Source of the DNA: Nocardioides marinus
GTDB lineage: Bacteria; Actinomycetota; Actinomycetes; Propionibacteriales; Nocardioidaceae
Direction: 5' to 3'
Assembly (NCBI RefSeq): GCF_013408145.1
Contig: NZ_JACBZI010000001.1
Location: forward strand, 124,001-188,000
DNA: 64,000 nucleotides
In this document: positions 1-64,000 of the stretch, one piece after another
Position numbering within the stretch: position 1 is the first letter of the stretch
How the letters are laid out: each line of letters begins with the position of its first letter
Position numbers and translations under genes: made by a program
Notes under the pieces: model-generated
What the model was told of the DNA's origin: nothing
What the model saw: only the letters and a program-made list of their open reading frames with translations
Database searches by the model: none

Positions 1-45
1 CCACACGTCCCATGGGAGCGAAAGTAGCGTAGGTTGACCGTGAAA

Positions 46-59
46 TAGAACACGTTCTA
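46..59. promoter_or_regulatory. KstR-type operator
   Basis: The site reads TAGAACACGTTCTA, a perfect 6-2-6 inverted repeat. It matches the published KstR consensus TnnAACnnGTTnnA, known for repressing steroid and cholesterol catabolism genes in mycobacteria and rhodococci. It lies 15 bp before the first gene and just downstream of a TTGACC (34-39) that could be a -35 element, so a bound repressor would cover the promoter. The motif is seen; the identity of the regulator is inferred, and no kstR gene is in this window. Confidence 0.65.
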
Positions 60-74
60 CCGATCGGATCTCCC

Positions 75-1166
75 ATGGCACCGTCCCCGACCCGGGTCGT
101 CCAGGTCGCCACCGGCAACGCCGGCCGGCTCACGTTGCGCCAGCTCGTCACCGACGAGCGCTTCGAGCTCGTCGGCGTCAGCACCTCGACGGCAGACCGG
201 GTCGGTGTCGATGCCGGCACCCTCGCGGGCCTCGACGTCACCACCGGCGTCGCCGCGGTCGGCAGCCTGGACGAGCTGATCGCGCTGCACCCCGACGTCG
301 CTGTCTACTGCGCGATGGGCGACACCCGTCCGGTCGAGGCGACCAAGGACGTCTGCCGACTGCTCGAGGCCGGCATCGACGTGGTGGGTTCCGCCCCGGG
401 GACCCTGCAGTACCCCTGGGGCACCGCGCCCGATCGGGTCATCGAGAAGGTCGAGGCCGCCGCAGAGGCCGGCGGCGCCAGCCTCTACATCACCGGGGTC
501 GACCCCGGCTTCGCCAGCGACCTGCTGCCGCTGGCCCTGGCCAGCACCTGTCAGCGCATCGAGCAGATCCGCTGCTACGAGCTGGCCGACTACGCGACGT
601 ACGACGGGGCTGAGGTGATGTTCGACCTGATGGGCTTCGGCCAGCCGATCGACACCGTGCCGATGCTCTTCCTGCCCGGGGTGCTCGCGCTGGCGTGGGG
701 CACCGCGATCCGGATGATGGCCGCGGGTCTCGGCATCGAGGTCGACGAGATCGTCGAGCGCTGGGAGGTCGAGCCGGCGCCGGAGTCCTACGACATCGCT
801 GCGGGCCGGATCGAGCAGGGGACGATCGCGGCGATGAAGTTCTCCATCTCCGGGATCGTCGCCGGGCACCCGGCGGTCGTCGTCGAGCACGTCACCCGCA
901 CCCGCGAGGACCTGCGCCCGGACTGGGCCCACCCCGCGGCCGGTGGCGGCGCCTACCGGGTCGAGATCGTCGGGGAGCCGTCGTACACCGTGGACGTCGT
1001 GCCGAGCAGCGAGCACGGTGACCACAACCATGCGGCGATCGTCGCCGCCTGCGGCCGCATCGTGAACGCCATCCCCGACGTCGTCGCCGCGCCGCCGGGC
1101 ATCCGCACGACGCTGGATCTTCCGCTGCCCACCGGCCGCGGCACGTACGTCGGCCCGCGCCCCTGA
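75..1166 (+). CDS. NAD(P)-dependent dihydrodipicolinate-reductase-like dehydrogenase
   Basis: The 363-residue protein opens with a Rossmann fold (VVQVATGNAGRLTLRQL, about residues 8-24) like that of the DapB/2,4-diaminopentanoate dehydrogenase superfamily, followed by a long C-terminal half of the kind seen in the actinobacterial dihydrodipicolinate reductase-like proteins often near lipid or steroid genes. Those families reduce imines or cyclic intermediates with NAD(P)H in the cytoplasm. The substrate here cannot be read from the sequence. It is longer than true DapB (about 250 residues), so a lysine biosynthesis role is unlikely. A KstR-type operator precedes it and an acyl-CoA dehydrogenase lies convergently downstream, which hints at steroid or fatty acid catabolism. 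Confidence 0.7.
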   Translation: MAPSPTRVVQVATGNAGRLTLRQLVTDERFELVGVSTSTADRVGVDAGTLAGLDVTTGVAAVGSLDELIALHPDVAVYCAMGDTRPVEATKDVCRLLEAGIDVVGSAPGTLQYPWGTAPDRVIEKVEAAAEAGGASLYITGVDPGFASDLLPLALASTCQRIEQIRCYELADYATYDGAEVMFDLMGFGQPIDTVPMLFLPGVLALAWGTAIRMMAAGLGIEVDEIVERWEVEPAPESYDIAAGRIEQGTIAAMKFSISGIVAGHPAVVVEHVTRTREDLRPDWAHPAAGGGAYRVEIVGEPSYTVDVVPSSEHGDHNHAAIVAACGRIVNAIPDVVAAPPGIRTTLDLPLPTGRGTYVGPRP

Positions 1167-1176
1167 GCGGGTCCGG

Positions 1177-1222
1177 CTCGTGTGGCCCAGCGCGGTCCAT
1201 GCGCCGCGCTCAGCCACACGAG
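1177..1222. terminator. bidirectional terminator hairpin
   Basis: CTCGTGTGGC-CC-AGCGCGG pairs with CCGCGCT-CA-GCCACACGAG around an 8-base loop. That is a 17-bp stem interrupted by one 2x2 internal loop, located exactly between the convergent genes ending at 1166 and 1226. No T-tract follows, as is usual in high-GC actinobacteria. Confidence 0.7.
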
Positions 1223-1225
1223 GCG

Positions 1226-2407
1226 CTAGGAGAGGTGCGTGATCGAGTCGTCGGGCTGGCGGTCGAGGTGCCGGGCGATGACCATGCGCTGGATCTGGTT
1301 GGTGCCCTCGAAGATCTGGGTGACCTTGGCCTCGCGCATGTAGCGCTCGACGGGGAAGTCGCGGGTGTAGCCGTAGCCGCCGAGGACCTGGACGGCGTCG
1401 GTGGTGACCTTCATGGCGTGGTCGGTGGCGACCAGCTTGGCGATGCTGGCCTCGCGGCCGTACGGGAGGCCGGCGTCCTTGAGGCGGGCGGCGTGCAGGG
1501 TCGCGGCCCGCGCGGTCTGGATCGCGGCCTCCATGTCGGCGAGCAGGAACCCGAGCCCCTGGTGGTCGAGGATCCGCTGGCCGAAGGCCTCGCGCTCGCG
1601 GGCGTAGGCCAGTGCGTGGTCCAGCGCCCCCTGCGCCAGGCCGGTGGCGACCGCGGCGATGCCGAGGCGCCCGGCGTCGAGACCGGCGAGGGCGATCTTG
1701 AGGCCCTCGCCCTGCTCGCCGACGAGGTGGTCGGCGGGGATGCGGGCGCCGTCGAGGCGCATGGTGGCGGTGGCCGAGCCGGTGAGCCCCATCTTCTTCT
1801 CGGGGGCGTCGGCGGACAGGCCGGGGGTGTCGGCGGGCACGAGGAAGCAGGAGATGTCCCCGCGACCCTCGCCGGTGCGGGCCATGACGGTGTAGAAGTC
1901 GGCGTGGCCGCCGTGGGTGGTCCAGGCCTTGGCCCCGGTGAGCACCCACCCAGCGTCCGGCCCGGAGCCGTCGCGGACGGCCTTGGTGCGCATCGCGGCG
2001 GGGTCGGAGCCGGCGTGCGGCTCGGAGAGGCAGTAGGCGCCGAGCAGGTCGCCGGCCAGGAAGTCGGGGAGCCAGCGCTGCTGCTGCTCGGGGGTGCCGC
2101 GGGTGGCGAGGGCGAAGCAGGACAGGGCGTGCACCGACGTACCGACCCCGACGGAGGCCCAGACGGTGCCGATCTCCTCGAGCACCTGGAGGTAGACCTC
2201 GTAGGGCACCCCGCCGCCGCCGAGGTCCTCGGGGTAGGGCAGCCCGAGCAGCCCGGCGCGGCCCAGGGTGCGGAACGCCTCGCGGGGGAAGACCTCGTCG
2301 CGCTCGGCGTCGGCGACCAGGGGCGCGAGCTCGGTGGTGACGATCTCGCGGGTCAGGCGGAGCAGGTCGGCGTGCTCCTCGGTGTCGAGGACGCGGCGGG
2401 CTGGCAT
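1226..2407 (-). CDS. acyl-CoA dehydrogenase
   Basis: This 393-residue flavoenzyme should oxidise an acyl-CoA to the trans-2-enoyl-CoA, passing electrons to ETF. Visible family features are the FAD/substrate segment YCLSEPHAGSD, the mid-domain TGAKAWTTHGG, the C-terminal [19 protein letters not shown] motif, and the catalytic glutamate region IFEGTNQIQRMVIAR. The start at 2407 (MPARRVLDTEEH) is chosen because GAAGGAG precedes it; an upstream in-frame ATG at 2443 has no such site. It is divergent from a TetR gene 58 bp away, which may control it. Chain length preference is unknown. Confidence 0.9.
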   Translation of the reverse strand: MPARRVLDTEEHADLLRLTREIVTTELAPLVADAERDEVFPREAFRTLGRAGLLGLPYPEDLGGGGVPYEVYLQVLEEIGTVWASVGVGTSVHALSCFALATRGTPEQQQRWLPDFLAGDLLGAYCLSEPHAGSDPAAMRTKAVRDGSGPDAGWVLTGAKAWTTHGGHADFYTVMARTGEGRGDISCFLVPADTPGLSADAPEKKMGLTGSATATMRLDGARIPADHLVGEQGEGLKIALAGLDAGRLGIAAVATGLAQGALDHALAYAREREAFGQRILDHQGLGFLLADMEAAIQTARAATLHAARLKDAGLPYGREASIAKLVATDHAMKVTTDAVQVLGGYGYTRDFPVERYMREAKVTQIFEGTNQIQRMVIARHLDRQPDDSITHLS

Positions 2408-2465
2408 GGCGACTCCTTCGGCGCTTTCCGGGTGCGGCGCCAACCTACGTCGCTAGCCTGGAGGG

Positions 2466-3017
2466 ATGGCCACCGCCCGCGCTACCCGCTCGGACGCCCA
2501 GCGCAACCGCGCGGCGATCCTCGACGCGGCCGCGCGGCTCTTCGCCACCACCGACAACGTCAGCCTGGCCGATGTCGCGGAGGAGGCCGGGGTCACCCGG
2601 ACCACGCTCTACCGGCACTTCTCCGACCGGGACGCGCTCACCGACGAGCTCATCATCCACGAGGCGGCCAAGGTGGTTCCCGGGCTCTTCGCCGAGGTCG
2701 GCAGCCTGCCGCTCGCCGACGCGCTGGACGTGCTCGCCCATGGTGTGGTGACGCTCGCGCACGAGCACCGGTTCCTGATCGCCGCCACGGCCCACCGCTT
2801 CGACCAGGCCGTGCGTGAGGCGGCGACCGACAAGCCGATGGCCGGGCTGCTGCTGCGTCACGGTGACGTCGTCAACCGCGACGTCGATCCCGAGTGGCTG
2901 GCCCGCGCGGTGCGAGCCCTGTGCCTCACCGCGATCTCCGACCCCCGGCCGACCGGCCAGGTGGCCGCGGACCTCGCCGACAGCCTGCGCCGGCTGCTGC
3001 TGGCGAAGCCGTCCTGA
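2466..3017 (+). CDS. TetR-family transcriptional regulator
   Basis: The protein has 183 residues. The N-terminal third (about 10-55) is a TetR helix-turn-helix: RAAILDAAARLFATTDNVSL, then VAEEAGVTRTTLYRHF. The remainder is a helical ligand or dimerisation domain without a recognisable ligand signature. A GGAGGG ribosome binding site lies just before the ATG. The gene is divergent from the acyl-CoA dehydrogenase at 1226-2407, so repression of that gene and of itself by an acyl-CoA-type ligand is the likely arrangement (inferred from position). No clear palindrome was found in the 58-bp gap. Confidence 0.88.
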   Translation: MATARATRSDAQRNRAAILDAAARLFATTDNVSLADVAEEAGVTRTTLYRHFSDRDALTDELIIHEAAKVVPGLFAEVGSLPLADALDVLAHGVVTLAHEHRFLIAATAHRFDQAVREAATDKPMAGLLLRHGDVVNRDVDPEWLARAVRALCLTAISDPRPTGQVAADLADSLRRLLLAKPS

Positions 3018-3038
3018 GCTGCGCCTGCGGTCCTCGGG

Positions 3039-3830
3039 TCAGGCGTCGCCCTCCATCGAGGCCACGAAGTCGCGCTTGACCGCGCGCCACGCCTCGTCGG
3101 TCATCGTGCGCCGCCAGTACGGCGAGCACGACATCTGGGCCCGGGTCAGGCCACGCTCGGTGAGCAGGTGTCGTCGGATGTCACGGATCTCGTCGGCCTC
3201 GCCGTGCACGAAGGCGTGCGCCCGGCCCTCGGGGAACCTCGCCGCCTCGACCGCGGCGGGGAGGGGAGCCGGGTCGGCCGGGGAGCGGTGCACCCAGCGC
3301 AGGTCGAGGTCGGCGTCGGTGGTCAGCGCCAGCTCGTGCTCGGGCCCGTCACAGACCAGCACGGCCACGGCCCTGGCACCGGCGGGCAGCGACTCGAGGG
3401 CCACCGCGATCGCCGGCAGCGCCGACTCGTCGCCGACCAGCAGGTGCCAGTCGGCGGTCGGGTCGGGGTGGTAGCCCGAGCTCGGGCCCTCCATCACCAG
3501 GACGTCGCCCGGCTGTGCGCGCAGCGCCCACGCGCCTGCGACGCCGACGTCGCCGTGCGCCACGAAGTCCAGGGTCAGCTCCCCGGCCGCGGCGTCCCAG
3601 CGGCGTACGGTCAGGCGGCGGCGGGCCGGCCACCAGTCCTTGGCCAGGGTCTCCTTGACCTCCGCGGGGTCGAAGAGGGGCCCGTAGGCCGCGCCCGCCG
3701 GCGGGAAGGCCAGGTTGACGTAGCTGTCGGCCTCCGTGCTCGGCCGGAAGCCGGCCAGGCCGGGACCGCCGAGGACCACGCGGACCATCGACGGGGTGAG
3801 TCGGTCGGTGCGGAGCACCTCGCCGTGCAT
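3039..3830 (-). CDS. siderophore-interacting protein (FAD/NAD(P)H ferric-siderophore reductase)
   Basis: This 263-residue protein belongs to the SIP/ViuB family, cytoplasmic flavoproteins that reduce Fe(III)-siderophores to release iron. The N-terminal FAD-binding barrel includes VRVVLGGPGLAGF and the YVNLAF segment. The mid region has HGDVGVAGAWALRAQPGDVL, typical of the family, and the C-terminal NAD(P)H domain has LLVGDESALPAIAVALESLP and the conserved VHGEADEIRDIRRHL. The start at 3830 has a GGAGG site 7 bases upstream. No siderophore biosynthesis or uptake genes adjoin it, and I did not find a convincing DtxR/IdeR box upstream. Confidence 0.88.
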   Translation of the reverse strand: MHGEVLRTDRLTPSMVRVVLGGPGLAGFRPSTEADSYVNLAFPPAGAAYGPLFDPAEVKETLAKDWWPARRRLTVRRWDAAAGELTLDFVAHGDVGVAGAWALRAQPGDVLVMEGPSSGYHPDPTADWHLLVGDESALPAIAVALESLPAGARAVAVLVCDGPEHELALTTDADLDLRWVHRSPADPAPLPAAVEAARFPEGRAHAFVHGEADEIRDIRRHLLTERGLTRAQMSCSPYWRRTMTDEAWRAVKRDFVASMEGDA

Positions 3831-3894
3831 GCTGGACCTCCGGGTCGGGTGCGGGTGAGCGTGCGTGCCGAGCCTAGGTGGCGCCCGGTCGGCC

Positions 3895-4569
3895 TCAGCC
3901 GGCAGCGGCCAGTCGCCGGGCCGCGTGGGCGGCCACCTGCGCCGTCTCCGGGTCGGCCGCGGCCTCGGCCGGGACCTGCCCGCCGAGCAGCGCCGCCGGC
4001 TGGGTCAGCCAGCCCCACACCCGCCAGGGGTCGGTGCCCGCGGCCAGCAGCGGCTCCAGCAGCGGCGCCAGGTCCGCCCGCGGCTCCCCGGCGTCGTCGA
4101 GCTGGAAGGACGGGACCAGCAGCGCCAGCTCGGTGGGTACGGCGAGGAGCCGGTGCTCGTTGACCGCCCGCGTCACCGCGAAGCGGGTCGCCTCCAGGCT
4201 CGCGCCGCGTCGCTCGGCCAGCGTCTCGTAGGTGCACCACTCCGAGTCGAGCAGCCGCCGGCGTACCCGGGCCAGGTGCGCGGCCTGCACCAGCGGCACC
4301 GGCACCGCGTGGGCCGGGTCCTCGCCGTGCTGGCGCAGCTGCCGCTCGAGGTCACCGAGCCGCACCGCGTCGAGGACGTCGCCGGTGGCCGGGTCGACCC
4401 ACCGCGCCCGACCGCGCTCGTCGCGCTCGAGCCGCAGCATCCCCTCGTCGGAGAGGTAGTCGACCAGGCCGAGCCCGCCCAGCCACTGCGCCATCCGCTC
4501 GGCGGGGTCGTCGGCCGGGTCCTGGGCCGGGTCCTGGGCCGTGGGGTCGGAGGGATCGGGCGTCTGCAC
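3895..4569 (-). CDS. MbcA/ParS/Xre toxin-binding-domain-like protein, orphan
   Basis: The C-terminal 90 residues (VPSFQLDDAGEPRADLAPLL, then DPWRVWGWLTQPAALLGGQ) resemble the DUF2384 antitoxin-type toxin-binding domain of MbcA/ParS proteins, which neutralise RES-domain toxins. Ahead of it are a possible winged-helix segment (CTYETLAERRGASLEATRFA) and a proline/aspartate-rich N-terminus with short PAQDPADD repeats. No RES toxin gene adjoins, so it may not be a toxin-antitoxin member. The start is uncertain: GTG at 4569 is listed, GTG at 4656 or 4665 would add low-complexity sequence, and ATG at 4498 would trim it. Confidence 0.5.
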   Translation of the reverse strand: MQTPDPSDPTAQDPAQDPADDPAERMAQWLGGLGLVDYLSDEGMLRLERDERGRARWVDPATGDVLDAVRLGDLERQLRQHGEDPAHAVPVPLVQAAHLARVRRRLLDSEWCTYETLAERRGASLEATRFAVTRAVNEHRLLAVPTELALLVPSFQLDDAGEPRADLAPLLEPLLAAGTDPWRVWGWLTQPAALLGGQVPAEAAADPETAQVAAHAARRLAAAG

Positions 4570-4725
4570 GCTCCCAGGGTGCCGCACCGCGGCGTGCGCG
4601 GACGACCCGGGCGGTGCCACCCCGACGGGCGAGGCAGGTGTGGTGAGGGCGGTCACAGGGCACACCTAGGGTGATGCCGACCCGGTGGGTGCCGGGTGCG
4701 GACGTGTCTACTCGGAGGCCGACCC

Positions 4726-6432
4726 ATGTCGTCGTTGTGGTTGTTGTTCATCGGGCTCGCCATGCTGGCGGGCGGCTACCTGCTCTACGCCAAGTTCCTC
4801 GGTGAGCGGATCTACCGGCTCGACCAGGCCTACCCGACACCGGCGCACGAGATGCACGACGGGGTCGACTTCGTGCCGACCAACAAGTTCGTGCTGTGGG
4901 GCCACCACTTCACCTCGGTCGCCGGCGCCGCCCCGATCGTCGGCCCTGCCGTCGCGGTGATCTGGGGCTGGCTCCCGGCGTTCCTCTGGGTCACGCTCGG
5001 CACCGTCTTCTTCGCCGGCATGCACGACATGGGCGCGCTGTGGGCCTCCACCCGCAACCGCGGCCGCTCGATGGGCATGCTCTCGGGTCGCTACATCGGG
5101 GCGCGCGGGCGCAACCTGTTCCTCGTCGTGATCTTCCTGCTGCTGCTCATGGTGGTCGCGGCCTTCGCGGTGGTCATCAAGAACCTGCTGATCTCGACCC
5201 CGAGCGCGGTCATCCCCGCCTGGGGCGCCATCGTCGTGGCCCTGGTCGTCGGGCAGATGATCTACCGCTGGCGGATGAACCTGCTGCTCACCACGGTCAT
5301 CGGCGTCACCGCCCTCTACGCCCTGATCCTGCTCGGCGACGCGTACCCGATCGAGCTGCCCGCCTCCACCCTCGGGATGTCCCCGGCGACCTTCTGGATC
5401 GTCGCGCTGTTCGTCTACGCAGGCATCGCCTCGCTGCTGCCGGTCTGGGTGCTCCTGCAGCCGCGCGACTACATCAACGGCGTGCAGCTCTTCATCGGCC
5501 TGGGCCTGCTCTACGGCGCCACCCTGTTCTCGGCGCCCGACCTGGCCGCGCCCGCGATCAACGGCAACGTCCCCGAGGGCACCCCCAGCCTGGTGCCGCT
5601 GCTGTTCGTCACCATCGCCTGCGGCGCGATCTCCGGCTTCCACGGCATGGTCTCCTCCGGCACCAGCTCCAAGCAGCTGGACAAGGAGACCGACGCCCGG
5701 TTCGTCGGCTACTTCGGCGCTGTCGGCGAGGGCCTGCTGGCGCTCGGCGCGATCATCGCCGCCACCGCCGGCTACGCCACGCTCGCGGACTGGGAGGCGG
5801 TCTACACCGAGTTCAACGCCGGGGGAGTGACCGCCTTCGTCCAGGGCGGCGGCAGCATCCTCAACGCCGGCCTCGGCATCCCGACCTCCCTGTCGGCCAC
5901 GATCCTCGCGACCATGGCGGTGCTCTTCGCCGCGACGACCATGGACACCGGCGTGCGCCTGCAGCGCTTCGTGGTCCAGGAGGTCGGTGAGGTCCTCGGC
6001 ACCCGGGTCGACAAGTACGTCGGCACCGCGATCGTGCTCGTGGTCGCCATGGGACTGACCTTCTCGGCCGGCGCCGGTGGCGAGGGCGGCATGCGGATCT
6101 GGCCGCTCTTCGGCACCACCAACCAGCTGCTCGCGTCGCTGACGCTGTCGATCGTGGCGGTCATCCTGCTGCGCAAGAAGCGCAACCCGCTCCCCGCGCT
6201 GGTGCCCCTGGTCTTCGTGTTCGTCATGTCCTTCTACGCCGCGATCGTCCAGCTCGGCACGCTGCGCGAGGACGAGGACTGGCTGCTGCTCGGCATCGAC
6301 GTCGTCATCATCGTCGCCGCCGTGTGGGTGGCGGTCGAGGCGGTGCTCGCGATGCGCGCGGCCCGGTCGATGCCGGAGGAGACCGACGCCCACGACCGGG
6401 AGGCCGCCGCCCCGGAGTCGGCCACGCGATGA
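4726..6432 (+). CDS. cstA: CstA-family carbon starvation protein / pyruvate-type carrier
   Basis: The 568-residue integral membrane protein is rich in long hydrophobic helices along its whole length. It carries family signatures: GHHFTSVAGAAPIVGPAVA near residue 65, RDYINGVQLF mid-way, GFHGMVSSGTSSKQL, and a C-terminal GGMRIWPLFGTTNQLLA. Members of this family (CstA, BtsT) take up pyruvate or peptides under carbon limitation. The length is shorter than E. coli CstA (about 700), as in the short Gram-positive form. The start at 4726 follows a CGGAGG site. A 43-bp gap separates it from the small Cys-Cys protein, so the two are probably one transcript. Confidence 0.88.
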   Translation: MSSLWLLFIGLAMLAGGYLLYAKFLGERIYRLDQAYPTPAHEMHDGVDFVPTNKFVLWGHHFTSVAGAAPIVGPAVAVIWGWLPAFLWVTLGTVFFAGMHDMGALWASTRNRGRSMGMLSGRYIGARGRNLFLVVIFLLLLMVVAAFAVVIKNLLISTPSAVIPAWGAIVVALVVGQMIYRWRMNLLLTTVIGVTALYALILLGDAYPIELPASTLGMSPATFWIVALFVYAGIASLLPVWVLLQPRDYINGVQLFIGLGLLYGATLFSAPDLAAPAINGNVPEGTPSLVPLLFVTIACGAISGFHGMVSSGTSSKQLDKETDARFVGYFGAVGEGLLALGAIIAATAGYATLADWEAVYTEFNAGGVTAFVQGGGSILNAGLGIPTSLSATILATMAVLFAATTMDTGVRLQRFVVQEVGEVLGTRVDKYVGTAIVLVVAMGLTFSAGAGGEGGMRIWPLFGTTNQLLASLTLSIVAVILLRKKRNPLPALVPLVFVFVMSFYAAIVQLGTLREDEDWLLLGIDVVIIVAAVWVAVEAVLAMRAARSMPEETDAHDREAAAPESATR

Positions 6433-6475
6433 GGGGGCCCACCCCCGGACGCGCGCACGTGCCGACGGGCGCCTG

Positions 6476-6730
6476 ATGGGTCGCTGGGCGGCGGTGCGCG
6501 CGGGGCTGGAGGAGTTCTACGCCGGCCCCTACCGCACCACCATGCGCCGGGCCCGCCGCGACGAGGACGACCTGTTCATGCTGGTCGTGCTGGCCGAGGC
6601 CCTCGGGGTGCCCGACCCTGCGGCGTACTGGTCGGCCGAGCTGCTGCCCGCGACCTACGAGGAGTTCCACGCCTGGCACCGCCGGGTGGGGATGGAGCGC
6701 TCGCCGTTGGACCACGTGGGGTGCTGTTGA
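6476..6730 (+). CDS. small protein with C-terminal Cys-Cys (cory-CC-star type)
   Basis: This 84-residue protein has no signal or membrane segment. It ends in PLDHVGCC directly before the stop, matching the actinobacterial family named for a CC-stop terminus. The body is helical and charged (MRRARRDEDDLFMLVVLAEA, then TYEEFHAWHRRVGMERSP). Only the vicinal terminal cysteines suggest chemistry. Its stop overlaps the start of the ArsA-type ATPase, so the two proteins are probably made in step. I infer that the CC pair hands a thiophilic ligand or a client to the ATPase. The link to CstA upstream is positional only. Confidence 0.75.
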   Translation: MGRWAAVRAGLEEFYAGPYRTTMRRARRDEDDLFMLVVLAEALGVPDPAAYWSAELLPATYEEFHAWHRRVGMERSPLDHVGCC

Positions 6731-7695
6731 GCGGCAGGGGTGACCGCGGGGACCCGCAGCTGCTGCTGGTCTCGGGCAAGGGCGGCGTCGGCAAGACGTC
6801 GGTCTCGTGCGCGGTCGCCCTGAAGGAGGCCCGGGCCGGGCGGCGGGTGCTGCTGGTCTCCACCGACCCGGCGCACAACCTCGGGCACGCGTGGGGTGCC
6901 CCGCTCGGCGACGAGCCGCGGCGGGTCCTGCGCGACGCCGGCCACGTCGACGCCGTGGAGATCGACCCGGCCCTGACCGTGCAGCGGCACCTGCGGACGG
7001 TGGGGGAGACGCTGCGTCGGATGCTGCCCGAGCGGATGCACGCCCCGGCCCAGCAGCACCTCGACCTGGCCCGTGAGGCGCCCGGCACCCACGAGTCGGC
7101 CGTCCTGGAGCGGCTGGCAGAGCTGGTCGTGGGGGCCTGCCACCCCTCCTCGGCGTACGACGTCGTCGTGGTGGACACGGCGCCGACCGGTCACACGCTG
7201 CGGCTGATGGCGCTGCCGGAGCGACTCACGTCGTGGACCGAGGCGCTGCTGGCCAACCGCGACCGCTCCGAGCGCTTCGGGGCCGCGCTGCGCGGCCTCG
7301 GGGCCGGTGAGGAGCACGTCGACCGCGACGCCGAGCTGCGCCGGGTGCTGCTGCGCCGACGCGACCGGTTCGCCGCGCTGCACGAGCTGCTGGTCGACCC
7401 GGCCCGGGCCGGGTTCTGGCTGGTCACGACCGCCGAGCGACTCCCCGTCGCCGAGACCCAGGCCCTGCACACCCAGCTGCGTGCGCTGGGCATCCCGGTC
7501 CGACGGTTGCTGGTCAACCGACGCTCGCCCGCGGACGGTGCGGTGCTCACCGCCCGGCGGGCCGTCGAGGAGCAGCACCTCGCCGTGCTGCGCGAGGCCG
7601 TCCCCGGCGTACCCCTCACCGAGGTCCCGCTCCTCCCCGGCGACCTCACCGGCGAGACCGCCCTCGCCGCCCTGGCCGAGCACCTGGGCGGCTGA
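6721..7695 (+). CDS. ArsA/GET3-family ATPase
   Basis: The 324-residue protein is a single-domain ArsA-type ATPase. It has a deviant P-loop SGKGGVGKTSVSCA (about 18-31), switch I STDPAHNLGHAWG, and the ArsA signature VVVDTAPTGHTLRLM. ArsA relatives power arsenite pumps with ArsB, and GET3 relatives deliver tail-anchored membrane proteins. Neither ArsB nor ArsD is present, and only two cysteines are obvious, so arsenite extrusion is not supported. The start overlaps the upstream Cys-Cys protein: either GTG at 6721 or TTG at 6727, the latter forming a TTGA overlap with the upstream stop. Its partner is probably the Cys-Cys protein. Confidence 0.85.
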   Translation: MLLSGRGDRGDPQLLLVSGKGGVGKTSVSCAVALKEARAGRRVLLVSTDPAHNLGHAWGAPLGDEPRRVLRDAGHVDAVEIDPALTVQRHLRTVGETLRRMLPERMHAPAQQHLDLAREAPGTHESAVLERLAELVVGACHPSSAYDVVVVDTAPTGHTLRLMALPERLTSWTEALLANRDRSERFGAALRGLGAGEEHVDRDAELRRVLLRRRDRFAALHELLVDPARAGFWLVTTAERLPVAETQALHTQLRALGIPVRRLLVNRRSPADGAVLTARRAVEEQHLAVLREAVPGVPLTEVPLLPGDLTGETALAALAEHLGG

Positions 7696-7707
7696 GGGGG
7701 CCTCAGC

Positions 7708-7911
7708 TCAGCGGAACGCGCACCCGCTGCTCAGCCCGAGCCGGCGGAAGACCGCGGCCGCGGGGCAGAACCCGGTGACGCTGGACTGCAGCAGGTTGAG
7801 CCCCACGAACGCGGTGAGCAGCAGCCACCACGGTGAGACCAGGGCAGCCAGCAGGGCGCTGACCAGGGTGATGGTGCCCGCGAGGGCGAGCACGGCACGG
7901 TCGAGGTTCAT
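7708..7911 (-). CDS. YgaP-like DUF2892 membrane protein
   Basis: This 67-residue protein has two hydrophobic helices (AVLALAGTITLVSALLAALV and WLLLTAFVGLNLLQSSVTGF). It then has a CPAAAVFRRLGL segment, which matches the transmembrane module found at the C-terminus of the E. coli rhodanese YgaP and as free-standing DUF2892 proteins near sulfur genes. A role in sulfur handling at the membrane is inferred from the family. It is 16 bp downstream of the MMPL gene on the same strand and probably shares its transcript, next to a CstR-like regulator. Confidence 0.8.
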   Translation of the reverse strand: MNLDRAVLALAGTITLVSALLAALVSPWWLLLTAFVGLNLLQSSVTGFCPAAAVFRRLGLSSGCAFR

Positions 7912-7927
7912 CGAGGACTCCCGGTGC

Positions 7928-10093
7928 TCAGTCGTGGGCGAAGGAGATGGTGGGCAGCACCCGGCGCAGCCAGGCCGGCGACCACCAGGCGGCCCTGCCG
8001 GTCAGACGCAGCAGCACCGGCAGCAGCACCAGGCGGACCAGGAAGGCGTCGAGCAGGACCGCGACGCCGAGCACGATGCCCATCTCCTTGGGCGGGATCG
8101 GGCCGGAGAGGGCGAAGGTGAAGAACACCGCCACCATCACCGCGCCGGCGGCGAAGATCACCCGGCCCGAGTGGGCCAGCGAGCCGACCATCGCCTCGTG
8201 CGGGTCACCCGAGCGCTCGTAGTGCTCCTTGGCCGAGGCCAGCAGGAAGACCGTGTAGTCCATCGCGATCGCGAAGATCATCGCGAAGAAGAACACCGGC
8301 GCCCAGGCGTCGAGGAAGCCCTGGCTCTCGAAGCCGAGCAGGTCCGCGCCGTACCCCTCCTGGAAGACCAGGCGGGCCACGCCGAACGCCGCGGCGGTCG
8401 ACAGCAGGCTCACCAGGGTGCCCAGCAGCGAGATCAGCGGGGCCTGCAGCGCGACGAGCAGCAGCAGGAAGCCCAGCGCCAGCACGACGGCCACGACGAT
8501 CGGCGTCGACTCGTCCAGCTGCGACTTCAGGTCGAGGTTCTCGACGGCCGCACCACCGACGAGTGCCGAGGACGGCAGGTCGGCACGGAGCCGGTCCACG
8601 GTCTGGGCGAGCTCGGGGTCGGAGGGGTCGACGGTCGGGACCGCGGTGAACATCTCCAGGTCAGCGCCGTCGGCCGCCTTCATCCCGGGGAGTACGCCGG
8701 CGAGCCCCGGGTCGTCGGCCAGCACCTTCAGCGTGGCAGCGGCCTGGTCGGAGTCGACGACGACCCCGATGGCGCCGGGCGCACCCTCGCCGAGCTCGGC
8801 CTGCACGACGTCGTACCCGACCCGCGCGGACGCGTCCTCCGGCAGCACCTTGATCGAGGGCATGGCGGTCTTCAGGCCGAGGATGGGCGCGGCCAGGGCC
8901 AGCAGCACCAGCAGCGAGACCAGCCCCCACGTCCAGGGGCGTGCCCACAGGCGCTCCCCCCACGCCGCGAACCGCGGCGAGCGGTGCTCGCCGGAGCGCG
9001 ACCAGGGCAGCGAGAACCTGTTGATGCGGTCGTCGAGCCAGCCGAGCACGAGTGGCAGCAACGTCAGCGTCGCGCCGAGCACGAAGACGACCGAGAGCAT
9101 GATCCCGCCGGCCATCGACCGGAAGGACGGCGAGGGCACGAGCATCACCGCCGACAGGGAGATGAGCACGGTGAGACCCGAGAGCAGGACGGCCTTGCCG
9201 GCGGTGTCCATGGTCTGGGCGACGGCCCAGCGCACGCCCTCGGGGCCGGGGTGGGCGGCGCGGGCCGCGCGGTAGCGGACGACGAGGAACAGGGCGTAGT
9301 CGATGCCGAGGGCCAGGGCGAACATCATCGCGAAGTTCATGGCCCAGATGGAGACGGGGACCAGCTGGTTGATGAGCACCAGGGAGCCGGCGGAGGCGAC
9401 CAACCCGGCGAGGGTGAGGATGAGCGGGAGCCCGGCGGCCACGAGGGCGCCGAAGGCCAGCACGAGGATGGCCAGGGTCACCGGCCACGACATCAGCTCG
9501 CTCTTGAGCATGGCCTCGAGGTTGGCGTCGTTGAAGTCGCTCCACAGCAGCGAGGAGCCGGTGGGCGTGACCTCGACGGTGTCGGTGGACAGCGCGGCGA
9601 GCTCCTCCTTCAGGTCGGTCGCCGCGCGCACCATCTCGTTGGTGTCGGCGCCGGCGCCGGCGAGCACGACGCCGGTGTCGCCGTCCTGGGACAGCGTGGC
9701 CCCGGGCTGCGGCGGCACGATCGTCGCGATGCGCGGGTCCTCCTCGAGCAGTGCGGTGACCTCGGCGATGACCTCGGCCCCCTCGCCCTCGGTCACCGGA
9801 CCGTCGCTGGAGCGCACGACCACCTGGATCGCCGAGGAGGCGTTGCCCCCGAAGTGCTCGACGGCCAGGTCGCGGGCCGCGACGGAGTCCGACCCGTCGG
9901 CCTGCCACCCGGCGCCGGAGAGGTCGTGCTCGACCCGGGGGGCGAAGATGCCCAGGCCGACGATGAGCAGGGCCCACACCGCGGCGACGAGGCGGCGGTG
10001 GTCGAGCACCCACGTGCCCAGGCGGCCGAGCGGACCCGGTCCGTTGGGGACCCGTGAGGGGGTCGAGGGTGGGTGGGGGGCGGTGCTGGTCAT
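7928..10093 (-). CDS. MMPL-family (RND superfamily) transporter
   Basis: The 721-residue protein has the duplicated RND plan of the MMPL family: a first helix near the N-terminus, a periplasmic-type loop of about 150 residues, a five-helix block (starting near VTLAILVLAFGALVAAGLPL), then a second helix, loop and block ending near the C-terminus. The motifs ALGIDYALFLVVRYR and IAMDYTVFLLASAKE carry the conserved membrane Asp-Tyr pair used for proton coupling. Such proteins export lipids or hydrophobic compounds; the substrate is unknown. AGGAGGAG precedes the ATG. It faces the DUF302-regulator operon across a shared 106-bp promoter region that contains two operators. Confidence 0.9.
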   Translation of the reverse strand: MTSTAPHPPSTPSRVPNGPGPLGRLGTWVLDHRRLVAAVWALLIVGLGIFAPRVEHDLSGAGWQADGSDSVAARDLAVEHFGGNASSAIQVVVRSSDGPVTEGEGAEVIAEVTALLEEDPRIATIVPPQPGATLSQDGDTGVVLAGAGADTNEMVRAATDLKEELAALSTDTVEVTPTGSSLLWSDFNDANLEAMLKSELMSWPVTLAILVLAFGALVAAGLPLILTLAGLVASAGSLVLINQLVPVSIWAMNFAMMFALALGIDYALFLVVRYRAARAAHPGPEGVRWAVAQTMDTAGKAVLLSGLTVLISLSAVMLVPSPSFRSMAGGIMLSVVFVLGATLTLLPLVLGWLDDRINRFSLPWSRSGEHRSPRFAAWGERLWARPWTWGLVSLLVLLALAAPILGLKTAMPSIKVLPEDASARVGYDVVQAELGEGAPGAIGVVVDSDQAAATLKVLADDPGLAGVLPGMKAADGADLEMFTAVPTVDPSDPELAQTVDRLRADLPSSALVGGAAVENLDLKSQLDESTPIVVAVVLALGFLLLLVALQAPLISLLGTLVSLLSTAAAFGVARLVFQEGYGADLLGFESQGFLDAWAPVFFFAMIFAIAMDYTVFLLASAKEHYERSGDPHEAMVGSLAHSGRVIFAAGAVMVAVFFTFALSGPIPPKEMGIVLGVAVLLDAFLVRLVLLPVLLRLTGRAAWWSPAWLRRVLPTISFAHD

Positions 10094-10127
10094 GGACGCT
10101 CCTCCTCAGGGAGATCGCTTGGCTCAG

Positions 10128-10178
10128 AACCCCTAGGGGGGTTACGATGGGGACATGCAACCAACCCCTAGGGGGGTT
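10128..10178 (+). promoter_or_regulatory. promoter with paired CsoR/CstR-type operators
   Basis: Two identical 16-bp sites AACCCCTAGGGGGGTT lie at 10128-10143 and 10163-10178, 35 bp apart. C-tract/G-tract sites around a central AT step are the known binding pattern of CsoR-family repressors. A possible promoter TTGGCT (10119-10124), 18-bp spacer, TACGAT (10143-10148) has the first operator inside the spacer and the second in the leader. The downstream operon encodes a CsoR-family protein, so autoregulation is expected, and the divergent MMPL gene may be co-controlled. The same pair with the same spacing recurs at 44682-44732. Confidence 0.8.
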
Positions 10179-10199
10179 AGGCAAGTCCGAGGAGGGACC

Positions 10200-10646
10200 A
10201 TGACCGACACCACGTCCGACGGCACGCCCGGCTACACGCTCACCGCCCGCTCGCCGCACGACTACGACGCGACCGTCGCGCGGGTCCGCGAGCTGCTCGG
10301 CGACGCCGGCTTCGGCGTGCTCACCGAGATCGACCTCAAGGCCACCCTCAAGACCAAGCTCGACGTGGACGTGGCGCCCCAGGTGATCCTGGGCGCGTGC
10401 CGCCCGCAGCTGGCCCACCAGGCGCTGGCCGCCGACCCGTCGGTCGCCGCGCTGCTGCCGTGCAACGTGGTGGTGCGCGAGGAGGCCGACGGTGTCGTCG
10501 TCGAGGCCTTCGACCCGCAGGTGATGATCTCGATGACCGACGCGGGGCAGGCGGTCTGCGAGGTCGCCGAGGACGCCCGTGCCCGGCTGCAGCAGATGCT
10601 CGCCGCGCTCGCCGACGACGGGGCCCGCACGGACGGGGCGGGCTGA
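10200..10646 (+). CDS. DUF302 domain protein
   Basis: The 148-residue cytoplasmic protein is almost entirely a DUF302 domain (about residues 10-135), recognisable by GFGVLTEIDLKATLKTKLDV, VILGACRPQLAHQAL and LLPCNVVVRE, with two conserved cysteines in the last two segments. The biochemical role of DUF302 is not established, though it often occurs near metal, thiosulfate or sulfide resistance genes. The ATG at 10200 follows GAGGAGGGACC. Its stop overlaps the start of the CsoR/CstR-like repressor (TGATG), so the two are translationally coupled. Confidence 0.85.
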   Translation: MTDTTSDGTPGYTLTARSPHDYDATVARVRELLGDAGFGVLTEIDLKATLKTKLDVDVAPQVILGACRPQLAHQALAADPSVAALLPCNVVVREEADGVVVEAFDPQVMISMTDAGQAVCEVAEDARARLQQMLAALADDGARTDGAG

Positions 10647-10909
10647 TGCAGCTCGAGGCCACGGCCACCAAGCCCGTCGTCACCCGGATGAAGCGGGCGC
10701 ACGGTCACCTGGCCAGGGTGATCCGGATGCTCGAGGAGGGCGCGGACTGCGAGGACGTGCTCACCCAGCTCGCCGCGGTCAACAAGGCCCTCTCGCGCGC
10801 CGGGTTCGCCCTGGTCGCCACCGGCATGGAGCAGTGCCTGCTCGACGGCAGTGACCTCGACGGCGCCCAGCGCGCCCGGATGGAGAAGCTCTTCCTCTCC
10901 CTGGCCTGA
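10646..10909 (+). CDS. CsoR/CstR-family repressor (DUF156), persulfide-sensor type
   Basis: The 87-residue all-helical protein belongs to the CsoR/RcnR/CstR family of tetrameric repressors. Cys35 (EEGADCEDVL) and Cys64 (GMEQCLLDG) have the 29-residue spacing of the family thiol pair, but the position four before Cys64, a histidine copper ligand in CsoR, is Gly60. A two-cysteine site without the histidine is the pattern of CstR, which senses persulfides, so I favour that over copper. It shares an operon with the DUF302 protein (1-base overlap) behind two operators of the expected type. The match of its operator to the persulfide gene cluster at 44.7 kb supports this. Confidence 0.8.
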   Translation: MQLEATATKPVVTRMKRAHGHLARVIRMLEEGADCEDVLTQLAAVNKALSRAGFALVATGMEQCLLDGSDLDGAQRARMEKLFLSLA

Positions 10910-10915
10910 GCAGAC

Positions 10916-10968
10916 GCCGAGCCGGCGCATCCTGCGTACAGCGTGTACGCAGGATGCGCCGGCTCGGC
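10916..10968. terminator. 25-bp perfect stem terminator
   Basis: Positions 10916-10940 are exactly complementary to 10944-10968, with a 3-base GCG loop. It sits between the convergent repressor gene (ending 10909) and aldehyde dehydrogenase gene (ending 10982), so it can stop transcription from both sides. The outer segment GCCGAGCCGGCGCATC also occurs in the hairpin repeats at 31106-31273. Confidence 0.85.
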
Positions 10969-10981
10969 ACGTCAGGGACCG

Positions 10982-12493
10982 CTACTTGCCCCCGTGCAGC
11001 AGGGCGATGATCTTGCCGAGGGTCTCCTCGTGCTTGGCCGTGCGGGCGAAGGAGGTCAGCGGGAGCGGCGCCTTCCAGCGCTGGCGCACCACGGAGTGGG
11101 AGTAGCAGAACTCCTTGAGCCCCTCCTCGCCGTGGATCCGACCGAAGCCGGAGTCGCCCACGCCGCCGAACGGCACGGTGGGCACGATCGCGAAGGCCAG
11201 GACCGAGTTCACCGACACCATGCCCGAGCGGATCCGCCGGGCCACGCGCTCGGCGTCGGCCTTGCCGTACACCGAGGCGCCGAGGTGGTAGCGCGAGGCG
11301 TTGGTCAGCGTCACGGCCTCGTCCATGTCGCGCACCGCGCGCAGCACCAGCGTCGGGCCGAAGGTCTCCTCGGCGACGGCCGCGCAGTCCTCGGGTACGT
11401 CGGTGAGCAGCGTCGGCTGGACCACCTGGCCCTGCGTGGGTGCTCCGCCGGCCAGCACCCGGCCGCCGGCGGCCTTCGCGTCGGCGACGTGCTGGTCGAT
11501 GATCCGCACCTGCGAGGGCATCGTGATCGGCCCGACCGCGGCGGCGGGGTCGGCGCCGGCGCGCAGGTCGTCGAAGCGCTCGACGAGCAGCCGCGCGAGC
11601 TCGGCGGCCACGTCCTGGTGCACGTAGATGCGCTCGACGCCGATGCAGGTCTGCCCGGCGTTGGCAATGCCGCCCCACACCGCGCCGTCGGCTGCCGCTG
11701 CCAGGTCGGCGTCGCGGTCCACGATCAGCGCGTCCTTGCCGCCGCACTCGGCGACGAGCGGCGTGAGGGTCTCCGCGCAGGTGGCCATCACCCGCTTCGC
11801 GGTCGCGGTCGACCCGGTGAAGGCGACCTTGTCGACCCCCGCGCGGCACAGTGCCGCACCGGTCGACCCGTCGCCGGTCACGAGCTGCAGGACGGGGTGC
11901 TCGGGCACCACCTCCGCGAAGGCGGCCACCAGCCAGGCGCCCACGCCGGGGGTGAACTCGCTGGGCTTGAAGACCACGGCGTTGCCGCCGGCCAGGGCGT
12001 AGACGATCGAGCCCATCGGGGTGAAGACGGGGTAGTTCCACGGCCCGATCACGCCGATGACACCCAGCGGGTGGTGCTCGACGGTGGCCTTGAGGTTGGC
12101 GTTGATCAGGCCGGTGGACCGCCGCTCCTGGCCGAGCACCTTGGGCGCGTGCTTGCCGGCCCAGGCCAGGTGGTCGAGGACGAGGGCGACCTCGAGGAAG
12201 GCGTCGCTGTGGGGCTTGCCCATCTCGTCGTGGACGAGGTGCGCCAGCTGGTGGATGCGACGCGCGATGACGCCGCGGAAGGCGTCGAGGCGCTTGCGGC
12301 GCTCGGCGTACCCGATCTCCGCCCACCACTCCGCGGCCAGCCGGGCCCGGGCGACGGTCTCCTCGACCTCGGCCTCCGACTGCACCGGCCAGGTGCCGAC
12401 GAGGTCGCCGGTGCCGGGGTTGCGCACCTCGAAGGTGGGGCGGTCCTCGCCGGCCGGCGCGGCGTCGGAGCGGGGGTCCTGGACGGTGGTCAT
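10982..12493 (-). CDS. aldehyde dehydrogenase family protein
   Basis: This 503-residue NAD(P)-dependent aldehyde dehydrogenase has the cofactor segment LGVIGVIGPWNYPVFTPMGS, the FTGSTATAKRVMA turn, the general base in VAECGGKDALIV and the catalytic cysteine in NAGQTCIGVERIYV. The C-terminal GDSGFGRIHGEEGLKEFC is also of the family. The start at 12493 (MTTVQDPRSD) overlaps the stop of the GMC oxidoreductase by ATGA. The pair probably oxidises an alcohol to an acid in two steps, but the substrate is not evident. The divergent PucR-type regulator is the natural candidate controller. Confidence 0.9.
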   Translation of the reverse strand: MTTVQDPRSDAAPAGEDRPTFEVRNPGTGDLVGTWPVQSEAEVEETVARARLAAEWWAEIGYAERRKRLDAFRGVIARRIHQLAHLVHDEMGKPHSDAFLEVALVLDHLAWAGKHAPKVLGQERRSTGLINANLKATVEHHPLGVIGVIGPWNYPVFTPMGSIVYALAGGNAVVFKPSEFTPGVGAWLVAAFAEVVPEHPVLQLVTGDGSTGAALCRAGVDKVAFTGSTATAKRVMATCAETLTPLVAECGGKDALIVDRDADLAAAADGAVWGGIANAGQTCIGVERIYVHQDVAAELARLLVERFDDLRAGADPAAAVGPITMPSQVRIIDQHVADAKAAGGRVLAGGAPTQGQVVQPTLLTDVPEDCAAVAEETFGPTLVLRAVRDMDEAVTLTNASRYHLGASVYGKADAERVARRIRSGMVSVNSVLAFAIVPTVPFGGVGDSGFGRIHGEEGLKEFCYSHSVVRQRWKAPLPLTSFARTAKHEETLGKIIALLHGGK

Positions 12494-14145
12494 CGGCTCA
12501 TCTCCTGGGTGCGGGTGGTGGTGCGGGGCGCGGGCACGGCGGCGGCGGGCAGCGAGGTACCGCGCAGCAGGTCGGCGGCCTTCTCGCCGATCATGATGGT
12601 CGGGGCGTTGGTGTTGCCGCGGGTGATGCGGGGCATGACCGAGGCGTCGGCGACGCGCAGGCCCTCGATGCCGCGCACCTTCAGCTCCGGGTCGACGACG
12701 GCGTCGTCGTGGGTGCCCATGGCGCAGGTGCCGACCGGGTGGTAGAGCGTCTGGGACCACCGAGAGACGAACTCCTGCAGCGATGCCTCGTCCTCGCCGT
12801 GGTGCAGGCGGGCGCCGGTGATGATCGAGGCCAACGGCCCCTGCCGGGCGATGTCGACAGCCTGCCGGACACCGGCCAGCATCGCGGCGCGGTCGGTGGG
12901 GTCGGCGTAGTAGGCCGGGTCCATCCCCGGCTTCCAGCGCGGATCGCTGCCGCGCAACGACAGCCGGCCGCGGCTGGCGACGTCGACCAGGACCACCCCG
13001 GCGGTCAGCGAACGGACGGTGGCCTCGTGCATGCCGTTGTCGTAGAAGCCGGTGGGAGCCGCGATGAACTGGATGTCGGGACCCTCGAGGCCCCCGCGGG
13101 TGGTGACGAAGGCACCGGTCTCACCGACGTTGGAGCTGAGCGGTCCGCGACCCGTCGCCTGCCACTGCACGAGCCGCGCGGGGTTCACGTGGTCCACCGC
13201 GAGGTCCTTGGCGGTGGTCGACCACACCAGGGGGGCGACCACGTGGTCGTGGAGGTTGCCGCCGACGCTCGGGGCGTCCAGGACGACGTCGAGGCCGTGG
13301 GCGCGCAGGTGGTCGGCCGGACCGATGCCGGAGAGCATCATCAGCTGCGGGGTGTTGATCGCACCGCCGCTGAGCACCACCTCCGCGTCGGCCCACGCCG
13401 ACCGCACCTCGCCGGCGACCAGGTGCTCCACGCCGACCGCGCGGGTCCCGTCCAGGAGCACGCGGGTGGCCAGCGCCCCGGTCCTGACCGTCAGGTTGGG
13501 GCGGCGGCGCACCTCGGCGCCGAGGTAGGCCTCCGCGGTCGACCAGCGCCGGCCGCGGTGGCAGGTGACCTGGTACTCCCCTGCTCCCATCTGCGTCTCG
13601 CCGTTGAAGTCGTCGTTGGCCGCCAGTCCCGACATCCGGGCGGCCTCCAGCCAGGCCCGCGTGGTCTCGTGGGTGTAGCGGCGGTCCTCGACGTGCAGGG
13701 GGCCGCCGGCGCCGTGGAAGGCGTCGGCGCCGCGGGAGTTGGCCTCGCCGCGGACGAAGTAGGGCAGCACGTCGGCGTAGGACCAGCCGACCGCGCCGAA
13801 GTCGCGCTGCCAGCCGTCGAAGTCGGCCCGGGCGCCGCGGACGTACATCATCGCGTTCATCGACGAGCAGCCGCCGAGCGCCTTCATGCGCGGCCAGTAG
13901 GCGCGCTGCCCGCCCAGGCCGGGCTGGGGGGTCGTGGCGTAGTCCCAGTCCCAGCGGGTCTTGAACAGGTTCGGGAAGGCGGCGGGCATCGAGATCTCGA
14001 GCGCCTCGGCCTCCGGACCCGCCTCGAGCAGCAGCACCGAGGTGGTGGGGTCCTCGCTGAGCCGGGAGGCGACGACGGCGCCGGCGCTGCCGGCCCCGAC
14101 CACGATGTAGTCGTAGGTCGCGGGGGTGGAGGGTTGCTGGGCCAC
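12490..14145 (-). CDS. GMC-family FAD alcohol oxidoreductase (choline dehydrogenase-like)
   Basis: The 551-residue flavoenzyme begins with the FAD fold YIVVGAGSAGAVVASRLSE. It continues with the GMC signatures ALGGCSSMNAMMYVRG and GGAINTPQLMMLSGIGP, and ends with LYHPVGTCAMG, holding the active-site histidine, and NTNAPTIMIGEKAADLL. The family oxidises primary alcohols such as choline, glucose or long-chain alcohols. BetA-like length and motifs fit, but no betaine genes adjoin, so the substrate stays open. The GTG at 14145 is chosen for its GGAGG site. It is translationally coupled to the aldehyde dehydrogenase downstream. Confidence 0.9.
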   Translation of the reverse strand: MAQQPSTPATYDYIVVGAGSAGAVVASRLSEDPTTSVLLLEAGPEAEALEISMPAAFPNLFKTRWDWDYATTPQPGLGGQRAYWPRMKALGGCSSMNAMMYVRGARADFDGWQRDFGAVGWSYADVLPYFVRGEANSRGADAFHGAGGPLHVEDRRYTHETTRAWLEAARMSGLAANDDFNGETQMGAGEYQVTCHRGRRWSTAEAYLGAEVRRRPNLTVRTGALATRVLLDGTRAVGVEHLVAGEVRSAWADAEVVLSGGAINTPQLMMLSGIGPADHLRAHGLDVVLDAPSVGGNLHDHVVAPLVWSTTAKDLAVDHVNPARLVQWQATGRGPLSSNVGETGAFVTTRGGLEGPDIQFIAAPTGFYDNGMHEATVRSLTAGVVLVDVASRGRLSLRGSDPRWKPGMDPAYYADPTDRAAMLAGVRQAVDIARQGPLASIITGARLHHGEDEASLQEFVSRWSQTLYHPVGTCAMGTHDDAVVDPELKVRGIEGLRVADASVMPRITRGNTNAPTIMIGEKAADLLRGTSLPAAAVPAPRTTTRTQEMSR

Positions 14146-14168
14146 GGGGACCTCCGGCGGATCGGGGA

Positions 14169-14192
14169 GAGGTGTGATCGTGACCACACCTC
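14169..14192. promoter_or_regulatory. inverted repeat in divergent promoter region
   Basis: GAGGTGTG and CACACCTC form a perfect 8-8-8 inverted repeat, 23 bp upstream of the GMC gene and 111 bp upstream of the PucR gene. Direct repeats CAGCACAGTC at 14211-14220 and 14274-14283 lie in the same 158-bp gap. These are plausible operators for the PucR protein or another regulator; binding is inferred. Confidence 0.45.
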
Positions 14193-14303
14193 GGGACGTG
14201 GTTGAGAGTCCAGCACAGTCCCTCTTCCGGATCTTGGCGCTCACCGCCAGACTTCGGGGCAGTCTTTGGACCTCAGCACAGTCGAGCGTGGAGGGGGTGG
14301 GCC

Positions 14304-15638
14304 GTGGCGCAGGAGGCGGACGCGGGGTCGGACGCGGGGTCGGACGCGCAGGCGCAGGAGCAGATCGTGGCGTGGGTCCAGGCCTATGCCGCCCGGACCG
14401 CACGCCGCAGCGAGCTCGACGCCTTCGTGACCCGCGTGGACGACACGATCATGGCGGCGATCCCCGAGATCGCCCGGGACCCGGCGCTGGTGCTCGACCT
14501 GCACGCCAGCACCCGCGCGCAGTTCCAGATCTTCCTCAGCCTGCTGGAGCGCCCGGCGCAGGAGGTGCTGCTCCCTCCGCAGGCGGTCGACCTCGCGCTC
14601 TCCCTGGCCCGACGCCAGCTCGACCTCGGCGTGCTGCTGCAGGTCTACCGGAGCGCGTCGTCGGCGGTGTGGGAGTACTTCACCGAGGTGGTGCGCACCG
14701 CCGACACCGAGGGCCTGGACCGCACCGACCTGCTGGTCTACCTGTGGAGCCACGGCGGGGCGTGGATCAACGGCGCCGTCGAGCAGCTGATCGGTGTGTT
14801 CTCCGCGGAGCGGGAGGCCACCTTGCAGGGGGCGATCGCGCGCCGCAGCGAGGTCGTCCACGCGATCCTGCGGGGCGAGCAGGTGAGCCTCACCGAGGCC
14901 ACCACCGCCCTGGGTCACCCCGTCCGCGACCAGCACACCGCCGTCGTGCTCTGGGAGGACGGCGAGGCTGCCGCGCCGGACGTCCTCACCCGACTCTCGG
15001 TGGTCGTCAACGGGCTCGGCGCCGACCTCGCGGCGAGCGTCCTGAGCATCCCGGCCGGGCGGGCCGAGGTGTGGGCCTGGCTGACCTCGCGCCAACCGAT
15101 CGGTGCCACAGCGGTGCGCGCCGCCGTGACCGAGCTCCTGCAGGGCCGCGGCGAGGACGACGGGTCGCCGGCAGGCGCGGCCTGGCGGATCGCGGTCGGC
15201 TGCCCGGGCGCCGGGGTCGCGGGGCTGCGGCACTCCCACCGGGAGGCCGTCGACGCACAGCGTCACGCGCTGGGCGTCGCCTCCGATGCGCGGTGGACGG
15301 CGTACGCCGACGTGGAGCTGGCCGCGCTGGTGGCCGGCAACGAGGCGGGGGCCCGCCGGCTCGTGGAGCGTGAGCTGGGTGGGCTGGCCGACCCGGACCC
15401 CTCGCTGGACCGGCTGCGGGAGACGGTGGCCGCGTTCCTGGCGCACGGGGCCTCGGTCGAGCTGGCCGCGGCCGAGCTCTTCGTGCACAAGAACACCGTG
15501 CGCTACCGCGTGGCTCGCGCCGAGGAGCTGCTCGGTCACCCTCTCTCGCAGCGGCGTACCGAGGTCGCCGTCGCGCTGGCCTGCCTGGAACGGTTCGGGA
15601 CCGGGACGGGGGGATGGTTCAGCCCGCGGCCAGGCTGA
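14304..15638 (+). CDS. PucR/CdaR-type transcriptional regulator
   Basis: The 444-residue protein has a C-terminal PucR helix-turn-helix (AFLAHGASVELAAAELFVHK, then NTVRYRVARAEELLG), a GGDEF-like middle region and an N-terminal RsbRD-like helical domain (QIFLSLLERPAQEVLLPPQA, then a YLWSHGGAWINGAVEQLIGV segment). PucR proteins activate catabolic genes in response to metabolites. The start is GTG at 14304 with GAGGGGG upstream. The first residues hold an imperfect GSDA repeat from a 12-bp DNA repeat. It is divergent from the GMC/aldehyde dehydrogenase operon, its likely target. Confidence 0.85.
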   Translation: MAQEADAGSDAGSDAQAQEQIVAWVQAYAARTARRSELDAFVTRVDDTIMAAIPEIARDPALVLDLHASTRAQFQIFLSLLERPAQEVLLPPQAVDLALSLARRQLDLGVLLQVYRSASSAVWEYFTEVVRTADTEGLDRTDLLVYLWSHGGAWINGAVEQLIGVFSAEREATLQGAIARRSEVVHAILRGEQVSLTEATTALGHPVRDQHTAVVLWEDGEAAAPDVLTRLSVVVNGLGADLAASVLSIPAGRAEVWAWLTSRQPIGATAVRAAVTELLQGRGEDDGSPAGAAWRIAVGCPGAGVAGLRHSHREAVDAQRHALGVASDARWTAYADVELAALVAGNEAGARRLVERELGGLADPDPSLDRLRETVAAFLAHGASVELAAAELFVHKNTVRYRVARAEELLGHPLSQRRTEVAVALACLERFGTGTGGWFSPRPG

Positions 15639-16458
15639 CCACGAAGCGCGGGCCCTGGTCGCCCTCGGGCGGGAGGTAGCCGAGGTCGCCGCCCATGATC
15701 CGGCACAGCCGCCGCGCCAGGTGCAGGCCCAGGCCGGTGCCCGGCTCGGACTCCCGTTCGGCCCGGCTGAAGCGCTCGAAGAGTCGGGGCAGGAAGTCGG
15801 GCGGGACGCCCGCCCCGGCGTCCGCGACCACCACCCGGGTCGTCGAGCCGACGGTCGTGCCGGTGATGGTGATCGGAGCGGCGCCGTACTTGTCGGCGTT
15901 GCTGAGCAGGTTGCCGAGCACCTGACGCAGGTGCGAGGCGTCGGCGACGGCTCGCAGCCCGTCGAGGTCGCCGATCTCGACCGCGGAGGAGATCGTGAGG
16001 TCGGTGACGGCCCGCCGCACGGTCTCGGCGACGTCGAGCAGCTCGCCGCGCCCGCGCAGCGTGGCGTAGTCGATGCGGCTCATCTCGAGCACGCTGGCCA
16101 GCATGCTCTCCACCCGGTGGGCCGCCTCCGTGGCCCGCCCGAGCATGGCCCGGGCGCCGCTGACGTCGACCCCGGTCTGCTCCAGGTCGTCCAGCTCGAG
16201 CTCGGTCATGCTGAGGAAGCCCAGGGAGACGGTGAGCGGGTTGCGCAGGTCGTGCCCCACCAGGCCCAACAGGTCGCTGAGGCTCTGGTTGCTCTCCTCC
16301 AGGCGCAGGTTGCTCTGCGCCAGGGCCTCGGCCGCCCGGACGGCGTCCTCGTGGCGGGGCCCGGCCGACCCTGCCTCCACCGGGCCACCCTCCCCGCTGC
16401 CGATGCGTTGCACGCTGCACGGATCGGCGCGGCAGTGGACCGCTGTAGGGGTCTTCAC
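15619..16458 (-). CDS. soluble sensor histidine kinase
   Basis: The 279-residue protein lacks membrane helices. A short coiled coil (DAVRAAEALAQSNLRLEESN) leads into a HisKA domain with the H-box VGHDLRNPLTVSLGF, then an HATPase domain with N-box LGNLLSNADKYG, G1 box VVVADAGAGVP and G2 box GTGLGLHLARRL. No sensor domain is visible beyond about 60 N-terminal residues, and no response regulator adjoins, so it is an orphan. It overlaps the convergent PucR gene by 20 bp at the 3' end. The GTG start at 16458 is only moderately supported. Confidence 0.82.
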   Translation of the reverse strand: MKTPTAVHCRADPCSVQRIGSGEGGPVEAGSAGPRHEDAVRAAEALAQSNLRLEESNQSLSDLLGLVGHDLRNPLTVSLGFLSMTELELDDLEQTGVDVSGARAMLGRATEAAHRVESMLASVLEMSRIDYATLRGRGELLDVAETVRRAVTDLTISSAVEIGDLDGLRAVADASHLRQVLGNLLSNADKYGAAPITITGTTVGSTTRVVVADAGAGVPPDFLPRLFERFSRAERESEPGTGLGLHLARRLCRIMGGDLGYLPPEGDQGPRFVVSLAAG

Positions 16459-16664
16459 GACTCCTTCATGCAGGCGGGTCCCGAGGGGGTTCTTCGGCCA
16501 ATACCGTGACGCGGAGCGGGGGTCGGTCGTTTCATGGTCCGGACGTCCTCGTCACGCCCGGGGGTCGCCGACCGGCCACCCCCGTCCCGTGCCGTCTCGC
16601 GAGACCCGCGCAGGCAGTCACAGGTTTCCGGCAGTTCATCCGGCACAAGTTCAGGAGTGAGTCC
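16459..16664. other. 206-bp divergent intergenic region
   Basis: This gap separates the histidine kinase from the large secreted protein. I see no gene or RNA element in it. A short self-complementary segment CTCGCGAG near 16597-16604 is the only notable structure. Promoters for both neighbours must lie here. Confidence 0.4.
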
Positions 16665-19600
16665 GTGGCCCTTCGGCACCGGTGGTTGGCAGTCGTCACA
16701 GCGTTCGCGCTGGTCCTCGCAGGCGTGCTGGCGGTGATGCAGCTGCGGGCCTCGGAGACCCGCACCGCCGCCGCCCCGATCGGAGAGTGCGCCCCCGGGT
16801 TCCAGCCGGTCCACGACGCGCTGCGCGAGGTGCGGGCCGAGATGCGCACCGAGGAGGACTTCGAGGAGCTGCGCGAGGACGGCGAGGCCGGCGAGGAGTC
16901 GCGTGAGGCCGAGCTGGTCCGCGAGGCCATGCGCGAGCTCCCGATGCTCCAGGGCACCGACCCCGACGACTGGGACAGCCTCTGCGTGGTGAGCAAGCGA
17001 CCCGAGTCGCTCAAGGAGCTCAACGCGCTCTTCGACACCCGCGCCATCTCCCGTCTGGCGCCCTTCGGCGCCTACGACGACGGCGCCGCCACCGCGGCCG
17101 CCCGCCAGTCGGCGACGCTGAGCCGTGCGTCGGTCCCCGGCACCGCGGGCAAGGCGAAGGCCTACGGCAAGGGTCCCCTCATCGTCGACGACGAGAACTA
17201 CCCCCAGGTCAACGGCCTCGGCCTCGAGGACAACATGGGCCGCATCGACGACTACGCCTGGGACCCGAAGGGCCGCCGGCTCTTCGCGGCCGTCGGCAGC
17301 GGCGGCATCTGGCGCTCGGACAACCTGGCGGCCTCCTGGAAGGACGCCACGGGCAACCTGCCGACGACGGTCACCGGCGCAGTCGGCTGGACCAAGGCCA
17401 AGGGCGGCACCCTGCTGGCACTGACCGGTGAGCCGACCTTCGGCTCCTCGGCCTACACCGGCCTGGGCGCCTACTGGTCCGGCAACCTCGGCAAGTCGTG
17501 GAAGCGCAGCAAGGGCGTGCCGGCCGGCGCGCTCGGCTTCGCGATCGCCGTCGACCCGACGTCTCCGAAGAAGGTCTACGCGGCCACCCAGTACGGCCTG
17601 TTCGTCTCCACGAACGCCGGCCGCTCCTACAAGAACGCCAAGCTCCCGACCGGCCCCTGCGCCGGTGTCACCAACATGAGCAAGAAGCCGCAGTGCGCCC
17701 TGGCCAGCGTCGTCACCGACGTCGTCGTGGTCGAGCCGGGCGGCGTCAACACCGAGACCGAGGCGGGCACGGTCGTGGCCTCGGTCGGCTGGCGCGGCGG
17801 GCAGCGCACCAACCCCGACGGCTCGGTCCAGTCGCCCAACAACGGCATCTACCGCAGCGGCAACGGCAAGCCCGGCTCCTTCGAGAAGCTCGAGACCACC
17901 GGCTTCGCCGCCCAGGACGCCATCGGTCGCACCGAGCTCGGCCATGCGGTCGGTCCCGAGCAGGACCACGACTTCCTCTACGCGATCGTCCAGGACGCCA
18001 ACCTGCTCAACAACGGCGGTCTGCTCGGCATCGACGCACCGGAGGGCTTCTCCTCCCCGCTGGGCAGCACGGTGCTCAACGGCATCTACGTCTCCGACGA
18101 CTTCGGCCAGTCCTGGACCGTGATGGCCACCGGCACGACGCTGGCGGCCGACCCGACCACCGGCTCGGCGCTGATCGGCACCGGTACGGCGACGGGCTAC
18201 CAGCCCGGCGTCCAGGGCTGGTACAACCTCTGGGTCCAGCCCGACCCCTCGCGTGCGACCGCCTCGGGCGTCCCGACGCGGATGGCCTTCGGGCTCGAGG
18301 AGCTGTGGTCCAACGACCTGCCGCAGCTCGGTCAGCCCCTCGACGGCACCACCCCGGTGCACTTCGGGGTCATCGGCAAGTACTTCGGCGGCGACTCGTG
18401 CCTGCTGCTCAACGTCGGGCTCCCGGCCTGTCCCACCGACCGCGACCCCACCGACGACAACTCCACCACGCACCCCGACCAGCAGGACGGGATCTGGATC
18501 CTCGACCCGGAGGCGGACAACGGCGTGCAGCTCGTCGTCGGCAACGACGGCGGTGCCTACCGCTACCGCTTCGAGGAGGACAGCGACGAGGAGCTGGACA
18601 ACGCCAACTGGGGCCGCGGTGACCAGAAGGGCTTCCAGACGCTGCTGCCCTACTGGGCCGCGATGGCCAACGACGGCACCGTGTGGGCCGGTCTGCAGGA
18701 CAACGGCAACCTGAAGATCGACGGCAAGACCCGCAAGCAGTACGAGACCTACGGCGGCGACGGCTTCTTCACCGCCGTGGACCCCTACGACTCCAACATC
18801 TCCTACGAGGAGTACACCAACGCCGCGATCTCGGTGACCACCGACGGCGGCTCGAGCTGGTCGAGCATCGACCCGGGGCTGACCGCGGCACGGTTCGCCA
18901 ACCCCTTCGCGATGGACCCGACCAACGCCCAGCACCTGGTGACGGCCGGTCGTGAGGTGGTGGAGACGCTCATCGGGCCCAGCACCACCTCGGGCTTCAC
19001 CGACGCCGCGGACGCGGACGAGTCCACCAGCACCTGGGTCAAGGTCTTCGACCTCGGCACCCGCACCGCCCCGGGCGACGCGGCCGCCTCGTCGTCGGCG
19101 ACCGACCCCGACAACTCGATGACGGCGATCACGACCCGTGGGGACGCGACGTACGTCGGCTTCTGCGGCCAGTGCGACACGCTCAACAAGCTCGTCGACA
19201 GCGGGCCGGTCTTCCAGAACGGCCTGGCCACCAACGTCGGCGGCGACAAGCGGCCGAAGGCCGGCACGTCCAACGGGTGGCACGTGGCGAAGGCCAAGGG
19301 CCTGCCCAACCGCTACATCACCTCGATCGCCATCGACCCCGACCGGTCCAAGACGATCTACGTGACCGTCGGCGGCTACACCCGTCGCTGGATGCCGCCG
19401 GGTGCCGCCGGCGACACCAACAAGGCGATCGGCAAGGGTCACCTCTTCCGCTCGACCAACGGCGGCAAGTCCTTCAAGGACATCACCGGGAACCTGCCCG
19501 ACAGCCCGGCGACCGCGGTGACCGTGCGCAAGAACCAGCTGCTGGTCGGCACCGACGTCGGCGCCTTCGCCTCCGGCCCGAACGGGAAGTTGGAGTCCAA

Positions 19601-20306
19601 GCCCCGCTTCGCGCGGCTCAAGGGCATGCCCCCGGCGCCGGTCTCGAGCATCCAGCTCAAGCCCGACAACCCCAACCTGGCCGTGCTCGCGCTCTTCGGT
19701 CGCGGTGTGTGGACCTACAAGTTCAGCCAGAAGGTCAAGGTCCCGGTCGTCAACACCGGTGGCGGCGGCTCCAACGCCCCGAAGCTCGACGAGGTCGTGG
19801 AGTCCTTCGACTTCGAGGACGGCGCCCAGGGCTGGACCGCCTCGGGCTTCCCGGGCCGCTGGGCCCAGGGCTCGCCGGGCCACGGCAAGGGCACCGCGGA
19901 GGACGCGGGCGGCTCCGCCTGGGCCGCTGCGGGACCGCTGGGGTACACCGACCTGGCCGACGCCACGCTGACCTCGCCGGCCGTCGACATGCCCAAGGGC
20001 AAGGGCCTGCTGCAGTGGTGGATGCGCCTGGACACCGAGGGCGGCTACGACATCGCGACCCTCGAGATCAGCCAGGACGGGGGCGACTCGTGGCAGCTGC
20101 TGGGCTCCTACTCCGGCGGCAACCCCGACGCGCCCGGCTGGTCGAAGTACACGGCGCCCATCGCCGCGGGCGGGGGTGAGGTCATCGTCCGGTTCCACTT
20201 CACCGCCGACGAGATCTGCTCCAACCTCGGTGGTCCGATCTGCAGCAGCACCTCGGGCTGGGACGGCATCCGCGTCGACGACTTCGTCCTCGGCACCGCC
20301 AAGTAG
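16665..20306 (+). CDS. large secreted BNR/beta-propeller protein (sortilin/VPS10-like)
   Basis: The 1213-residue protein starts with a signal-like segment (RHRWLAVVTAFALVLAGVLA), so export is expected. An acidic helical region (about 30-110) is followed by some 900 residues with repeated beta-propeller motifs, for example SGGIWRSDNLAASWKDATGN, STNAGRSYKNAKLP, SDDFGQSWTVM, TTDGGSSWSSIDPG and RSTNGGKSFKDITGN. These are Asp-box-type blades as in sialidase/VPS10 families. The last 160 residues form a separate jelly-roll-like module (FDFEDGAQGWTASGFPGRWA) of the kind seen at the end of secreted peptidases. Catalytic sialidase arginines were not identified, so a binding or surface role is as likely as hydrolysis. 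Start: GTG after CAGGAGTGA. Confidence 0.75.
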   Translation: MALRHRWLAVVTAFALVLAGVLAVMQLRASETRTAAAPIGECAPGFQPVHDALREVRAEMRTEEDFEELREDGEAGEESREAELVREAMRELPMLQGTDPDDWDSLCVVSKRPESLKELNALFDTRAISRLAPFGAYDDGAATAAARQSATLSRASVPGTAGKAKAYGKGPLIVDDENYPQVNGLGLEDNMGRIDDYAWDPKGRRLFAAVGSGGIWRSDNLAASWKDATGNLPTTVTGAVGWTKAKGGTLLALTGEPTFGSSAYTGLGAYWSGNLGKSWKRSKGVPAGALGFAIAVDPTSPKKVYAATQYGLFVSTNAGRSYKNAKLPTGPCAGVTNMSKKPQCALASVVTDVVVVEPGGVNTETEAGTVVASVGWRGGQRTNPDGSVQSPNNGIYRSGNGKPGSFEKLETTGFAAQDAIGRTELGHAVGPEQDHDFLYAIVQDANLLNNGGLLGIDAPEGFSSPLGSTVLNGIYVSDDFGQSWTVMATGTTLAADPTTGSALIGTGTATGYQPGVQGWYNLWVQPDPSRATASGVPTRMAFGLEELWSNDLPQLGQPLDGTTPVHFGVIGKYFGGDSCLLLNVGLPACPTDRDPTDDNSTTHPDQQDGIWILDPEADNGVQLVVGNDGGAYRYRFEEDSDEELDNANWGRGDQKGFQTLLPYWAAMANDGTVWAGLQDNGNLKIDGKTRKQYETYGGDGFFTAVDPYDSNISYEEYTNAAISVTTDGGSSWSSIDPGLTAARFANPFAMDPTNAQHLVTAGREVVETLIGPSTTSGFTDAADADESTSTWVKVFDLGTRTAPGDAAASSSATDPDNSMTAITTRGDATYVGFCGQCDTLNKLVDSGPVFQNGLATNVGGDKRPKAGTSNGWHVAKAKGLPNRYITSIAIDPDRSKTIYVTVGGYTRRWMPPGAAGDTNKAIGKGHLFRSTNGGKSFKDITGNLPDSPATAVTVRKNQLLVGTDVGAFASGPNGKLESKPRFARLKGMPPAPVSSIQLKPDNPNLAVLALFGRGVWTYKFSQKVKVPVVNTGGGGSNAPKLDEVVESFDFEDGAQGWTASGFPGRWAQGSPGHGKGTAEDAGGSAWAAAGPLGYTDLADATLTSPAVDMPKGKGLLQWWMRLDTEGGYDIATLEISQDGGDSWQLLGSYSGGNPDAPGWSKYTAPIAAGGGEVIVRFHFTADEICSNLGGPICSSTSGWDGIRVDDFVLGTAK

Positions 20307-20368
20307 CCGGGTCCGGGGTCAGGTCCGGGGACGTGGGGTCCCGGAGCCCGGGACCGGTGCGCCCGGGG

Positions 20369-20851
20369 TCAGGAGAGGCTCGCGTAGTCGGTGACCGACA
20401 CCGCGACCAGCACCTGGCCCGGGCACGCCCCGTCGCGCAGGTTCACCCCGAGCAGCTCGCCCGCCTCGTCGCGGGCGAGCAGCTCGGCCTCGAAGCCCTC
20501 GTCGTCGAGGCTGAAGACGTCCCAGCCGCCGGCGTCCGCAGCGGCCCGCACGGTCGGCAGCAGGTCGGCGGTCGAGGAGTCGGTTGCCACGCCCGAGGCG
20601 TTGACCGACCCCGTGCGGCCCGAGGCGACCGACCACGTGACCGAGCTGCCCAGGTCCAGGCGCGCGGTCAGCTCCTCCGGGGCGGGTACGCCGGCCTCGA
20701 CCGTGCAGTCGGCCGCCGTCGTACCCCCGGGGGACCCGGCGCCCTCGCTGTCGCCGGCCGCCCCGCCGCACGCCGTCAGCGCGCCGCCGAGGGCGAGGCT
20801 CGCGGCAAGGGCGCGCAGCAGCGGGGTGTGGGGGCCGGTCGGCGCGAGCAT
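20369..20851 (-). CDS. putative lipoprotein, function unknown
   Basis: The 160-residue product has a lipoprotein signal with lipobox LTAC (LLRALAASLALGGALTAC), a Gly/Ser linker, then a domain of about 110 residues with two cysteines (TAADCTVEAG and DGACPGQV) that could form a disulfide outside the membrane. I do not recognise the domain. The ATG at 20851 puts the hydrophobic segment at the usual place; an upstream ATG at 20893 would overlap the divergent permease gene. It faces the ABC importer operon across 23 bp, so a related role is possible but unproved. Confidence 0.6.
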   Translation of the reverse strand: MLAPTGPHTPLLRALAASLALGGALTACGGAAGDSEGAGSPGGTTAADCTVEAGVPAPEELTARLDLGSSVTWSVASGRTGSVNASGVATDSSTADLLPTVRAAADAGGWDVFSLDDEGFEAELLARDEAGELLGVNLRDGACPGQVLVAVSVTDYASLS

Positions 20852-20874
20852 GCCCCAGAGCCTAGGGTCCGCCC

Positions 20875-21717
20875 ATGACCTGGCCGATGGCACGGCGCAG
20901 CCGGTGGCGCACGACGGCGCGCGTGCTGGCCGTCCTGGCGCTGCTCACGCCGCTCGTGCTGCCGCTGGTCCTGCTGGTGCTGGGCGCCCTGGACGCCCCC
21001 GGACAGTCGCCTCCGCAGACGGCGCGGGACCTGCTGCCCGACGAGCCGGGCCGCGCGGGCCTCGACGCGGCGCTGGCGATGACCCCGCTGTGGCGACAGC
21101 TGGCCAACACCGCGCTGGTGACGGCCGTGGCCGTGCCGGTCACGGTGCTGCTGGCCTCCTCGGCCGGCTTCGCGATCGGCGCCGGCCGCGGCCGCTCCGC
21201 GCGGTGGCTGCTGTGGCTGACGGTGCTCCTCGCGCTGGTGCCGCCGGTGTGCCTGTGGGTGCCACGGGTGGTGCTGCTGCGCTGGCTGGGGCTGGGTGGG
21301 GAGACGCTCACGGTCACCTTCACCGCGCTCGCCGCGACCAGCCCGCTGCTGGTGCTGCTCTACGCGCTGGCCTACCGGCGGGTGCCGGCGAGCACCCTCG
21401 ACGCCGCGCGCAGCGAGTCGCTCGGGCCGGTCGCGACCTGGTGGCGGGTGGCGATGCCGCAGGTCCCGGGCGCGACCTTCGCGGTGGCCGCGCTCGCCTT
21501 CGCCGCCCACTGGGGCAACGTCATGGAGCCGACCCTGCTGCTCACCGACCCGGAGCGGAAGACCGCCGCCCTGGGCGTGCGCACCCTGGCCGGTCTCGAG
21601 CCCACGCTCTACCCCGTCTTCCTCAGCGCCGCGCTCGTCGTGACGATCCCGCCGCTGCTGGTTTTCCTGCTCGCCCAACGCCGCATCTTCGCGCTCACCA
21701 CCTCGGAGGAACGATGA
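20875..21717 (+). CDS. ABC importer permease (MalG-like)
   Basis: This 280-residue membrane protein is of the binding-protein-dependent permease family. It has an N-terminal helix (VLAVLALLTPLVLPLVLLVL), about five more helices, and the EAA-type cytoplasmic loop around TLDAARSESLGPVATWWRVA. That loop contacts the ATPase. It is the first gene of a four-gene operon; its stop overlaps the start of the binding protein (ATGA). By length and order it is the MalG-type subunit, pairing with the longer MalF-like permease at 24041. A sugar or related polar solute is the usual cargo. Confidence 0.85.
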   Translation: MTWPMARRSRWRTTARVLAVLALLTPLVLPLVLLVLGALDAPGQSPPQTARDLLPDEPGRAGLDAALAMTPLWRQLANTALVTAVAVPVTVLLASSAGFAIGAGRGRSARWLLWLTVLLALVPPVCLWVPRVVLLRWLGLGGETLTVTFTALAATSPLLVLLYALAYRRVPASTLDAARSESLGPVATWWRVAMPQVPGATFAVAALAFAAHWGNVMEPTLLLTDPERKTAALGVRTLAGLEPTLYPVFLSAALVVTIPPLLVFLLAQRRIFALTTSEER

Positions 21718-23033
21718 CCACCCGCCCGCGATCCCTCGCGTCCCGGCGCCCCGCACCGGTCCGGCTGGCCGCCCTCGGCCTGCTCGTGCCGCTGGCGCTG
21801 GCCGGCTGCAGCTCCGAGGACGCCGGCCCGGGGGAGGGGTCCGGTGACGCCCCCACCGCCTCGCTGACCTTCCAGGTGGCGGGCGACCCCGAGGAGACGG
21901 CGGTCTACGAGGCGATCGCGACGGCGTACAACGACACCGACCCGGCCACGACCGTCGAGGTCGTGGCGGTCCCCAGCAAGGGCGACCACCTCGCGCTGCT
22001 GCAGACCTCGTTCGCGGCCGGTGACGCCCCCGAGGTGTTCCTGCTCAACTACCGCGAGTACGCGCCCTTCGTGCGGCGCGGTGCGCTCACGCCCGTGGCG
22101 GGCCTGCTCGAGCGCCGCGACATCGACCTCGTCGACTACTACGAGCCGCCGGTCGACGCCTTCACCCTCGACGGCACGCTGCAGTGCATGCCGCAGAACG
22201 TCTCCTCGCTCGTGGTCTACGTCAACACCGCGCTGTTCGCGCAGGCCGGCATCGACCTGCCGGTCGACGGCTGGGAGTTCCAGGACTTCGTGGCCGCCGC
22301 CCAGGCGCTGGCCAGCGAGGACGTCGACGGCGTCTACGTCGAGCCGTCGGTGATCCGGGTCGCGCCGTTCGCGTGGTCCGACGGCGCGGAGATCACCGAC
22401 GACCCTGAGGAGCCCACCCGGCTGACCCTCGACGACAAGGACACCCGGCAGGTCGTCGGGCTGCTGGCCTCGCTGCAGACCAGTGGGCTGATGCCGACCG
22501 AGGAGGAGCTGGCGGCCAAGGACGCCGACACCCGCTTCATGGACGGGGAGCTGGCGATGATCCTGTCCAGCCGCAAGAGCGTGCCGCTCTACCGCGAGGC
22601 GCCGACCCTCGACTTCGACGTGGCCCCGCTGCCCACCCTCGGCGAGCCGGCCACGATCCTGCACTCCGACGCCTACTGCCTCTCCAGCCAGGCCGAGGAC
22701 GCCAGCGCCGCCGCCGACTTCATCGCCTTCGCCGTCGGCCCGCAGGGTCAGTCGATCGCCGCGCTCGGCGGCCGGACGGTTCCCTCGCTCATCTCGGTCG
22801 CCGAGTCCGGTGCGTTCCTCAACGACACCGTCGAGCCCGCGCACTCCGAGGTGTTCCTCGAGGCCGTCGAGGGCATGCGTGCCACGCCCGTGCTGGCCGG
22901 GTGGCCGCAGGTCGAGGATCTCGCGGAGGAGTACCTCACGCGGATCTGGTACGACGCCACCACCACGAAGCAGATCGACGAGCTGATCGACGAGCTCGAC
23001 GAGCGCACCCGCCCGCTGTTCGAGGAGGACTGA
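21714..23033 (+). CDS. ABC importer solute-binding lipoprotein
   Basis: The 439-residue protein has a lipoprotein signal ending in LALAGCSS, so it is expected to be anchored outside the membrane. The mature part is a family 1 extracellular binding protein: PEVFLLNYREYAPFVRRGAL, then SLVVYVNTALFAQAGIDLPV and WEFQDFVAAAQALA are typical cleft segments of sugar-binding members. The ligand cannot be read. The ATG at 21714 follows GGAGGAACG and overlaps the permease stop. The ATPase gene starts 9 bp after its stop. Confidence 0.88.
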   Translation: MTTRPRSLASRRPAPVRLAALGLLVPLALAGCSSEDAGPGEGSGDAPTASLTFQVAGDPEETAVYEAIATAYNDTDPATTVEVVAVPSKGDHLALLQTSFAAGDAPEVFLLNYREYAPFVRRGALTPVAGLLERRDIDLVDYYEPPVDAFTLDGTLQCMPQNVSSLVVYVNTALFAQAGIDLPVDGWEFQDFVAAAQALASEDVDGVYVEPSVIRVAPFAWSDGAEITDDPEEPTRLTLDDKDTRQVVGLLASLQTSGLMPTEEELAAKDADTRFMDGELAMILSSRKSVPLYREAPTLDFDVAPLPTLGEPATILHSDAYCLSSQAEDASAAADFIAFAVGPQGQSIAALGGRTVPSLISVAESGAFLNDTVEPAHSEVFLEAVEGMRATPVLAGWPQVEDLAEEYLTRIWYDATTTKQIDELIDELDERTRPLFEED

Positions 23034-23042
23034 GCCGCTCCC

Positions 23043-24044
23043 GTGTCCGCCCCCGCCCCCTCCTCCGGGCCGCCCACGCTCGAGCTGCGTGCCGTCGAGG
23101 TCTCCCACGGCCGTCGCCGGGTGCTGCACGCCCTGTCCCTCGACGTCCGACCCGGAGAGCTGCTCGTCGTGGTCGGGCCCAGCGGCAGCGGGAAGACCAC
23201 GATGCTGCGCGCCGCGGCCGGCCTCGAGCCCGTCGACTCCGGCCGGGTGCTGCTCGACGGCGACGACATCACCGACCTCGCGCCCGGCCAGCGCGACCTC
23301 GCGATGGTCTTCGCCGACCTGGCGCTGCTCCCGCACCTCGACGTCGCCGCCAACATCGGCTTCGGCGAGCTGGCCCGCGGGGCACGCCGCCGGCAGGTGC
23401 GCGCCCGCGTCAAGGAGGTCGCCGCCGACTTCGGGATCGCCGACCTGCTGGGACGGCGGGTGACCCGGCTCTCCGGCGGGGAGCAGCAGCGCGTGGCACT
23501 GGCCCGGGCCGCGCTGCGCCGCCCCTCGGCCTACCTCCTCGACGAGCCGCTCTCCCACCTCGACCCGGTGCTGCGCGAGGAGGCCCGCTCCCAGGTGCAG
23601 GTGCTGCGCTCCCGTGACGGGGCTCCGGTCGTGCTGGTGACCCACGACCCGCACGAGGCGCTGTCGATGGGTGACCGGGTGGCCGTGCTCCGCGAGGGAC
23701 GCATCGTCCAGGTGGGCACGCCCGAGGAGGTCTACGCGACGCCCGCGGACACCTTCGTGGCCCGCTTCGTCGGGCCGCTGCCGATGAACCTGCTCTCCCG
23801 CGACGACGGCCACGTCGGCATCCGCCCCGAGCACGTCCGGCTCGGGGACGACCTCGATGCCCGGGTCCAGCGGGTCGAGCACGCCGGCACCGAGGCGGTC
23901 GTGCACACCACCACCGAGCGCGGGCCCGTCGTGCTCCGACTGCCCTGGGGCGAGCGACCCCGGGTGGGGGACGACGTGCGCCTGGGGTGGTCGCCCGCGC
24001 ACCTGCACGCCTTCGACCGCGACGGGCGGCGGCTGGCCCGATGA
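23043..24044 (+). CDS. ABC importer ATPase (MalK/UgpC-like)
   Basis: The 333-residue protein has a complete nucleotide-binding domain: Walker A VVGPSGSGKTTMLRAAAG, Q-loop region, signature LSGGEQQRVALARAAL, Walker B AYLLDEPLSHLDPV and the H-loop VLVTHDPHEAL. A C-terminal TOBE-like extension (GIRPEHVRLGDDLDARVQRV) is typical of importers with separate permeases. GTG start at 23043. It powers the neighbouring permease pair, and its stop overlaps the second permease by ATGA. Confidence 0.9.
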   Translation: MSAPAPSSGPPTLELRAVEVSHGRRRVLHALSLDVRPGELLVVVGPSGSGKTTMLRAAAGLEPVDSGRVLLDGDDITDLAPGQRDLAMVFADLALLPHLDVAANIGFGELARGARRRQVRARVKEVAADFGIADLLGRRVTRLSGGEQQRVALARAALRRPSAYLLDEPLSHLDPVLREEARSQVQVLRSRDGAPVVLVTHDPHEALSMGDRVAVLREGRIVQVGTPEEVYATPADTFVARFVGPLPMNLLSRDDGHVGIRPEHVRLGDDLDARVQRVEHAGTEAVVHTTTERGPVVLRLPWGERPRVGDDVRLGWSPAHLHAFDRDGRRLAR

Positions 24045-25015
24045 CTGCTGCTGCCCCCGAGACGGAGGAGGCCGCCGGGTCACCCGAGCCCCGCGCCGAT
24101 GCCTCGGCCGCGCCGCGGCGCGGGGTCGGCGAGCCCGGATACGGCCGGCTCGGGGTGCCGTACGTCGTCGGGCTGGTGCTCGTGGTCGGCCTGCCGCTGC
24201 TGGCCGGAGCGGCCCTGGGGCTGACCGAGTTCCACGGGATCGACCGGCCCCGCTTCGTCGGCCTCGACCAGGTGCGCGAGGCGTTCGACGACGACGCGCT
24301 GCACCGCGCGCTGCGGGCCACCGGGCTGCTGGTGGCGCTGGTCGTCCCGACCAGGTTGCTGCTCGTCCTGCCCCTGGCCCTGCTGCTGGCCGGCCCGCCG
24401 CCCGGCCGACGCTCGCGGTTGACCGGCCGGGTCGCCCGCGGCTGGGGTCGGGTCGCGGCCGTCGCGCCCACCGTCGTACCCGAGTCCGCGTGGGCGCTGC
24501 TGTGGCTGTGGCTGCTCAACCCGGTCAACGGGCCGGTCGCGCTGGCGCTGGGCCCCGGCACCGGGCTGCTGACCGAGCCCGGCCCGACGCGGCTCGGCGT
24601 CGCGGCGATGGTGGCGCTGCAGCTGGGGGAGTCCTTCGTGGTGCTGCTCGCGGCCCGCGCGGCCCTGCCCCGCGCGGTGATGGAGGCCGCGGCGATGGAG
24701 GGGGCCTCGTCGGCGTACGTCCTGCGGAGGGTGACGCTCCCGCTGCTCGCCCCGGTCATCGGGTTCCTGGTCCTGCGCGACACCGTGCTGGTCGCGACGG
24801 CGGTGTTCGTGCCGATCCTCGTGCTCACCGACGGCGGTCCGCGCGAGGCGACGACCACGCTGCCCGTGCTGCTCTACCGCCAGGGGTTCCTCTACGGCGA
24901 CCTCGGCTACGTCAGCGCCGTCTCGGTCCTGGTGCTGCTGGCCACGGTGCTCCTCGTCGCCCTCACCGTGGCGCCCGTGCTCCTGCTGCGGCGGCTGCGC
25001 GCCCGGGAGCGGTGA
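24041..25015 (+). CDS. ABC importer permease (MalF-like)
   Basis: This 324-residue permease has a cytoplasmic N-terminal tail of about 40 Ala/Glu-rich residues, then six predicted helices (first VPYVVGLVLVVGLPLLAGAA). The EAA loop AVMEAAAMEGASSAYVLRRV shows the conserved E-A-A-x-M-D-G-like pattern in altered form. It should pair with the shorter permease at 20875-21717. Having the two permease genes at opposite ends of the operon with binding protein and ATPase between them is less common than adjacent permeases. Confidence 0.88.
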   Translation: MTAAAPETEEAAGSPEPRADASAAPRRGVGEPGYGRLGVPYVVGLVLVVGLPLLAGAALGLTEFHGIDRPRFVGLDQVREAFDDDALHRALRATGLLVALVVPTRLLLVLPLALLLAGPPPGRRSRLTGRVARGWGRVAAVAPTVVPESAWALLWLWLLNPVNGPVALALGPGTGLLTEPGPTRLGVAAMVALQLGESFVVLLAARAALPRAVMEAAAMEGASSAYVLRRVTLPLLAPVIGFLVLRDTVLVATAVFVPILVLTDGGPREATTTLPVLLYRQGFLYGDLGYVSAVSVLVLLATVLLVALTVAPVLLLRRLRARER

Positions 25016-25081
25016 GTCCTGAACCGTCTCGCGAGGCGGGTCGGTTGGCCACGCACCGCCCACCCGGGCGGCCGCGCCGGG

Positions 25082-25477
25082 TCAGCCGCAGTCGGGGCAG
25101 AGCCCGAAGATCTCGACCGTGTGCGAGACGTCGGTGAAGCCGTGCTCGGCCGCTGCGCGGTCGGCCCACCGCTCGACCACCGGTCCGGTGAGCTCGACGG
25201 CTCGTCCACAGGAGCGGCACACGAGGTGGTGGTGGTGCTGGGTGCTGCACTGGCGGTACAGCACCTCGCCGGACTCGTTGCGCACGCTGTCGACCTCGTC
25301 GGTCTCGCTGAGCGTCTGCAGGGTGCGGTAGACCGTCGCCAGCCCCACGGTCTCTCCCCGTGAGCGCAGCATCTGGTGGATGTCCTGGGCGCTCGTGAGG
25401 GCGTCGAGCTCGCCGACCAGCTCTCGGACCACCGTCTGCTGGCGGGTGGTGCGACGGGCGCCGGAGGGCTGGGCCAT
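25082..25477 (-). CDS. zur: Fur-family zinc uptake regulator
   Basis: The 131-residue Fur-family repressor has a winged helix (REVVELDALTSA-type region, about 15-75, with RSRGETVGLATVYRTLQTLS). It then has the metal-binding dimer domain with QHHHHLVCRSCGRAVEL and a terminal GLCPDCG. The two CxxC pairs form the structural zinc site. Zur assignment rests on its position after seven cysteine-poor ribosomal protein genes, which Zur is known to repress in actinobacteria. It reads in the same direction, 37 bp after the S14 gene, so it may be the last gene of the operon it controls. Confidence 0.85.
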   Translation of the reverse strand: MAQPSGARRTTRQQTVVRELVGELDALTSAQDIHQMLRSRGETVGLATVYRTLQTLSETDEVDSVRNESGEVLYRQCSTQHHHHLVCRSCGRAVELTGPVVERWADRAAAEHGFTDVSHTVEIFGLCPDCG

Positions 25478-25514
25478 GGGGGGAGTCTAGGGACCCCCGT
25501 GGCCGTCGAGTCGG

Positions 25515-25817
25515 CTACCAGGAGGACTTCGTGATGCCGGGCAGCTCGCCCCGGTGGGCCAGCGTGCGCAGGTTGATGCGCGACAGGCCGACCTTGCCGA
25601 CGTAGCCGCGGGGTCGTCCGTCGACCTGGTCGCGGTGGCGCACGCGGACGGGGCTGGCGTCCCGGGGCAGCCGCGACAGCGCCCGTACGGCGGCGTCGCG
25701 TTCCTCGGGGGTCGCGGCGGTGCGGACGGCCTGCTTCAGGGCGGCGCGCCGCTCGGCGTACCTCGCGACGACCTGCGTGCGGCGCTCGTTGGCGACGATC
25801 TTGGACCTCTTGGCCAT
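25515..25817 (-). CDS. rpsN: 30S ribosomal protein S14, zinc-independent paralogue
   Basis: This 100-residue S14 of the long type ([20 protein letters not shown], ending [18 protein letters not shown]) has no cysteines at all, whereas the zinc form has two CxxC motifs. It replaces the zinc-binding S14 in ribosomes when zinc is scarce, a role established for the family. Its ATG overlaps the L33 stop (TGATG), so translation is coupled within the zinc-starvation operon. Confidence 0.95.
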
Positions 25818-25987
25818 CAGCGCTCCTCCTTGAAGTCGACGTGCCGACGCACGCGGGGGTCGTACTTCCTCATCACGAGGCGGTCGGGGTCGTTCCGGCG
25901 GTTCTTCCTGGTCACGTAGGTGTAGCCGGTGCCCGCGGTGGAGCGGAGCTTGACGATCGGCCGGACGTCGCTGCCCTTGCCCGCCAT
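25817..25987 (-). CDS. rpmG: 50S ribosomal protein L33, zinc-independent paralogue
   Basis: The 56-residue product begins [20 protein letters not shown] and ends [10 protein letters not shown], a clear L33. It contains no cysteine, so it lacks the zinc ribbon of the C+ form. Both ends overlap neighbours by TGATG: the L28 stop upstream and the S14 start downstream. The gene is short and easily missed by automated calling. Confidence 0.93.
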
Positions 25988-26223
25988 CAGACCCGCCCTC
26001 CGCGGGCGCGGATGTCGGCGACGACCGCCTCGATGCCGCGCCGGTCGACGGTCTTGATGCCGCGAGCGCTGAGGGTGAGCGTGACGTGGCGCCCCAGGCT
26101 GGGCACCCAGTAGCGCTTGGACTGGATGTTGACGTCGAACCGGCGCTTGGTGCGGCGGTGCGAGTGGGAGACGTGGTGACCGAAGCCGGGCTCGGCCCCG
26201 GTCACCTGGCAGACGCGTGCCAT
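25987..26223 (-). CDS. rpmB: 50S ribosomal protein L28, zinc-independent paralogue
   Basis: This 78-residue L28 begins [20 protein letters not shown] and includes [20 protein letters not shown]. It keeps only one cysteine, so the four-cysteine zinc site of the C+ form is absent. Its stop overlaps the L33 start. Expression is expected under zinc limitation together with the rest of the operon. Confidence 0.94.
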
Positions 26224-26258
26224 GGAGATCCTTGGTTCCTCTCTGGACGGGTCGCCGC

Positions 26259-26381
26259 TCAGCCCTGGCGGGTCTTGAGCCGCGGGTTGCGCTTGTTGAT
26301 GACGTAGATCCGTCCCCGGCGGCGGACGACCTGGGAGCCGGGCTGGTTCTTGACCGAACGGATCGAGTTGCGGACCTTCAC
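26259..26381 (-). CDS. rpmJ: 50S ribosomal protein L36, zinc-independent paralogue
   Basis: The 40-residue product ([20 protein letters not shown], then [20 protein letters not shown]) is an L36 of the B type. Cys and His zinc ligands of the usual L36 are all replaced. The GTG start at 26381 has a GGAGGG site. It lies between the L28 and S18 genes with 35-37 bp gaps. Confidence 0.93.
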
Positions 26382-26418
26382 GGGTCCCTCCTGTTCTGTG
26401 GCTTCGCGGCAGCGCCGT

Positions 26419-26661
26419 TCAGCGGCTGGTGTAGGGCAGCAGCGCCATCTCGCGGGCGTTCTTGATCGCCCGGGTGACCATGCGCTGCTGCTGCGGGGTG
26501 ACCCCGGTGATCCGGCGGGAGCGGATCTTCCCGCGGTCGGAGACGAAGGTGCGCAGCAGCGGGACGTCCCTGAAGTCCACGCTGGTCACCTCCGGCCCGA
26601 GCAGCGGCTTCTTGCGGGCGCGCGGTCGGGCGGGTGCGGTACGCCGCTGGGGGCTGCTCAT
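26419..26661 (-). CDS. rpsR: 30S ribosomal protein S18, zinc-independent paralogue
   Basis: This 80-residue S18 shows the family core [19 protein letters not shown] and [20 protein letters not shown], ending LLPYTSR. It has no cysteine, unlike the zinc-binding form. Its ATG overlaps the L32 stop (ATGA). An open frame extends further upstream but is the L32 gene region read in another frame. Confidence 0.94.
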
Positions 26662-26876
26662 CGGCCGGCCCCTGTCCGCATCCCGGTCCCCGCCGCTGTC
26701 GCCGACCCCGTCCAGGGCGTGACGTAGCCGCGTTGGACGGCGCGGACGAGGCGGCGCGGGACCAGGCAGGTCTCGCCGGCGACGACCACGGGCACGAGGC
26801 CGGGGGTGCTCGCCTTCCACTGCGATCGACGGTGTCGGGTGTTGCTGCGAGAGGTGCGGCGCTTGGGGACGGCCAC
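26658..26876 (-). CDS. rpmF: 50S ribosomal protein L32, zinc-independent paralogue
   Basis: The 72-residue protein begins [20 protein letters not shown], the conserved L32 N-terminus, and continues [21 protein letters not shown] single cysteine remains, so the zinc ribbon is gone. AGGAGGAG precedes the ATG. An 87-bp gap separates it from the CobW-like gene; that gap contains short GGTGCTGGGT tandem repeats and no gene. Confidence 0.92.
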
Positions 26877-26963
26877 GGGCTCTCCTCCTTCTCGATGGTC
26901 CTGGGCTGGGGCTCGGTGTTCCTGGGAACTGCTGGGTGCTGGGTGGTGCTGGGTGGTGCTGGG

Positions 26964-28049
26964 TCAGGCGACGTCGCGGATGTCGCCGAGCCACGGCTCG
27001 AGGCCGTCCTCGAGCACCCGCCAGCTGCGCTGGTCGAGCAGCGCCTCGGTGGGGGTGAGCAGGATGTCCTCGAAGGCCCCGGCCAGGTCGGTGGGCGTGG
27101 AACCGAGCCCGGTCACGACCAGGCGCGTCACCGGCGTACGACGGCCCCAGGAGCCGAAGCCCCCGATGCTCAGCTGGCCGCCGGCGCCCGACCACTCCAG
27201 CAGGCTGCCGGGACGGGTCGGGAGCCAGAACGAGCCGCGGGAGCGGAACGGACCGCTGCCCAGCCGCTCGACCTGGTCGAGCAGGCGCTCGGGGTGGAAG
27301 GGGCGTGGGGAGCAGAGGTCCAGTCGCCACGCGAGCCCGGCGGTCGCGTCGTCGAGCGCGGGGATGCGGGTGTCGAGCGCGGGGGAGACCCAGGCGCGAA
27401 CGACCGACGACGAGCGGCGCCGGCTGGTCAGCGCCGGCCCGTCGACCTCGGTGGCCGCGCAGACGACCTCGGCGTCGGGGCGGGCCAGGGCACGCACGAG
27501 CGCCAGCTCCTCGTCGGGGACCTCGCCCTCGAGCACGACGACGTCGGCGAGCTCGACCTGGGCGCAGGCGACCTCACCGACGCCACGGTTGTCATCGGGG
27601 CCCGTGTGGAGGTCCAGCTCGCGCAGCAGGTCGTCGCCGAGCAGCACGCGCGAGAGGTCCGTGCTGCTCAGAGCGGCGACGACGGAGGTGAGCTTGAGGT
27701 GGCGGGCCAGCCGGGTGTCGGACTCCAGGGCGTGGGTCAGCTGGCCGGCCTCGGTGGACGTGGGCAGCCCGGAGACGATGGTGCGCCAACGGCCGTCGCG
27801 ACCCAGGCGCTCCAGCGTCGGCAGGATGTCCTCGCGCAGGGCGCAGCCGACGCAGGCGTGCTCGAGCTGGACGTGCTCCTGCTCCAACACCCCGGAGGCG
27901 TCGCTGACCGTGCGGGTCAGCACCTGGGAGTGGGGGTCGATGCGGTGTCGGACCACCACGGCGTCGGGCAGGTCCCAGGACAGGCTCATCAGCGTGGCGT
28001 CCATGGCCACGGGGTCGACCCCGGTCACGACGAGCAGGGGGGTCCTCAT
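26964..28049 (-). CDS. CobW/ZNG1-family protein with degenerate P-loop (Mrf-like)
   Basis: The 361-residue protein has the CobW layout: an N-terminal GTPase-like domain with the metal motif [19 protein letters not shown] (about 64-82) and a C-terminal CobW_C domain with [20 protein letters not shown] and [20 protein letters not shown]. Walker A is lost: the GxxGxGKT loop is replaced by [14 protein letters not shown], so GTP hydrolysis is doubtful. Mycobacterial proteins of this type in the same zinc-starvation operon recruit a hibernation factor to the alternative ribosome (MPY recruitment factor); a zinc metallochaperone role is the alternative. It overlaps the L31 gene by ATGA. Confidence 0.82.
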
Positions 28050-28321
28050 GCCGGGTCGTCCTTCCGTGCCCCCGCGGCCCCGTAGCGGCGCTGGAACTTC
28101 TCGACGCGACCCTCGCTGTCGAGCGTGCGGGCGGTGCCGGTCCAGAACGGGTGGCTGTCGCTGGAGATGTCCACGTCGACGACCGGGTAGGTCACGCCGT
28201 CCACCCCCGTCTGCGGGGCGTCGGCGCGGCCGACCAGCGTCGAGCGCGTCAGGAACAGCCGCCCGGTGCTGCGGTCCCTGAAGGCCACCGGGCCGTACTC
28301 GGGGTGGATCCCCTGCTTCAC
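28046..28321 (-). CDS. rpmE2: 50S ribosomal protein L31 type B
   Basis: This 91-residue L31 has the B-type pattern KQGIHPEYGPVAFRDRSTGR and ISSDSHPFWTGTARTLDSEG, with no cysteine, so it lacks the zinc site of type A. It is the first gene of the zinc-starvation operon. The GTG start at 28321 has AGGAGG upstream, and a Zur-like palindrome lies 24 bp before it. Its stop overlaps the CobW-like gene. Confidence 0.95.
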   Translation of the reverse strand: MKQGIHPEYGPVAFRDRSTGRLFLTRSTLVGRADAPQTGVDGVTYPVVDVDISSDSHPFWTGTARTLDSEGRVEKFQRRYGAAGARKDDPA

Positions 28322-28344
28322 GTCGTCCTCCTGGTGTCAGTAAC

Positions 28345-28357
28345 GAGAATCATTCTC
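28345..28357. promoter_or_regulatory. Zur-box-like operator
   Basis: GAGAAT-C-ATTCTC is a perfect 6-1-6 inverted repeat within an AT-rich stretch that stands out from the GC-rich surroundings. It resembles the Fur/Zur box centre AATnATT. It lies between the L31 gene (28321, minus strand) and the HU gene (28421, plus strand), so one bound Zur dimer or dimer pair could control both. Binding by the Zur encoded at 25082-25477 is inferred. Confidence 0.8.
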
Positions 28358-28420
28358 ACTATGACACAGTGGTGGTCCCGGGTCCATCCGACCCGGGTTC
28401 CGCACGAGTGAGGAGCACGC

Positions 28421-28699
28421 ATGAACCGCAAGGACCTGGTCGAGACCATCGCGCAGGGGGCGAACCTTTCCGCCGCCCAGGCCGATGCCGCGCTGACGGC
28501 GTTCGTCGCCGGGGTCACCGACGCCGTCGCCACCGGAGACCGGGTGGCCGTCGCCGGCTTCGGGACCTTCGAGCCGCGCGAGCGCTCGGCACGCACCGGC
28601 CGCAACCCGCAGACCGGTCAGTCGATCGAGATCGCGGCCTCCGTCGCGCCGGCCTTCAAGCCGGCCGCCGCGTTCAAGCAGGCGGTGGCGCGGGGCTGA
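28421..28699 (+). CDS. HU-family DNA-binding protein
   Basis: This 92-residue HU protein begins MNRKDLVETIAQGANLSAAQ and has the arm region FGTFEPRERSARTGRNPQTG. It lacks the long lysine/alanine tail of the main actinobacterial HupB, so it is a short accessory HU that compacts and bends DNA. GTGAGGAG precedes the ATG. It is divergent from the zinc-starvation operon across the Zur-like box, which suggests zinc-dependent expression; this is inferred from position. Confidence 0.92.
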   Translation: MNRKDLVETIAQGANLSAAQADAALTAFVAGVTDAVATGDRVAVAGFGTFEPRERSARTGRNPQTGQSIEIAASVAPAFKPAAAFKQAVARG

Positions 28700-28712
28700 G
28701 TGCTCGGCTCAG

Positions 28713-28730
28713 GCCGGCTCGCGAGCCGGC
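28713..28730. terminator. palindrome after HU gene
   Basis: GCCGGCTCGCGAGCCGGC is a perfect 18-bp palindrome 13 bp after the HU stop. It can form a hairpin and lies before the convergent transporter gene, so it is a likely terminator. Confidence 0.5.
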
Positions 28731-28837
28731 GGTGGGTCCTCGACCGTGACGCGACGTACGACGGGTCAGGGCCCACCGCCGTTCGTCGGCCCCGCGCTGG
28801 GCGGTGAGTGGTCAACCGATCCGGAGTCCGGGATGGT

Positions 28838-29806
28838 TCAGGCCACGCCGCTGTGCGCGTCGCGTCGCCGCCACCAGGCCGCCAGGGCGAACCCGGTGGC
28901 CACGTCCCAGACGCCCCAGAGTCCGCAGACCAGTGCCACGCCGCCGTACTCCGGGAAGAACGCGAGCGCCAGCACCAGCGCGAGCGCCGTGTTGCGCACG
29001 CCGGTCTCCAGCGTGATCGCGCGCCGCGCCCGCGCCGGGACCCGGCACAGCACGGCGACGCCCGCGCCGACGAGCAGCGACAGCACGTTCTGGGCGACGA
29101 CCGCGGGGCCCACGTCGAGCAGGTACGGCGCACCCACGCGCAGGTTGGAGGCCAGCCCGCCGACCACGATCAGCAGCAGCATCACCAGCACCGTCGGCTC
29201 GACCGCCGGGCGGATGCGGGCGGCCAGGGTGGGACGGGTCCGCGCGAGCAGGATGCCCAGCGCGAACGGCGTGACGATCAGCAGCAGCACCTCCCCCAGC
29301 ACCTCGACCGGGCTGAGGTCGACCGCGTCGAGCACCTGGCTGGCCTGGGGGGAGAGGCCGGCCCAGAAGGCCAGCGCCAGCGGGGTCACGACCGCGGCCA
29401 TCGAGCTGGAGACCGTCGTGAGCGAGACCGAGAGGGCCACGTCTCCGCGGGCGCGGTGCGTCAGCAGGTTCGACATGCTGCCGGCCGGGCCGGAGACCAC
29501 GAGCAGCATCCCGAGCGCGACCGACGGGGGCAGGTCGAAGGCGGCGACCAGGCCCAGCGTGAGCAGGGGGACGATCACGAACTGGGCGGCCGTGACCGCC
29601 GCGAAGACCCGTGGGTGCCGCAGCGCCGCGCGCAGGTCCTCGAGCCGTACGTCGAGCGCGATGCCCAGCAGGAGCAGCCCGATCATCAGCTTCACGGCCA
29701 GGTTGAACCCGCCGCCGACGTCGAGGCTGAAGTCGTCGATGTCACGGGCCGCGGCCACTGCGTCGACCACGTCGACCAGCAGGGGGGCGACGCTCAGGGT
29801 CGGCAC
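28838..29806 (-). CDS. BASS-family (bile acid:sodium symporter-like) transporter
   Basis: The 322-residue membrane protein has about nine or ten hydrophobic helices. The segment VVSGPAGSMSNLLTHRARGD followed by SVSLTTVSSSMAAVVTPLAL matches the crossover region of the BASS/SBF fold, where sodium and substrate bind. The late segment ETGVRNTALALVLALAFFPE is a second family signature. Members import bile acids, steroid conjugates or keto acids with sodium. Given a P450 gene divergent from it across 81 bp, a hydrophobic organic acid is plausible. Substrate unknown. Confidence 0.85.
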   Translation of the reverse strand: MPTLSVAPLLVDVVDAVAAARDIDDFSLDVGGGFNLAVKLMIGLLLLGIALDVRLEDLRAALRHPRVFAAVTAAQFVIVPLLTLGLVAAFDLPPSVALGMLLVVSGPAGSMSNLLTHRARGDVALSVSLTTVSSSMAAVVTPLALAFWAGLSPQASQVLDAVDLSPVEVLGEVLLLIVTPFALGILLARTRPTLAARIRPAVEPTVLVMLLLIVVGGLASNLRVGAPYLLDVGPAVVAQNVLSLLVGAGVAVLCRVPARARRAITLETGVRNTALALVLALAFFPEYGGVALVCGLWGVWDVATGFALAAWWRRRDAHSGVA

Positions 29807-29842
29807 CGCGCCAGGCTAGGGGTCGCGGCGACCGGCGGTGGT

Positions 29843-29857
29843 GTCAACACTGTTGAC
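29843..29857. promoter_or_regulatory. 15-bp palindromic operator overlapping a promoter
   Basis: GTCAACA-C-TGTTGAC is a perfect 7-1-7 inverted repeat between the BASS transporter and the first P450. Its right half contributes to TTGACC (29853-29858), followed after 17 bp by GATCCT (29876-29881), a possible promoter whose start point would fall at about 29888, the GTG of the P450. A repressor here would block the -35 element. Confidence 0.55.
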
Positions 29858-29887
29858 CTGACCGTGTCGGACCGCGATCCTGTGGGG

Positions 29888-31096
29888 GTGCCGCACGCCG
29901 CCGCGACCCCCCGCTCGCACCCTGAGGTCGAGTACGACCCGCTGGACCCGGTCCTCGACGAGGCGCCCTACGAGGTGTGGCGGGCGATGCGCGACCGGCA
30001 GCCGGTCTACCTCGACCAGCGGCGGGGCTTCTGGGCGCTGTCGCGCTACGAGGACGTCGCCGCCGCCCTGAAGGACACCACGCGGTTCAGCTCCGCGCAC
30101 GGCAACGTCCTGGAGCTGATGAGCCCCGAGCCGGTCGACAGCGGGATGATGATCCTCAACGACCCGCCCGGTCACACCCGGCTGCGCCAGCTGGTCTCGC
30201 GCGCGTTCACCCTGCGTCGTACCGCTGCGTTGGAGGAGGACGTCCGGGTCGTCTGCCGCGAGCTCCTCGACGCGATCGATGCCTCTTCGGAGGTCGACCT
30301 GATGCAGGAGTACGCCGCCCAGATCCCGTCCCGGGTGATCTCGCGGCTGCTCGGGGTCCCCGGCGAGGATCGCGAGCGGATCCGGCTGCTCATCGACGAG
30401 TGCTTCCACCTCGACGAGGAGCACGGCTTCGTCAACGACGTCGCCCTGACCGCGATGGGCGAGCTCGGCGGCTACCTCGACCGGCGGCTGCGCCACCTGG
30501 CCGAGGAGCCCGGCGACGACCTGCTCTCCGCGCTCACGCAGACCGGGCTCACCCGCCGCGAGACCGTCGACTTCGCCATGCTGCTGGTGATGGCCGGCAC
30601 CGAGACCGTTGGCCGGCTGCTCGGGTGGGCGGCGCTGCTGCTCGACGAGCACCCCGACCAGCGCGCCGACCTGGTCGCGGACCCGTCGCTGATCCCGCGG
30701 GCGGTCGAGGAGGTGCTGCGCTTCGAGGGGCCCTCGCCGGTCCAGGCGCGATTCACCACCGAGGACGTCACGCTGCACGGCGTCACCATCCCGGCCCGCT
30801 CGGTCGTGCTGCTGCTGACCTCCTCGGCCGGCCGCGACGAGCGGCAGTACGGTCCCGACGCCGGCGTCTTCGACCTCCATCGCGAGCCGCGCCACCACGT
30901 CTCCTTCGGGTACGGCGTGCACTTCTGCCTCGGCGCCTCGCTGGCTCGCCTGGAGTCCCGCGTCGCCCTGGAGGAGCTGCTCGCCCGCTTCCCCACGTGG
31001 AGCGTCGACCGCGACGGCAGCGTCCGCGCCCACACCTCCACCGTGCGCGGCTGGTCCCGTCTCCTCGTCCGCCTCGACACCCCCACCCCCAGCTGA
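29888..31096 (+). CDS. cytochrome P450
   Basis: This soluble bacterial P450 monooxygenase of about 402 residues has the I-helix LLVMAGTETVGRLLGWAALL, the ExxR segment AVEEVLRFEGPSP and the heme-binding loop FGYGVHFCLGASLARLE with the cysteine ligand. It needs a separate ferredoxin and reductase, and none is in the immediate neighbourhood. The I-helix has AGTET rather than AGxDT, a common variant. The start is uncertain: GTG at 29888 could be a leaderless start given the promoter spacing; GTG at 29864 would add eight residues. The substrate is unknown; the divergent BASS transporter may import it. Confidence 0.88.
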   Translation: MPHAAATPRSHPEVEYDPLDPVLDEAPYEVWRAMRDRQPVYLDQRRGFWALSRYEDVAAALKDTTRFSSAHGNVLELMSPEPVDSGMMILNDPPGHTRLRQLVSRAFTLRRTAALEEDVRVVCRELLDAIDASSEVDLMQEYAAQIPSRVISRLLGVPGEDRERIRLLIDECFHLDEEHGFVNDVALTAMGELGGYLDRRLRHLAEEPGDDLLSALTQTGLTRRETVDFAMLLVMAGTETVGRLLGWAALLLDEHPDQRADLVADPSLIPRAVEEVLRFEGPSPVQARFTTEDVTLHGVTIPARSVVLLLTSSAGRDERQYGPDAGVFDLHREPRHHVSFGYGVHFCLGASLARLESRVALEELLARFPTWSVDRDGSVRAHTSTVRGWSRLLVRLDTPTPS

Positions 31097-31105
31097 CCCC
31101 TCGTC

Positions 31106-31273
31106 TCCCGCCGAGCCGGCGCATCAATACGCCGGTTCGACCCGCAGTTCCCGCCGAGCCGGCGTATCAATACGCCGGTTCGACCCGCAGTTCCCGCCGA
31201 GCCGGCGCATCAATACGCCGGTTCGACCCGCAGTTCCCGCCGAGCCGGCGCATCAATACGCCGGTTCGACCCG
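31106..31273. repeat. four tandem 43-bp hairpin repeats
   Basis: The unit of 43 bp begins at 31106, 31149, 31192 and 31235; the last copy is cut to about 39 bp. The copies are nearly identical, with one T/C change in the second. Each unit contains CGAGCCGGCG, an 8-base loop CATCAATA (TATCAATA in copy 2) and CGCCGGTTCG, a 10-bp stem with one G-T pair. The array lies between two P450 genes on the same strand and could terminate or stabilise the transcript. The motif GAGCCGGCGCATC is shared with the terminator at 10916. Confidence 0.9.
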
Positions 31274-31307
31274 ATCACCGAGGCCCGCGGGGTGTGAGGA
31301 TGGGCGG

Positions 31308-32558
31308 GTGACGACGGGCGTGGGCGGTGTGGGCGGGGTGGGCGGGAGTGCCGGGAGCGACGCTTCAGGGAGGGTGTTCCTGGACCTCGCGGACCCGGCG
31401 TTCGACACCACGTCGGAGCAGGTGCACGCCGCGCGCGAGGCGGACTGGCTGGTGCGGACGTCGTACGGCTTCGCGGTGCTGCGCTACGACGAGGCCAACG
31501 AGCTGCTGACCGACCGCCGGTTCCGGCAGGGCAACGCGCGGTGGCCGGAGCAGAACGGGGTCACCGAGGGGCCGTTCCTCGCGTGGTGGCAGCGGGTGCT
31601 GCTGAGCCTGGACGGTGACGACCACGCCCGGCTGCGCCGTCTGCTGATGCCCGCGTTCAAGCGGCAGAGCATCCTGGCCATGCAGCCGCGCTTCGTCGAG
31701 ATCGCCGAGGACCTCGTCGCCGGCTTCGCCGACCGGGGCGAGGTCGAGCTGATCGCGGAGTTCGCCGAGCCGTACTCCGCGCGCATCCTCTGCCTCCTCC
31801 TCGGCCTCCCCGAGCAGGAGTGGGAGCAGGTCGCGCACTGGGCCGACGACCTCGGTCGCTCGTTCGGCATCGCCGTGGCCCAGGACCTCCCGCTCATCGA
31901 GGCCGCCCTGGAGGGCCTGACGGGGTACGTCGACGCCGCGGTCGAGGGCCGGGCCGCCCACCCCCGCGACGACCTGGTCAGCACCTTGGTGCAGGCGCAC
32001 GCCGCCGACGGCCGGCTGACCCGCGACGAGCTGGTCGTGGGGCTGGTCTTCCTGGCCTTCGCCGGCATGGAGACCACCCGCAACCAGATCGGCCTGGCCG
32101 TGCAGACGCTGCTGCGCCACCCCGACCAGTGGCAGCTGCTCGCCGAGCGCCCCGAGCTCGGCGCGGCGGCGGTCGAGGAGGTCATGCGGGTGAACCCGAC
32201 CGTCACGTGGGTGACCCGGGAGGCCACCACCGACCTGGAGTTCCGTGGGGTGCACTTCCCGGCCGGGTCGATCCTGCAGGTGCTCTCCCACGCGGCGGGC
32301 ACCGACCCGCGGGTGATGCCGGAGCCGGCCTTCGACATCACCACGGCCCGCGAGCGTGCGCCGCACCTCGGCTTCGGCAAGGGCGTGCACCACTGCCTCG
32401 GCCACTTCGTCGCCCGCACGGACATGGCGGTCGCGCTGCCGATGCTGGCGCGCGCCATGCCCGAGGCCGTCGCCGACGGTCCGGGGGAGTGGCTGCCGGT
32501 CTCGGGCAACACCGGGGCACTGTCGTTCCCGATCCGCTTCCGCGCGAGGACCCGCTGA
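31308..32558 (+). CDS. cytochrome P450
   Basis: The 416-residue P450 has the I-helix FLAFAGMETTRNQIGLAVQT, the ExxR segment VEEVMRVNPTVTW and the heme loop FGKGVHHCLGHFVARTD. A glycine/valine-rich N-terminus (TTGVGGVGGVGGSAG) is low complexity and may be partly untranslated. It is only distantly similar to the P450 upstream: the heme loops differ and the I-helix has AGMETT. So the pair does not look like a recent duplication. No ferredoxin gene adjoins. The GTG start has GAGGA upstream. Confidence 0.88.
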   Translation: MTTGVGGVGGVGGSAGSDASGRVFLDLADPAFDTTSEQVHAAREADWLVRTSYGFAVLRYDEANELLTDRRFRQGNARWPEQNGVTEGPFLAWWQRVLLSLDGDDHARLRRLLMPAFKRQSILAMQPRFVEIAEDLVAGFADRGEVELIAEFAEPYSARILCLLLGLPEQEWEQVAHWADDLGRSFGIAVAQDLPLIEAALEGLTGYVDAAVEGRAAHPRDDLVSTLVQAHAADGRLTRDELVVGLVFLAFAGMETTRNQIGLAVQTLLRHPDQWQLLAERPELGAAAVEEVMRVNPTVTWVTREATTDLEFRGVHFPAGSILQVLSHAAGTDPRVMPEPAFDITTARERAPHLGFGKGVHHCLGHFVARTDMAVALPMLARAMPEAVADGPGEWLPVSGNTGALSFPIRFRARTR

Positions 32559-32571
32559 GGCGGGACGCGAA

Positions 32572-32600
32572 CGGCCCCCGCCGGGAACCGACGGGGGCCG
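32572..32600. terminator. terminator hairpin after P450
   Basis: CGGCCCCCG and CGGGGGCCG form a 9-bp perfect stem with an 11-base loop, 14 bp after the P450 stop and before the tRNA-Phe on the other strand. Confidence 0.7.
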
Positions 32601-32629
32601 CGCTGCAGGTCAGAGCCCTGCGGTGCTCG

Positions 32630-32703
32630 TGGGCAGGGGCGGGGTCGAACCGCCGACCTATCACTTTTCAGGCGATCGCTCGTACCAACTGAGCTACCTG
32701 CCC
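32630..32703 (-). tRNA. tRNA-Phe (GAA)
   Basis: The 74-nt cloverleaf fits fully: acceptor GGGCAGG/CCTGCCC with discriminator A, D-arm GCTC/GAGC, anticodon stem ATCGC/GTGAT with loop CTGAAAA giving anticodon GAA, and T-arm GGCGG-TTCGACC-CCGCC. CCA is not encoded at the 3' end. It is followed on its own strand by the P450 terminator. Confidence 0.95.
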
Positions 32704-32737
32704 GAGCGCGGACACCTTACCGCAGGCCTCGGGACGC

Positions 32738-33790
32738 TCACGAATCAGAGGGGGGTGGAGCGGTGCTCTCCCGCACGACGAGCGAGGTCGGCAGCACCGT
32801 GCGCGCCGGGTCGGGGCCGGTGGCCCCCATCGAGTCCAGCAGCGCTGCGACCGCCAGCCGTCCCTTGTCGGAGACCGGCTGGCTGACCGTGGTGAGGGTG
32901 GGGTGGACGGCGGTCGCGAGGCTGGAGTCGTCGAAGCCGACGACCGAGACGTCCTGCGGCACGCGCAGGCCGAGTGACTCCGCCGCCCGCATCGCCTGGG
33001 CGGCGTAGACGTCGGAGAAGCACAGCAGGCCGGTCGGGCGGTCGGGTCGCTCGAGCAGGCGGCGGGCCGCGTCGTACGCCGCCGTGACGGGCCGGAAGGG
33101 GGCCAGCTCGACCGCGGGGTCGATGCCGGCCCCGGCCAGGGCCGCGCGCCACCCGGCGTCGCGCTCGGAGGCGGGCGGGTTCCACGGGGCGTCGGTGGGC
33201 GTCTCGTCGAGGGCCCCGCCCTGGATCGGGTGGAGGTTGAGCAGGCCGACCCGCCGATGGCCGAGGTCCACGAGGTGCTGGGCCGCGGCCCGGGCTCCCG
33301 CGCGGTCGTCGACGTTGATCGACGGGTGGCCGGGCAGGGCCTCCTGGTCGACGGTCACCAGGGGCAGGTCCCGTCTGCGCAGCCAGGCCAGGTCGGTCGA
33401 CTCCGGCTCGCACACGTAGACGAGCGCGCCGTCCATGGGGACGTCGCGGGCCGGGACGGTCTCCCCGCCGACCCCGGCGGTGATGAGGGTGAGGGCGAGC
33501 CCGTGGTCGGAGAGCGCGTCGGCGACGGCCACGAGGAACTCGGCGCCCACGGGGTCCGAGGCCTGCTCGCTGAGCCGCCCGGTGATCAGCAGCCCCACGG
33601 TGCCGGTGCGTCCGCGGGCCAGGGCGCGCGCGGCCGGGTCGGGGCCGACGTACCCGAGCTCGTCGGCGACGGCCAGGATCCGCTCGCGCAGCTCGGCGGA
33701 GAGCTTCTCGGGGCGGGAGAAGGCGTTGGAGACCGTCATCCGGCTCACGCCGACCTCGTCGGCGATCGACTGGAGGGTCACCTTGCCCAT
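32738..33790 (-). CDS. LacI-family transcriptional regulator
   Basis: This 350-residue regulator has an N-terminal LacI helix-turn-helix (TLQSIADEVGVSRMTVSNAF, then RERILAVADELGYVGPDPAA) and a periplasmic-binding-like sensor domain with GLLCFSDVYAAQAMRAAES and VPQDVSVVGFDDSSLATAVH. The ATG at 33790 has GAGGGC upstream; longer in-frame starts lack a site. It has no adjacent sugar genes. A short gene lies 56 bp upstream on the same strand behind a promoter with TACCGGT repeats, so the regulator may control that promoter and hence itself. Confidence 0.9.
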   Translation of the reverse strand: MGKVTLQSIADEVGVSRMTVSNAFSRPEKLSAELRERILAVADELGYVGPDPAARALARGRTGTVGLLITGRLSEQASDPVGAEFLVAVADALSDHGLALTLITAGVGGETVPARDVPMDGALVYVCEPESTDLAWLRRRDLPLVTVDQEALPGHPSINVDDRAGARAAAQHLVDLGHRRVGLLNLHPIQGGALDETPTDAPWNPPASERDAGWRAALAGAGIDPAVELAPFRPVTAAYDAARRLLERPDRPTGLLCFSDVYAAQAMRAAESLGLRVPQDVSVVGFDDSSLATAVHPTLTTVSQPVSDKGRLAVAALLDSMGATGPDPARTVLPTSLVVRESTAPPPSDS

Positions 33791-33846
33791 CGGTGCCCTC
33801 CTCGGTGGTCGTCTCGGCTGGTGGGGGTCAGGTCCGGCCGCTCGTC

Positions 33847-34059
33847 TCAGGGGACCTGGCAGCCGATCATGCCCGAGCGGGTGGCCGGGCGCGGCTCGAC
33901 CCACCCTGCCACGCGGCGCAGGACCTGGGCGACGCCGTCGCGCAGGCCGACCAGTCGGGGCTCCCGGTCGGCGACGACGGGGGCGTCGGGTCGTGCGCTC
34001 AGGACGTGGGCGCGGGTGGCCGGCAGGGCCAGGACGGGCAGGGCGGTGTCGTGCAGCAC
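33847..34059 (-). CDS. short conserved-looking hypothetical protein
   Basis: The 70-residue product has no recognised domain. It includes a moderately hydrophobic start (LHDTALPVLALPATRAHVLS), then VADREPRLVGLRDGVAQVLR and a single cysteine near the end (GMIGCQVP). Support comes from a strong GAGGAGGACC site before the GTG at 34059, a good promoter at 34100-34128 and its place upstream of the LacI gene on the same strand. Function unknown; a target of the LacI regulator is possible. Confidence 0.6.
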   Translation of the reverse strand: MLHDTALPVLALPATRAHVLSARPDAPVVADREPRLVGLRDGVAQVLRRVAGWVEPRPATRSGMIGCQVP

Positions 34060-34092
34060 GGCGGTCCTCCTCGGAACGCGAGACGAAGTGTG

Positions 34093-34128
34093 TACCGGTA
34101 AACTACTCAATATTGGTATACCGGTCAA
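34093..34128 (-). promoter_or_regulatory. minus-strand promoter with LacI-like direct repeats
   Basis: On the minus strand TTGACC (34128-34123), a 17-bp spacer and TAGTTT (34105-34100) make a near-consensus sigma-70-type promoter for the short gene and possibly lacI. The plus strand shows TACCGGT followed by AAAC and CAAC at 34093 and 34119, 26 bp apart, one copy overlapping each promoter element. ACCGGT with central CG is the sort of half-site LacI proteins bind. Confidence 0.6.
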
Positions 34129-34182
34129 CTCCTCCACGACTGCGCGCGCCGGAGAGGTCCTCGGTAGAGTCCCCTCCCACTG

Positions 34183-34255
34183 GCCCCCATCGTCTAGCGG
34201 CCCAGGACCCCGCCCTTTCACGGCGGTAGCACGGGTTCGAATCCCGTTGGGGGTG
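34183..34255 (+). tRNA. tRNA-Glu (TTC)
   Basis: The 73-nt cloverleaf is complete: acceptor GCCCCCA/TGGGGGT with a terminal G-T pair, D-arm GTCT/GGAC with a 9-base loop, anticodon stem CCGCC/GGCGG with loop CTTTCAC giving anticodon TTC, and T-arm ACGGG-TTCGAAT-CCCGT. TAGAGT at 34165 is a likely -10 element. It heads a 103-bp tandem array of two altered copies. Confidence 0.93.
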
Positions 34256-34277
34256 CGCAGCCGCGCGGAGGACGATG

Positions 34278-34358
34278 GGAGCCATCGTCTAGCGGGCGGG
34301 CATCCGAGGACCCCGCCCTGCCACGGCGGTAGCACGGGTTCGAATCCCGTTGGGGGTG
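34278..34358 (+). pseudogene. degenerate tRNA-Glu copy with GCC (Gly) anticodon
   Basis: From the D-stem to the T-arm this copies the tRNA-Glu upstream, but three things differ. The 5' acceptor strand GGAGCCA can no longer pair with TGGGGGT at positions 2-4. The D-loop is about 8 bases longer (GCGGGCATC inserted). The anticodon loop reads CTGCCAC, giving GCC, a glycine anticodon. The spacer to the next copy is identical to the one before it. A working tRNA seems unlikely with the broken acceptor, but it may be transcribed with its neighbours. Confidence 0.6.
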
Positions 34359-34380
34359 CGCAGCCGCGCGGAGGACGATG

Positions 34381-34460
34381 GGAGCCATCGTCTAACGGGC
34401 GGGCATCCGAGGACCCCGCCCTTTCACGGCGGTAGCACGGGTTCGAATCCCGTGGGGGTG
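34381..34460 (+). pseudogene. degenerate tRNA-Glu copy (TTC)
   Basis: This third unit begins exactly 103 bp after the second and shares its altered acceptor strand and enlarged D-loop, but has the anticodon loop CTTTCAC (TTC, Glu). One T is missing after the T-stem, so the 3' strand reads GGGGGTG. The acceptor cannot form. It ends 31 bp before the convergent XRE-family gene. Confidence 0.6.
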
Positions 34461-34490
34461 CCAACCACGCGAGCGTGACGAGCGCCCCGC

Positions 34491-35846
34491 TCAGGCGTGC
34501 AGGCGCTGGCGCGAGGTCTGCAGCCCGGTGGAGGCGGCCGCCCGTCGGAACGCGTCGAGCGCCAGGTCCGCCTCGCCGACCCCCTCGAGCAGTCCGCCGA
34601 GGTCGAACCACAGCTGGGCGACCTGACGGTCCGCGCCCGCCGCGCTGAGCGCCATCACCGCCCGCTGGAACGCCGCACGCGCTGCGCCGGCATGTCCCTG
34701 GTGCAGGGCCACCTCGCCGACCAGGACGTGGGCGTCGGCGGCCACGAGCGGCGCCGAGTCGCCCACCGAGCCCAGGACCTCGTGCGCCCTGGCGGCGGCC
34801 TCGTCGTGACGGCCCTGCAGGAGGCAGGCGCGGGCCTGCCACACCTGGTTCAGGGCGAGGTCGACCGTGCTCGCGTCACTGTTGCGCAGCTCGTCCTCGG
34901 CCTGACGCAGCTCGACGAACGCGGCATCGGGGTCGGGCGGATCCGTCTTGAGGTGCATCAGCCCCAGCTGGCTGCGCAGGCGGGCCTGGTTGCGTCCACC
35001 GGACGCCTGCTGCAGCAGCGCGAGGGCGTGCCGGGCCAGGGGCATCGCGGCGGCGGGGCGGCCGCGCTGGGACTCGATCACGCTGGCGTTCCAGTACGCC
35101 GACGCGCGGGCGCGCGGGGAGTCCAGCCGCTCGGCCAGGTCGATCGCACGCCGGCACATGCGCGCGGCGTGCGCGACGTCGCCGCGCTCGAAGTGGGCTG
35201 CGGCGACCGTCACCGTCAAGGCGATGGCCTCGTCGCTGCCGCCGAGACCGAGCTCGTCCAGCACGCCGGCGGCGCGCTCGCCGACCTCGACCGCGCGAGC
35301 CAGGTCACCGGCCTCGCGGTAGCAGCGGCTCAGGGCGGTCAGGAGCTCCAGCCACCCGAGGTCCTCGGCGCCGCGCGCGGTGAGGTCCTCCAGGAGCAGG
35401 ATGGCGCCGTCGAGGTCACCCAGGGCCTCGCGCAGTCGCGCGCGCAGGACCAGGGCCTCCCGGCGTACGTCGGGGAGCGTGTCGTCGTCGAGGCCGGCGA
35501 GGAGCCCGGCGGCGTCGTCGAGGTGGGCCTCGGCATCGGCGAGGTCGCCGGAGGTGAGCGCCAGGTCGGCCCAGGTCAGCCGGGTCCGCAGCTCGGGCTC
35601 CTGCTGGGGTCCGACGCCGGTCACCAGCTCCTCGACGGTGGTGCCGAGCCGGGCGGCGAGGCGCAGGAGCAGGGCCGGGTCGGGGCGGCGCTGGCCGGCC
35701 TCGATCCGGGACACGTACGCCGTGGACATCTCGCCCCCGGCCGCGTCGGTCTGGGTGAGCCCGGCCCGCAGGCGTGCGGAGCGGACCCGGGGTCCGAGCA
35801 CCGCGGGGTCGATCGTGCGGCAGCGCTCGCTGAGGTCCGGATCCAC
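34491..35846 (-). CDS. XRE-family regulator with TPR repeats
   Basis: The 451-residue protein has an N-terminal XRE helix-turn-helix (RVRSARLRAGLTQTDAAGGE, then MSTAYVSRIEAGQRRPDPAL). About 350 residues of helical TPR-like repeats follow, rich in Ala, Leu and Arg (for example AISLCYREAGDLARAVEVGE-type pairs). Such regulators in actinobacteria act in development or secondary metabolism and can be governed by peptides bound to the TPR part; that role is not shown here. It stands alone, convergent to the tRNA-Glu array. Confidence 0.85.
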   Translation of the reverse strand: MDPDLSERCRTIDPAVLGPRVRSARLRAGLTQTDAAGGEMSTAYVSRIEAGQRRPDPALLLRLAARLGTTVEELVTGVGPQQEPELRTRLTWADLALTSGDLADAEAHLDDAAGLLAGLDDDTLPDVRREALVLRARLREALGDLDGAILLLEDLTARGAEDLGWLELLTALSRCYREAGDLARAVEVGERAAGVLDELGLGGSDEAIALTVTVAAAHFERGDVAHAARMCRRAIDLAERLDSPRARASAYWNASVIESQRGRPAAAMPLARHALALLQQASGGRNQARLRSQLGLMHLKTDPPDPDAAFVELRQAEDELRNSDASTVDLALNQVWQARACLLQGRHDEAAARAHEVLGSVGDSAPLVAADAHVLVGEVALHQGHAGAARAAFQRAVMALSAAGADRQVAQLWFDLGGLLEGVGEADLALDAFRRAAASTGLQTSRQRLHA

Positions 35847-35953
35847 ATCCCGGATTCTGCCTGATCGCGACGGTGCGCACGGCGGCTTCCCCGAGGGCGG
35901 GCGGTCCCGGCCCCGCCCGGAACCCGGCGCGGTCGGGGCTCGATCGCGGGGAA

Positions 35954-35983
35954 TTGGGCGTGCTGGAAAGCATGGGTTAGAGT
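35954..35983 (+). promoter_or_regulatory. tRNA-Asp promoter
   Basis: TTGGGC (35954-35959), an 18-bp spacer and TAGAGT (35978-35983) lie 39 bp before the tRNA-Asp. The same TAGAGT -10 hexamer precedes the tRNA-Glu at 34165. Confidence 0.6.
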
Positions 35984-36022
35984 TCCGACGCTTCCTCGGT
36001 GAGAGCCGAGGGTGAGCACCAA

Positions 36023-36096
36023 GGCCCCGTAGCGCAGTTGGTTAGCGCGCCGCCCTGTCACGGCGGAGGCCGCGGGTTCGAGTCCCGTCGGGGTCG
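36023..36096 (+). tRNA. tRNA-Asp (GTC)
   Basis: The 74-nt cloverleaf fits: acceptor GGCCCCG/CGGGGTC with discriminator G, D-arm GCGC/GCGC, anticodon stem CCGCC/GGCGG with loop CTGTCAC giving GTC, and T-arm GCGGG-TTCGAGT-CCCGT. CCA is encoded directly after (36097-36099), unlike in the tRNA-Phe. Confidence 0.95.
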
Positions 36097-36104
36097 CCAT
36101 CAGG

Positions 36105-36138
36105 CGAGAGCCCCGGACCACCAGGTCCGGGGCTCTCG
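36105..36138 (+). terminator. terminator after tRNA-Asp
   Basis: CGAGAGCCCCGGACC pairs perfectly with GGTCCGGGGCTCTCG over 15 bp with a 4-base loop ACCA, starting 5 bases after the encoded CCA. Confidence 0.9.
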
Positions 36139-36194
36139 TGCTTCTCCGGCCCTGGCCCCCCGGGGGCCTCGGACGTGCCTGGCACGATGGGCCC

Positions 36195-36551
36195 GTGCCG
36201 ATCGAGATGGACCGCGAGCGCTTCGACGCCCTCGTCGACGAGGCCCTCGACGCGATCCCCGAGGAGCTGGCCTCGCTCGTGCACAACCTCGTGGTGCTCG
36301 TCGAGGACGAGCCGCCCGCGCACGAGCCGGCCGACCTCCTGGGGCTCTACGACGGAGTCGCGCTGACCCAGCGCGACTCCAGCACGCTCATGCACCTGCC
36401 CGACCGGGTCTTCGTCTTCCGCAACCCGCTGCTGGACATGTGCGAGAGCGAGGAGGAGCTGGTCGAGGAGGTGCGCATCACCGTGGTCCACGAGATCGCC
36501 CACCACTTCGGGATCAGCGACGCACGACTGCACGACCTCGGCTACGCCTGA
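36195..36551 (+). CDS. zinc metallopeptidase-like protein (DUF1025 type)
   Basis: This 118-residue protein carries the zincin motif VVHEIAHHFGISDARLHDLG near its C-terminus, with two histidines, the glutamate and a downstream acidic residue suited to bind zinc. The family of short actinobacterial metallopeptidase-like proteins has this motif and length. No signal sequence, so it is cytoplasmic. The N-terminus is acidic (ERFDALVDEALDAIPEELAS). Start is GTG at 36195, with ATG at 36207 as an alternative; neither has a strong ribosome site. Substrate unknown. Confidence 0.8.
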   Translation: MPIEMDRERFDALVDEALDAIPEELASLVHNLVVLVEDEPPAHEPADLLGLYDGVALTQRDSSTLMHLPDRVFVFRNPLLDMCESEEELVEEVRITVVHEIAHHFGISDARLHDLGYA

Positions 36552-36570
36552 GCGCGAGCGACCCGCCCGG

Positions 36571-36909
36571 TCACCCCAGCAGCCGCCCCAGGCCGAAACC
36601 CGCCGCGCAGAGCGCGAGCGCCAGGCCCACGGTCAGTGCCGCGTAGGCCGTACCCCGGCGGTGCCCCAGCCCGTGCGCCTGGACGGCGAAGGAGGAGTAG
36701 GTCGTCAACGCCCCCGCGAAGCCCGTCCCGCCCAGGGCGAGGGCGTGCCCGCCGAGCGCCAGCCCGACCAGGAGCCCGAGCAGCAGGGAGCCGACGGAGT
36801 TGGCGACGAGGGTGCCGCGCGGCAGGCCGGGACGGTCCAGCCGGGCCGAGAGCCAGTAACGGGCCGGCGCGCCGACGGCGGCCCCGAGGGCGACCAGCAG
36901 CGGGGTCAC
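36571..36909 (-). CDS. crcB: CrcB/Fluc fluoride channel subunit
   Basis: The 112-residue protein has four hydrophobic helices with the CrcB pattern LGAAVGAPARYWLSARLD, then LPRGTLVANSVGSLLLGLLV and GFAGALTTYSSFAVQA. CrcB dimers export toxic fluoride. The GTG at 36909 overlaps the stop of the second crcB (GTGA), so the two are probably assembled as a heterodimer. The conserved asparagine (VANS) and the phenylalanine-containing loop are present. Confidence 0.92.
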   Translation of the reverse strand: MTPLLVALGAAVGAPARYWLSARLDRPGLPRGTLVANSVGSLLLGLLVGLALGGHALALGGTGFAGALTTYSSFAVQAHGLGHRRGTAYAALTVGLALALCAAGFGLGRLLG

Positions 36910-37280
36910 CGCAGGTCCTCCGGCTGGTCGCGCAGGCGGGCCGCGGTGACCGCCAGCACGCCGGCGGCCAGGGTGCCGAGCACGTAGGCCGCGGCCAGTG
37001 CCGGCCGGCCGTCGGCGACCAGGACGCGGGCCTCCTCGGCGTACGCCGAGAGGGTGGTGAACCCGCCCAGCAGGCCGGGCCCCAGCGCTACCAGCAGCAG
37101 CGGCCGGCGGCGTACCGCCAGCAGCGTGGGCAGCAGGGCCAGCAGGAAGCAGCCGACCACGTTGACCGCGAGCGTCGCCCACGGGAACCCGTCGGTCGTG
37201 GGTGATGCGGCCCCGATCGCCCAGCGGCCCACGGCGCCGACGGCACCGCCGGCGGCGACGGCGGCCAGCTCGCGTCTCAC
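36906..37280 (-). CDS. crcB: CrcB/Fluc fluoride channel subunit
   Basis: This 124-residue partner subunit shows AAGGAVGAVGRWAIGAASPT, FPWATLAVNVVGCFLLALL and GPGLLGGFTTLSAYAEEA, the counterparts of the CrcB motifs. It is the upstream gene of the pair and starts at GTG 37280. No fluoride riboswitch was recognised in the 68 bp before it, so regulation by fluoride is not indicated by the sequence. Confidence 0.92.
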   Translation of the reverse strand: MRRELAAVAAGGAVGAVGRWAIGAASPTTDGFPWATLAVNVVGCFLLALLPTLLAVRRRPLLLVALGPGLLGGFTTLSAYAEEARVLVADGRPALAAAYVLGTLAAGVLAVTAARLRDQPEDLR

Positions 37281-37348
37281 GCAGGGCAGGCTAGCGAGGC
37301 CGAGGCGCCGCGGTCGGGTCAGCCGCGGCCAGAGGTGCCCGGGCCCGG

Positions 37349-38311
37349 TCAGCCGTAGCGGCGGGCGGCGAGGTGGGGTGTCCCCGCGTGGCGGTGCTCG
37401 GGGCGCTGGGTCCGGGCGGCGCGCGGCCGGGGGAGGGAGGGCTCGCCACGGGTCTGGCGGACCAGCTCGCCGAGGTACCACTCCTGGAAGGCGTGCTGCT
37501 CGGGGCTGCGGGCCAGCGAGAGCAGGCGCTGCTGGCGGCAGAACTCGTCGGCGAGGTCGAGCAGCGAGATGAACCGCTCGATGGTGCGACCGGCCGACCG
37601 CGCGACCACGATCTCGAGGTCGACGCTCTCCTGACCGTCCTCCTGGGCCAGCAGGACCGGGGTCTCGTCGGTGCCGACCCGCAGGTGACGATCGAGGTCG
37701 CCGAAGAGGTCGGAGAGGTCCTTGGCGAGCGGGTAGTCGCTCTCGTGGGCCAAGGAGAGCAGCCGCACCTCGCGACGCAGCTCGCTGAAGTGACGACCGA
37801 ACGCGAGGAACGCCTCGACGGGCACGTCGCGCACCACGACCGACGTCGCGTCCTCGGGCAGCTCGTCGGCAGCGGCCGCTACGCCGGTGATCACCCCGGG
37901 CACACCGCGGTCGTCCGCGAAGGAGTCGGCGGGAGCGAACCAGACGACCTTGCCGTCCCGCTCGATCTCCGCACCCCAGGCGTCGGCGCAGCGCGCGACG
38001 ATGGACAGGCCCCGGCCGAAGGTCAGCAGGACGTCCTCGTCCTCGTCCTCGTCCGAGGGAAGCACCGGGCGCTCCTGCGAGCCGTCACGGACCTCGACAC
38101 GCGGGTGCTGGCGGGTGCCGCGGACACGGACCTGGATCGGGGCCTCGCCGTGGAGCAGCGCGTTGGTCACCAGCTCGGAGACCCCGAGCTCGGCGCACTC
38201 CACCAGCTCGGGGCGATCGATGTCCAGGCACGTCTGCACCACCCACTGCCGGGCGTCCTGCACACCACGGGGTCCACCGCCGAGCGAGAGCGCTGGTCGG
38301 TTGAGCGGCAC
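37349..38311 (-). CDS. HATPase-domain regulator (RsbW/anti-sigma-like) with extended C-terminus
   Basis: The 320-residue protein starts with an HATPase_c_2 domain of the RsbW type (about 10-130): CAELGVSELVTNALLHGEAP is the N-box and TFGRGLSIVARCADAWGAEI the G-box region. RsbW-like kinases bind sigma factors or phosphorylate anti-anti-sigma proteins. The other 190 residues are helical and unassigned, with acidic DEDEDED inside the ATPase part. No sigma factor or antagonist gene adjoins. A candidate sigma-B-type promoter lies upstream. Confidence 0.75.
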   Translation of the reverse strand: MPLNRPALSLGGGPRGVQDARQWVVQTCLDIDRPELVECAELGVSELVTNALLHGEAPIQVRVRGTRQHPRVEVRDGSQERPVLPSDEDEDEDVLLTFGRGLSIVARCADAWGAEIERDGKVVWFAPADSFADDRGVPGVITGVAAAADELPEDATSVVVRDVPVEAFLAFGRHFSELRREVRLLSLAHESDYPLAKDLSDLFGDLDRHLRVGTDETPVLLAQEDGQESVDLEIVVARSAGRTIERFISLLDLADEFCRQQRLLSLARSPEQHAFQEWYLGELVRQTRGEPSLPRPRAARTQRPEHRHAGTPHLAARRYG

Positions 38312-38371
38312 GTGCTGACTCCCATGGATGTGGCCGGGCAGAGGGCGCGATGCGCCATTCTGCGTTCGCGA

Positions 38372-38397
38372 CTACCCGTCCATCGACACCGACAAAC
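38372..38397 (-). promoter_or_regulatory. possible sigma-B-type promoter
   Basis: On the minus strand GTTT (38397-38394), a 16-bp spacer and GGGTAG (38377-38372) resemble the actinobacterial general-stress pattern GNNTn14-16GGGTAY, with the last base off. It would start transcription about 50 bp before the RsbW-like gene, which would fit autoregulation of a stress circuit. The rest of the 344-bp gap 38312-38655 shows no gene. Confidence 0.35.
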
Positions 38398-38655
38398 CGG
38401 GTCGTTGAACTTTTTCACGTCCGAGGCCGAGGGGTGAACGATCGGTCCAGACCACCGAGGCGGAGCAGGGACCCCCTCGGGAAGGGTGTCGGACGCGCGG
38501 GGGACCCTGCGGACGGGTGGTGCGGGCGCGTGCGACGTACGCCACTGTGAGCCACGGAACGCCCGGTCGGGTTGGGCGCTGCGGCTGTGGTAGCGCGACA
38601 CTTGTCGGGCACGCGGTCCCACCGGACCCCGCTACCCCAAGGAGAGGTGCTCGGC

Positions 38656-40167
38656 ATGACCCAGACCGGACCGGCAGGCGCGGACGCTTCCGCCCCCACC
38701 CCCGCGAAGGGCAGTGGTCGTCACAGGGTCGTCGTCATCGGCTCCGGCTTCGGCGGCCTGTTCGGCACCAAGGCACTGCGCCGCTCCGACGTCGACGTCA
38801 CCATGGTCGCCAAGACCACCCACCACCTCTTCCAGCCGCTGCTCTACCAGGTGGCCACCGGCATCTTGTCCGAGGGAGAGATCGCCCCGCCGACCCGCGA
38901 GGTGCTCAGCCGCCAGGACAACGCCAAGGTGCTGCTCGGCGAGGTCACCGAGATCGACCTCGAGCGTCGCCTGGTCACCTCGCAGGTCCTGGGTCGCGAG
39001 ACCGTGTCCGCCTACGACTCCCTCGTGGTCGCCGCCGGCGCCGGCCAGTCCTACTTCGGCAACGACCACTTCGCCGAGTTCGCGCCCGGCATGAAGAGCA
39101 TCGACGACGCCCTCGAGCTGCGCGGCCGGATCTTCGGCGCCTTCGAGATGGCCGAGCTCGGCGCGACCCGCGGCGAGGAGGTCGACCACCTGCTGACCTT
39201 CGTCGTCGTCGGCGCCGGCCCGACCGGTGTCGAGATGGCCGGGCAGATCGCCGAGCTGGCGCACCGCACGCTGCGCCGCGACTTCCGGGCGATCAACACC
39301 CGCACCGCCCGCGTGGTCCTGGTCGACGCCGCCGGACAGGTGCTGCCCCCCTTCGGCGCCAAGCTGGGCGAGAAGACCAAGAAGGAGCTCGAGAAGCTCG
39401 GCGTCGAGGTCAAGCTCGGCGCGATGGTCACCGACGTCGACGAGCGCGGGCTGCAGATGAAGCACCGCGACGGCACCGTCGAGCGGATCGAGTCGGTCTG
39501 CAAGATCTGGGCCGCCGGTGTCCAGGCCAGCCCGCTGGCCCGCACCCTGTCGGAGCAGACCGGTGCCCCGCTGGACCGCGCCGGTCGCATCGGCGTCAAC
39601 CCCGACCTGACCCTCCCCGGCCACCCCGAGGTCTTCGTCGTCGGCGACATGATCGCGCTCGACAACCTGCCGGGTGTCGCGCAGGTGGCCATCCAGGGCG
39701 CGAAGTACGCCGCCAAGGAGATCGACGGGCGGCTCAAGGGCAAGCCGTCGCAGCCGCCGTTCAAGTACTTCGACAAGGGCTCGATGGCCACGATCAGCCG
39801 CTTCCGTGCGGTCGCGATGATCGGCAAGCTGCGGCTCACCGGCTTCGTCGCCTGGCTGATGTGGCTGGCGGTCCACCTCGTCTACATCACCGGCTTCAAG
39901 AACCGCGTCACCGCGGTCCTGCACTGGTTCGTCTCGTTCCTGGGTCGCGGTCGCTCCGAGCGCACCGCCACCGAGCAGCAGATCTTCGCGCGGTCCGCGC
40001 TGAGCCGGCTCGAGCGCGGCACCCAGGACCTCGTCTCCGACCCCGGCTCGTACGCCGACAAGCGGATCGCCGACGAGGCCGAGCGTCGCGCGGCGCTGGA
40101 GCAGCAGGCGCTCGAGGAGGCCCGCCTCACCGACGCCGGCGAGCGTGGCGTGCGCGTCGGCGGCTGA
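38656..40167 (+). CDS. ndh: type II NADH:quinone oxidoreductase-like flavoprotein
   Basis: The 503-residue protein has two dinucleotide folds, FAD near residue 25 (RVVVIGSGFGGLFGTKALRR) and NADH near residue 180 (FVVVGAGPTGVEMAGQIAEL), and the GDMIALDNLPGVAQVAIQGA segment of NDH-2. A C-terminal stretch LTGFVAWLMWLAVHLVYITG attaches it to the membrane face. It would pass electrons from NADH to menaquinone without proton pumping. AGGAGAGG precedes the ATG at 38656. It is a single-gene unit. Confidence 0.9.
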   Translation: MTQTGPAGADASAPTPAKGSGRHRVVVIGSGFGGLFGTKALRRSDVDVTMVAKTTHHLFQPLLYQVATGILSEGEIAPPTREVLSRQDNAKVLLGEVTEIDLERRLVTSQVLGRETVSAYDSLVVAAGAGQSYFGNDHFAEFAPGMKSIDDALELRGRIFGAFEMAELGATRGEEVDHLLTFVVVGAGPTGVEMAGQIAELAHRTLRRDFRAINTRTARVVLVDAAGQVLPPFGAKLGEKTKKELEKLGVEVKLGAMVTDVDERGLQMKHRDGTVERIESVCKIWAAGVQASPLARTLSEQTGAPLDRAGRIGVNPDLTLPGHPEVFVVGDMIALDNLPGVAQVAIQGAKYAAKEIDGRLKGKPSQPPFKYFDKGSMATISRFRAVAMIGKLRLTGFVAWLMWLAVHLVYITGFKNRVTAVLHWFVSFLGRGRSERTATEQQIFARSALSRLERGTQDLVSDPGSYADKRIADEAERRAALEQQALEEARLTDAGERGVRVGG

Positions 40168-40176
40168 CTCCCCGCT

Positions 40177-40216
40177 GGTCGAGGTGCGAGGAGCGCCAGC
40201 GACGAGCCACGAGACC
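40177..40216. repeat. quasi-palindromic intergenic element
   Basis: GGTCGAGG at the left and CCACGAGACC at the right frame a 40-bp imperfect inverted repeat with GAGGAGCGCCAGCGACGAGC inside. It lies between the convergent NDH-2 and thioesterase genes. Elements of this look (a hairpin of TCGAGG...CGAGACC) are scattered between genes in Nocardioides-type genomes; that identity is from memory and unverified. It may act as a terminator. Confidence 0.45.
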
Positions 40217-40233
40217 CCGGAGCCCCGAGCCGC

Positions 40234-40908
40234 CTACTCGAAGTAGCGCGGGGTGGGGTGCGGCTGCTCGCTGGCGATCCGCTCCCGGGCCCACCGCGGC
40301 AGGATGAAGAGACCCTCGGCCTCGACGGTGACCCCGTCGGGGCCGACCAGGTGCCCGCGGCACCAGGTCTTGTGGTCCTCGGAGCGCTCGATCCAGGCCT
40401 CACCGCGCAGGTCGCCGAGCGGCGTCCCCTGCCGGTATGACAGCGTCAACGTCGCCGTCATGCCCGGCCGACCGCCCGCCCCGGCGGACTCGCCGAGCAG
40501 CTGGTCGAGCAGGAGTGCCGAGACGCCTCCGTGCACCAGGCCGGGCGGGCCCTCGTACACGGCGCCGAGGTGGAAGTCCGACCAGACCCTGCCGTCCCGG
40601 TCGGGGTGGTGCTCGATGCGCAACGGCGGGGCCACCGCGTTGCGCAGCCCCACGACGGTGTTGCCCCAGGGGCGACCGCGACCCTCGGCCGAGAAGCGGA
40701 CGCCGTATGCCCCCTCGAGCTGGCGGGCCCGCAGTCGCGCGGTGATCGCCTCGACCTCGGCCTGCGCCGCCCGGATCTCCTCGTCGTCGACGAGGGTGCG
40801 CAGCCCGGCGTCGACCAGCTCGCGCAGGGACTGGGTGAAGGGCCCGTAGAGGTCGCGCTGGCGCTGGACCTCCGTCTCCGGGAGGTCGTCGCGCACGTAG
40901 CCGGCCAT
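40234..40908 (-). CDS. PaaI-type hotdog thioesterase
   Basis: This 224-residue protein has a hotdog domain in its C-terminal part with GAVYEGPPGLVHGGVSALLL and DQLLGESAG, the HGG-type active segment of PaaI/YbgC-like acyl-CoA thioesterases, then the strands MTATLTLSYRQGTPLGDLRG. The N-terminal 90 residues are helical and charged and longer than usual. It would cleave an acyl-CoA in the cytoplasm; the acyl group is unknown. Single-gene unit on the minus strand. Confidence 0.82.
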   Translation of the reverse strand: MAGYVRDDLPETEVQRQRDLYGPFTQSLRELVDAGLRTLVDDEEIRAAQAEVEAITARLRARQLEGAYGVRFSAEGRGRPWGNTVVGLRNAVAPPLRIEHHPDRDGRVWSDFHLGAVYEGPPGLVHGGVSALLLDQLLGESAGAGGRPGMTATLTLSYRQGTPLGDLRGEAWIERSEDHKTWCRGHLVGPDGVTVEAEGLFILPRWARERIASEQPHPTPRYFE

Positions 40909-40964
40909 GCCGGGACTCTAGAACAGGTTCCAGTTCCAGGCTGGGGTCGCTCGCGCGGGATCCC

Positions 40965-42512
40965 TCAGAGGCGAGGCCGGTAGTAGCGCACGGCGTCCAC
41001 GAACTCGTGCGGATCGACCATGGCGCGGGTGATCTCGAAGGGGTTCATGCCCCGTCGGTGGATGAGGACCTTCCAGCCGGGGCGACCCGGCGTGCCGACC
41101 ATCTCGAGGTGCGTGTGGGCGCTGGTGAGCTCGAAGAGGAACCGACCCGCCTGCGTCCGCACCTCCAGCAACCCCCCGTGCAGGCTCATCCGGGTCGGCA
41201 CCGAGCCGGCGCGCACGGCCCACACGATGCCGGTGAACAGCGCCAGGATCGCAGCGAACCCGATGTCGGTCTGGACCCGGGAGTCGTAGGCGCGCCACGC
41301 GGCGAGCAGGGTGAGAGCGATCCCGACCAGCAGGAGCGCGGAGGTGATCCGCCGCGCGAGGGTGCGGGGCCGGAAGTCGATGTCGGGCGGGAGCACGGCG
41401 GGTCGCGGTGGCACGGCTGCCTCGCGCTCGGCCCGCAGGGCGTCGTACGCCGACGTCGACCGAGCCGCGGCCGCGGGCGTCGACCCCGGGTCGGTGTGTG
41501 CGGGGTCGGTGTGTGCCGGGTCGGTGGTCGCGGGGTCGGGTGCGCGGGGAGCCGGAGCGGTCGGGGAGGCGCCGCGCTCCTCGGGTGCCCCGCGGACCGA
41601 GCGGTCGAGCAGCTCGCGCGCGCCGGCGGCGTACTTCGCGACGGCGGCGCCGGCCGCGGGCCTGGCCGTCGGCGTGCGGGCCGGCTTGGCTGCACTGGGC
41701 TTCGGGGTGCGGGCGCGCGGGCGCCGCGGCTCCTCGGCCGACCCGTCTGGGGAGTCGGCAGGGGGAGCAGTGACGGGTGCGGGGTCGTTGAACGCAGCGA
41801 AGACCTCGGCCGCCGCCGAGTCCGGCGCGGGAGTCGTGTCCTCCGCCAACGCCACCTGCTCGGCCTCCGCGGGTGGCTCCGACTCGGTCTCGGCTGCCTG
41901 GGTCTCGGTGATCGCGTCCCCGCCCTCGTCCGAGATCTCGTCCTCGGGGGTGGCGGTCTCCTCCTCGTCCGGCGCAGCCGGTGCCGGGGCCTCCGCGCGG
42001 CGACGGCGACCGAACCGAGAGGTCGTAGCGGGCTGCTGCTCGCTGCGGCGGACCGACGCCAGCACCACGGGCTCGAAGTCGGTCAGTCCGGTGCTGGTGG
42101 CCGGGGCGGCGGGGTGCCGGCCCGACGGCGGCGTGGCGGGCGCGTCGACCAGGGCCTCGCCGGGCTCGTCGGCCGCCCGGGGGTCGGGAGGGGATTCGTG
42201 GCTCGGCGCGGGCGTGGGCGCTGCTCGCTCCTCGACGGGGGCGTCGAGCTTGTCCTCCGCCGGCGCGGCGATGGGCTCCGCGACAGTGTCCTGGGCGGGG
42301 GCCTCGGCGGCGGTGTCGTCCCCGCGCTCGTCGTGCGGGCGGTGGACGCCGGTACGAGGCACGCCATAGGTGCGCGGGCGGGGGGTGTTCTCCTCCCCGT
42401 CGGCCCGGTGCGCGAGCCAGCGGTCGAAGAGGTCCTCCCCTGCGGGGGACCCCTGGTCTCGAGGGGGCTCCTGGGAGCCGGCGCCCTGCTCGGGCTCGCG
42501 CGCGTCGGCCAT
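40965..42512 (-). CDS. membrane protein with long acidic disordered N-terminus
   Basis: The 515-residue protein has about 385 residues of Pro/Ala/Glu/Asp-rich, probably disordered sequence (including the short repeat DPAHTDPAHTDP). Two adjacent membrane helices follow (about 389-406, SALLLVGIALTLLAAW, and 416-433, GFAAILALFTGIVWAV). The C-terminal domain of about 80 residues (RMSLHGGLLEVRTQAGRFLF, then WKVLIHRRGMNPFEITRAMV) resembles small PH-like membrane modules. The N-terminus should be cytoplasmic. Function unknown. It ends the minus-strand run that starts with the TetR gene, 9 bp apart. Confidence 0.7.
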   Translation of the reverse strand: MADAREPEQGAGSQEPPRDQGSPAGEDLFDRWLAHRADGEENTPRPRTYGVPRTGVHRPHDERGDDTAAEAPAQDTVAEPIAAPAEDKLDAPVEERAAPTPAPSHESPPDPRAADEPGEALVDAPATPPSGRHPAAPATSTGLTDFEPVVLASVRRSEQQPATTSRFGRRRRAEAPAPAAPDEEETATPEDEISDEGGDAITETQAAETESEPPAEAEQVALAEDTTPAPDSAAAEVFAAFNDPAPVTAPPADSPDGSAEEPRRPRARTPKPSAAKPARTPTARPAAGAAVAKYAAGARELLDRSVRGAPEERGASPTAPAPRAPDPATTDPAHTDPAHTDPGSTPAAAARSTSAYDALRAEREAAVPPRPAVLPPDIDFRPRTLARRITSALLLVGIALTLLAAWRAYDSRVQTDIGFAAILALFTGIVWAVRAGSVPTRMSLHGGLLEVRTQAGRFLFELTSAHTHLEMVGTPGRPGWKVLIHRRGMNPFEITRAMVDPHEFVDAVRYYRPRL

Positions 42513-42521
42513 GTCCCCAGG

Positions 42522-43226
42522 TTAAGCGGGGGAGGCCTCCCCGTGGGGCCGGTCCGTGGCGAGCGCCTCACGCAGGTGCGGCAGCACCTGCTCGAGGCTG
42601 GCCCCCGACCGCAGCACCACGACGGTCGTGCCGTCCTCCCCGCCGGGAGGCGGGACAGCCGCCGAGACCGAGGCGAGCACCAGGCCTAGGGCCCGGTCCA
42701 ACGCCGCGCGGGCGCCGGCGTCGTCGAGGTCGCCGCGCAGCCACCGCCGCAGCACGTGGTTGTGCGCGGTGACGATCGACCCGGCGATCACCTCCGCGCG
42801 CAGGTCGTCGCCCGGGGGCTCGCCGGTCCAGGTGCGCAGGGCGTCGCGGAAGAGTCGCCGGTAGCCGGTGGTCGAGCTCACCTCGCGGTCGCGCAGGGTG
42901 GGCACGGAGGCCGTCAGTCGGTAGCGGGCCCGGGCCAGGTCGCCCTCGGCCAGGTAGTGCTCGAGCACGATCCGGGCCGCCTCGGTGGCTCCGATCGGGG
43001 CTGACCCCGGGCCGCTGCCGAGGGTCTCCAGACGCGCCGCGACCCGCGCCACGAGGGCGTCGTGGTCGGGGAAGATGACGTCTTCCTTGGAGCCGAAGGC
43101 CCGGAAGAACGTGCTGCGACCGACGCCGGCGCGGGCCGCGATCTGGTCGACGGTCGTGGCGGCGTACCCCTGCTGCTCGAAGAGGGCGTAGGCGGCCTCG
43201 CGCAGCCGGGCGGCGGTGTCGGGCAC
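42522..43226 (-). CDS. TetR-family regulator
   Basis: The 234-residue regulator has a TetR helix-turn-helix at residues 8-52 (LREAAYALFEQQGYAATTVD, then QIAARAGVGRSTFFRAFGSK) and a helical ligand domain. GTG start at 43226. It is divergent from an acyl-CoA dehydrogenase 113 bp away, with two palindromes in the gap, so it most likely represses that gene and itself in response to an acyl-CoA. The downstream membrane protein gene may be in the same transcript. Confidence 0.88.
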   Translation of the reverse strand: MPDTAARLREAAYALFEQQGYAATTVDQIAARAGVGRSTFFRAFGSKEDVIFPDHDALVARVAARLETLGSGPGSAPIGATEAARIVLEHYLAEGDLARARYRLTASVPTLRDREVSSTTGYRRLFRDALRTWTGEPPGDDLRAEVIAGSIVTAHNHVLRRWLRGDLDDAGARAALDRALGLVLASVSAAVPPPGGEDGTTVVVLRSGASLEQVLPHLREALATDRPHGEASPA

Positions 43227-43260
43227 GGGGCTCCCTCACGGTGACGGGTCCAGCGGATTG

Positions 43261-43296
43261 GCGAGACTGAGTCTCGCGCGTACGGTACTCAGTACC
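43261..43296. promoter_or_regulatory. two palindromic operators
   Basis: GCGAGAC-TGA-GTCTCGC (43261-43277) is a perfect 7-3-7 inverted repeat and GGTACT-C-AGTACC (43284-43296) a perfect 6-1-6 one. Both hold an ACT-AGT core (ACTGAGT and ACTCAGT). They lie between the divergent TetR and acyl-CoA dehydrogenase genes and are plausible TetR sites. Confidence 0.6.
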
Positions 43297-43339
43297 ATCT
43301 CGTCCCGCCCGACCGCGACACCCACGCCGGAGGAACCCC

Positions 43340-44509
43340 ATGAGCGACGCCCCGATCTACGCCCTGTCCGAGGAGCACCAGGCCATCCGGGCGGCGGTCC
43401 GGGACGTGTGCGACGCCAAGGTCGCGCCGTACGCCGCGGTCGTGGACGAGGAGGCGCGCTACCCCCACGAGGCCGCCGCGGCGCTGCTGGCCGCGGACTT
43501 CCACGCCCCGCACGTCCCCGAGGAGTACGGCGGCGCCGGCGCCGACGCCCTGGCCACGGTGCTGGTCATCGAGGAGGTCGCCCGCGCGTGCGTCTCGTCC
43601 TCGCTGATCCCCGCGGTCAACAAGCTCGGCTCGCTGCCGGTGCAGCTGGCCGGCTCCGAGGAGCTGAAGAAGCACTACCTCGGCGCCCTGGCCCGCGGTG
43701 AGGGCGGCTTCTCCTACTGCCTGTCGGAGCCGGAGGCCGGCTCGGACGCCGCGTCGATGAAGACCAAGGCCGTGCGCGAGGGCGACGGCTGGGTGCTCAA
43801 CGGCACCAAGCGCTGGATCACCAACGCGGGCGAGTCGGAGTTCTACACCGTGCTCGCGGTCACCGACCCCGACAAGCGCACCCGCGGCATCACCGCCTTC
43901 GTGGTCGAGAAGTCCGACGAGGGCGTCTCCTTCGGTGCCCCGGAGAAGAAGCTGGGCATCAAGGGCTCCCCGACCCGCGAGGTCTACTTCGACAACGTCC
44001 GCATCCCCGCGGACCGGATCATCGGCGAGGAGGGACAGGGCTTCGAGATCGCCATGCGCACCCTCGACCACACCCGCGTCACGATCGCTGCCCAGGCCGT
44101 CGGTGTCGCGCAGGGCGCGCTGGACTACGCGCTGGAGTACGCCAAGGAGCGCCAGCAGTTCGGGAAGTCGATCGCCGACTTCCAGGGCCTGCAGTTCCTG
44201 CTGGCCGACATGGGGATGAAGGTCGAGGCCGCCCGCCAGATGACCTACGCCGCCGCCGGTCGCTCCGAGCGCGGCGACGACGACCTGACCTTCTTCGGTG
44301 CCGCCGCCAAGTGCTTCGCCTCCGACGTGGCCATGGAGGTCACGGTCAACGCCGTCCAGGTGCTCGGCGGCTACGGCTACACCCGCGACTACCCGGTCGA
44401 GCGGATGATGCGCGACGCCAAGATCACCCAGATCTACGAGGGCACCAACCAGGTGCAGCGCATCGTGATGGCCCGACAGCTCCTCGCGGGGGTCCAGTCA
44501 GAGCTCTGA
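43340..44509 (+). CDS. acyl-CoA dehydrogenase
   Basis: This 389-residue FAD enzyme has the full set of motifs: [59 protein letters not shown], and [20 protein letters not shown] followed by the catalytic-glutamate segment [20 protein letters not shown]. It removes two hydrogens from an acyl-CoA for beta-oxidation or branched-chain amino acid catabolism. The gene has GGAGGAACCCC before the ATG and is probably controlled by the divergent TetR. It is more like short-chain butyryl-CoA types than the enzyme at 1226. Confidence 0.93.
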
Positions 44510-44532
44510 GGCGCTCCCACCACCCGCCACCC

Positions 44533-44564
44533 CGACGGCCCGCAGCGTTCGCTGCGGGCCGTCG
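44533..44564 (+). terminator. terminator after acyl-CoA dehydrogenase
   Basis: CGACGGCCCGCAGCG pairs with CGCTGCGGGCCGTCG over 15 bp around TT, beginning 23 bp after the stop codon. Confidence 0.85.
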
Positions 44565-44681
44565 GCGTTGCGCCTCCTGCGCTCGACCCACCCGCCTCCC
44601 GCCCCGCCTCACGTACCCGTCCCGGGGAGGGGGTGTGCGTCCCGGGAGGGCGGGGAATCCTCCCGGGGAGATGGTCGGAAC

Positions 44682-44732
44682 AACCCCCCGGGGGGTTATG
44701 CTAGGGTTCCTGACATGACCCCATGGGGGGAT
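44682..44732 (+). promoter_or_regulatory. promoter with paired CstR-type operators
   Basis: AACCCCCCGGGGGGTT (44682-44697) is a perfect palindrome and GACCCCATGGGGGGAT (44717-44732) a close relative, 35 bp apart as at 10128-10178. A possible -10 TATGCT (44697-44702) begins at the last base of the first operator, the same geometry as at the 10-kb site. The CstR-like repressor at 10646-10909 is the expected binder. Confidence 0.75.
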
Positions 44733-44751
44733 GAGGAAGGGAGTGCGCCAG

Positions 44752-46437
44752 ATGCGTGAAGTCACCGTCGACACCGCTGCTGAGCTGATCGAGGGCGGTG
44801 CGTCCGCCGTCGACGTCCGCGAGCCCGACGAGTTCGCCGCCGGCCACGTGCCGGGTGCGGTGAACATCCCGATGGGCCAGCTCTCGAGCCGCCTCGACGA
44901 GCTCGACAAGGACCGCCACCACGTGGTCATCTGCCGCTCGGGCAACCGCAGCGACGCGATGACCGACGTCCTGATCGGCGCCGGCTTCGAGGCCAGCAAC
45001 ATGCTCGGCGGCACCCAGGAGTGGGTCGAGTCCGGCCGCCCGGTCGAGCAGCCGCAGACGTCCGCGCTCACCGTGCGCGTCATCGAGACCCCGTCCCTGG
45101 GCGACCGCAGCTACCTCGTCCACGACGGCCGGGTCGCTCTCGTCGTCGACCCCCAGCGCGACATCGACAGGGTCCTGGAGGTCCTCGAGTCCGACGGCGT
45201 TCGCCTCACCCACATCTTCGAGACCCACATCCACAACGACTACGTGACTGGCGGCTTCGCCCTCGCGCAGGCCACGGGTGCGGCGTACCACGTCAACGCC
45301 GAGGACGAGGTCTCCTTCCAGCGCACCCCCGTCCGCGACGGCGACGTCGTCGAGGTCGGCGACCGGATGCGCGTGCGGGTGCTCTCCACGCCCGGCCACA
45401 CCTTCACCCACCTCTCCTACGCGCTCGTCGAGCGCACCGGCGCGGGGGAGCGTGCGGTGGGCGCCTTCACCGGCGGTTCGCTGCTGTACGGCGCCACCGG
45501 CCGCCCCGACCTGCTCGGCCCGGACCACACCGACGCGCTGGTCCGTCACCAGCACGCCTCCGCGCACAAGCTCGCTGACGCGCTGCCCGACGAGGCCGAG
45601 GTCTACCCGACCCACGGCTTCGGGTCCTTCTGCTCGGCCAGCCAGTCCGAGGCGACCTCCTCCACCATCGGTCACGAGAAGCACAGCAACCCCGTGCTCA
45701 CCCAGGACGAGGAGACCTACGTCCGGGAGCTGCTCGACGGGCTGGCCGCCTACCCCGCCTACTACGCCCACATGGGCCCGTTGAACGCCGCCGGGCCCGA
45801 GGCCCCCGACCTGTCGCTGCCCGAGCTCGCCGACGCCGCCGAGCTGCGTCGCCGCATCGAGGCCGGCGAGTGGGTCGTCGACCTGCGCTCCCGGACCGCC
45901 TTCGCGGCCGGCCACGCACCCGGGTCGCTCAACTTCGGCCTGGACGGCGCCTTCTCGACCTACCTGGGCTGGCTCATCGAGTGGGGCACCCCGGTGACGC
46001 TGCTCGGGGAGACCGCCGACCAGGTCGCCGAGGCCCAGCGCGAGCTGGTCCGCATCGGCATCGACCGCCCGGCCGCGCACGCGACCGGCGGGCCCGAGGA
46101 CTGGAGCGACCAGCCGCTGCGCTCCTTCGAGACCGCGACCTTCGCCGACCTCGCCGCCGTGCGCCACCACCGCGAGGTGGTCGTGCTGGACGTGCGCCGC
46201 GTGGACGAGCACGAGAAGGTGTGGATCGAGGGAGCGGTCAACATCCCGATCCACGAGATCCCGAAGCGGGTGGCCGAGGTCCCCGACGGCGAGGTGTGGG
46301 TGCACTGCGCCGCGGGCTACCGTGCCTCCGTGGCCGCCTCGTTCCTCGCCGCCGCCGGGCGTCACCTGGTCGCGATCGACGACGAGTTCGACAACGCCGC
46401 TCCCGCCGGGTTGCCGATGGTCGGCCCGGAGGCCTGA
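44752..46437 (+). CDS. rhodanese-MBL persulfide dioxygenase-rhodanese-rhodanese fusion (CstB-like)
   Basis: The 561-residue protein has four domains. An N-terminal rhodanese (about 1-98) has the active loop VICRSGNRSDAM. A metallo-beta-lactamase domain (about 105-345) follows with THIHNDYVTGG, STPGHTFTHLSY and YPTHGFGSFC. A rhodanese without cysteine (about 355-440, DLRSRTAFAAGHAPGSLNFG) and a C-terminal rhodanese with VHCAAGYRASVAASF end it. The MBL-rhodanese-rhodanese part matches CstB, which oxidises persulfides to sulfite and thiosulfate. The usual third iron ligand, Asp in FTGD, is Gly in FTGGSLLYG. The ATG at 44752 is chosen for AAGGGAG; ATG at 44731 is an alternative. Confidence 0.85.
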   Translation: MREVTVDTAAELIEGGASAVDVREPDEFAAGHVPGAVNIPMGQLSSRLDELDKDRHHVVICRSGNRSDAMTDVLIGAGFEASNMLGGTQEWVESGRPVEQPQTSALTVRVIETPSLGDRSYLVHDGRVALVVDPQRDIDRVLEVLESDGVRLTHIFETHIHNDYVTGGFALAQATGAAYHVNAEDEVSFQRTPVRDGDVVEVGDRMRVRVLSTPGHTFTHLSYALVERTGAGERAVGAFTGGSLLYGATGRPDLLGPDHTDALVRHQHASAHKLADALPDEAEVYPTHGFGSFCSASQSEATSSTIGHEKHSNPVLTQDEETYVRELLDGLAAYPAYYAHMGPLNAAGPEAPDLSLPELADAAELRRRIEAGEWVVDLRSRTAFAAGHAPGSLNFGLDGAFSTYLGWLIEWGTPVTLLGETADQVAEAQRELVRIGIDRPAAHATGGPEDWSDQPLRSFETATFADLAAVRHHREVVVLDVRRVDEHEKVWIEGAVNIPIHEIPKRVAEVPDGEVWVHCAAGYRASVAASFLAAAGRHLVAIDDEFDNAAPAGLPMVGPEA

Positions 46438-46442
46438 TCACG

Positions 46443-47282
46443 GTGCTGGTCGTCGCGGCCGGCGCCGGGCTGTTCATCGGCCTGTCGCTGGGAGCCCTGG
46501 GGGGTGGAGGGTCGATCCTCGCCGTCCCAGTGCTGGTCTACCTGCTCGGGCAGTCGCCCACGCAGGCCACCACCGGCTCCCTGGTCGTGGTCGGCCTCAC
46601 CGCCGCGGTCGGCGCCGTCGCGGCGGGTCGCGCCGGTCACGTCCGGCTCGGCCAGGGCCTGACCTTCGGGCTGATCGCCATCGGCGGAGCCGTGGGTGGG
46701 GCCCGAGCCGCCACCGTCGTACCCCCCGACGTGCTGATGGCGCTCTTCGCGCTGCTCATGCTCCTGGTGGGCGCGCTGATGGTGCGCCGCCTGCGTCGGC
46801 ACCGCGAGAGCGGGCAGGGTGACCGACCCCGGCTCGACGACCCGATCGTGGCCTTCGACCGGGGGCAGGGGCGCTTCGTCTGTGACTGCCCCCGGCTGGC
46901 CAAGCTGGTCGTGACCGCCACCGTCGTCGGGCTGCTCACCGGCTTCCTGGGCGTGGGCGGCGGCTTCGTCGTCGTGCCCGCCCTGCTGCTGGCCTTCGAC
47001 CTGCCGATGGCCGACGCCGTCGGCACGTCGCTGGTCGTCATCACCGTCACCAGCGCGGTCGCGCTGGTGGTGCGGCACGGCGCCGGCGTCGTGCCCGACT
47101 GGACGCCGGTCCTGGTCCTCACGGCGGTCGCCGCCGTCGGGGCGGTGCTCGGTGCCCGGGTCGGGGACCGGATCTCGGGCAACCGGCTCCAGGCCGCCTT
47201 CGCCGTCCTCGTCCTCGTCGTCGCCATGTACACCACCGTCCGGGCCGTGCCCGAGGTGCTCGGCGCCCTGCTGCCCGCCTGA
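46443..47282 (+). CDS. TauE/SafE-family sulfite/organosulfur exporter
   Basis: This 279-residue membrane protein has about eight helices in two related halves. Each half begins with a glycine motif: GLSLGALGGGGSILAVPVLV and GLLTGFLGVGGGFVVVPALL. The TSUP family moves sulfite, sulfonates or related anions. A hydrophilic loop with FVCDCPRLAK lies between the halves. The GTG start lies 5 bp after the stop of the persulfide dioxygenase fusion, with GGAGG upstream, so the two share an operon. A tauE gene also belongs to the cst operon of Staphylococcus, which supports a sulfur detoxification role. Confidence 0.88.
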   Translation: MLVVAAGAGLFIGLSLGALGGGGSILAVPVLVYLLGQSPTQATTGSLVVVGLTAAVGAVAAGRAGHVRLGQGLTFGLIAIGGAVGGARAATVVPPDVLMALFALLMLLVGALMVRRLRRHRESGQGDRPRLDDPIVAFDRGQGRFVCDCPRLAKLVVTATVVGLLTGFLGVGGGFVVVPALLLAFDLPMADAVGTSLVVITVTSAVALVVRHGAGVVPDWTPVLVLTAVAAVGAVLGARVGDRISGNRLQAAFAVLVLVVAMYTTVRAVPEVLGALLPA

Positions 47283-47387
47283 CCAGACCGACCGATCCTC
47301 CACCGATCCCACCACCGATCCCACCGGCCCTCCCGGGCCGACCACACCCCGAGCCCCGGGCTCGACCACCACCACGAAGGAGACACC

Positions 47388-47552
47388 ATGTGCCGTCCGA
47401 CCACCTGCAAGACCTGCGGCAAGACCACCTGGGCCGGGTGCGGCCAGCACGTCGGCGACGTCAAGGCGATGGTGCCGGCCGACCAGTGGTGCGGCGGCCA
47501 CGAGGGCGAGGCGTCCTCCGGCGGCTTCCTGGGTCGGCTCTTCGGGCGCTGA
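47388..47552 (+). CDS. small Cys-rich protein, zinc-ribbon-like
   Basis: The 54-residue protein begins MCRPTTCKTCGKTTWAGCGQ and continues with HVGDVKAMVPADQWCGGHEG and ends in GGFLGRLFGR. Six cysteines and two histidines in the first 40 residues suit a zinc ribbon or a thiol relay. AAGGAGACACC precedes the ATG. It lies in the sulfur operon direction, 105 bp after the TauE gene, with a GAGCCC-GGGCTC hairpin at 47351-47363 between. Conserved small proteins with this start are common in actinobacteria; function unknown. Confidence 0.75.
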   Translation: MCRPTTCKTCGKTTWAGCGQHVGDVKAMVPADQWCGGHEGEASSGGFLGRLFGR

Positions 47553-47604
47553 GCCCGCCCCGACGGGTGCCCCGCACCCGTCGCCCGCCTGCCAGGCTGG
47601 AGGG

Positions 47605-48681
47605 ATGCGCGCCCCGCGACCCGACAGCCGCACGGACCTGCTGCAGATCATCAAGGCGACCCTGGCCACCGCCGTGGCCTGGGTCGTCGCTGCGCACGTC
47701 CTCGAGCTGCAGCAGGCGTTCCTGGCGCCCTGGGTGGCGCTGCTGACGGTCCACGCGACCGTCTACCGCACGGTCTGGCGCGGCAGCCAGGCCGTGCTCG
47801 CCTCCGGGCTCGGCCTGCTCGTCTCGTACGCCGCCGTCCAGCTGCTCGGCTACGAGCTGGTCGCCACCCCGGCGCTGGTCGCCTCGGTGCTGGTCGGGCT
47901 GCTGCTCGCCCGGGCGTTCCTCGCCCGTGACGAGGGGGTCGCGGTCGCGACGACCGCGCTGTTCGTCATCACGGCCGGCTACGGCGCCCACGACGCCGCC
48001 CAGGAGATGGCGCTCTCGCACCGCTTCCTCGACACGTTGGTCGGCGTGGCCACGGGGTTGCTGGTCAACCTGCTCGTGGCCCCGCCGCTGGACGACCGGG
48101 TGGTCGAGCGGGCGGGAGCCGACGTCACGCACCGGCTGGGGCGGCTCCTCGTGCGGATGGCCGAGGACCTGCGCGGCGAGGTCGACGAGGGGGTCTCACA
48201 GGAGTGGTTGGAGGCGACCCGTGACCTCGACGACTCCCTGGACCTGGCCCAGCAGCACCTCGCCTTCACCCGCGAGAGCCGGTGGGCCAACCCGCTGCGG
48301 CACCGCTCTCGGCGCACGGCCGACCCCGAGCAGGCCGAGGCGGTGCTGTTCCGCCTCGAGGACGGCGTCGCCCAGGCGCGGGCGGTCGCGCGGATCGTCC
48401 ACGAGTCCGTGGTCGCGGCCGAGCAGTGGGACGACGAGTTCCGGGAGCGTTGGACCGACGTCCTCGAGCGCGTCGGGCGCCGCGTCGCCGACCCCGCGCG
48501 TGACACCGGTGGGGCGCCCGGTCTGGAGGACCTGGTGCGAGAGCTCTCGGTGGCCGACCTGCCGGACCGCCGCTGGCCGCTCTACGGCGCCCTGATCACG
48601 GCGGTCGACAACGTCGCCGGCATCGCCGACGACGTCGCCCGGCTCAGCGGGGTCGCCGGGTGGGAGTCAGCCTCGGCGTGA
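47605..48681 (+). CDS. FUSC/aromatic acid exporter family membrane protein
   Basis: The 358-residue protein has an N-terminal block of about five to six helices over residues 10-165 (KATLATAVAWVVAAHVLELQ, then LVASVLVGLLLARAFLA and VGVATGLLVNLLVAPPL). A long cytoplasmic helical domain follows (VTHRLGRLLVRMAEDLRGEV onward) with coiled-coil tendency. This is the half-size plan of FUSC/ArAE proteins, linked to efflux of aromatic acids. GGAGGG lies just before the ATG at 47605. The link to the sulfur genes upstream is only positional. Confidence 0.8.
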   Translation: MRAPRPDSRTDLLQIIKATLATAVAWVVAAHVLELQQAFLAPWVALLTVHATVYRTVWRGSQAVLASGLGLLVSYAAVQLLGYELVATPALVASVLVGLLLARAFLARDEGVAVATTALFVITAGYGAHDAAQEMALSHRFLDTLVGVATGLLVNLLVAPPLDDRVVERAGADVTHRLGRLLVRMAEDLRGEVDEGVSQEWLEATRDLDDSLDLAQQHLAFTRESRWANPLRHRSRRTADPEQAEAVLFRLEDGVAQARAVARIVHESVVAAEQWDDEFRERWTDVLERVGRRVADPARDTGGAPGLEDLVRELSVADLPDRRWPLYGALITAVDNVAGIADDVARLSGVAGWESASA

Positions 48682-48860
48682 CACGCGGGCGGCCCGGCAC
48701 CGCGTCGAGCAGAGGGGCGACGGGGCGGTCCCACTCCCTCGGGGTGATGAGTCGTGGCTCGGCCGGTGCCTGCGCCGTGTGGCCACTGGTTCGGAACCCC
48801 GCCCCGTCGCTCTGGGACCAGTAGACCGCGCGGTGGGGGCGCCGAGCAGGGGCGAAGGTC

Positions 48861-48876
48861 CCGGTCCCGGGACCGG
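48861..48876. terminator. palindrome between convergent genes
   Basis: CCGGTCCC-GGGACCGG is a perfect 16-bp palindrome in the 218-bp gap 48682-48899 between the convergent FUSC and metallopeptidase genes. I see nothing else in that gap. Confidence 0.45.
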
Positions 48877-48899
48877 AGGGCCCACCCGTCCCGGCCGGG

Positions 48900-50555
48900 T
48901 CAGCCGAGGTAGCCGCTGCGTCGGGCCTCGCGGACGACGACCTTGCGCCAGGACTTCCTGCCCAGCGCCCCGGCGGCGAACCGCAGACCGGCGATCGCGT
49001 CGTCGTACTCCGCGTCGGGCAGCAGCGTCTCGTGCATCACCAGCACCAGGCGCGCGGCGTTGACCGAGCGCTTCCTCGTGCTCCGACCGAGCTTCGCGCG
49101 CACCCGCCACAGGTAGGAGGACCAGATCTCCCCGTCGGCGTGGACGGCCTGCTCCAGGTCGGTGCGGGCGTCCTTGTCGCTGTCCATCCGGCGCAGGCAG
49201 GTGGGGTCGTCGGAGGAGTAGGTCGTGGCGTCCCAGTCGGCGACGCAGACGTCGTGGAAGCCCTTGCTGGTCAGGGCGAAGTAGTTGCCGGCGTTGAAGT
49301 CGCCGAAGCCCTCGCCCATGGCGCCGCCCGCGGTGGTCTCGCCGTAGCCGGGGACCTGGTCGTCCTGCATCGCGTGGCCGTACTCGTGCAGGATCACGTC
49401 GGCGTCCTCCGCGTCGGGGACGCCCCCGCCGCCGAAGACGATCAGGTCGTTGCCGGGCTGGTAGAAGGAGTTGTCGTAGCCCGGCAGCAGCGTCGGGACC
49501 AGGGTCTGCGGGTGGGCGTTGACGTCGGTCAGGCCGATGCGCTGCAGCCACGACTGGTAGGCGTCGACGTGGTAGTAGGTCATCGCCCCCACGAAGCGCG
49601 GGTCGCTGCGGCTGTAGGACACCGGCTCGCCCAGGGACTGGTCCAGGAACCCCGGCGAGGCGGGCAGGTCGGCCCACGGGCCGGACAGCAGCCCGAGGGC
49701 GAGGCTGGACTCGTCGAGGTGCTCCAGCGTGCGGGGTCGCAGCTGCGCGGTGAGCTCGGCCGAGTCCACCGGGACGTTGACGCCGGTGCCGGTCTCGAAC
49801 GGCGAGCGCAGCGAGGTGTCGCGCGAGGTGGCCACCGGGTTGGGGTCGAACAGCTCGGCGGTGAACGAGGCCCCGTCCCGGCCCTCCCGCCCTCCGGCGT
49901 ACCGCGCGTCGTCGGCGACCCCGAGGACCGACCCGTCGGCGGCGTCGAGGACCACCTGGCCGGCCCGGGCAGGGGTCAGTCCCACGACCGAGACGGTGAG
50001 GGTGTCGACGAGCCGCCCGTCCACCGGCCGCAGCACCCGGTCGACGTCCGGTTCGACCAGGACCTCGGTGACGCCCAGCGTCGCCAGGGCCACCGTGCGG
50101 GCCAGGGCGTCGCCGACGGGGCGGGCGACCGGCTCGCCGGGCAGGTCCGAGCCGCTGCCGGCGACCTGGACCACGCGCCCGTCCACCGCCGACACCAGGA
50201 CGTCGGTGCCGCGGACCGGTACCCCACCGCGGAACTCCCGGCCACGGACGTGGGTGCCGACCATGCTGTGCCGCACCCGCTCCCAGCGGACCGCCCCGGC
50301 GTCCACGCCCAGCCGGTCGGCCTGCCGGGACAGCGCCCGGCTCGCCCAGGTGCGCGGGCCGCCCCGCGCGGCACCGAGCCTGCCGAAGAGCGTGGTGCCG
50401 GGGCTGTCGTCGGGGCCGGTGATCGCCTCGGGGCCCAGCAGGTACGGGCGCTCGGCCGCGGCCTGCGCGTCCGGGCCGGTGAGGGTGGCCGTCGAGGGGG
50501 CGACGAGGGCGAGGACGGTGGTGGCGAGCAGCAGGCGGCGGGGCGTCGGACGCAT
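48900..50555 (-). CDS. secreted M36-type (fungalysin-like) metallopeptidase
   Basis: The 551-residue protein has a signal peptide (RRLLLATTVLALVAPSTATL) ending near an Ala-rich cleavage region. A propeptide-like region of about 230 residues follows, and a zincin catalytic domain with VILHEYGHAMQDDQV and the downstream glutamate in GEGFGDFNAGNYFAL. Spacing and order fit M36/M4-like secreted peptidases with an FTP-type propeptide. Protein degradation outside the cell is the likely role. Start is ATG 50555; GTG 50573 is an alternative. It is divergent from a TetR gene 78 bp away. Confidence 0.85.
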   Translation of the reverse strand: MRPTPRRLLLATTVLALVAPSTATLTGPDAQAAAERPYLLGPEAITGPDDSPGTTLFGRLGAARGGPRTWASRALSRQADRLGVDAGAVRWERVRHSMVGTHVRGREFRGGVPVRGTDVLVSAVDGRVVQVAGSGSDLPGEPVARPVGDALARTVALATLGVTEVLVEPDVDRVLRPVDGRLVDTLTVSVVGLTPARAGQVVLDAADGSVLGVADDARYAGGREGRDGASFTAELFDPNPVATSRDTSLRSPFETGTGVNVPVDSAELTAQLRPRTLEHLDESSLALGLLSGPWADLPASPGFLDQSLGEPVSYSRSDPRFVGAMTYYHVDAYQSWLQRIGLTDVNAHPQTLVPTLLPGYDNSFYQPGNDLIVFGGGGVPDAEDADVILHEYGHAMQDDQVPGYGETTAGGAMGEGFGDFNAGNYFALTSKGFHDVCVADWDATTYSSDDPTCLRRMDSDKDARTDLEQAVHADGEIWSSYLWRVRAKLGRSTRKRSVNAARLVLVMHETLLPDAEYDDAIAGLRFAAGALGRKSWRKVVVREARRSGYLG

Positions 50556-50633
50556 GACGGGGACAACGTCCACGGCGGCCTGCGGTCACGGCTGCGGCGG
50601 CGTGCGGCCCGCCACTCGGCTACGGTGCGCGAC

Positions 50634-51287
50634 GTGAGCACCGAGGACGCCCCGGCCCGGGGGCAGGCGACGCAGCGGGTGTGGGAGCGCTGGCGTGAGT
50701 ACGCCGCGGACCCCGCCGCCGACCTCCCCCGCATCCTCGGTGCGGCGCTGACCGCCTTCGCCGAGCACGGCTACCACGGCACCTCGATCCGCGACGTCGC
50801 GGCCGCGTCCGGGCTCTCCGTCCCCGGCGTCTACCACCACTTCCGGTCCAAGCAGGAGATCCTGCGCGCCCTCATGGACGCCACGATGGACGAGCTGCTC
50901 GGCCGGTGCGAGGCGGCGCTGCGCGACGCGGGCACTGACCCGGCGGCGCGGTTCGACGCGTTGGTGGAGTCCTTCGTGCGCTTCCACATGTTCCGCCGCC
51001 CGCAGGCCTTCGTCGGGTCCAGCGAGATCCGCAGCCTCGAGCCGGACAACCGCGCGGCGTACGTCGCCCGGCGCGACGCCGCCCAACGGATGCTCGAGGA
51101 CGTGGTGAGCGAGGGGGTCTCGGCCGGTGTCTTCTCCGCCGAGCACCCCGACGAGGTCGCCCGGGCGATCTCCTCGCTGTGCGTGGGCGTGGCGTCGTGG
51201 TACCGGCCCGACGGGCCGCTCACGCCCGACCAGCTGGTCGGGCGGCACCTCGTCCTGGCCCGGCGGATGGCTGGCGCGCCCACCTGA
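50634..51287 (+). CDS. TetR-family regulator
   Basis: The 217-residue protein has its TetR helix-turn-helix at about 32-80 (ILGAALTAFAEHGYHGTSIR, then DVAAASGLSVPGVYHHFRSK) and a TetR_C-type ligand domain with VGSSEIRSLEPDNRAAYVAR. This resembles regulators of fatty acid or acyl-CoA catabolism. It lies 80 bp before the acyl-CoA dehydrogenase in the same direction, with an inverted repeat between, and probably controls that operon. GTG start at 50634. Confidence 0.87.
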   Translation: MSTEDAPARGQATQRVWERWREYAADPAADLPRILGAALTAFAEHGYHGTSIRDVAAASGLSVPGVYHHFRSKQEILRALMDATMDELLGRCEAALRDAGTDPAARFDALVESFVRFHMFRRPQAFVGSSEIRSLEPDNRAAYVARRDAAQRMLEDVVSEGVSAGVFSAEHPDEVARAISSLCVGVASWYRPDGPLTPDQLVGRHLVLARRMAGAPT

Positions 51288-51307
51288 CCACGTGGCATCC
51301 TGCCTAC

Positions 51308-51325
51308 CGAGCGAGTGATCGGTCG
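51308..51325. promoter_or_regulatory. inverted repeat before acyl-CoA dehydrogenase
   Basis: CGAGCGA-GTGA-TCGGTCG is a 7-4-7 inverted repeat with one mismatch, 43 bp upstream of the acyl-CoA dehydrogenase start. It is a plausible site for the TetR protein encoded just before it. Confidence 0.4.
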
Positions 51326-51367
51326 GGGCCCGAGCGTCGGGTCCGACATCCCGCCGGGAGGAGAGCC

Positions 51368-52558
51368 ATGCAGGTCTCGCAGGAGATCCAGTCGATCGTC
51401 GAGCGGACCCGGACCCTGGTGCGCGAGGTCGTGCTGCCGCTCGACGACGCCCACGACGGTGACATCGAGGCCGCCGGTGGGGACGAGCTGCGCACCCGCC
51501 TGCAGGCCGCGGCCCAGCAGGCGGGGGTCTTCGCGCCGCACGCTCCGGTCGACTGCGGTGGGCTCGGGCTGGGGATGGTCGACCGTGCCCCGGTCTTCGA
51601 GGAGGCCGGCTACTCGCTGTTCGGCCCGGTCGCGCTCAACATCAACGCCCCCGACGAGGGCAACATCCACCTGCTCGACCACGTCGCCACCAGCGCCCAG
51701 CGGGAGCGGTACCTCGTGCCCCTCACTCGGGGAGAGGTGCGATCGGCGTTCGCCATGACCGAGCCGGCCCCCGGCGCCGGCGCAGACCCCTCGATGCTGG
51801 CGACCCGCGCCACCCGGGTCGACGGTGGCTGGGTCCTCAACGGCCTCAAGCGCTTCATCACCGGCGCCGACGGTGCCGGCTTCTTCATCACCATGGCCCG
51901 CACCAGCGGCGAGCCCGGCGGGGCCGGCGGAGCGACGATGTTCCTGATGCCGGCCTCGACCGAGGGCCTCACCGTCACCCGGCACGTCGGCATGGTCGAC
52001 ACCTCGATGATCGGTGGACACTGCGAGGTGCTCTACGAGGACGCGTTCGTCCCCGACGAGGACGTGCTCGGCGGTGTCGACGAGGGCTTCCGGTACGCCC
52101 AGGTGCGGCTCGGACCGGCCCGGATGACCCACGTGATGCGCTGGACCGGCGCCGTACGTCGTGCCCACGAGGTGGCCGTCTCCTACGTCGCCGGCCGGGA
52201 GGCGTTCGGATCGCGGCTGGCCGACCAGGGCATGGTGCAGCAGCTGATCGCCGACAGCGAGATCGACCTCGCCGCCACCCGCGCGCTGCTGATGGAGGCC
52301 TGCCGCGTCCTCGACGACGGCGGACGCGGCAACCAGCAGACCTCCATCGCCAAGACCTTCGCGGCGGAGGCCCTGCACCGCGTGGCCGACCGGGCCCAGC
52401 AGTTGTGCGGCGGCCTCGGGGTCTCCACCGAGCTCCCGGTGGCCAGGATCGCCCGGGAGGTGCGGCCCTTCCGGATCTACGACGGGCCCTCCGAGGTCCA
52501 CCGGTGGTCGATCGCCCGGCGCGCGGTGCGGGCCATCACCGCGGAGCAGGGCGCGTGA
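51368..52558 (+). CDS. acyl-CoA dehydrogenase
   Basis: This 396-residue flavoenzyme has FAMTEPAPGAGADPSMLATR, WVLNGLKRFITGADGAGFF and the C-terminal QLCGGLGVSTELPVARIARE with FRIYDGPSEVHRWSIARRAV. The sequence is of the ACAD10/11-like or FadE-type group that often sits beside a phosphotransferase, as it does here. The ATG follows GGGAGGAGAGCC. The catalytic region has YDGPSEVH rather than the YEGTxQ of the other two enzymes, so its substrate class probably differs (hydroxyacyl or branched acyl chains have been shown for such pairs). Confidence 0.9.
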   Translation: MQVSQEIQSIVERTRTLVREVVLPLDDAHDGDIEAAGGDELRTRLQAAAQQAGVFAPHAPVDCGGLGLGMVDRAPVFEEAGYSLFGPVALNINAPDEGNIHLLDHVATSAQRERYLVPLTRGEVRSAFAMTEPAPGAGADPSMLATRATRVDGGWVLNGLKRFITGADGAGFFITMARTSGEPGGAGGATMFLMPASTEGLTVTRHVGMVDTSMIGGHCEVLYEDAFVPDEDVLGGVDEGFRYAQVRLGPARMTHVMRWTGAVRRAHEVAVSYVAGREAFGSRLADQGMVQQLIADSEIDLAATRALLMEACRVLDDGGRGNQQTSIAKTFAAEALHRVADRAQQLCGGLGVSTELPVARIAREVRPFRIYDGPSEVHRWSIARRAVRAITAEQGA

Positions 52559-53607
52559 GCATGGAGCTCAGCGGGACCGAGCTGTCGGCCGTCGCGGCGC
52601 AGATGTCCGCCGCGGGCGTCGACCTCGCCGGGCCGCTGACCGCGCGGCTGATCGCAGGCGGCCGCTCCAACCTCACCTTCCGCCTCGACGACGGGGCCTC
52701 GGCCTGGGTGCTGCGCACCCCACCGCGGGCGGGTCGCACCCCCTCGGCGCACGACGTGGCGCGGGAGTTCCGGGTGACGTCGGCGCTGGGGACCACCGAC
52801 GTCCCGGTCCCGCCGGCCGTCGTCCTGTGCGAGGACGAGTCGCTGATCGGCGGGCCGTTCGCGGTCGCCGGCTTCGTGCCCGGGGCCACCGTGCAGACCG
52901 CGGCCCAGCTCGACGGCCTCGACGACACCGTGGTCTCCTCCGTGGTCTCGGCGCTGGCCTCGACGCTGGCGGCCCTGCACCGGGTCGACCACGTGGCCGC
53001 CGGGCTGGAGCGCTTCGGCAGACCCGACGGGTACGCCGCCCGTCAGCTCAGGCGCTGGGCCGGGCAGTGGGAGATCGTGGGCGCGGCCTTCGACCCCGCC
53101 GTGCGTGCGGCCGCCGCAACCCTGGTCACCGCCCTGGGGGACCGGCTGCCCCGCCAGGCCGCGACCGGCGTCGTGCACGGGGACTACCGCATCGACAACA
53201 CGCTGCTCGCGCTGCCGGACGGTCCCCGGGAGGAGGGCTGCGAGCCGTCCGTGGCGGCCGTCGTCGACTGGGAGCTCTCGACCATCGGCGACCCGGTCGC
53301 GGACGTGGCGATGATGTGCGTCTACCGGCACCCCGTGTTCGACCAGGTCATCGGCGAGCCCACCGCCTGGGCGAGCCCCCGGCTGCCCGGGGCCACGGGC
53401 CTCGCGGCGGCGTACGAGGCGGCGGGCGGTGTGGACCTGGTCGACCTCGACGAGCACCTGGCCCTGGGCTACCTCAAGCTCGCCGTCATCGCCGCCGGCA
53501 TCGACCACCGCTACCGGGCCGGTGCCGCCGCCGGCTCCGGCTTCGACACCGCCGGCCAGGCCGTGCCGGTGCTGCTCGAGGAGGGCCTGGCGGTCCTGCG
53601 GGGGTAG
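52555..53607 (+). CDS. APH-family phosphotransferase (ACAD10/11-partner type)
   Basis: The 350-residue kinase-like protein has an N-terminal IAGGRSNLTFRLDDGASAWV loop and the catalytic segment GVVHGDYRIDNTLLALP, with VVDWELSTIGDPVADVAMMC as the metal-binding aspartate region. Domains of this type are fused to acyl-CoA dehydrogenase in ACAD10/11, where they phosphorylate 4-hydroxyacyl-CoA so it can be isomerised. Here the two are adjacent genes with GTGA overlap, so the same chemistry is inferred. It is the last gene of the operon before a strong terminator. Confidence 0.87.
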   Translation: MSMELSGTELSAVAAQMSAAGVDLAGPLTARLIAGGRSNLTFRLDDGASAWVLRTPPRAGRTPSAHDVAREFRVTSALGTTDVPVPPAVVLCEDESLIGGPFAVAGFVPGATVQTAAQLDGLDDTVVSSVVSALASTLAALHRVDHVAAGLERFGRPDGYAARQLRRWAGQWEIVGAAFDPAVRAAAATLVTALGDRLPRQAATGVVHGDYRIDNTLLALPDGPREEGCEPSVAAVVDWELSTIGDPVADVAMMCVYRHPVFDQVIGEPTAWASPRLPGATGLAAAYEAAGGVDLVDLDEHLALGYLKLAVIAAGIDHRYRAGAAAGSGFDTAGQAVPVLLEEGLAVLRG

Positions 53608-53623
53608 CGGGGGGGGTAGGACT

Positions 53624-53697
53624 GGTCGGGATAGTCCGCATCCCATCGCACCCTCAGCGCACGCTGAGGGTGCGATTTCCTGCGGAGTATCCCGACC
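53624..53697. terminator. long imperfect hairpin terminator
   Basis: Two 36-base arms (53624-53659 and 53662-53697) pair except for one G/C mismatch and a short internal mismatch of four bases. The inner ATCGCACCCTCAGCG stem is 15 bp. It lies between the convergent phosphotransferase and DisA genes, 6 bp from the DisA stop, and can serve both. Confidence 0.8.
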
Positions 53698-53703
53698 GGC
53701 GCC

Positions 53704-54786
53704 TCAGACGTAGCGCTCGAGGATCGTGGACTCCGCCAGCCGGGAGAGACCTTCGCGGACCGAGCGGGCCCGCAGCTCGCCGACCCCGTCGACGGCCTGG
53801 AGGTCGTCGACGCCGGCGGAGAGCAGCTTCTGCAGGGTGCCGAAGTGGTCGACGAGCCGGTCCACCACGCTGCCGGGCAGGCGGGGGACCTTGGCGAGCA
53901 GCCGGTAGCCGCGCGGCGCGACCGCGCCGTCGAGGTGCTCGCCGTTGCCCAGGCCCAGCACGCGGGCGACGGCAGCGGGGTCGACCAGCTCGGTCGGGGA
54001 GAGGCCGGCCATCGTGGCCAGCAGGTCCGAGGGGTCGTCGAGGGGGTGGGCGTCGGGGAGGTAGTCGCGCACCACCAGCTCGCGCTCGGAGTCGACGCCG
54101 GTGATCAGCTCCTCCAGCTGCAGGGACAGCAGTCGGCCGTCGGTGCCGAGCTCGAGCACGTAGTCCTCGATCTCGCGGGCGATCCTGGTCACCATCTCCA
54201 GGCGCTGGGCCACCACCGCGACGTCGCGGACGGTCACGAGGTCCTCGATCTCCAGCGCCGACAGCGTCGAGGAGACCTCGTCGAGGCGCAGCTTGTAGCG
54301 CTCGAGGGTCGCCAGCGCCTGGTTGGCGCGGGACAGGATCTGCCCGGAGTCCTCCAGGACGTGCCGGGTCTCGCCGACGTACGCCGCGATGATCTGCATC
54401 GACTGGCTGACCGAGATCACGGGGAACCCGGTCTGCTTGGCGACCCGGTCGGCGGTGCGGTGCCGGGTGCCGGTCTCCTCGGAGGGGATGGTGTGGTCGG
54501 GCATCAGGTGGACCGCGGCCCGGATGATCCGGTTGAGGTCGCGGTCGACGATGATCGCGCCGTCCATCTTGGCCAGCTCGCGCAGCCCGGTCGCGGTGAA
54601 CGGCACGTCGAGCTCGAAGCCACCGGTGCTGATCGCGTCGACGGTGCGGTCGCGGCCGATGACGATCAACGCGCCGGTGCGGCCGCGCAGGATGCGCTCC
54701 AGGCCGTCGCGCAACGGCGTGCCGGGCGCGATCGACGCGAGCGTCTCGCGCAGTCGCAGTGTGTCGTCGGTGCGGTCGCTCCCCAC
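53704..54786 (-). CDS. disA: DNA integrity scanning protein DisA (diadenylate cyclase)
   Basis: The 360-residue protein makes cyclic di-AMP from two ATP. The DAC domain (about 20-150) has the catalytic motifs [19 protein letters not shown] and [21 protein letters not shown] helical linker follows, and the C-terminal helix-hairpin-helix DNA-binding part shows [20 protein letters not shown]. DisA scans DNA and falls silent at recombination intermediates. GTG start with GGAGGAG. It is 73 bp downstream of radA in the same direction, the usual pairing in actinobacteria; RadA is known to modulate DisA. Confidence 0.96.
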
Positions 54787-54798
54787 GGATCTCCTCCA

Positions 54799-54820
54799 GC
54801 CCTCCGGCGCACCGGAGGGC
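54799..54820 (-). other. hairpin in the radA-disA gap
   Basis: GCCCTCCGG and CCGGAGGGC form a 9-bp perfect stem with a 4-base loop, 12 bp before the disA start and directly beside its ribosome binding site. In RNA it could attenuate disA, act as a partial terminator after radA, or be a processing site. Confidence 0.5.
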
Positions 54821-54859
54821 GCCGTGCAGGAAGTGTAGAGCCGCCCGGCCGCGTCGAGC

Positions 54860-56290
54860 TCAGAACTCCGGCGCGCGCGGGACGCGGCCGGCCTCCCGGC
54901 CGGTCAGCCGCAGCACGTCGAGGGCGGTCAGGACGCCGGGGACCTCGATGACGCGCATCCCGTCGACGGTGCGCGCCGGCCGGGCCGCCGAGGAGCGCTG
55001 GCCGGGCTCGGCGGGGACGACGGCGACGCGGAAGCCGAGCCGTGCGGCCTCGGCGAGCCGCTGGGGCAGGTCACGGACCCGCCGCAGCTCGCCGGCCAGC
55101 CCGATCTCCCCGATCGCGATGGTGCCGGTGGGGGCGGCCTCCCCGAGGTGGGAGGAGACCAGGGCGACCGCGAGCGCGAGGTCGCTGGCCGGCTCGTGCA
55201 GGCGAGCCCCACCGACGGTGGAGGCGAAGACGTCGCTGCCGTGCAGGCGCAACCCGCAGTGCCGCTCGAGGACGGCGAGGACCAGGGCGGTGCGGGAGGA
55301 GTCCAGCCCGCTGACGGTGCGGCGCGGCTTGTCCAGGGCGCTGGGCGTCACCAGGGCCTGGACCTCCGCGAGCAGGGGACGTCGTCCCTCCATCGTCACC
55401 GCCACGCAGGTGCCAGGCACCCGGCCGTGGTGCTGCTCGACGAAGAGCCCCGTCGGGTCGGCCACGGCCTCGATGCCGGTGGCGTCGAGCTGGAAGCAGC
55501 CGACCTCGTCGACCGGGCCGAAACGGTTCTTCATCGCGCGGACCATCCGGAAGCGGCTGTTGCGGTCGCCCTCGAAGTGCAGCACCACGTCGACGAGGTG
55601 CTCGAGCACCCGGGGGCCGGCGATGGAGCCGTCCTTGGTGACGTGGCCGACGAGGATGGTGGTGATGTTGCGGGTCTTGGCCACCCGGATGAGAGCGGCC
55701 GCGACCTCCTTGACCTGGGTGACACCCCCGGGCACGCCGTCGATGCCCGAGGCGCCGATGGTCTGCACCGAGTCGATGACCAGCAGCGTGGGCCGGGTCT
55801 GCTCGACGTGGGTGAGCAGCGCCCCGAGGTCGGTCTCGGCGGCGAGGAAGAGCTCGGGCTCCACGGCGTTGGTGCGGTCGGCACGCAAGCGCACCTGGGA
55901 GGCCGACTCCTCGCCGGTGACGTAGAGGGTGCGGTGGCGGTAGCGCGCGGTCTGGGCGGCCACCTCCAGCAGCAGCGTGCTCTTGCCGACACCGGGCTCG
56001 CCGGCCAGCAGGATCGCGGCGCCGGGGACCAGGCCGCCCCCCAGGACGCGGTCGAGCTCGGGCACCCCGCTGCTGCGGAAGGCCGAGGTCTCGACCGCGA
56101 CGTCCCCGATGGGCACGGCCGGAGCGGTGACCGGCGCGGCCGCGGTGCGCAGCGTCGGCGCCGCGGTCTCGGTCACCGAGCCCCAGGACTGGCACTCCCC
56201 GCAGCGACCCACCCACTTGGCGGTCTCCCAGCCGCACTCGGAGCAGCGGTAGGCGGGCTTCGGCGGGCGGGCGGGGCGTGCGGCGGGCAT
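54860..56290 (-). CDS. radA: DNA repair protein RadA
   Basis: This 476-residue protein has the N-terminal zinc finger [19 protein letters not shown], Walker [21 protein letters not shown], the RadA-specific [20 protein letters not shown] (KNRFG) and a C-terminal Lon-like domain ending [12 protein letters not shown]. RadA is a hexameric helicase that extends branch migration in recombination. Its gene precedes disA. Length and motifs are normal for the family. Confidence 0.96.
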
Positions 56291-56403
56291 GGCGGGAACG
56301 CTAGGTCACCGCGCCGACAGTCCTGTGCAGGTGCCGCGGGAGTCCCGGACGGACCGAGCGTGGGACGCCGCCCGCGCGCGCGGATATGCTGCCCGCACCG
56401 TGT

Positions 56404-56415
56404 TGGATCGATCCA
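56404..56415. promoter_or_regulatory. LacI-type palindrome
   Basis: TGGATCGATCCA is a perfect 12-bp palindrome with a central CG, 20 bp before the LacI-family gene and 6 bp before its GGAGG site. Central-CG palindromes are typical LacI operators, so autorepression is likely. Confidence 0.6.
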
Positions 56416-56434
56416 TGCCAGGAGGTGCGGTCAG

Positions 56435-57481
56435 GTGAGCCGGATCCCCGGTCGACTGTCGACCACCCCGCCGACCCTGGCCGACGTCGCCGAGCGGGCA
56501 GGCGTCTCGCGCCAGACCGTCTCCAACGCCGTCAACAACCCCGACCTGCTGCGCGCCGACACGCTCGCGCGGGTGCAGGAGGCGATCGCCGAGCTCGGCT
56601 ACCTGCCCAACCGCGCCGCCCGCAACCTGCGCACCCGCGCCTCGCACCTCATCGGCCTGAGGATCCAGCCGGTGCAGGAGGGCACCGCCAACGCGACCAT
56701 GGACCGCTTCGTGCACTCCCTGGTCGAGACCTCCCGCGAGGCCGGCTACCACGTCCTGCTCTTCGCGGGGGAGCCCGGCGAGCCGCTGGCCGGGTACGAC
56801 GACCTGCTGCGCTCCACCGCCGTCGACGCCTTCGTCGTCACCGACACCTACCTCGGCAACCCCCAGGCCACGTGGCTGGACTCGCGCCGGGCGCCGTTCG
56901 TGGCCTTCGGTCGGCCGTGGGAGAACCCCTCGGCCACCCACGCATGGGTCGACGTCGACGGTGCCGCGGGCTGCCAGCTGGCCACCGACCACCTGCTCGA
57001 CAAGGGCCACGAGCGGATCGCCTGGATCGGCTGGCGCAAGGACTCCCGCATCGGTGAGGACCGTCGCGCCGGCTGGCACCGCGCCATGCACGCGCGCGGG
57101 CTGCCCACGACCGGCCTGGCCTCGCGCGTGGAGGACACCGTGGTCTCCGGGCGGTCGGCCGCCGGCGTACTCCTCGACGAGGCGCGGCCCACCGCCTTCG
57201 TCTGTGCCTCCGACACCCTCGCGATGGGGGTGCTGCACACCCTGCACGAGCGTGGGCTGCGCGCCGGTGACGACGTCGCGGTGGTCGGGTTCGACGACTC
57301 CCAGGTCGCGCAGGTGGTGCGGCCCGGGCTCTCGTCGGTGCGCCAGCCCCTGGAGCAGGTCGCCGTCGAGGTCGTGAAGGCGATGGAGGGCCTCCTCGGC
57401 CACCCGCGCGTGGCGCATCCCGGGGTCCTGCTGACCCCGTCCCTGGAGGTCCGCGACTCCTCCGGGCCCGACCGCCGCTGA
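56435..57481 (+). CDS. LacI-family transcriptional regulator
   Basis: The 348-residue protein has an N-terminal helix-turn-helix TLADVAERAGVSRQTVSNAV, then NNPDLLRADTLARVQEAIAE, and a sugar-binding-protein-like sensor domain with AFVCASDTLAMGVLHTLHER and VAVVGFDDSQVAQVVRPGLS. GTG start at 56435 after CAGGAGG. No sugar operon adjoins, so its targets are elsewhere or unknown. The palindrome just before the gene suggests autorepression. Confidence 0.9.
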   Translation: MSRIPGRLSTTPPTLADVAERAGVSRQTVSNAVNNPDLLRADTLARVQEAIAELGYLPNRAARNLRTRASHLIGLRIQPVQEGTANATMDRFVHSLVETSREAGYHVLLFAGEPGEPLAGYDDLLRSTAVDAFVVTDTYLGNPQATWLDSRRAPFVAFGRPWENPSATHAWVDVDGAAGCQLATDHLLDKGHERIAWIGWRKDSRIGEDRRAGWHRAMHARGLPTTGLASRVEDTVVSGRSAAGVLLDEARPTAFVCASDTLAMGVLHTLHERGLRAGDDVAVVGFDDSQVAQVVRPGLSSVRQPLEQVAVEVVKAMEGLLGHPRVAHPGVLLTPSLEVRDSSGPDRR

Positions 57482-57492
57482 CCCCTCGCCCG

Positions 57493-58191
57493 TCAGGTAC
57501 GACGCCACCACACGTCGCCGGCGTAGTCGATCTCCAGCGTGGTGCCGGGCAGGTCGGCGAGCACCTCGCGGGCCGTGGGGGTCGGGAGCTCGATCGACAC
57601 GACCGACTCGAGGTCCTCGCGGGTGTCGAAGGACCAGCGGGTGAGGACGGGGATGCGCCGGTAGCCGGCCGAGGCCCAGAACTCCCGCTTGGCCTCCGGG
57701 CCGGGCAGGTCGGGGAAGCCGCGGGCGAACCAGCCGCCGAAGGTCGACCGGGAGGAGTCGTTGTCCACCACGACGTGCACCCCGCCGGGCCGCAGCAGCC
57801 GTGCGACCTCGGCCAGGCCGGGCTCGCAGCCGGGGCCGAAGAAGTAGGCCCAGCGCGAGTGCACGAGGTCGACCGAGGCCTCGGGCAGGGGGACCTCCTG
57901 GGCGGTCCCCTCGAGGACGGTCACCGAGGGGAGGCGCCGGGTGCGTCGGGTGGCGATGGCGCGCAGGTCGGGGTGCGGCTCGACGCCGGTCACGGTGCGG
58001 GCCGAGGCAGCGAAGCGGCGCAGGTGGAAGCCGCTGCCGCAGCCGAGGTCGAGGACGTCGAGCCCGGCCCAGTCGCGTACCGAGCCGATGGCGTCCTCGA
58101 CGAGGCCGTCGGGGTCGAAGGCACGGTTCTCGACCTCGTAGGCCTCGGTGTGGTGCCAGATGTTGGGCGACGGGCGGGTGCCGTCGGGCAC
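57493..58191 (-). CDS. SAM-dependent methyltransferase
   Basis: This 232-residue class I methyltransferase has the SAM loop VLDLGCGSGFHLRRFAASAR, motif II TGVEPHPDLRAIATRR and a motif near VDLVHSRWAYFFGPGCEPGL. Type 11-like; no acceptor signature. The GTG at 58191 follows GAGGGG; the reading frame also runs further upstream over the glyoxalase-like gene. It follows that gene by 38 bp on the same strand. Confidence 0.85.
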   Translation of the reverse strand: MPDGTRPSPNIWHHTEAYEVENRAFDPDGLVEDAIGSVRDWAGLDVLDLGCGSGFHLRRFAASARTVTGVEPHPDLRAIATRRTRRLPSVTVLEGTAQEVPLPEASVDLVHSRWAYFFGPGCEPGLAEVARLLRPGGVHVVVDNDSSRSTFGGWFARGFPDLPGPEAKREFWASAGYRRIPVLTRWSFDTREDLESVVSIELPTPTAREVLADLPGTTLEIDYAGDVWWRRT

Positions 58192-58229
58192 CGCCGGCCC
58201 CTCGGGCGGCGGTGGGGGAGCGGGCGTGC

Positions 58230-58868
58230 TCAGAGCCGGACGAGACCGTTCGGGGTCAGCACCTGCACGGCGATGATGCCGGGGGTGCCGTGCGGGGCGA
58301 CCCACTCGACCTTGACGTCCTCCAGGGGCGCCTCGACGGGCTCGCCGAGCCACTCCGAGACCCGCTGCGGGTCGCCGGCGATCTCCAGGCAGGCCAGGTC
58401 GAAGGCCTCGTCGGCGCCGGTGCTGGGGTGCAGGTCGGGCTCGATCTCCCACTGGATGAAGAACGGCAGCTGCGGGTCGGCCATCAGGCCGTTGATGCCG
58501 ATCTGCTTCCAGCGCAGCTCGACGCCGTCGGGACGGTGCCGGCTGCCCTGGGCCGCGGCGCGACCCAGGCGCTCCTCGGGGACCGCGATGTCGGCGACCT
58601 CGACGGCCCAGCCGAGCCAGCCGCCGCCGAGGGCGGAGCGGGCGCGGACGGCCTGGCCGAAGGGGGCCTTGTCGGAGGCCGGGTGGTCGAGCACCTCGAC
58701 GATCTCGAGGTAGGTGCGGTCGGCCAGCGGCAGGACCATGTTGCGCGTGCCGAAGCGGGGGTGGACGCCGCCGTCGAGGAAGTCACGCCCGAGCAGGGCG
58801 CCGATGCGGCGGGCGGTGCTCTCGAGACCGTCGGGTCCGGCGGCGTACGACAGATGGTCCAGGCGCAT
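58230..58868 (-). CDS. VOC-superfamily glyoxalase-like protein
   Basis: The 212-residue protein has the paired beta-alpha-beta modules of a glyoxalase-like domain (MRLDHLSYAAGPDGLESTAR, then GTRNMVLPLADRTYLEIVEV). A metal site of first-strand histidine (LDHLSY) and late glutamate (YLEIVEV) is possible. The second half has FFIQWEIEPDLHPSTGADEA. Reaction unknown. GGAGGG precedes the ATG. The methyltransferase lies downstream in the same direction. Confidence 0.8.
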   Translation of the reverse strand: MRLDHLSYAAGPDGLESTARRIGALLGRDFLDGGVHPRFGTRNMVLPLADRTYLEIVEVLDHPASDKAPFGQAVRARSALGGGWLGWAVEVADIAVPEERLGRAAAQGSRHRPDGVELRWKQIGINGLMADPQLPFFIQWEIEPDLHPSTGADEAFDLACLEIAGDPQRVSEWLGEPVEAPLEDVKVEWVAPHGTPGIIAVQVLTPNGLVRL

Positions 58869-58981
58869 GCCCTCCAGTGTGGAAGACCGTTCTTTGCCCA
58901 GTCACATCGGGGTCGGAGTCTCTCGACGTCGAGAGAGCCGGTGCGTCGGGGCGGGCGTCCCGGGGAGGGGATGTGCCCGCG

Positions 58982-59767
58982 CTAGTCCTCGTGGGCCCAG
59001 GACGCGGGGTGCAGGGCGAGCGCCGAGCGCGAGCGCACGTGCGCCTCACAGTGCCGGACCAGCTCGGCGTAGGCCTCCGCCCCGATCAGCTCGGTGAGCT
59101 CGGGGCCGTAGGTGATGAAGACGGGCTCGGCGGCGACGTGGGCCTCGGTGTTGCCGGTGCAGTACCAGTCGAGGTCGTGCCCCCCGGGGCCCCAGCCGCG
59201 GCGGTCGTACTCCGCGATCGAGACCTCGGTGTAGGTCGACCCGTCGGGTCGCTCGACGTCGCGGAAGGTGCGCCGTACGGGCAGCTGCCAGCACACGTCG
59301 GGCTTGGTCTCCAGCGGGTTGCGGCCCTCCTGGACCGCCAGGGCGTGCAGGGCGCAGCCCCCGCCGCCGATGCCGTTGCCGGGGTGGAAGCCGGGCCGGT
59401 TGGCGAAGACGCAGGACTGCTGGCCGTCGACCTCGACGGTGCGCGTCTTGCGGGCCCCCTCGTCGTCCTTCTCCACCCAGTGCTTGCGCGCGAGCTTCCC
59501 CTCGGGCTTGTGCTGCCACAGGCTCGCGTCGAGTCGCTCGACCGCCGCCGCCACCCGCTCCTCGTCCTCGTCGTCGGCGAAGTGCGCCCCGAGGGTGCAG
59601 CAGCCCACGTCGGGGGCGTCGGCGTAGATGCCGGCGCAGCCGGTGCCGAAGATGCACGTCCACGACGAGGTCAGCCAGGTGAGGTCGCAGCGCAGCACCT
59701 CGTCGGCGTCGGCGGGATTCGGGAACTCCACCCACGCACGGGGGAAGTCGAGCGGGACCTCGGGCAC
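58982..59767 (-). CDS. conserved Cys-rich protein (DUF3109/YkgJ-like)
   Basis: This 261-residue cytoplasmic protein has cysteines at about 27, 38, 44, 56, 57, 119, 138, 159 and 203, spaced as in [42 protein letters not shown] and GCALHALAV. That resembles the metal-chelating CxnC families such as DUF3109/YkgJ, which are thought to bind zinc or an iron-sulfur cluster. Its role is unknown. The GTG at 59767 is chosen as start because upstream codons overlap the divergent phosphatase promoter. Confidence 0.65.
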
Positions 59768-59840
59768 GGCGCACAGGCTACGGGGAGCCCCCGCGCGAGC
59801 GCCGCACAGCACGGCGGAGCCGGGACAGTACGGTGGTCCC

Positions 59841-60788
59841 ATGCGCCTGGGAGTGCTGGACATCGGCTCCAACACCGGTCACCTGCTGGTCGTCGACGCC
59901 CACGGGGGTGCGGCGCCGCTGCCGGCGTACTCCTACAAGGAGCCGTTGCGCCTGGCCGAGCACCTCGTGCCCGACGGCCCCGACGAGGGCGCGGTGAGCG
60001 AGGACGGCATCGACGCGCTGACGGCGTTCACGGCGCAGGCGCTCGACGTGGCCGAGGAGAAGGGCTGCGAGGAGATCCTCGCCTTCGCCACCTCGGCGGT
60101 GCGGGACTCCGCCAACGCCGACGCCGTGCTCGACCACGTGCACGAGCGCACCGACATGCGCATCGAGGTGCTCTCCGGCGAGGACGAGGCCCGGCTGACC
60201 TTCCTGGCCGTACGCCGGTGGTTCGGCTGGTCCGCGGGGCGGCTCGCGGTGTTCGACATCGGGGGCGGCTCGCTGGAGATCGCCGGTGGCGCCGACGAGG
60301 CGCCCGACGTCGCCTGGTCGCTGCCGCTGGGGGCGGCTCGCCTCGCGCGCGCCCACTTCGGTGGCGGCACGCCCGACGTCGACGACATCAAGAAGCTGCG
60401 GCGCAGCATCCGCGCCGAGATCGCTCGCGACGCCGGGCACCTGTTGCGCGTCGGCCCGCCCGACCACGCGGCGGCCACGTCGAAGACCTTCCGCTCCCTG
60501 GCCCGGATCTGCGGTGCGGCACCCTCCTCGGAGGGTCCGCTGGTCCAGCGGTTGCTCCCGCTGGAGGAGCTGCGCGCCTGGATCCCCAAGCTGGTGGAGA
60601 TGGGCCACGACGAGCTCGCCTCGCTGCCCGGCGTCTCCTCGAGCCGCACCCACCAGATCGTGCCCGGCGCGCTGGTCGCGGAGGCCTGCATGGACATCTT
60701 CGACCTCGAGGCCCTCGAGGTGTGCCCGTGGGCGCTGCGCGAGGGCGTCATCCTCGAGAAGCTCGACCAGCTCCCGGTGCTGGGCTGA
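59841..60788 (+). CDS. Ppx/GppA-family phosphatase
   Basis: The 315-residue protein has the ASKHA nucleotide fold with [20 protein letters not shown] at the start and [20 protein letters not shown] in the second half. It also has [19 protein letters not shown] and the EEARLTF-type glutamate region ([18 protein letters not shown]). Such enzymes cleave polyphosphate or pppGpp, and actinobacteria carry two. It is the short form without the C-terminal HD domain. ATG at 59841. The isomerase gene follows after 23 bp, in the same direction. Confidence 0.9.
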
Positions 60789-60811
60789 CCGGCCGAGGTG
60801 CACTGAGGGAC

Positions 60812-61639
60812 ATGCCCGCCCGGATCGGACTCTCCACCTCCTCGGTCTACCCCGAGTCGACGGCGCACGGCTTCGCCTACGCCGCGCGGCTGGGCTACGA
60901 CGCGATCGAGGTGATGGTCGGCATCGACGCCCTGTCGCAGCAGACCGCGGCCGTGCGCCAGCTCTCCGAGCACCACGGCATCCCGATCTGCGCGGTCCAC
61001 GCGCCCACGCTGCTGCTCACCCAGCGGGTCTGGGGCACCGAGCCGTGGGGCAAGCTCGAGCGGTCGGCGGAGATGGCGCACGCCGTGGGTGCGGGCACCG
61101 TCGTCGTGCACCCGCCGTTCCGCTGGCAGAAGGACTACGCCCAGGGCTTCGTCGAGGGCATCGCCGCCCTCGAGGCCTCCACCGGCCTGGCCTTCGCCGT
61201 GGAGAACATGTACCCCTGGAAGGCCCAGGTCCGCGGCCGCAACGCCGGCATGGAGATGTACCTCCCCGGCTGGGACCCCTCCGCCGAGGAGTACGCCCAC
61301 GCCACCGTCGACCTCTCCCACGCCGCCATCGCCCACGACGACGTGGTCGAGATGGCCCAGCGCCTCGGCGACCGCCTCCACCACGTCCACCTCACCGACG
61401 GCTCGGGATCGGCCAAGGACGAGCACCTCGTGCCCGGTCGAGGTGGCATGGGCGCCGACGCCTTCCTGCGGCACCTCGCCGCCGACGGCTTCGGCTCGCG
61501 GTACGGCGGGGACATCGTCCTGGAGATCAACACCCGTCGATGCGACAGCGTCGAGGAGCGCGAGGCGGACCTCGCCGAGTCCCTGGCCTTCGCCCGGGAG
61601 CACTACACCGTGCCCGCGACGGAGGCGGTGGAGCGATGA
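60812..61639 (+). CDS. sugar phosphate isomerase/epimerase-like TIM-barrel protein
   Basis: This 275-residue xylose-isomerase-like barrel has RIGLSTSSVYPESTAHGFAY, VVVHPPFRWQKDYAQGFVEG, FAVENMYPWKAQVRG, VDLSHAAIAHDD, HHVHLTDGSGSAKDEHLVPG and GGDIVLEINTRR, which carry the Glu, His, Asp and His metal ligands of the AP-endonuclease 2 fold. Reaction unknown. It sits between the Ppx phosphatase and an ABC ATPase gene, overlapping the latter by ATGA. The same arrangement occurs near proline catabolism genes, as here. Confidence 0.85.
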   Translation: MPARIGLSTSSVYPESTAHGFAYAARLGYDAIEVMVGIDALSQQTAAVRQLSEHHGIPICAVHAPTLLLTQRVWGTEPWGKLERSAEMAHAVGAGTVVVHPPFRWQKDYAQGFVEGIAALEASTGLAFAVENMYPWKAQVRGRNAGMEMYLPGWDPSAEEYAHATVDLSHAAIAHDDVVEMAQRLGDRLHHVHLTDGSGSAKDEHLVPGRGGMGADAFLRHLAADGFGSRYGGDIVLEINTRRCDSVEEREADLAESLAFAREHYTVPATEAVER

Positions 61640-62352
61640 GCGCGGGCGGCGTGGCCCGGGTCAGCGGCCTCGTCGTGCGCCGCGGCGACCGCACCGTCCT
61701 GGACGGTCTCGACCTCGAGGTCGGCCCCGGCGTCACCGGCCTGCTGGGCCCCTCCGGCTGCGGCAAGTCCACGCTGATGCGCGCGCTGGTCGGCGTGCAG
61801 CGCACCCACGGGGGCTCGGTGACGGTGCTCGACCACCCGGCGGGCTCGGCCCCGGTGCGGGCACGGGTCGGTTACGTCACCCAGGCCGCCTCGGTGTACG
61901 ACGACCTCACGGTCGGCGAGAACCTCCGCTTCTTCGCCCGGGTGCTCGACGTCCCCACCGACCGGGTCGACCGGGTGCTCGCCGAGGTCGACCTCACCGA
62001 CCAGGCCGGCGACGTCGTCGGACGGCTCTCGGGCGGGCAGCGCTCGCGGGTCAGCCTGGCCGTCGCGCTGCTGCGACGTCCCGAGCTGCTGGTGCTCGAC
62101 GAGCCGACCGTCGGGCTCGACCCGGTGCTGCGCGAGGACCTGTGGCGGCTCTTCCACGAGCTGGCCGACGACGGGGCCGCCGTGCTGGTCTCCAGCCACG
62201 TGATGGACGAGGCCGAGCGCTGCGACCGGCTGCTGCTGATGCGCGAGGGCGCGATCCTCGCCGACGGCACCCCCGCGGCGGTCAAGGAGTCCGCGGGGGT
62301 GGACACCGTCGAGGCGGCGTTCCTGGCGCTGGTGAGGGGGGAGGCGTCGTGA
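61636..62352 (+). CDS. ABC exporter ATPase (DrrA-like)
   Basis: The 238-residue ATPase has Walker A LLGPSGCGKSTLMRALVG, signature RLSGGQRSRVSLAVALL, Walker B LLVLDEPTVGLDP and H-loop VLVSSHVMDEAERC. It belongs to the daunorubicin-type exporters with a separate ABC-2 permease, which is the next gene (GTGA overlap). It overlaps the isomerase gene upstream. The exported compound is unknown. Confidence 0.92.
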   Translation: MSAGGVARVSGLVVRRGDRTVLDGLDLEVGPGVTGLLGPSGCGKSTLMRALVGVQRTHGGSVTVLDHPAGSAPVRARVGYVTQAASVYDDLTVGENLRFFARVLDVPTDRVDRVLAEVDLTDQAGDVVGRLSGGQRSRVSLAVALLRRPELLVLDEPTVGLDPVLREDLWRLFHELADDGAAVLVSSHVMDEAERCDRLLLMREGAILADGTPAAVKESAGVDTVEAAFLALVRGEAS

Positions 62353-63101
62353 GCCCGCGGATCCTGCTCGCGGTGACCGTGCGCGTGCTGACCCAGCTGC
62401 GCCGCGACCACCGGACCCTGGCGATGCTGCTGGTGCTGCCCACGGCGCTGATCGCGCTGCTGTGGTGGGTCTTCTCCGGCGAGGAGACCGGGTCCGCCTT
62501 CGACCGGGTGGGCCCCGCACTGCTGGCGATCTTCCCGTTCACCGTGATGTTCCTGGTGACCAGCGTGACCACGCTGCGCGAGCGCTCCAGCGGCACCCTC
62601 GAGCGGCTGCTCTCCATGCCGACCGGCCGCCTGGACCTGCTGGGCGGCTACGCCGTGGCCTTCGCGCTCGTGGCCCTGGTCCAGTCGGCCGTGGCCGTCG
62701 CGGTCTCGGTGGGGCTGCTGGGCCTCGAGGTCGACGGGTCGCTGGTGCTGCTCGGCCTGGTGGCCGTGGTGGACGGGGTGCTCGGGTGCGCGCTCGGGCT
62801 CTTCGTGAGCGCGTTCGCCGCGACGGAGTTCCAGGCGGTGCAGTTCATGCCGCTGGTGGTGATCCCGCAGCTGCTGGTGTGCGGGCTGTTCGTGCCCCGC
62901 GACGCGCTGCCCTCGGTGCTCGGGGCGATCTCCGACCTGATGCCGCTGTCCTACGCGGTCGACGCGATGGGGGCGCTGACCGCCGGCGGGCCGGGGTCGG
63001 GCTCCGGCGGGTCGGTGTGGGCCGACCTCGCGGTGGTGGCCGGGTTCGCGGTGGCGGCGTTGGCCCTCGGGGCGGTCACGCTGCGTCGGCGTACTCCCTA
63101 G
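62349..63101 (+). CDS. ABC-2 type exporter permease (DrrB-like)
   Basis: This 250-residue membrane protein has six helices of the ABC-2 plan, with a cytoplasmic N-terminal helix (VLTQLRRDHRTLAMLLVLPT), the TLRERSSGTLERLLSMPTGR coupling loop and QFMPLVVIPQLLVCGLFVPR. It forms the channel for the upstream ATPase. GTG at 62349 overlaps the ATPase stop. Confidence 0.9.
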   Translation: MSPRILLAVTVRVLTQLRRDHRTLAMLLVLPTALIALLWWVFSGEETGSAFDRVGPALLAIFPFTVMFLVTSVTTLRERSSGTLERLLSMPTGRLDLLGGYAVAFALVALVQSAVAVAVSVGLLGLEVDGSLVLLGLVAVVDGVLGCALGLFVSAFAATEFQAVQFMPLVVIPQLLVCGLFVPRDALPSVLGAISDLMPLSYAVDAMGALTAGGPGSGSGGSVWADLAVVAGFAVAALALGAVTLRRRTP

Positions 63102-63152
63102 GGGCCGCGCGGGATGCCCGGCTGCTGAGACCGCCGACGTACCCTGTCGCGC

Positions 63153-64000
63153 ATGTCGTTGCTCCGCCAGCCGCTCCTCCTGCTCGCCCGCAGCGGGGTG
63201 GTGAAGAACGTCGTCTCGACCATGCCGGTCTCCGCGGGGATCGTGCACAGCTACGTCCCCGGGGAGACGACGCAGGCCGCCGTCGAGGCGACCGCCGCGC
63301 TGGAGGCCGACGGGCTGAAGGTCACCTTGGACTTCCTCGGCGAGGACACCCTCGACGCGGCCCAGGCGCAGGCCACCGTCGACGCCTACGTCGAGCTGCT
63401 CGGCGCCCTCGCGGCGCAGGGTCTCTCGCACGGCGCGGAGGTGTCGGTGAAGCTGTCGGCGGTCGGCCAGGCACTGCCCGACGGCGGGCACGCGATCGCG
63501 CTCGAGCACGCCCGCACCATCTGCCGGGCCGCCCGCAACGCCGGCACCACGGTCACCCTGGACATGGAGGACCACACCACCACCGACTCGACGCTGTCGA
63601 TCCTGCGCGAGCTGCGCAAGGACTTCCCCGAGACCGGCGCGGTGCTGCAGGCCTACCTGCACCGCACCGAGGCCGACTGCCGTCAGCTCGCCTACGAGGG
63701 CTCGCGGGTGCGGCTGTGCAAGGGCGCGTACGCCGAGCCCGAGACCGTGGCGTTCACCGACCGCCTCGACGTCGACAAGTCCTACGTGCGCTGCCTGAAG
63801 GTGCTGCTGGCCGGCCAGGGCTACCCGATGGTCGCGACCCACGACCCGCGGATGGTCGAGATCGCCTCCTCCCTGGCCAGCCGCTACGGCCGGGCGCCGG
63901 GCACGTACGAGTTCCAGATGCTCTACGGCATCCGCCCCGACGAGCAGCGCCGCCTGGCCGCGGCCGGGGAGACGGTGCGGGTCTACGTGCCCTTCGGGCA
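63153..64000 (+). CDS. proline dehydrogenase (3' end beyond window)
   Basis: At least 282 residues are encoded before the window ends. The protein begins MSLLRQPLLLLARSGVVKNV and shows the flavin barrel motifs of monofunctional ProDH/PutA: TLDFLGEDTLD, SVKLSAVGQALPDGGHA, VTLDMEDHTTTDSTL, RVRLCKGAYAEPETVAF, VATHDPRMVEIA and YEFQMLYGIRPDEQRRL. It oxidises proline to pyrroline-5-carboxylate with FAD and passes electrons to the membrane. The start has weak ribosome site signals. Probably followed by a pyrroline-5-carboxylate dehydrogenase gene outside the window. Confidence 0.93.
   Translation, partial: MSLLRQPLLLLARSGVVKNVVSTMPVSAGIVHSYVPGETTQAAVEATAALEADGLKVTLDFLGEDTLDAAQAQATVDAYVELLGALAAQGLSHGAEVSVKLSAVGQALPDGGHAIALEHARTICRAARNAGTTVTLDMEDHTTTDSTLSILRELRKDFPETGAVLQAYLHRTEADCRQLAYEGSRVRLCKGAYAEPETVAFTDRLDVDKSYVRCLKVLLAGQGYPMVATHDPRMVEIASSLASRYGRAPGTYEFQMLYGIRPDEQRRLAAAGETVRVYVPFG

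Follow-up and report, generated by a model that had tools for sequence, protein, structure and literature searches.

Relation to Described Systems

Operons encoding a CstA transporter, a small protein designated CstX, and an ArsA-type ATPase were described in 2010 by Castillo and Saier (PMC2963123). The available part of that paper reports 26 CstA-ArsA associations, 24 of them with CstX, together with parallel trees, ArsA pairs, and CstX pairs; the CstX of archaeal operons has a single predicted transmembrane segment. The authors suggested that CstX links CstA and ArsA, coupling CstA to ATP hydrolysis. In the literature searched, no experimental test of this proposal for an ATP-energised CstA was found and, in the portion that concerns CstX, CstA, and ArsA, the name CstX occurs only in PMC2963123. 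All eight mentions of cysteine in the main text of that paper, as far as it was available, refer to ArsA or arsenite, and the words "vicinal," "thiol," and "histidine" are absent from it.

Another small protein encoded behind cstA, in this case a long one, is YbdD/YjiX (Sel_put, PF04328); YbdD of Escherichia coli has a CC end like that of the small protein described here. According to the available text of PMC5847655, pyruvate uptake falls to 20% of the wild-type level upon deletion of ybdD, as compared with 13% for deletion of cstA and 25% for deletion of both, and YbdD is reported there to be necessary for CstA-dependent pyruvate uptake, with indirect effects allowed for by the authors. In the part of PMC7730263 that was available, the proton motive force is given as the driving force of E. 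coli CstA and BtsT, and driving by ATP is therefore not required for the CstA family. Descriptions of pyruvate or peptide transport were found solely for other CstA proteins (from E. coli and other organisms).

The ArsD-ArsA-ArsB pump, like the locus described here, combines an ATPase of the same superfamily with a carrier and a small protein that has vicinal cysteines; in our locus, however, the ATPase is a single-domain form without the arsenite-binding cysteines, CstA replaces ArsB, and the small protein has no ArsD domain. Get3/TRC40 proteins share their fold, Walker A motif, and switch motifs with the ATPase, but the latter has no conserved cysteine pair, and the small protein has no hydrophobic tail. 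In Get3, a pair of cysteines serves for a zinc-linked dimer.

Gene Organization of the Locus

The window, a stretch of 64,000 nucleotides from Nocardioides marinus, contains a short-form cstA, a gene for a small protein, and an ATPase gene on the same strand (Table 1). The open reading frame of the small protein starts 43 nt after the end of cstA, and the two candidate ATPase starts, GTG and TTG, give overlaps of 10 and 4 nt, respectively, with its end. The initial annotation had noted an 84-residue protein that ends exactly in Cys-Cys and whose stop overlaps the ATPase start, and both observations hold; the C terminus reads ...DHVGCC, and Cys83 and Cys84 are the sole cysteines of the protein. 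The same annotation noted no ArsB, ArsD, or tail-anchored pump nearby, but a membrane transporter, CstA, is encoded right next to the small protein. Directly past the trio, a gene for a small YgaP-like transmembrane protein lies on the opposite strand, adjoined by an MMPL-family transporter gene.

Table 1. Features of the window and of related loci (coordinates preceded by L refer to the locus named; other coordinates are window positions)
Feature	Location	Strand	Remarks
CstA-type transporter, short form, 568 aa	4726..6432	+	PF02554, E 5.6e-135
CC-star small protein (probably CstX), 84 aa	6476..6730	+	NF041419, 119.5 bits (curated cut-off 80)
H65-x-x-H68 motif codons of CC-star	6668..6679	+	pattern H..H...CC-stop in 104/104
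TGC TGT codons, C-terminal Cys83-Cys84 of CC-star	6722..6727	+	CC in 104/104
TGA stop of CC-star	6728-6730	+	
CC-star end / ATPase start overlap	6721..6730	+	GTG 6721; TTG 6727 possible
ArsA/GET3-type ATPase, single-domain, 324 aa	6721..7695	+	TIGR00345, 206.4 bits (cut-off 135); PF02374
Walker A motif GKGGVGKT of ATPase	6775..6798	+	conservation of at least 95% across 97 ATPases
Small YgaP-like transmembrane protein	7708-7911	-	PF11127
MMPL-family transporter	7928-10093	-	
Two tandem cstA copies before CC-star, Corynebacterium spheniscorum	L144:943-4699		nearer copy directly upstream
Tandem unequal ArsA-type ATPases beside tandem CC-less proteins	L083:3334-5450, L084:7233-9192, L181:2880-4929, L182:64-2029	-	
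SGSGCCG family member	L209:3030-3431	+	others in alignment A7
SGSGCCG family member	L208:3313-3711	-	
SGSGCCG family member	L081:3226-3615	-	

The small protein belongs to the NCBIfam family NF041419, "cory-CC-star" (hereafter CC-star), and a search with the family model gave one match in the window genome. The family is only named in NCBIfam, and the name was not found in the literature searched. CC-star has the size of CstX (∼90 residues) and is encoded with cstA and arsA, as described for CstX; judged by position and size rather than by the sequences of Castillo and Saier, it is probably CstX. The trio is not a new system but a member of the kind described in 2010, with the same gene content, a small protein of ∼90 residues, and a single-domain ATPase of ∼330 residues (PMC2963123, available part). 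The earlier designation of the trio as an uncharacterised ATPase system is thus apt for its function, but not for the operon, which was described in 2010 (PMC2963123, as far as available), or for the small protein, whose family is named in NCBIfam. Under those words, the available main text of PMC2963123 gives no description of the CC end or of an HxxH motif in the small protein.

Conservation of the Gene Unit

CC-star genes were compared in 104 loci that comprise a group of 17 (the window's own included), the best 80 of 101 loci confirmed in named genomes, and seven further loci; these are not all independent, because near-identical species are present, Streptomyces, Corynebacterium, Isoptericola, and Actinomadura are represented many times, and the genome sets may overlap. 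The NF041419 model matched 19 of 197 actinobacterial genomes, the window's own counted, 16 of them over the cut-off; 17 of the 19 have a CC-ending protein with the ATPase next to it, and in 16 of these cstA lies upstream, the remaining one being at a contig end. Among the best 80 of the 101 loci, the CC end and the adjoining ATPase are present in all 80 and an upstream cstA in 79, the last being cut by a contig end. An automatic count had given 78 of 80 for both cstA and the ATPase; in L090 and L132 the ATPase matches overlap and were missed by the distance rule. The seven additional loci agree with this pattern.

Over the whole set, the ATPase directly follows CC-star in 104/104 loci, and 102 have cstA upstream. 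Contig ends cut the remaining two: the contig starts 29 nt before the CC-star reading frame in L129 and 540 nt before it in L015 (genome G105). The order check across genomes proposed in the initial annotation bears out the trio as a real conserved unit. That annotation would have abandoned a link between the CC tail and the ATPase if CC-stop proteins were found mostly without the ATPase; every CC-star protein of the 104 loci has the ATPase, whereas for the other CC-ended neighbor of CstA no ArsA-type gene was found within ∼1.5 kb on each side in the YbdD/Sel_put loci. In a comparison of 26 loci with ∼5 kb on each side, the open reading frames of at least 90 residues that recur in at least three other genera are, for the seven loci listed, all located within the trio or across it, CC-star itself being mostly shorter than this limit.

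The whole trio was also found in two Pseudomonadota, a Luteimonas (L130) and a member of the Granulosicoccaceae (L150), with proteins 50–71% identical to the three of the window. This is probably the result of horizontal transfer and implies that the three genes can be transferred together. Haloferax volcanii, in the control set, gave an NF041419 match under the curated cut-off. In Corynebacterium spheniscorum, two tandem copies of cstA precede CC-star (Table 1).

The CC-star Protein

An alignment of 16 diverse CC-ended members has invariant columns at Gly44, Pro48, His65, His68, Gly72, Cys83, and Cys84, and His65, His68, Cys83, and Cys84 are invariant in 63/63 closer members as well. The pair of cysteines in the tail contains the only cysteines of the protein in 16/16 diverse and 59/63 closer members. 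L013, which repeats L012, was omitted from alignments A1 and A3; alignment A5 took 62 of the 80 loci and alignment A8 took 29.

The CC end in all 104 family members is not attributable to chance. An explanation in which it is a mere by-product of the overlapping ATPase start, with TGC TGC read as (A/G)TG CTG C, draws on the presence of an in-frame ATPase start across the first cysteine codon in the majority of the 80 close loci, but in L003-L009, L011, and L155 the nearest ATPase start is downstream or makes no use of the codon's first two bases, and the cysteine is kept. Because the CC is retained where the overlap differs or is absent, this explanation is almost certainly wrong.

The predicted model of CC-star is of moderate confidence (pLDDT 71.7, pTM 0.43) and has helices at residues 3–42 and 57–70, the second of which would place His65 and His68 one turn apart. 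The window protein has no Pfam match at E ≤ 0.1, its sequence has no match in the PDB, and its model matches no PDB fold at E ≤ 0.001 (two matches at E ≤ 10). The usual transmembrane threshold for the hydropathy of a 19-residue segment is 1.6; the highest value is 1.46 in the window protein, 0.87–1.46 across 16 members, and 1.40–1.74 in four rows of the CC-less relatives discussed below. The CC terminus had also been considered as a recognition tag or a lipidation site; a short tail without hydrophobic character does not resemble that of a GET3 client, and nothing was found that points to lipidation.

The ATPase

The ATPase is matched by the GET3/ArsA/TRC40 profile TIGR00345 (Table 1), whereas it scores only 129.7 bits against TIGR04291 (cut-off 650), with the first half of the profile covered; with 324 residues, it is not the two-domain form of the ArsA arsenite ATPase. 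The predicted model (pLDDT 88.9) has its best fold match in the archaeal TRC40 structure 3zq6 (TM 0.79/0.85), and a Get3(D57N) structure is among the entries found in the fold search. No alignment column has cysteine in >30% of 97 ATPases, and neither the arsenite-binding cysteines of ArsA nor the zinc cysteine pair of Get3 has a counterpart in this alignment. The lack of a conserved cysteine disfavours loading of the ATPase in the manner of ArsA.

Alternatively, the ATPase may be a Get3-like chaperone for assembly or targeting that binds CC-star or nascent CstA and aids insertion or maturation without driving transport. Archaeal TRC40 and Get3 are its nearest folds, it is single-domain like Get3, and its translational overlap with CC-star is tight. 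However, the hydropathy values given above show that CC-star does not end in a hydrophobic transmembrane segment, the zinc cysteine pair of Get3 has no equivalent, and many CstA proteins have no such ATPase nearby, so that we regard this role as possible but doubtful.

CstA Types and Their Partners

The CstA of the window scores 213.1 bits against NF011590, the equivalog model of E. coli CstA, far below the cut-off of 1188. CstA was found in 50 of 197 genomes and Sel_put/YbdD in 16, with the Sel_put gene on the same contig as, and close to, a CstA gene in 14 of the 16 and on a different contig in the other two. The sorting into long and short CstA is our own, made from match lists, and G013, G135, and G155, where only pieces are present, were not taken as short. 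Among the 31 genomes with a short CstA, a set whose weak members are G124 and G194 (partial) and G136 (very divergent), 17 have CC-star and the ATPase, two have a CC-less pair, and 12 have neither. Genome G162 has both kinds of CstA, each with its own partner. Long CstA genes without a detectable Sel_put gene behind them were observed in G093 and G143 (L086, L087).

In a tree of 68 CstA proteins, the window CstA is placed in the CC-star clade, and the five partner labels require five changes, as compared with a minimum of four and a mean of 28.8 for shuffled labels; the tree is a quick one built with 25 of the 80 loci, with long-branch warnings and unsure deep joins, and near-copies make the labels cluster. 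The partner labels track the CstA clade, indicating that partner type follows CstA type. Neither CC-star nor the ATPase was found in 54 loci with Sel_put, a long CstA, or a CstA without partner (some of which overlap, and one of which, L222, is without cstA), within flanks of ∼1.5 kb in most loci with Sel_put or a long CstA and up to ∼4 kb in the others, beyond which an ATPase would be missed.

Five close CstA proteins have neither CC-star nor a nearby ATPase; those of G238, G259, G309, and G386 are 48–51% identical to that of the window, and that of G173 is in the same clade. A CstA of the window's type may therefore work without CC-star and the ATPase. His41 of CstA was considered as a CC-star-specific residue, being invariant in 36/36 CstA proteins of the clade and lost in G173, but was rejected since it is kept in three of the five proteins without CC-star.

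PF04328 is absent from the window genome and is not matched by the window CC-star. Homology between CC-star and YbdD was rejected: hhalign gave a probability of 3.6 with the CC alone aligned and, when CC-less rows were included, a chance stretch of just seven columns. YbdD/YjiX thus differs from CC-star in having no profile similarity, no ATPase in the flanks searched, and a CstA of another clade, and the parallel between the two is confined to position and tail. In a single lineage with family code f17 (L026, L029, L031, L033, and L037), the Sel_put proteins terminate in RCP rather than RCC.

CC-less Relatives with Paired ATPases

Four of 396 genomes (G034, G037, G211, and G218) have the gene order cstA-smA-smB-arsA1-arsA2, with two tandem small proteins that lack the CC; the locus is split over two contigs in G034, and cstA is cut by the contig end in G211 and G218. 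None of the eight small proteins has the CC end or the HxxH motif, and a W-K/R-R-R motif is present instead. A profile built from four CC-less relatives matched six of the 396 genomes, these four by two tandem copies each, and the matches in the other two are CC-star proteins, namely that of the window (E 4.4e-8) and that of G162 (E 6.0e-6), which argues that the CC-less relatives are homologous to CC-star. One query found none of them on plasmids.

The two ATPases differ in the same way in all four loci. In arsA1, the switch I Asp is kept (SVDP) and switch II is altered (DLVPLGHALYY), and in arsA2, the switch I Asp, which we take to be at the catalytic position of Get3, is replaced by Asn (STNP). 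The small protein and the ATPase have thus doubled together, and the two ATPases have become unequal. Such a 2:2 co-duplication suggests that the two proteins pair physically. Because relatives without CC and HxxH are still paired with ArsA-type ATPases, it is not the CC that ties the small protein to the ATPase, and the two motifs are not needed for this pairing in general.

This bears on the proposal, made in the initial annotation, that CC-star is an ArsD-like chaperone that supplies the ATPase with a soft metal or metalloid. Vicinal cysteines and an HxxH motif could bind metal, and CC-star adjoins an ATPase of the ArsA family at every one of the 104 loci, but the ATPase has no conserved cysteine, CC-star has no ArsD Pfam match at E ≤ 0.1, no other ars gene was found among seven window proteins scanned, CC-less relatives keep the ATPase, and YbdD has a CC tail without one. 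We consider this proposal very unlikely.

Proposed Arrangement of the Complex

We give an even chance to an arrangement in which the trio forms one transport complex, with CC-star linking the Get3-fold ATPase to CstA and a His/Cys site that acts mainly on the transporter side. CstA would be the membrane carrier, the ATPase a Get3-fold dimer, and CC-star a cytosolic subunit that bridges the two, so that ATP binding and hydrolysis by the ATPase would act by way of CC-star to drive or gate CstA. At the free C terminus of CC-star, His65, His68, Cys83, and Cys84 would make up a thiol or metal site. Instead of feeding the ATPase, this site probably works toward the transporter, where it would be a gate, a sensor, or a docking ligand.

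The retention of the trio, the correspondence between partner and CstA clade, the co-duplication, and the four invariant residues all favor CC-star as a linker, as do the part of YbdD in pyruvate uptake (PMC5847655, as far as available) and the co-evolution and linker idea published in the available text of PMC2963123. A bridge whose His/Cys site is directed mainly toward the carrier is the simplest reading of a CC tail without an ATPase in YbdD and an ATPase without a CC tail in the CC-less relatives. The linker role is weakened by the limitation of the YbdD similarity to the CC, by the indirect effects allowed for in PMC5847655 (available text), and by the ability of Sel_put relatives to end in CP. 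More specifically, CstA could be a secondary carrier that has become energised by ATP through the Get3-fold ATPase and the small subunit, with the HxxH motif and the CC-COOH end as a metal- or redox-sensitive coupling switch, a combination that is unlikely as a whole.

If the 2010 proposal of an ATP-energised CstA is correct, the ATPase superfamily would gain a further kind of carrier beside ArsB, and the occurrence of small CC-tailed proteins next to CstA would in part be explained. The four invariant residues, the CC-less form, and the two other dithiol neighbors of CstA provide sharp mutants and natural controls for the 2010 proposal.

A Third Dithiol Family behind cstA

In deeper actinobacterial lineages, a family of proteins of ∼135 residues with an SGSGCCG motif (or a close variant) and a DPRN motif is encoded directly behind cstA. 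It is present in 21 of 396 genomes and directly behind cstA in 19; of the remaining two genomes, one has it at a contig edge and the other in two pieces without cstA. In the literature searched, as far as its text was available, no description was found of this neighbor, of the invariant HxxH-CC, or of the absence of the latter from the co-duplicated form. If CstA has indeed become energised by ATP through such a coupling switch, YbdD, CC-star, and the SGSGCCG protein would be separate, apparently unrelated answers to a shared requirement of CstA carriers for a dithiol partner in the cytosol.

In the SGSGCCG members scanned, no family of Pfam or NCBIfam exceeds its cut-off, and the two matches to solved structures (E 0.61 and 1.2) are not believable. 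A different role for the CC tail would be that of a redox switch, the thiols forming or exchanging disulfides, in deeper lineages together with this vicinal-cysteine neighbor, and thereby toggling the transporter. Such a switch would fit the position of the family behind cstA and the weak similarity of seven of 18 members to Thioredoxin_3 (best E 0.02), but these matches are below the cut-off, one member fits BON better (E 0.0013), a profile search of the window genome gave no SGSGCCG protein, and pure thiol chemistry leaves the HxxH motif unexplained. We therefore consider a redox switch decidedly unlikely.

Some deeper members, for example G144, G009, and G060, have no match to the SGSGCCG family. 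The protein follows CstA in all five genomes with a close CstA and no CC-star (G173, G238, G259, G309, and G386), the first of which is one of the 12 short-CstA genomes that have neither partner. In the deeper lineages that do have CC-star, the SGSGCCG gene is usually located between cstA and CC-star.
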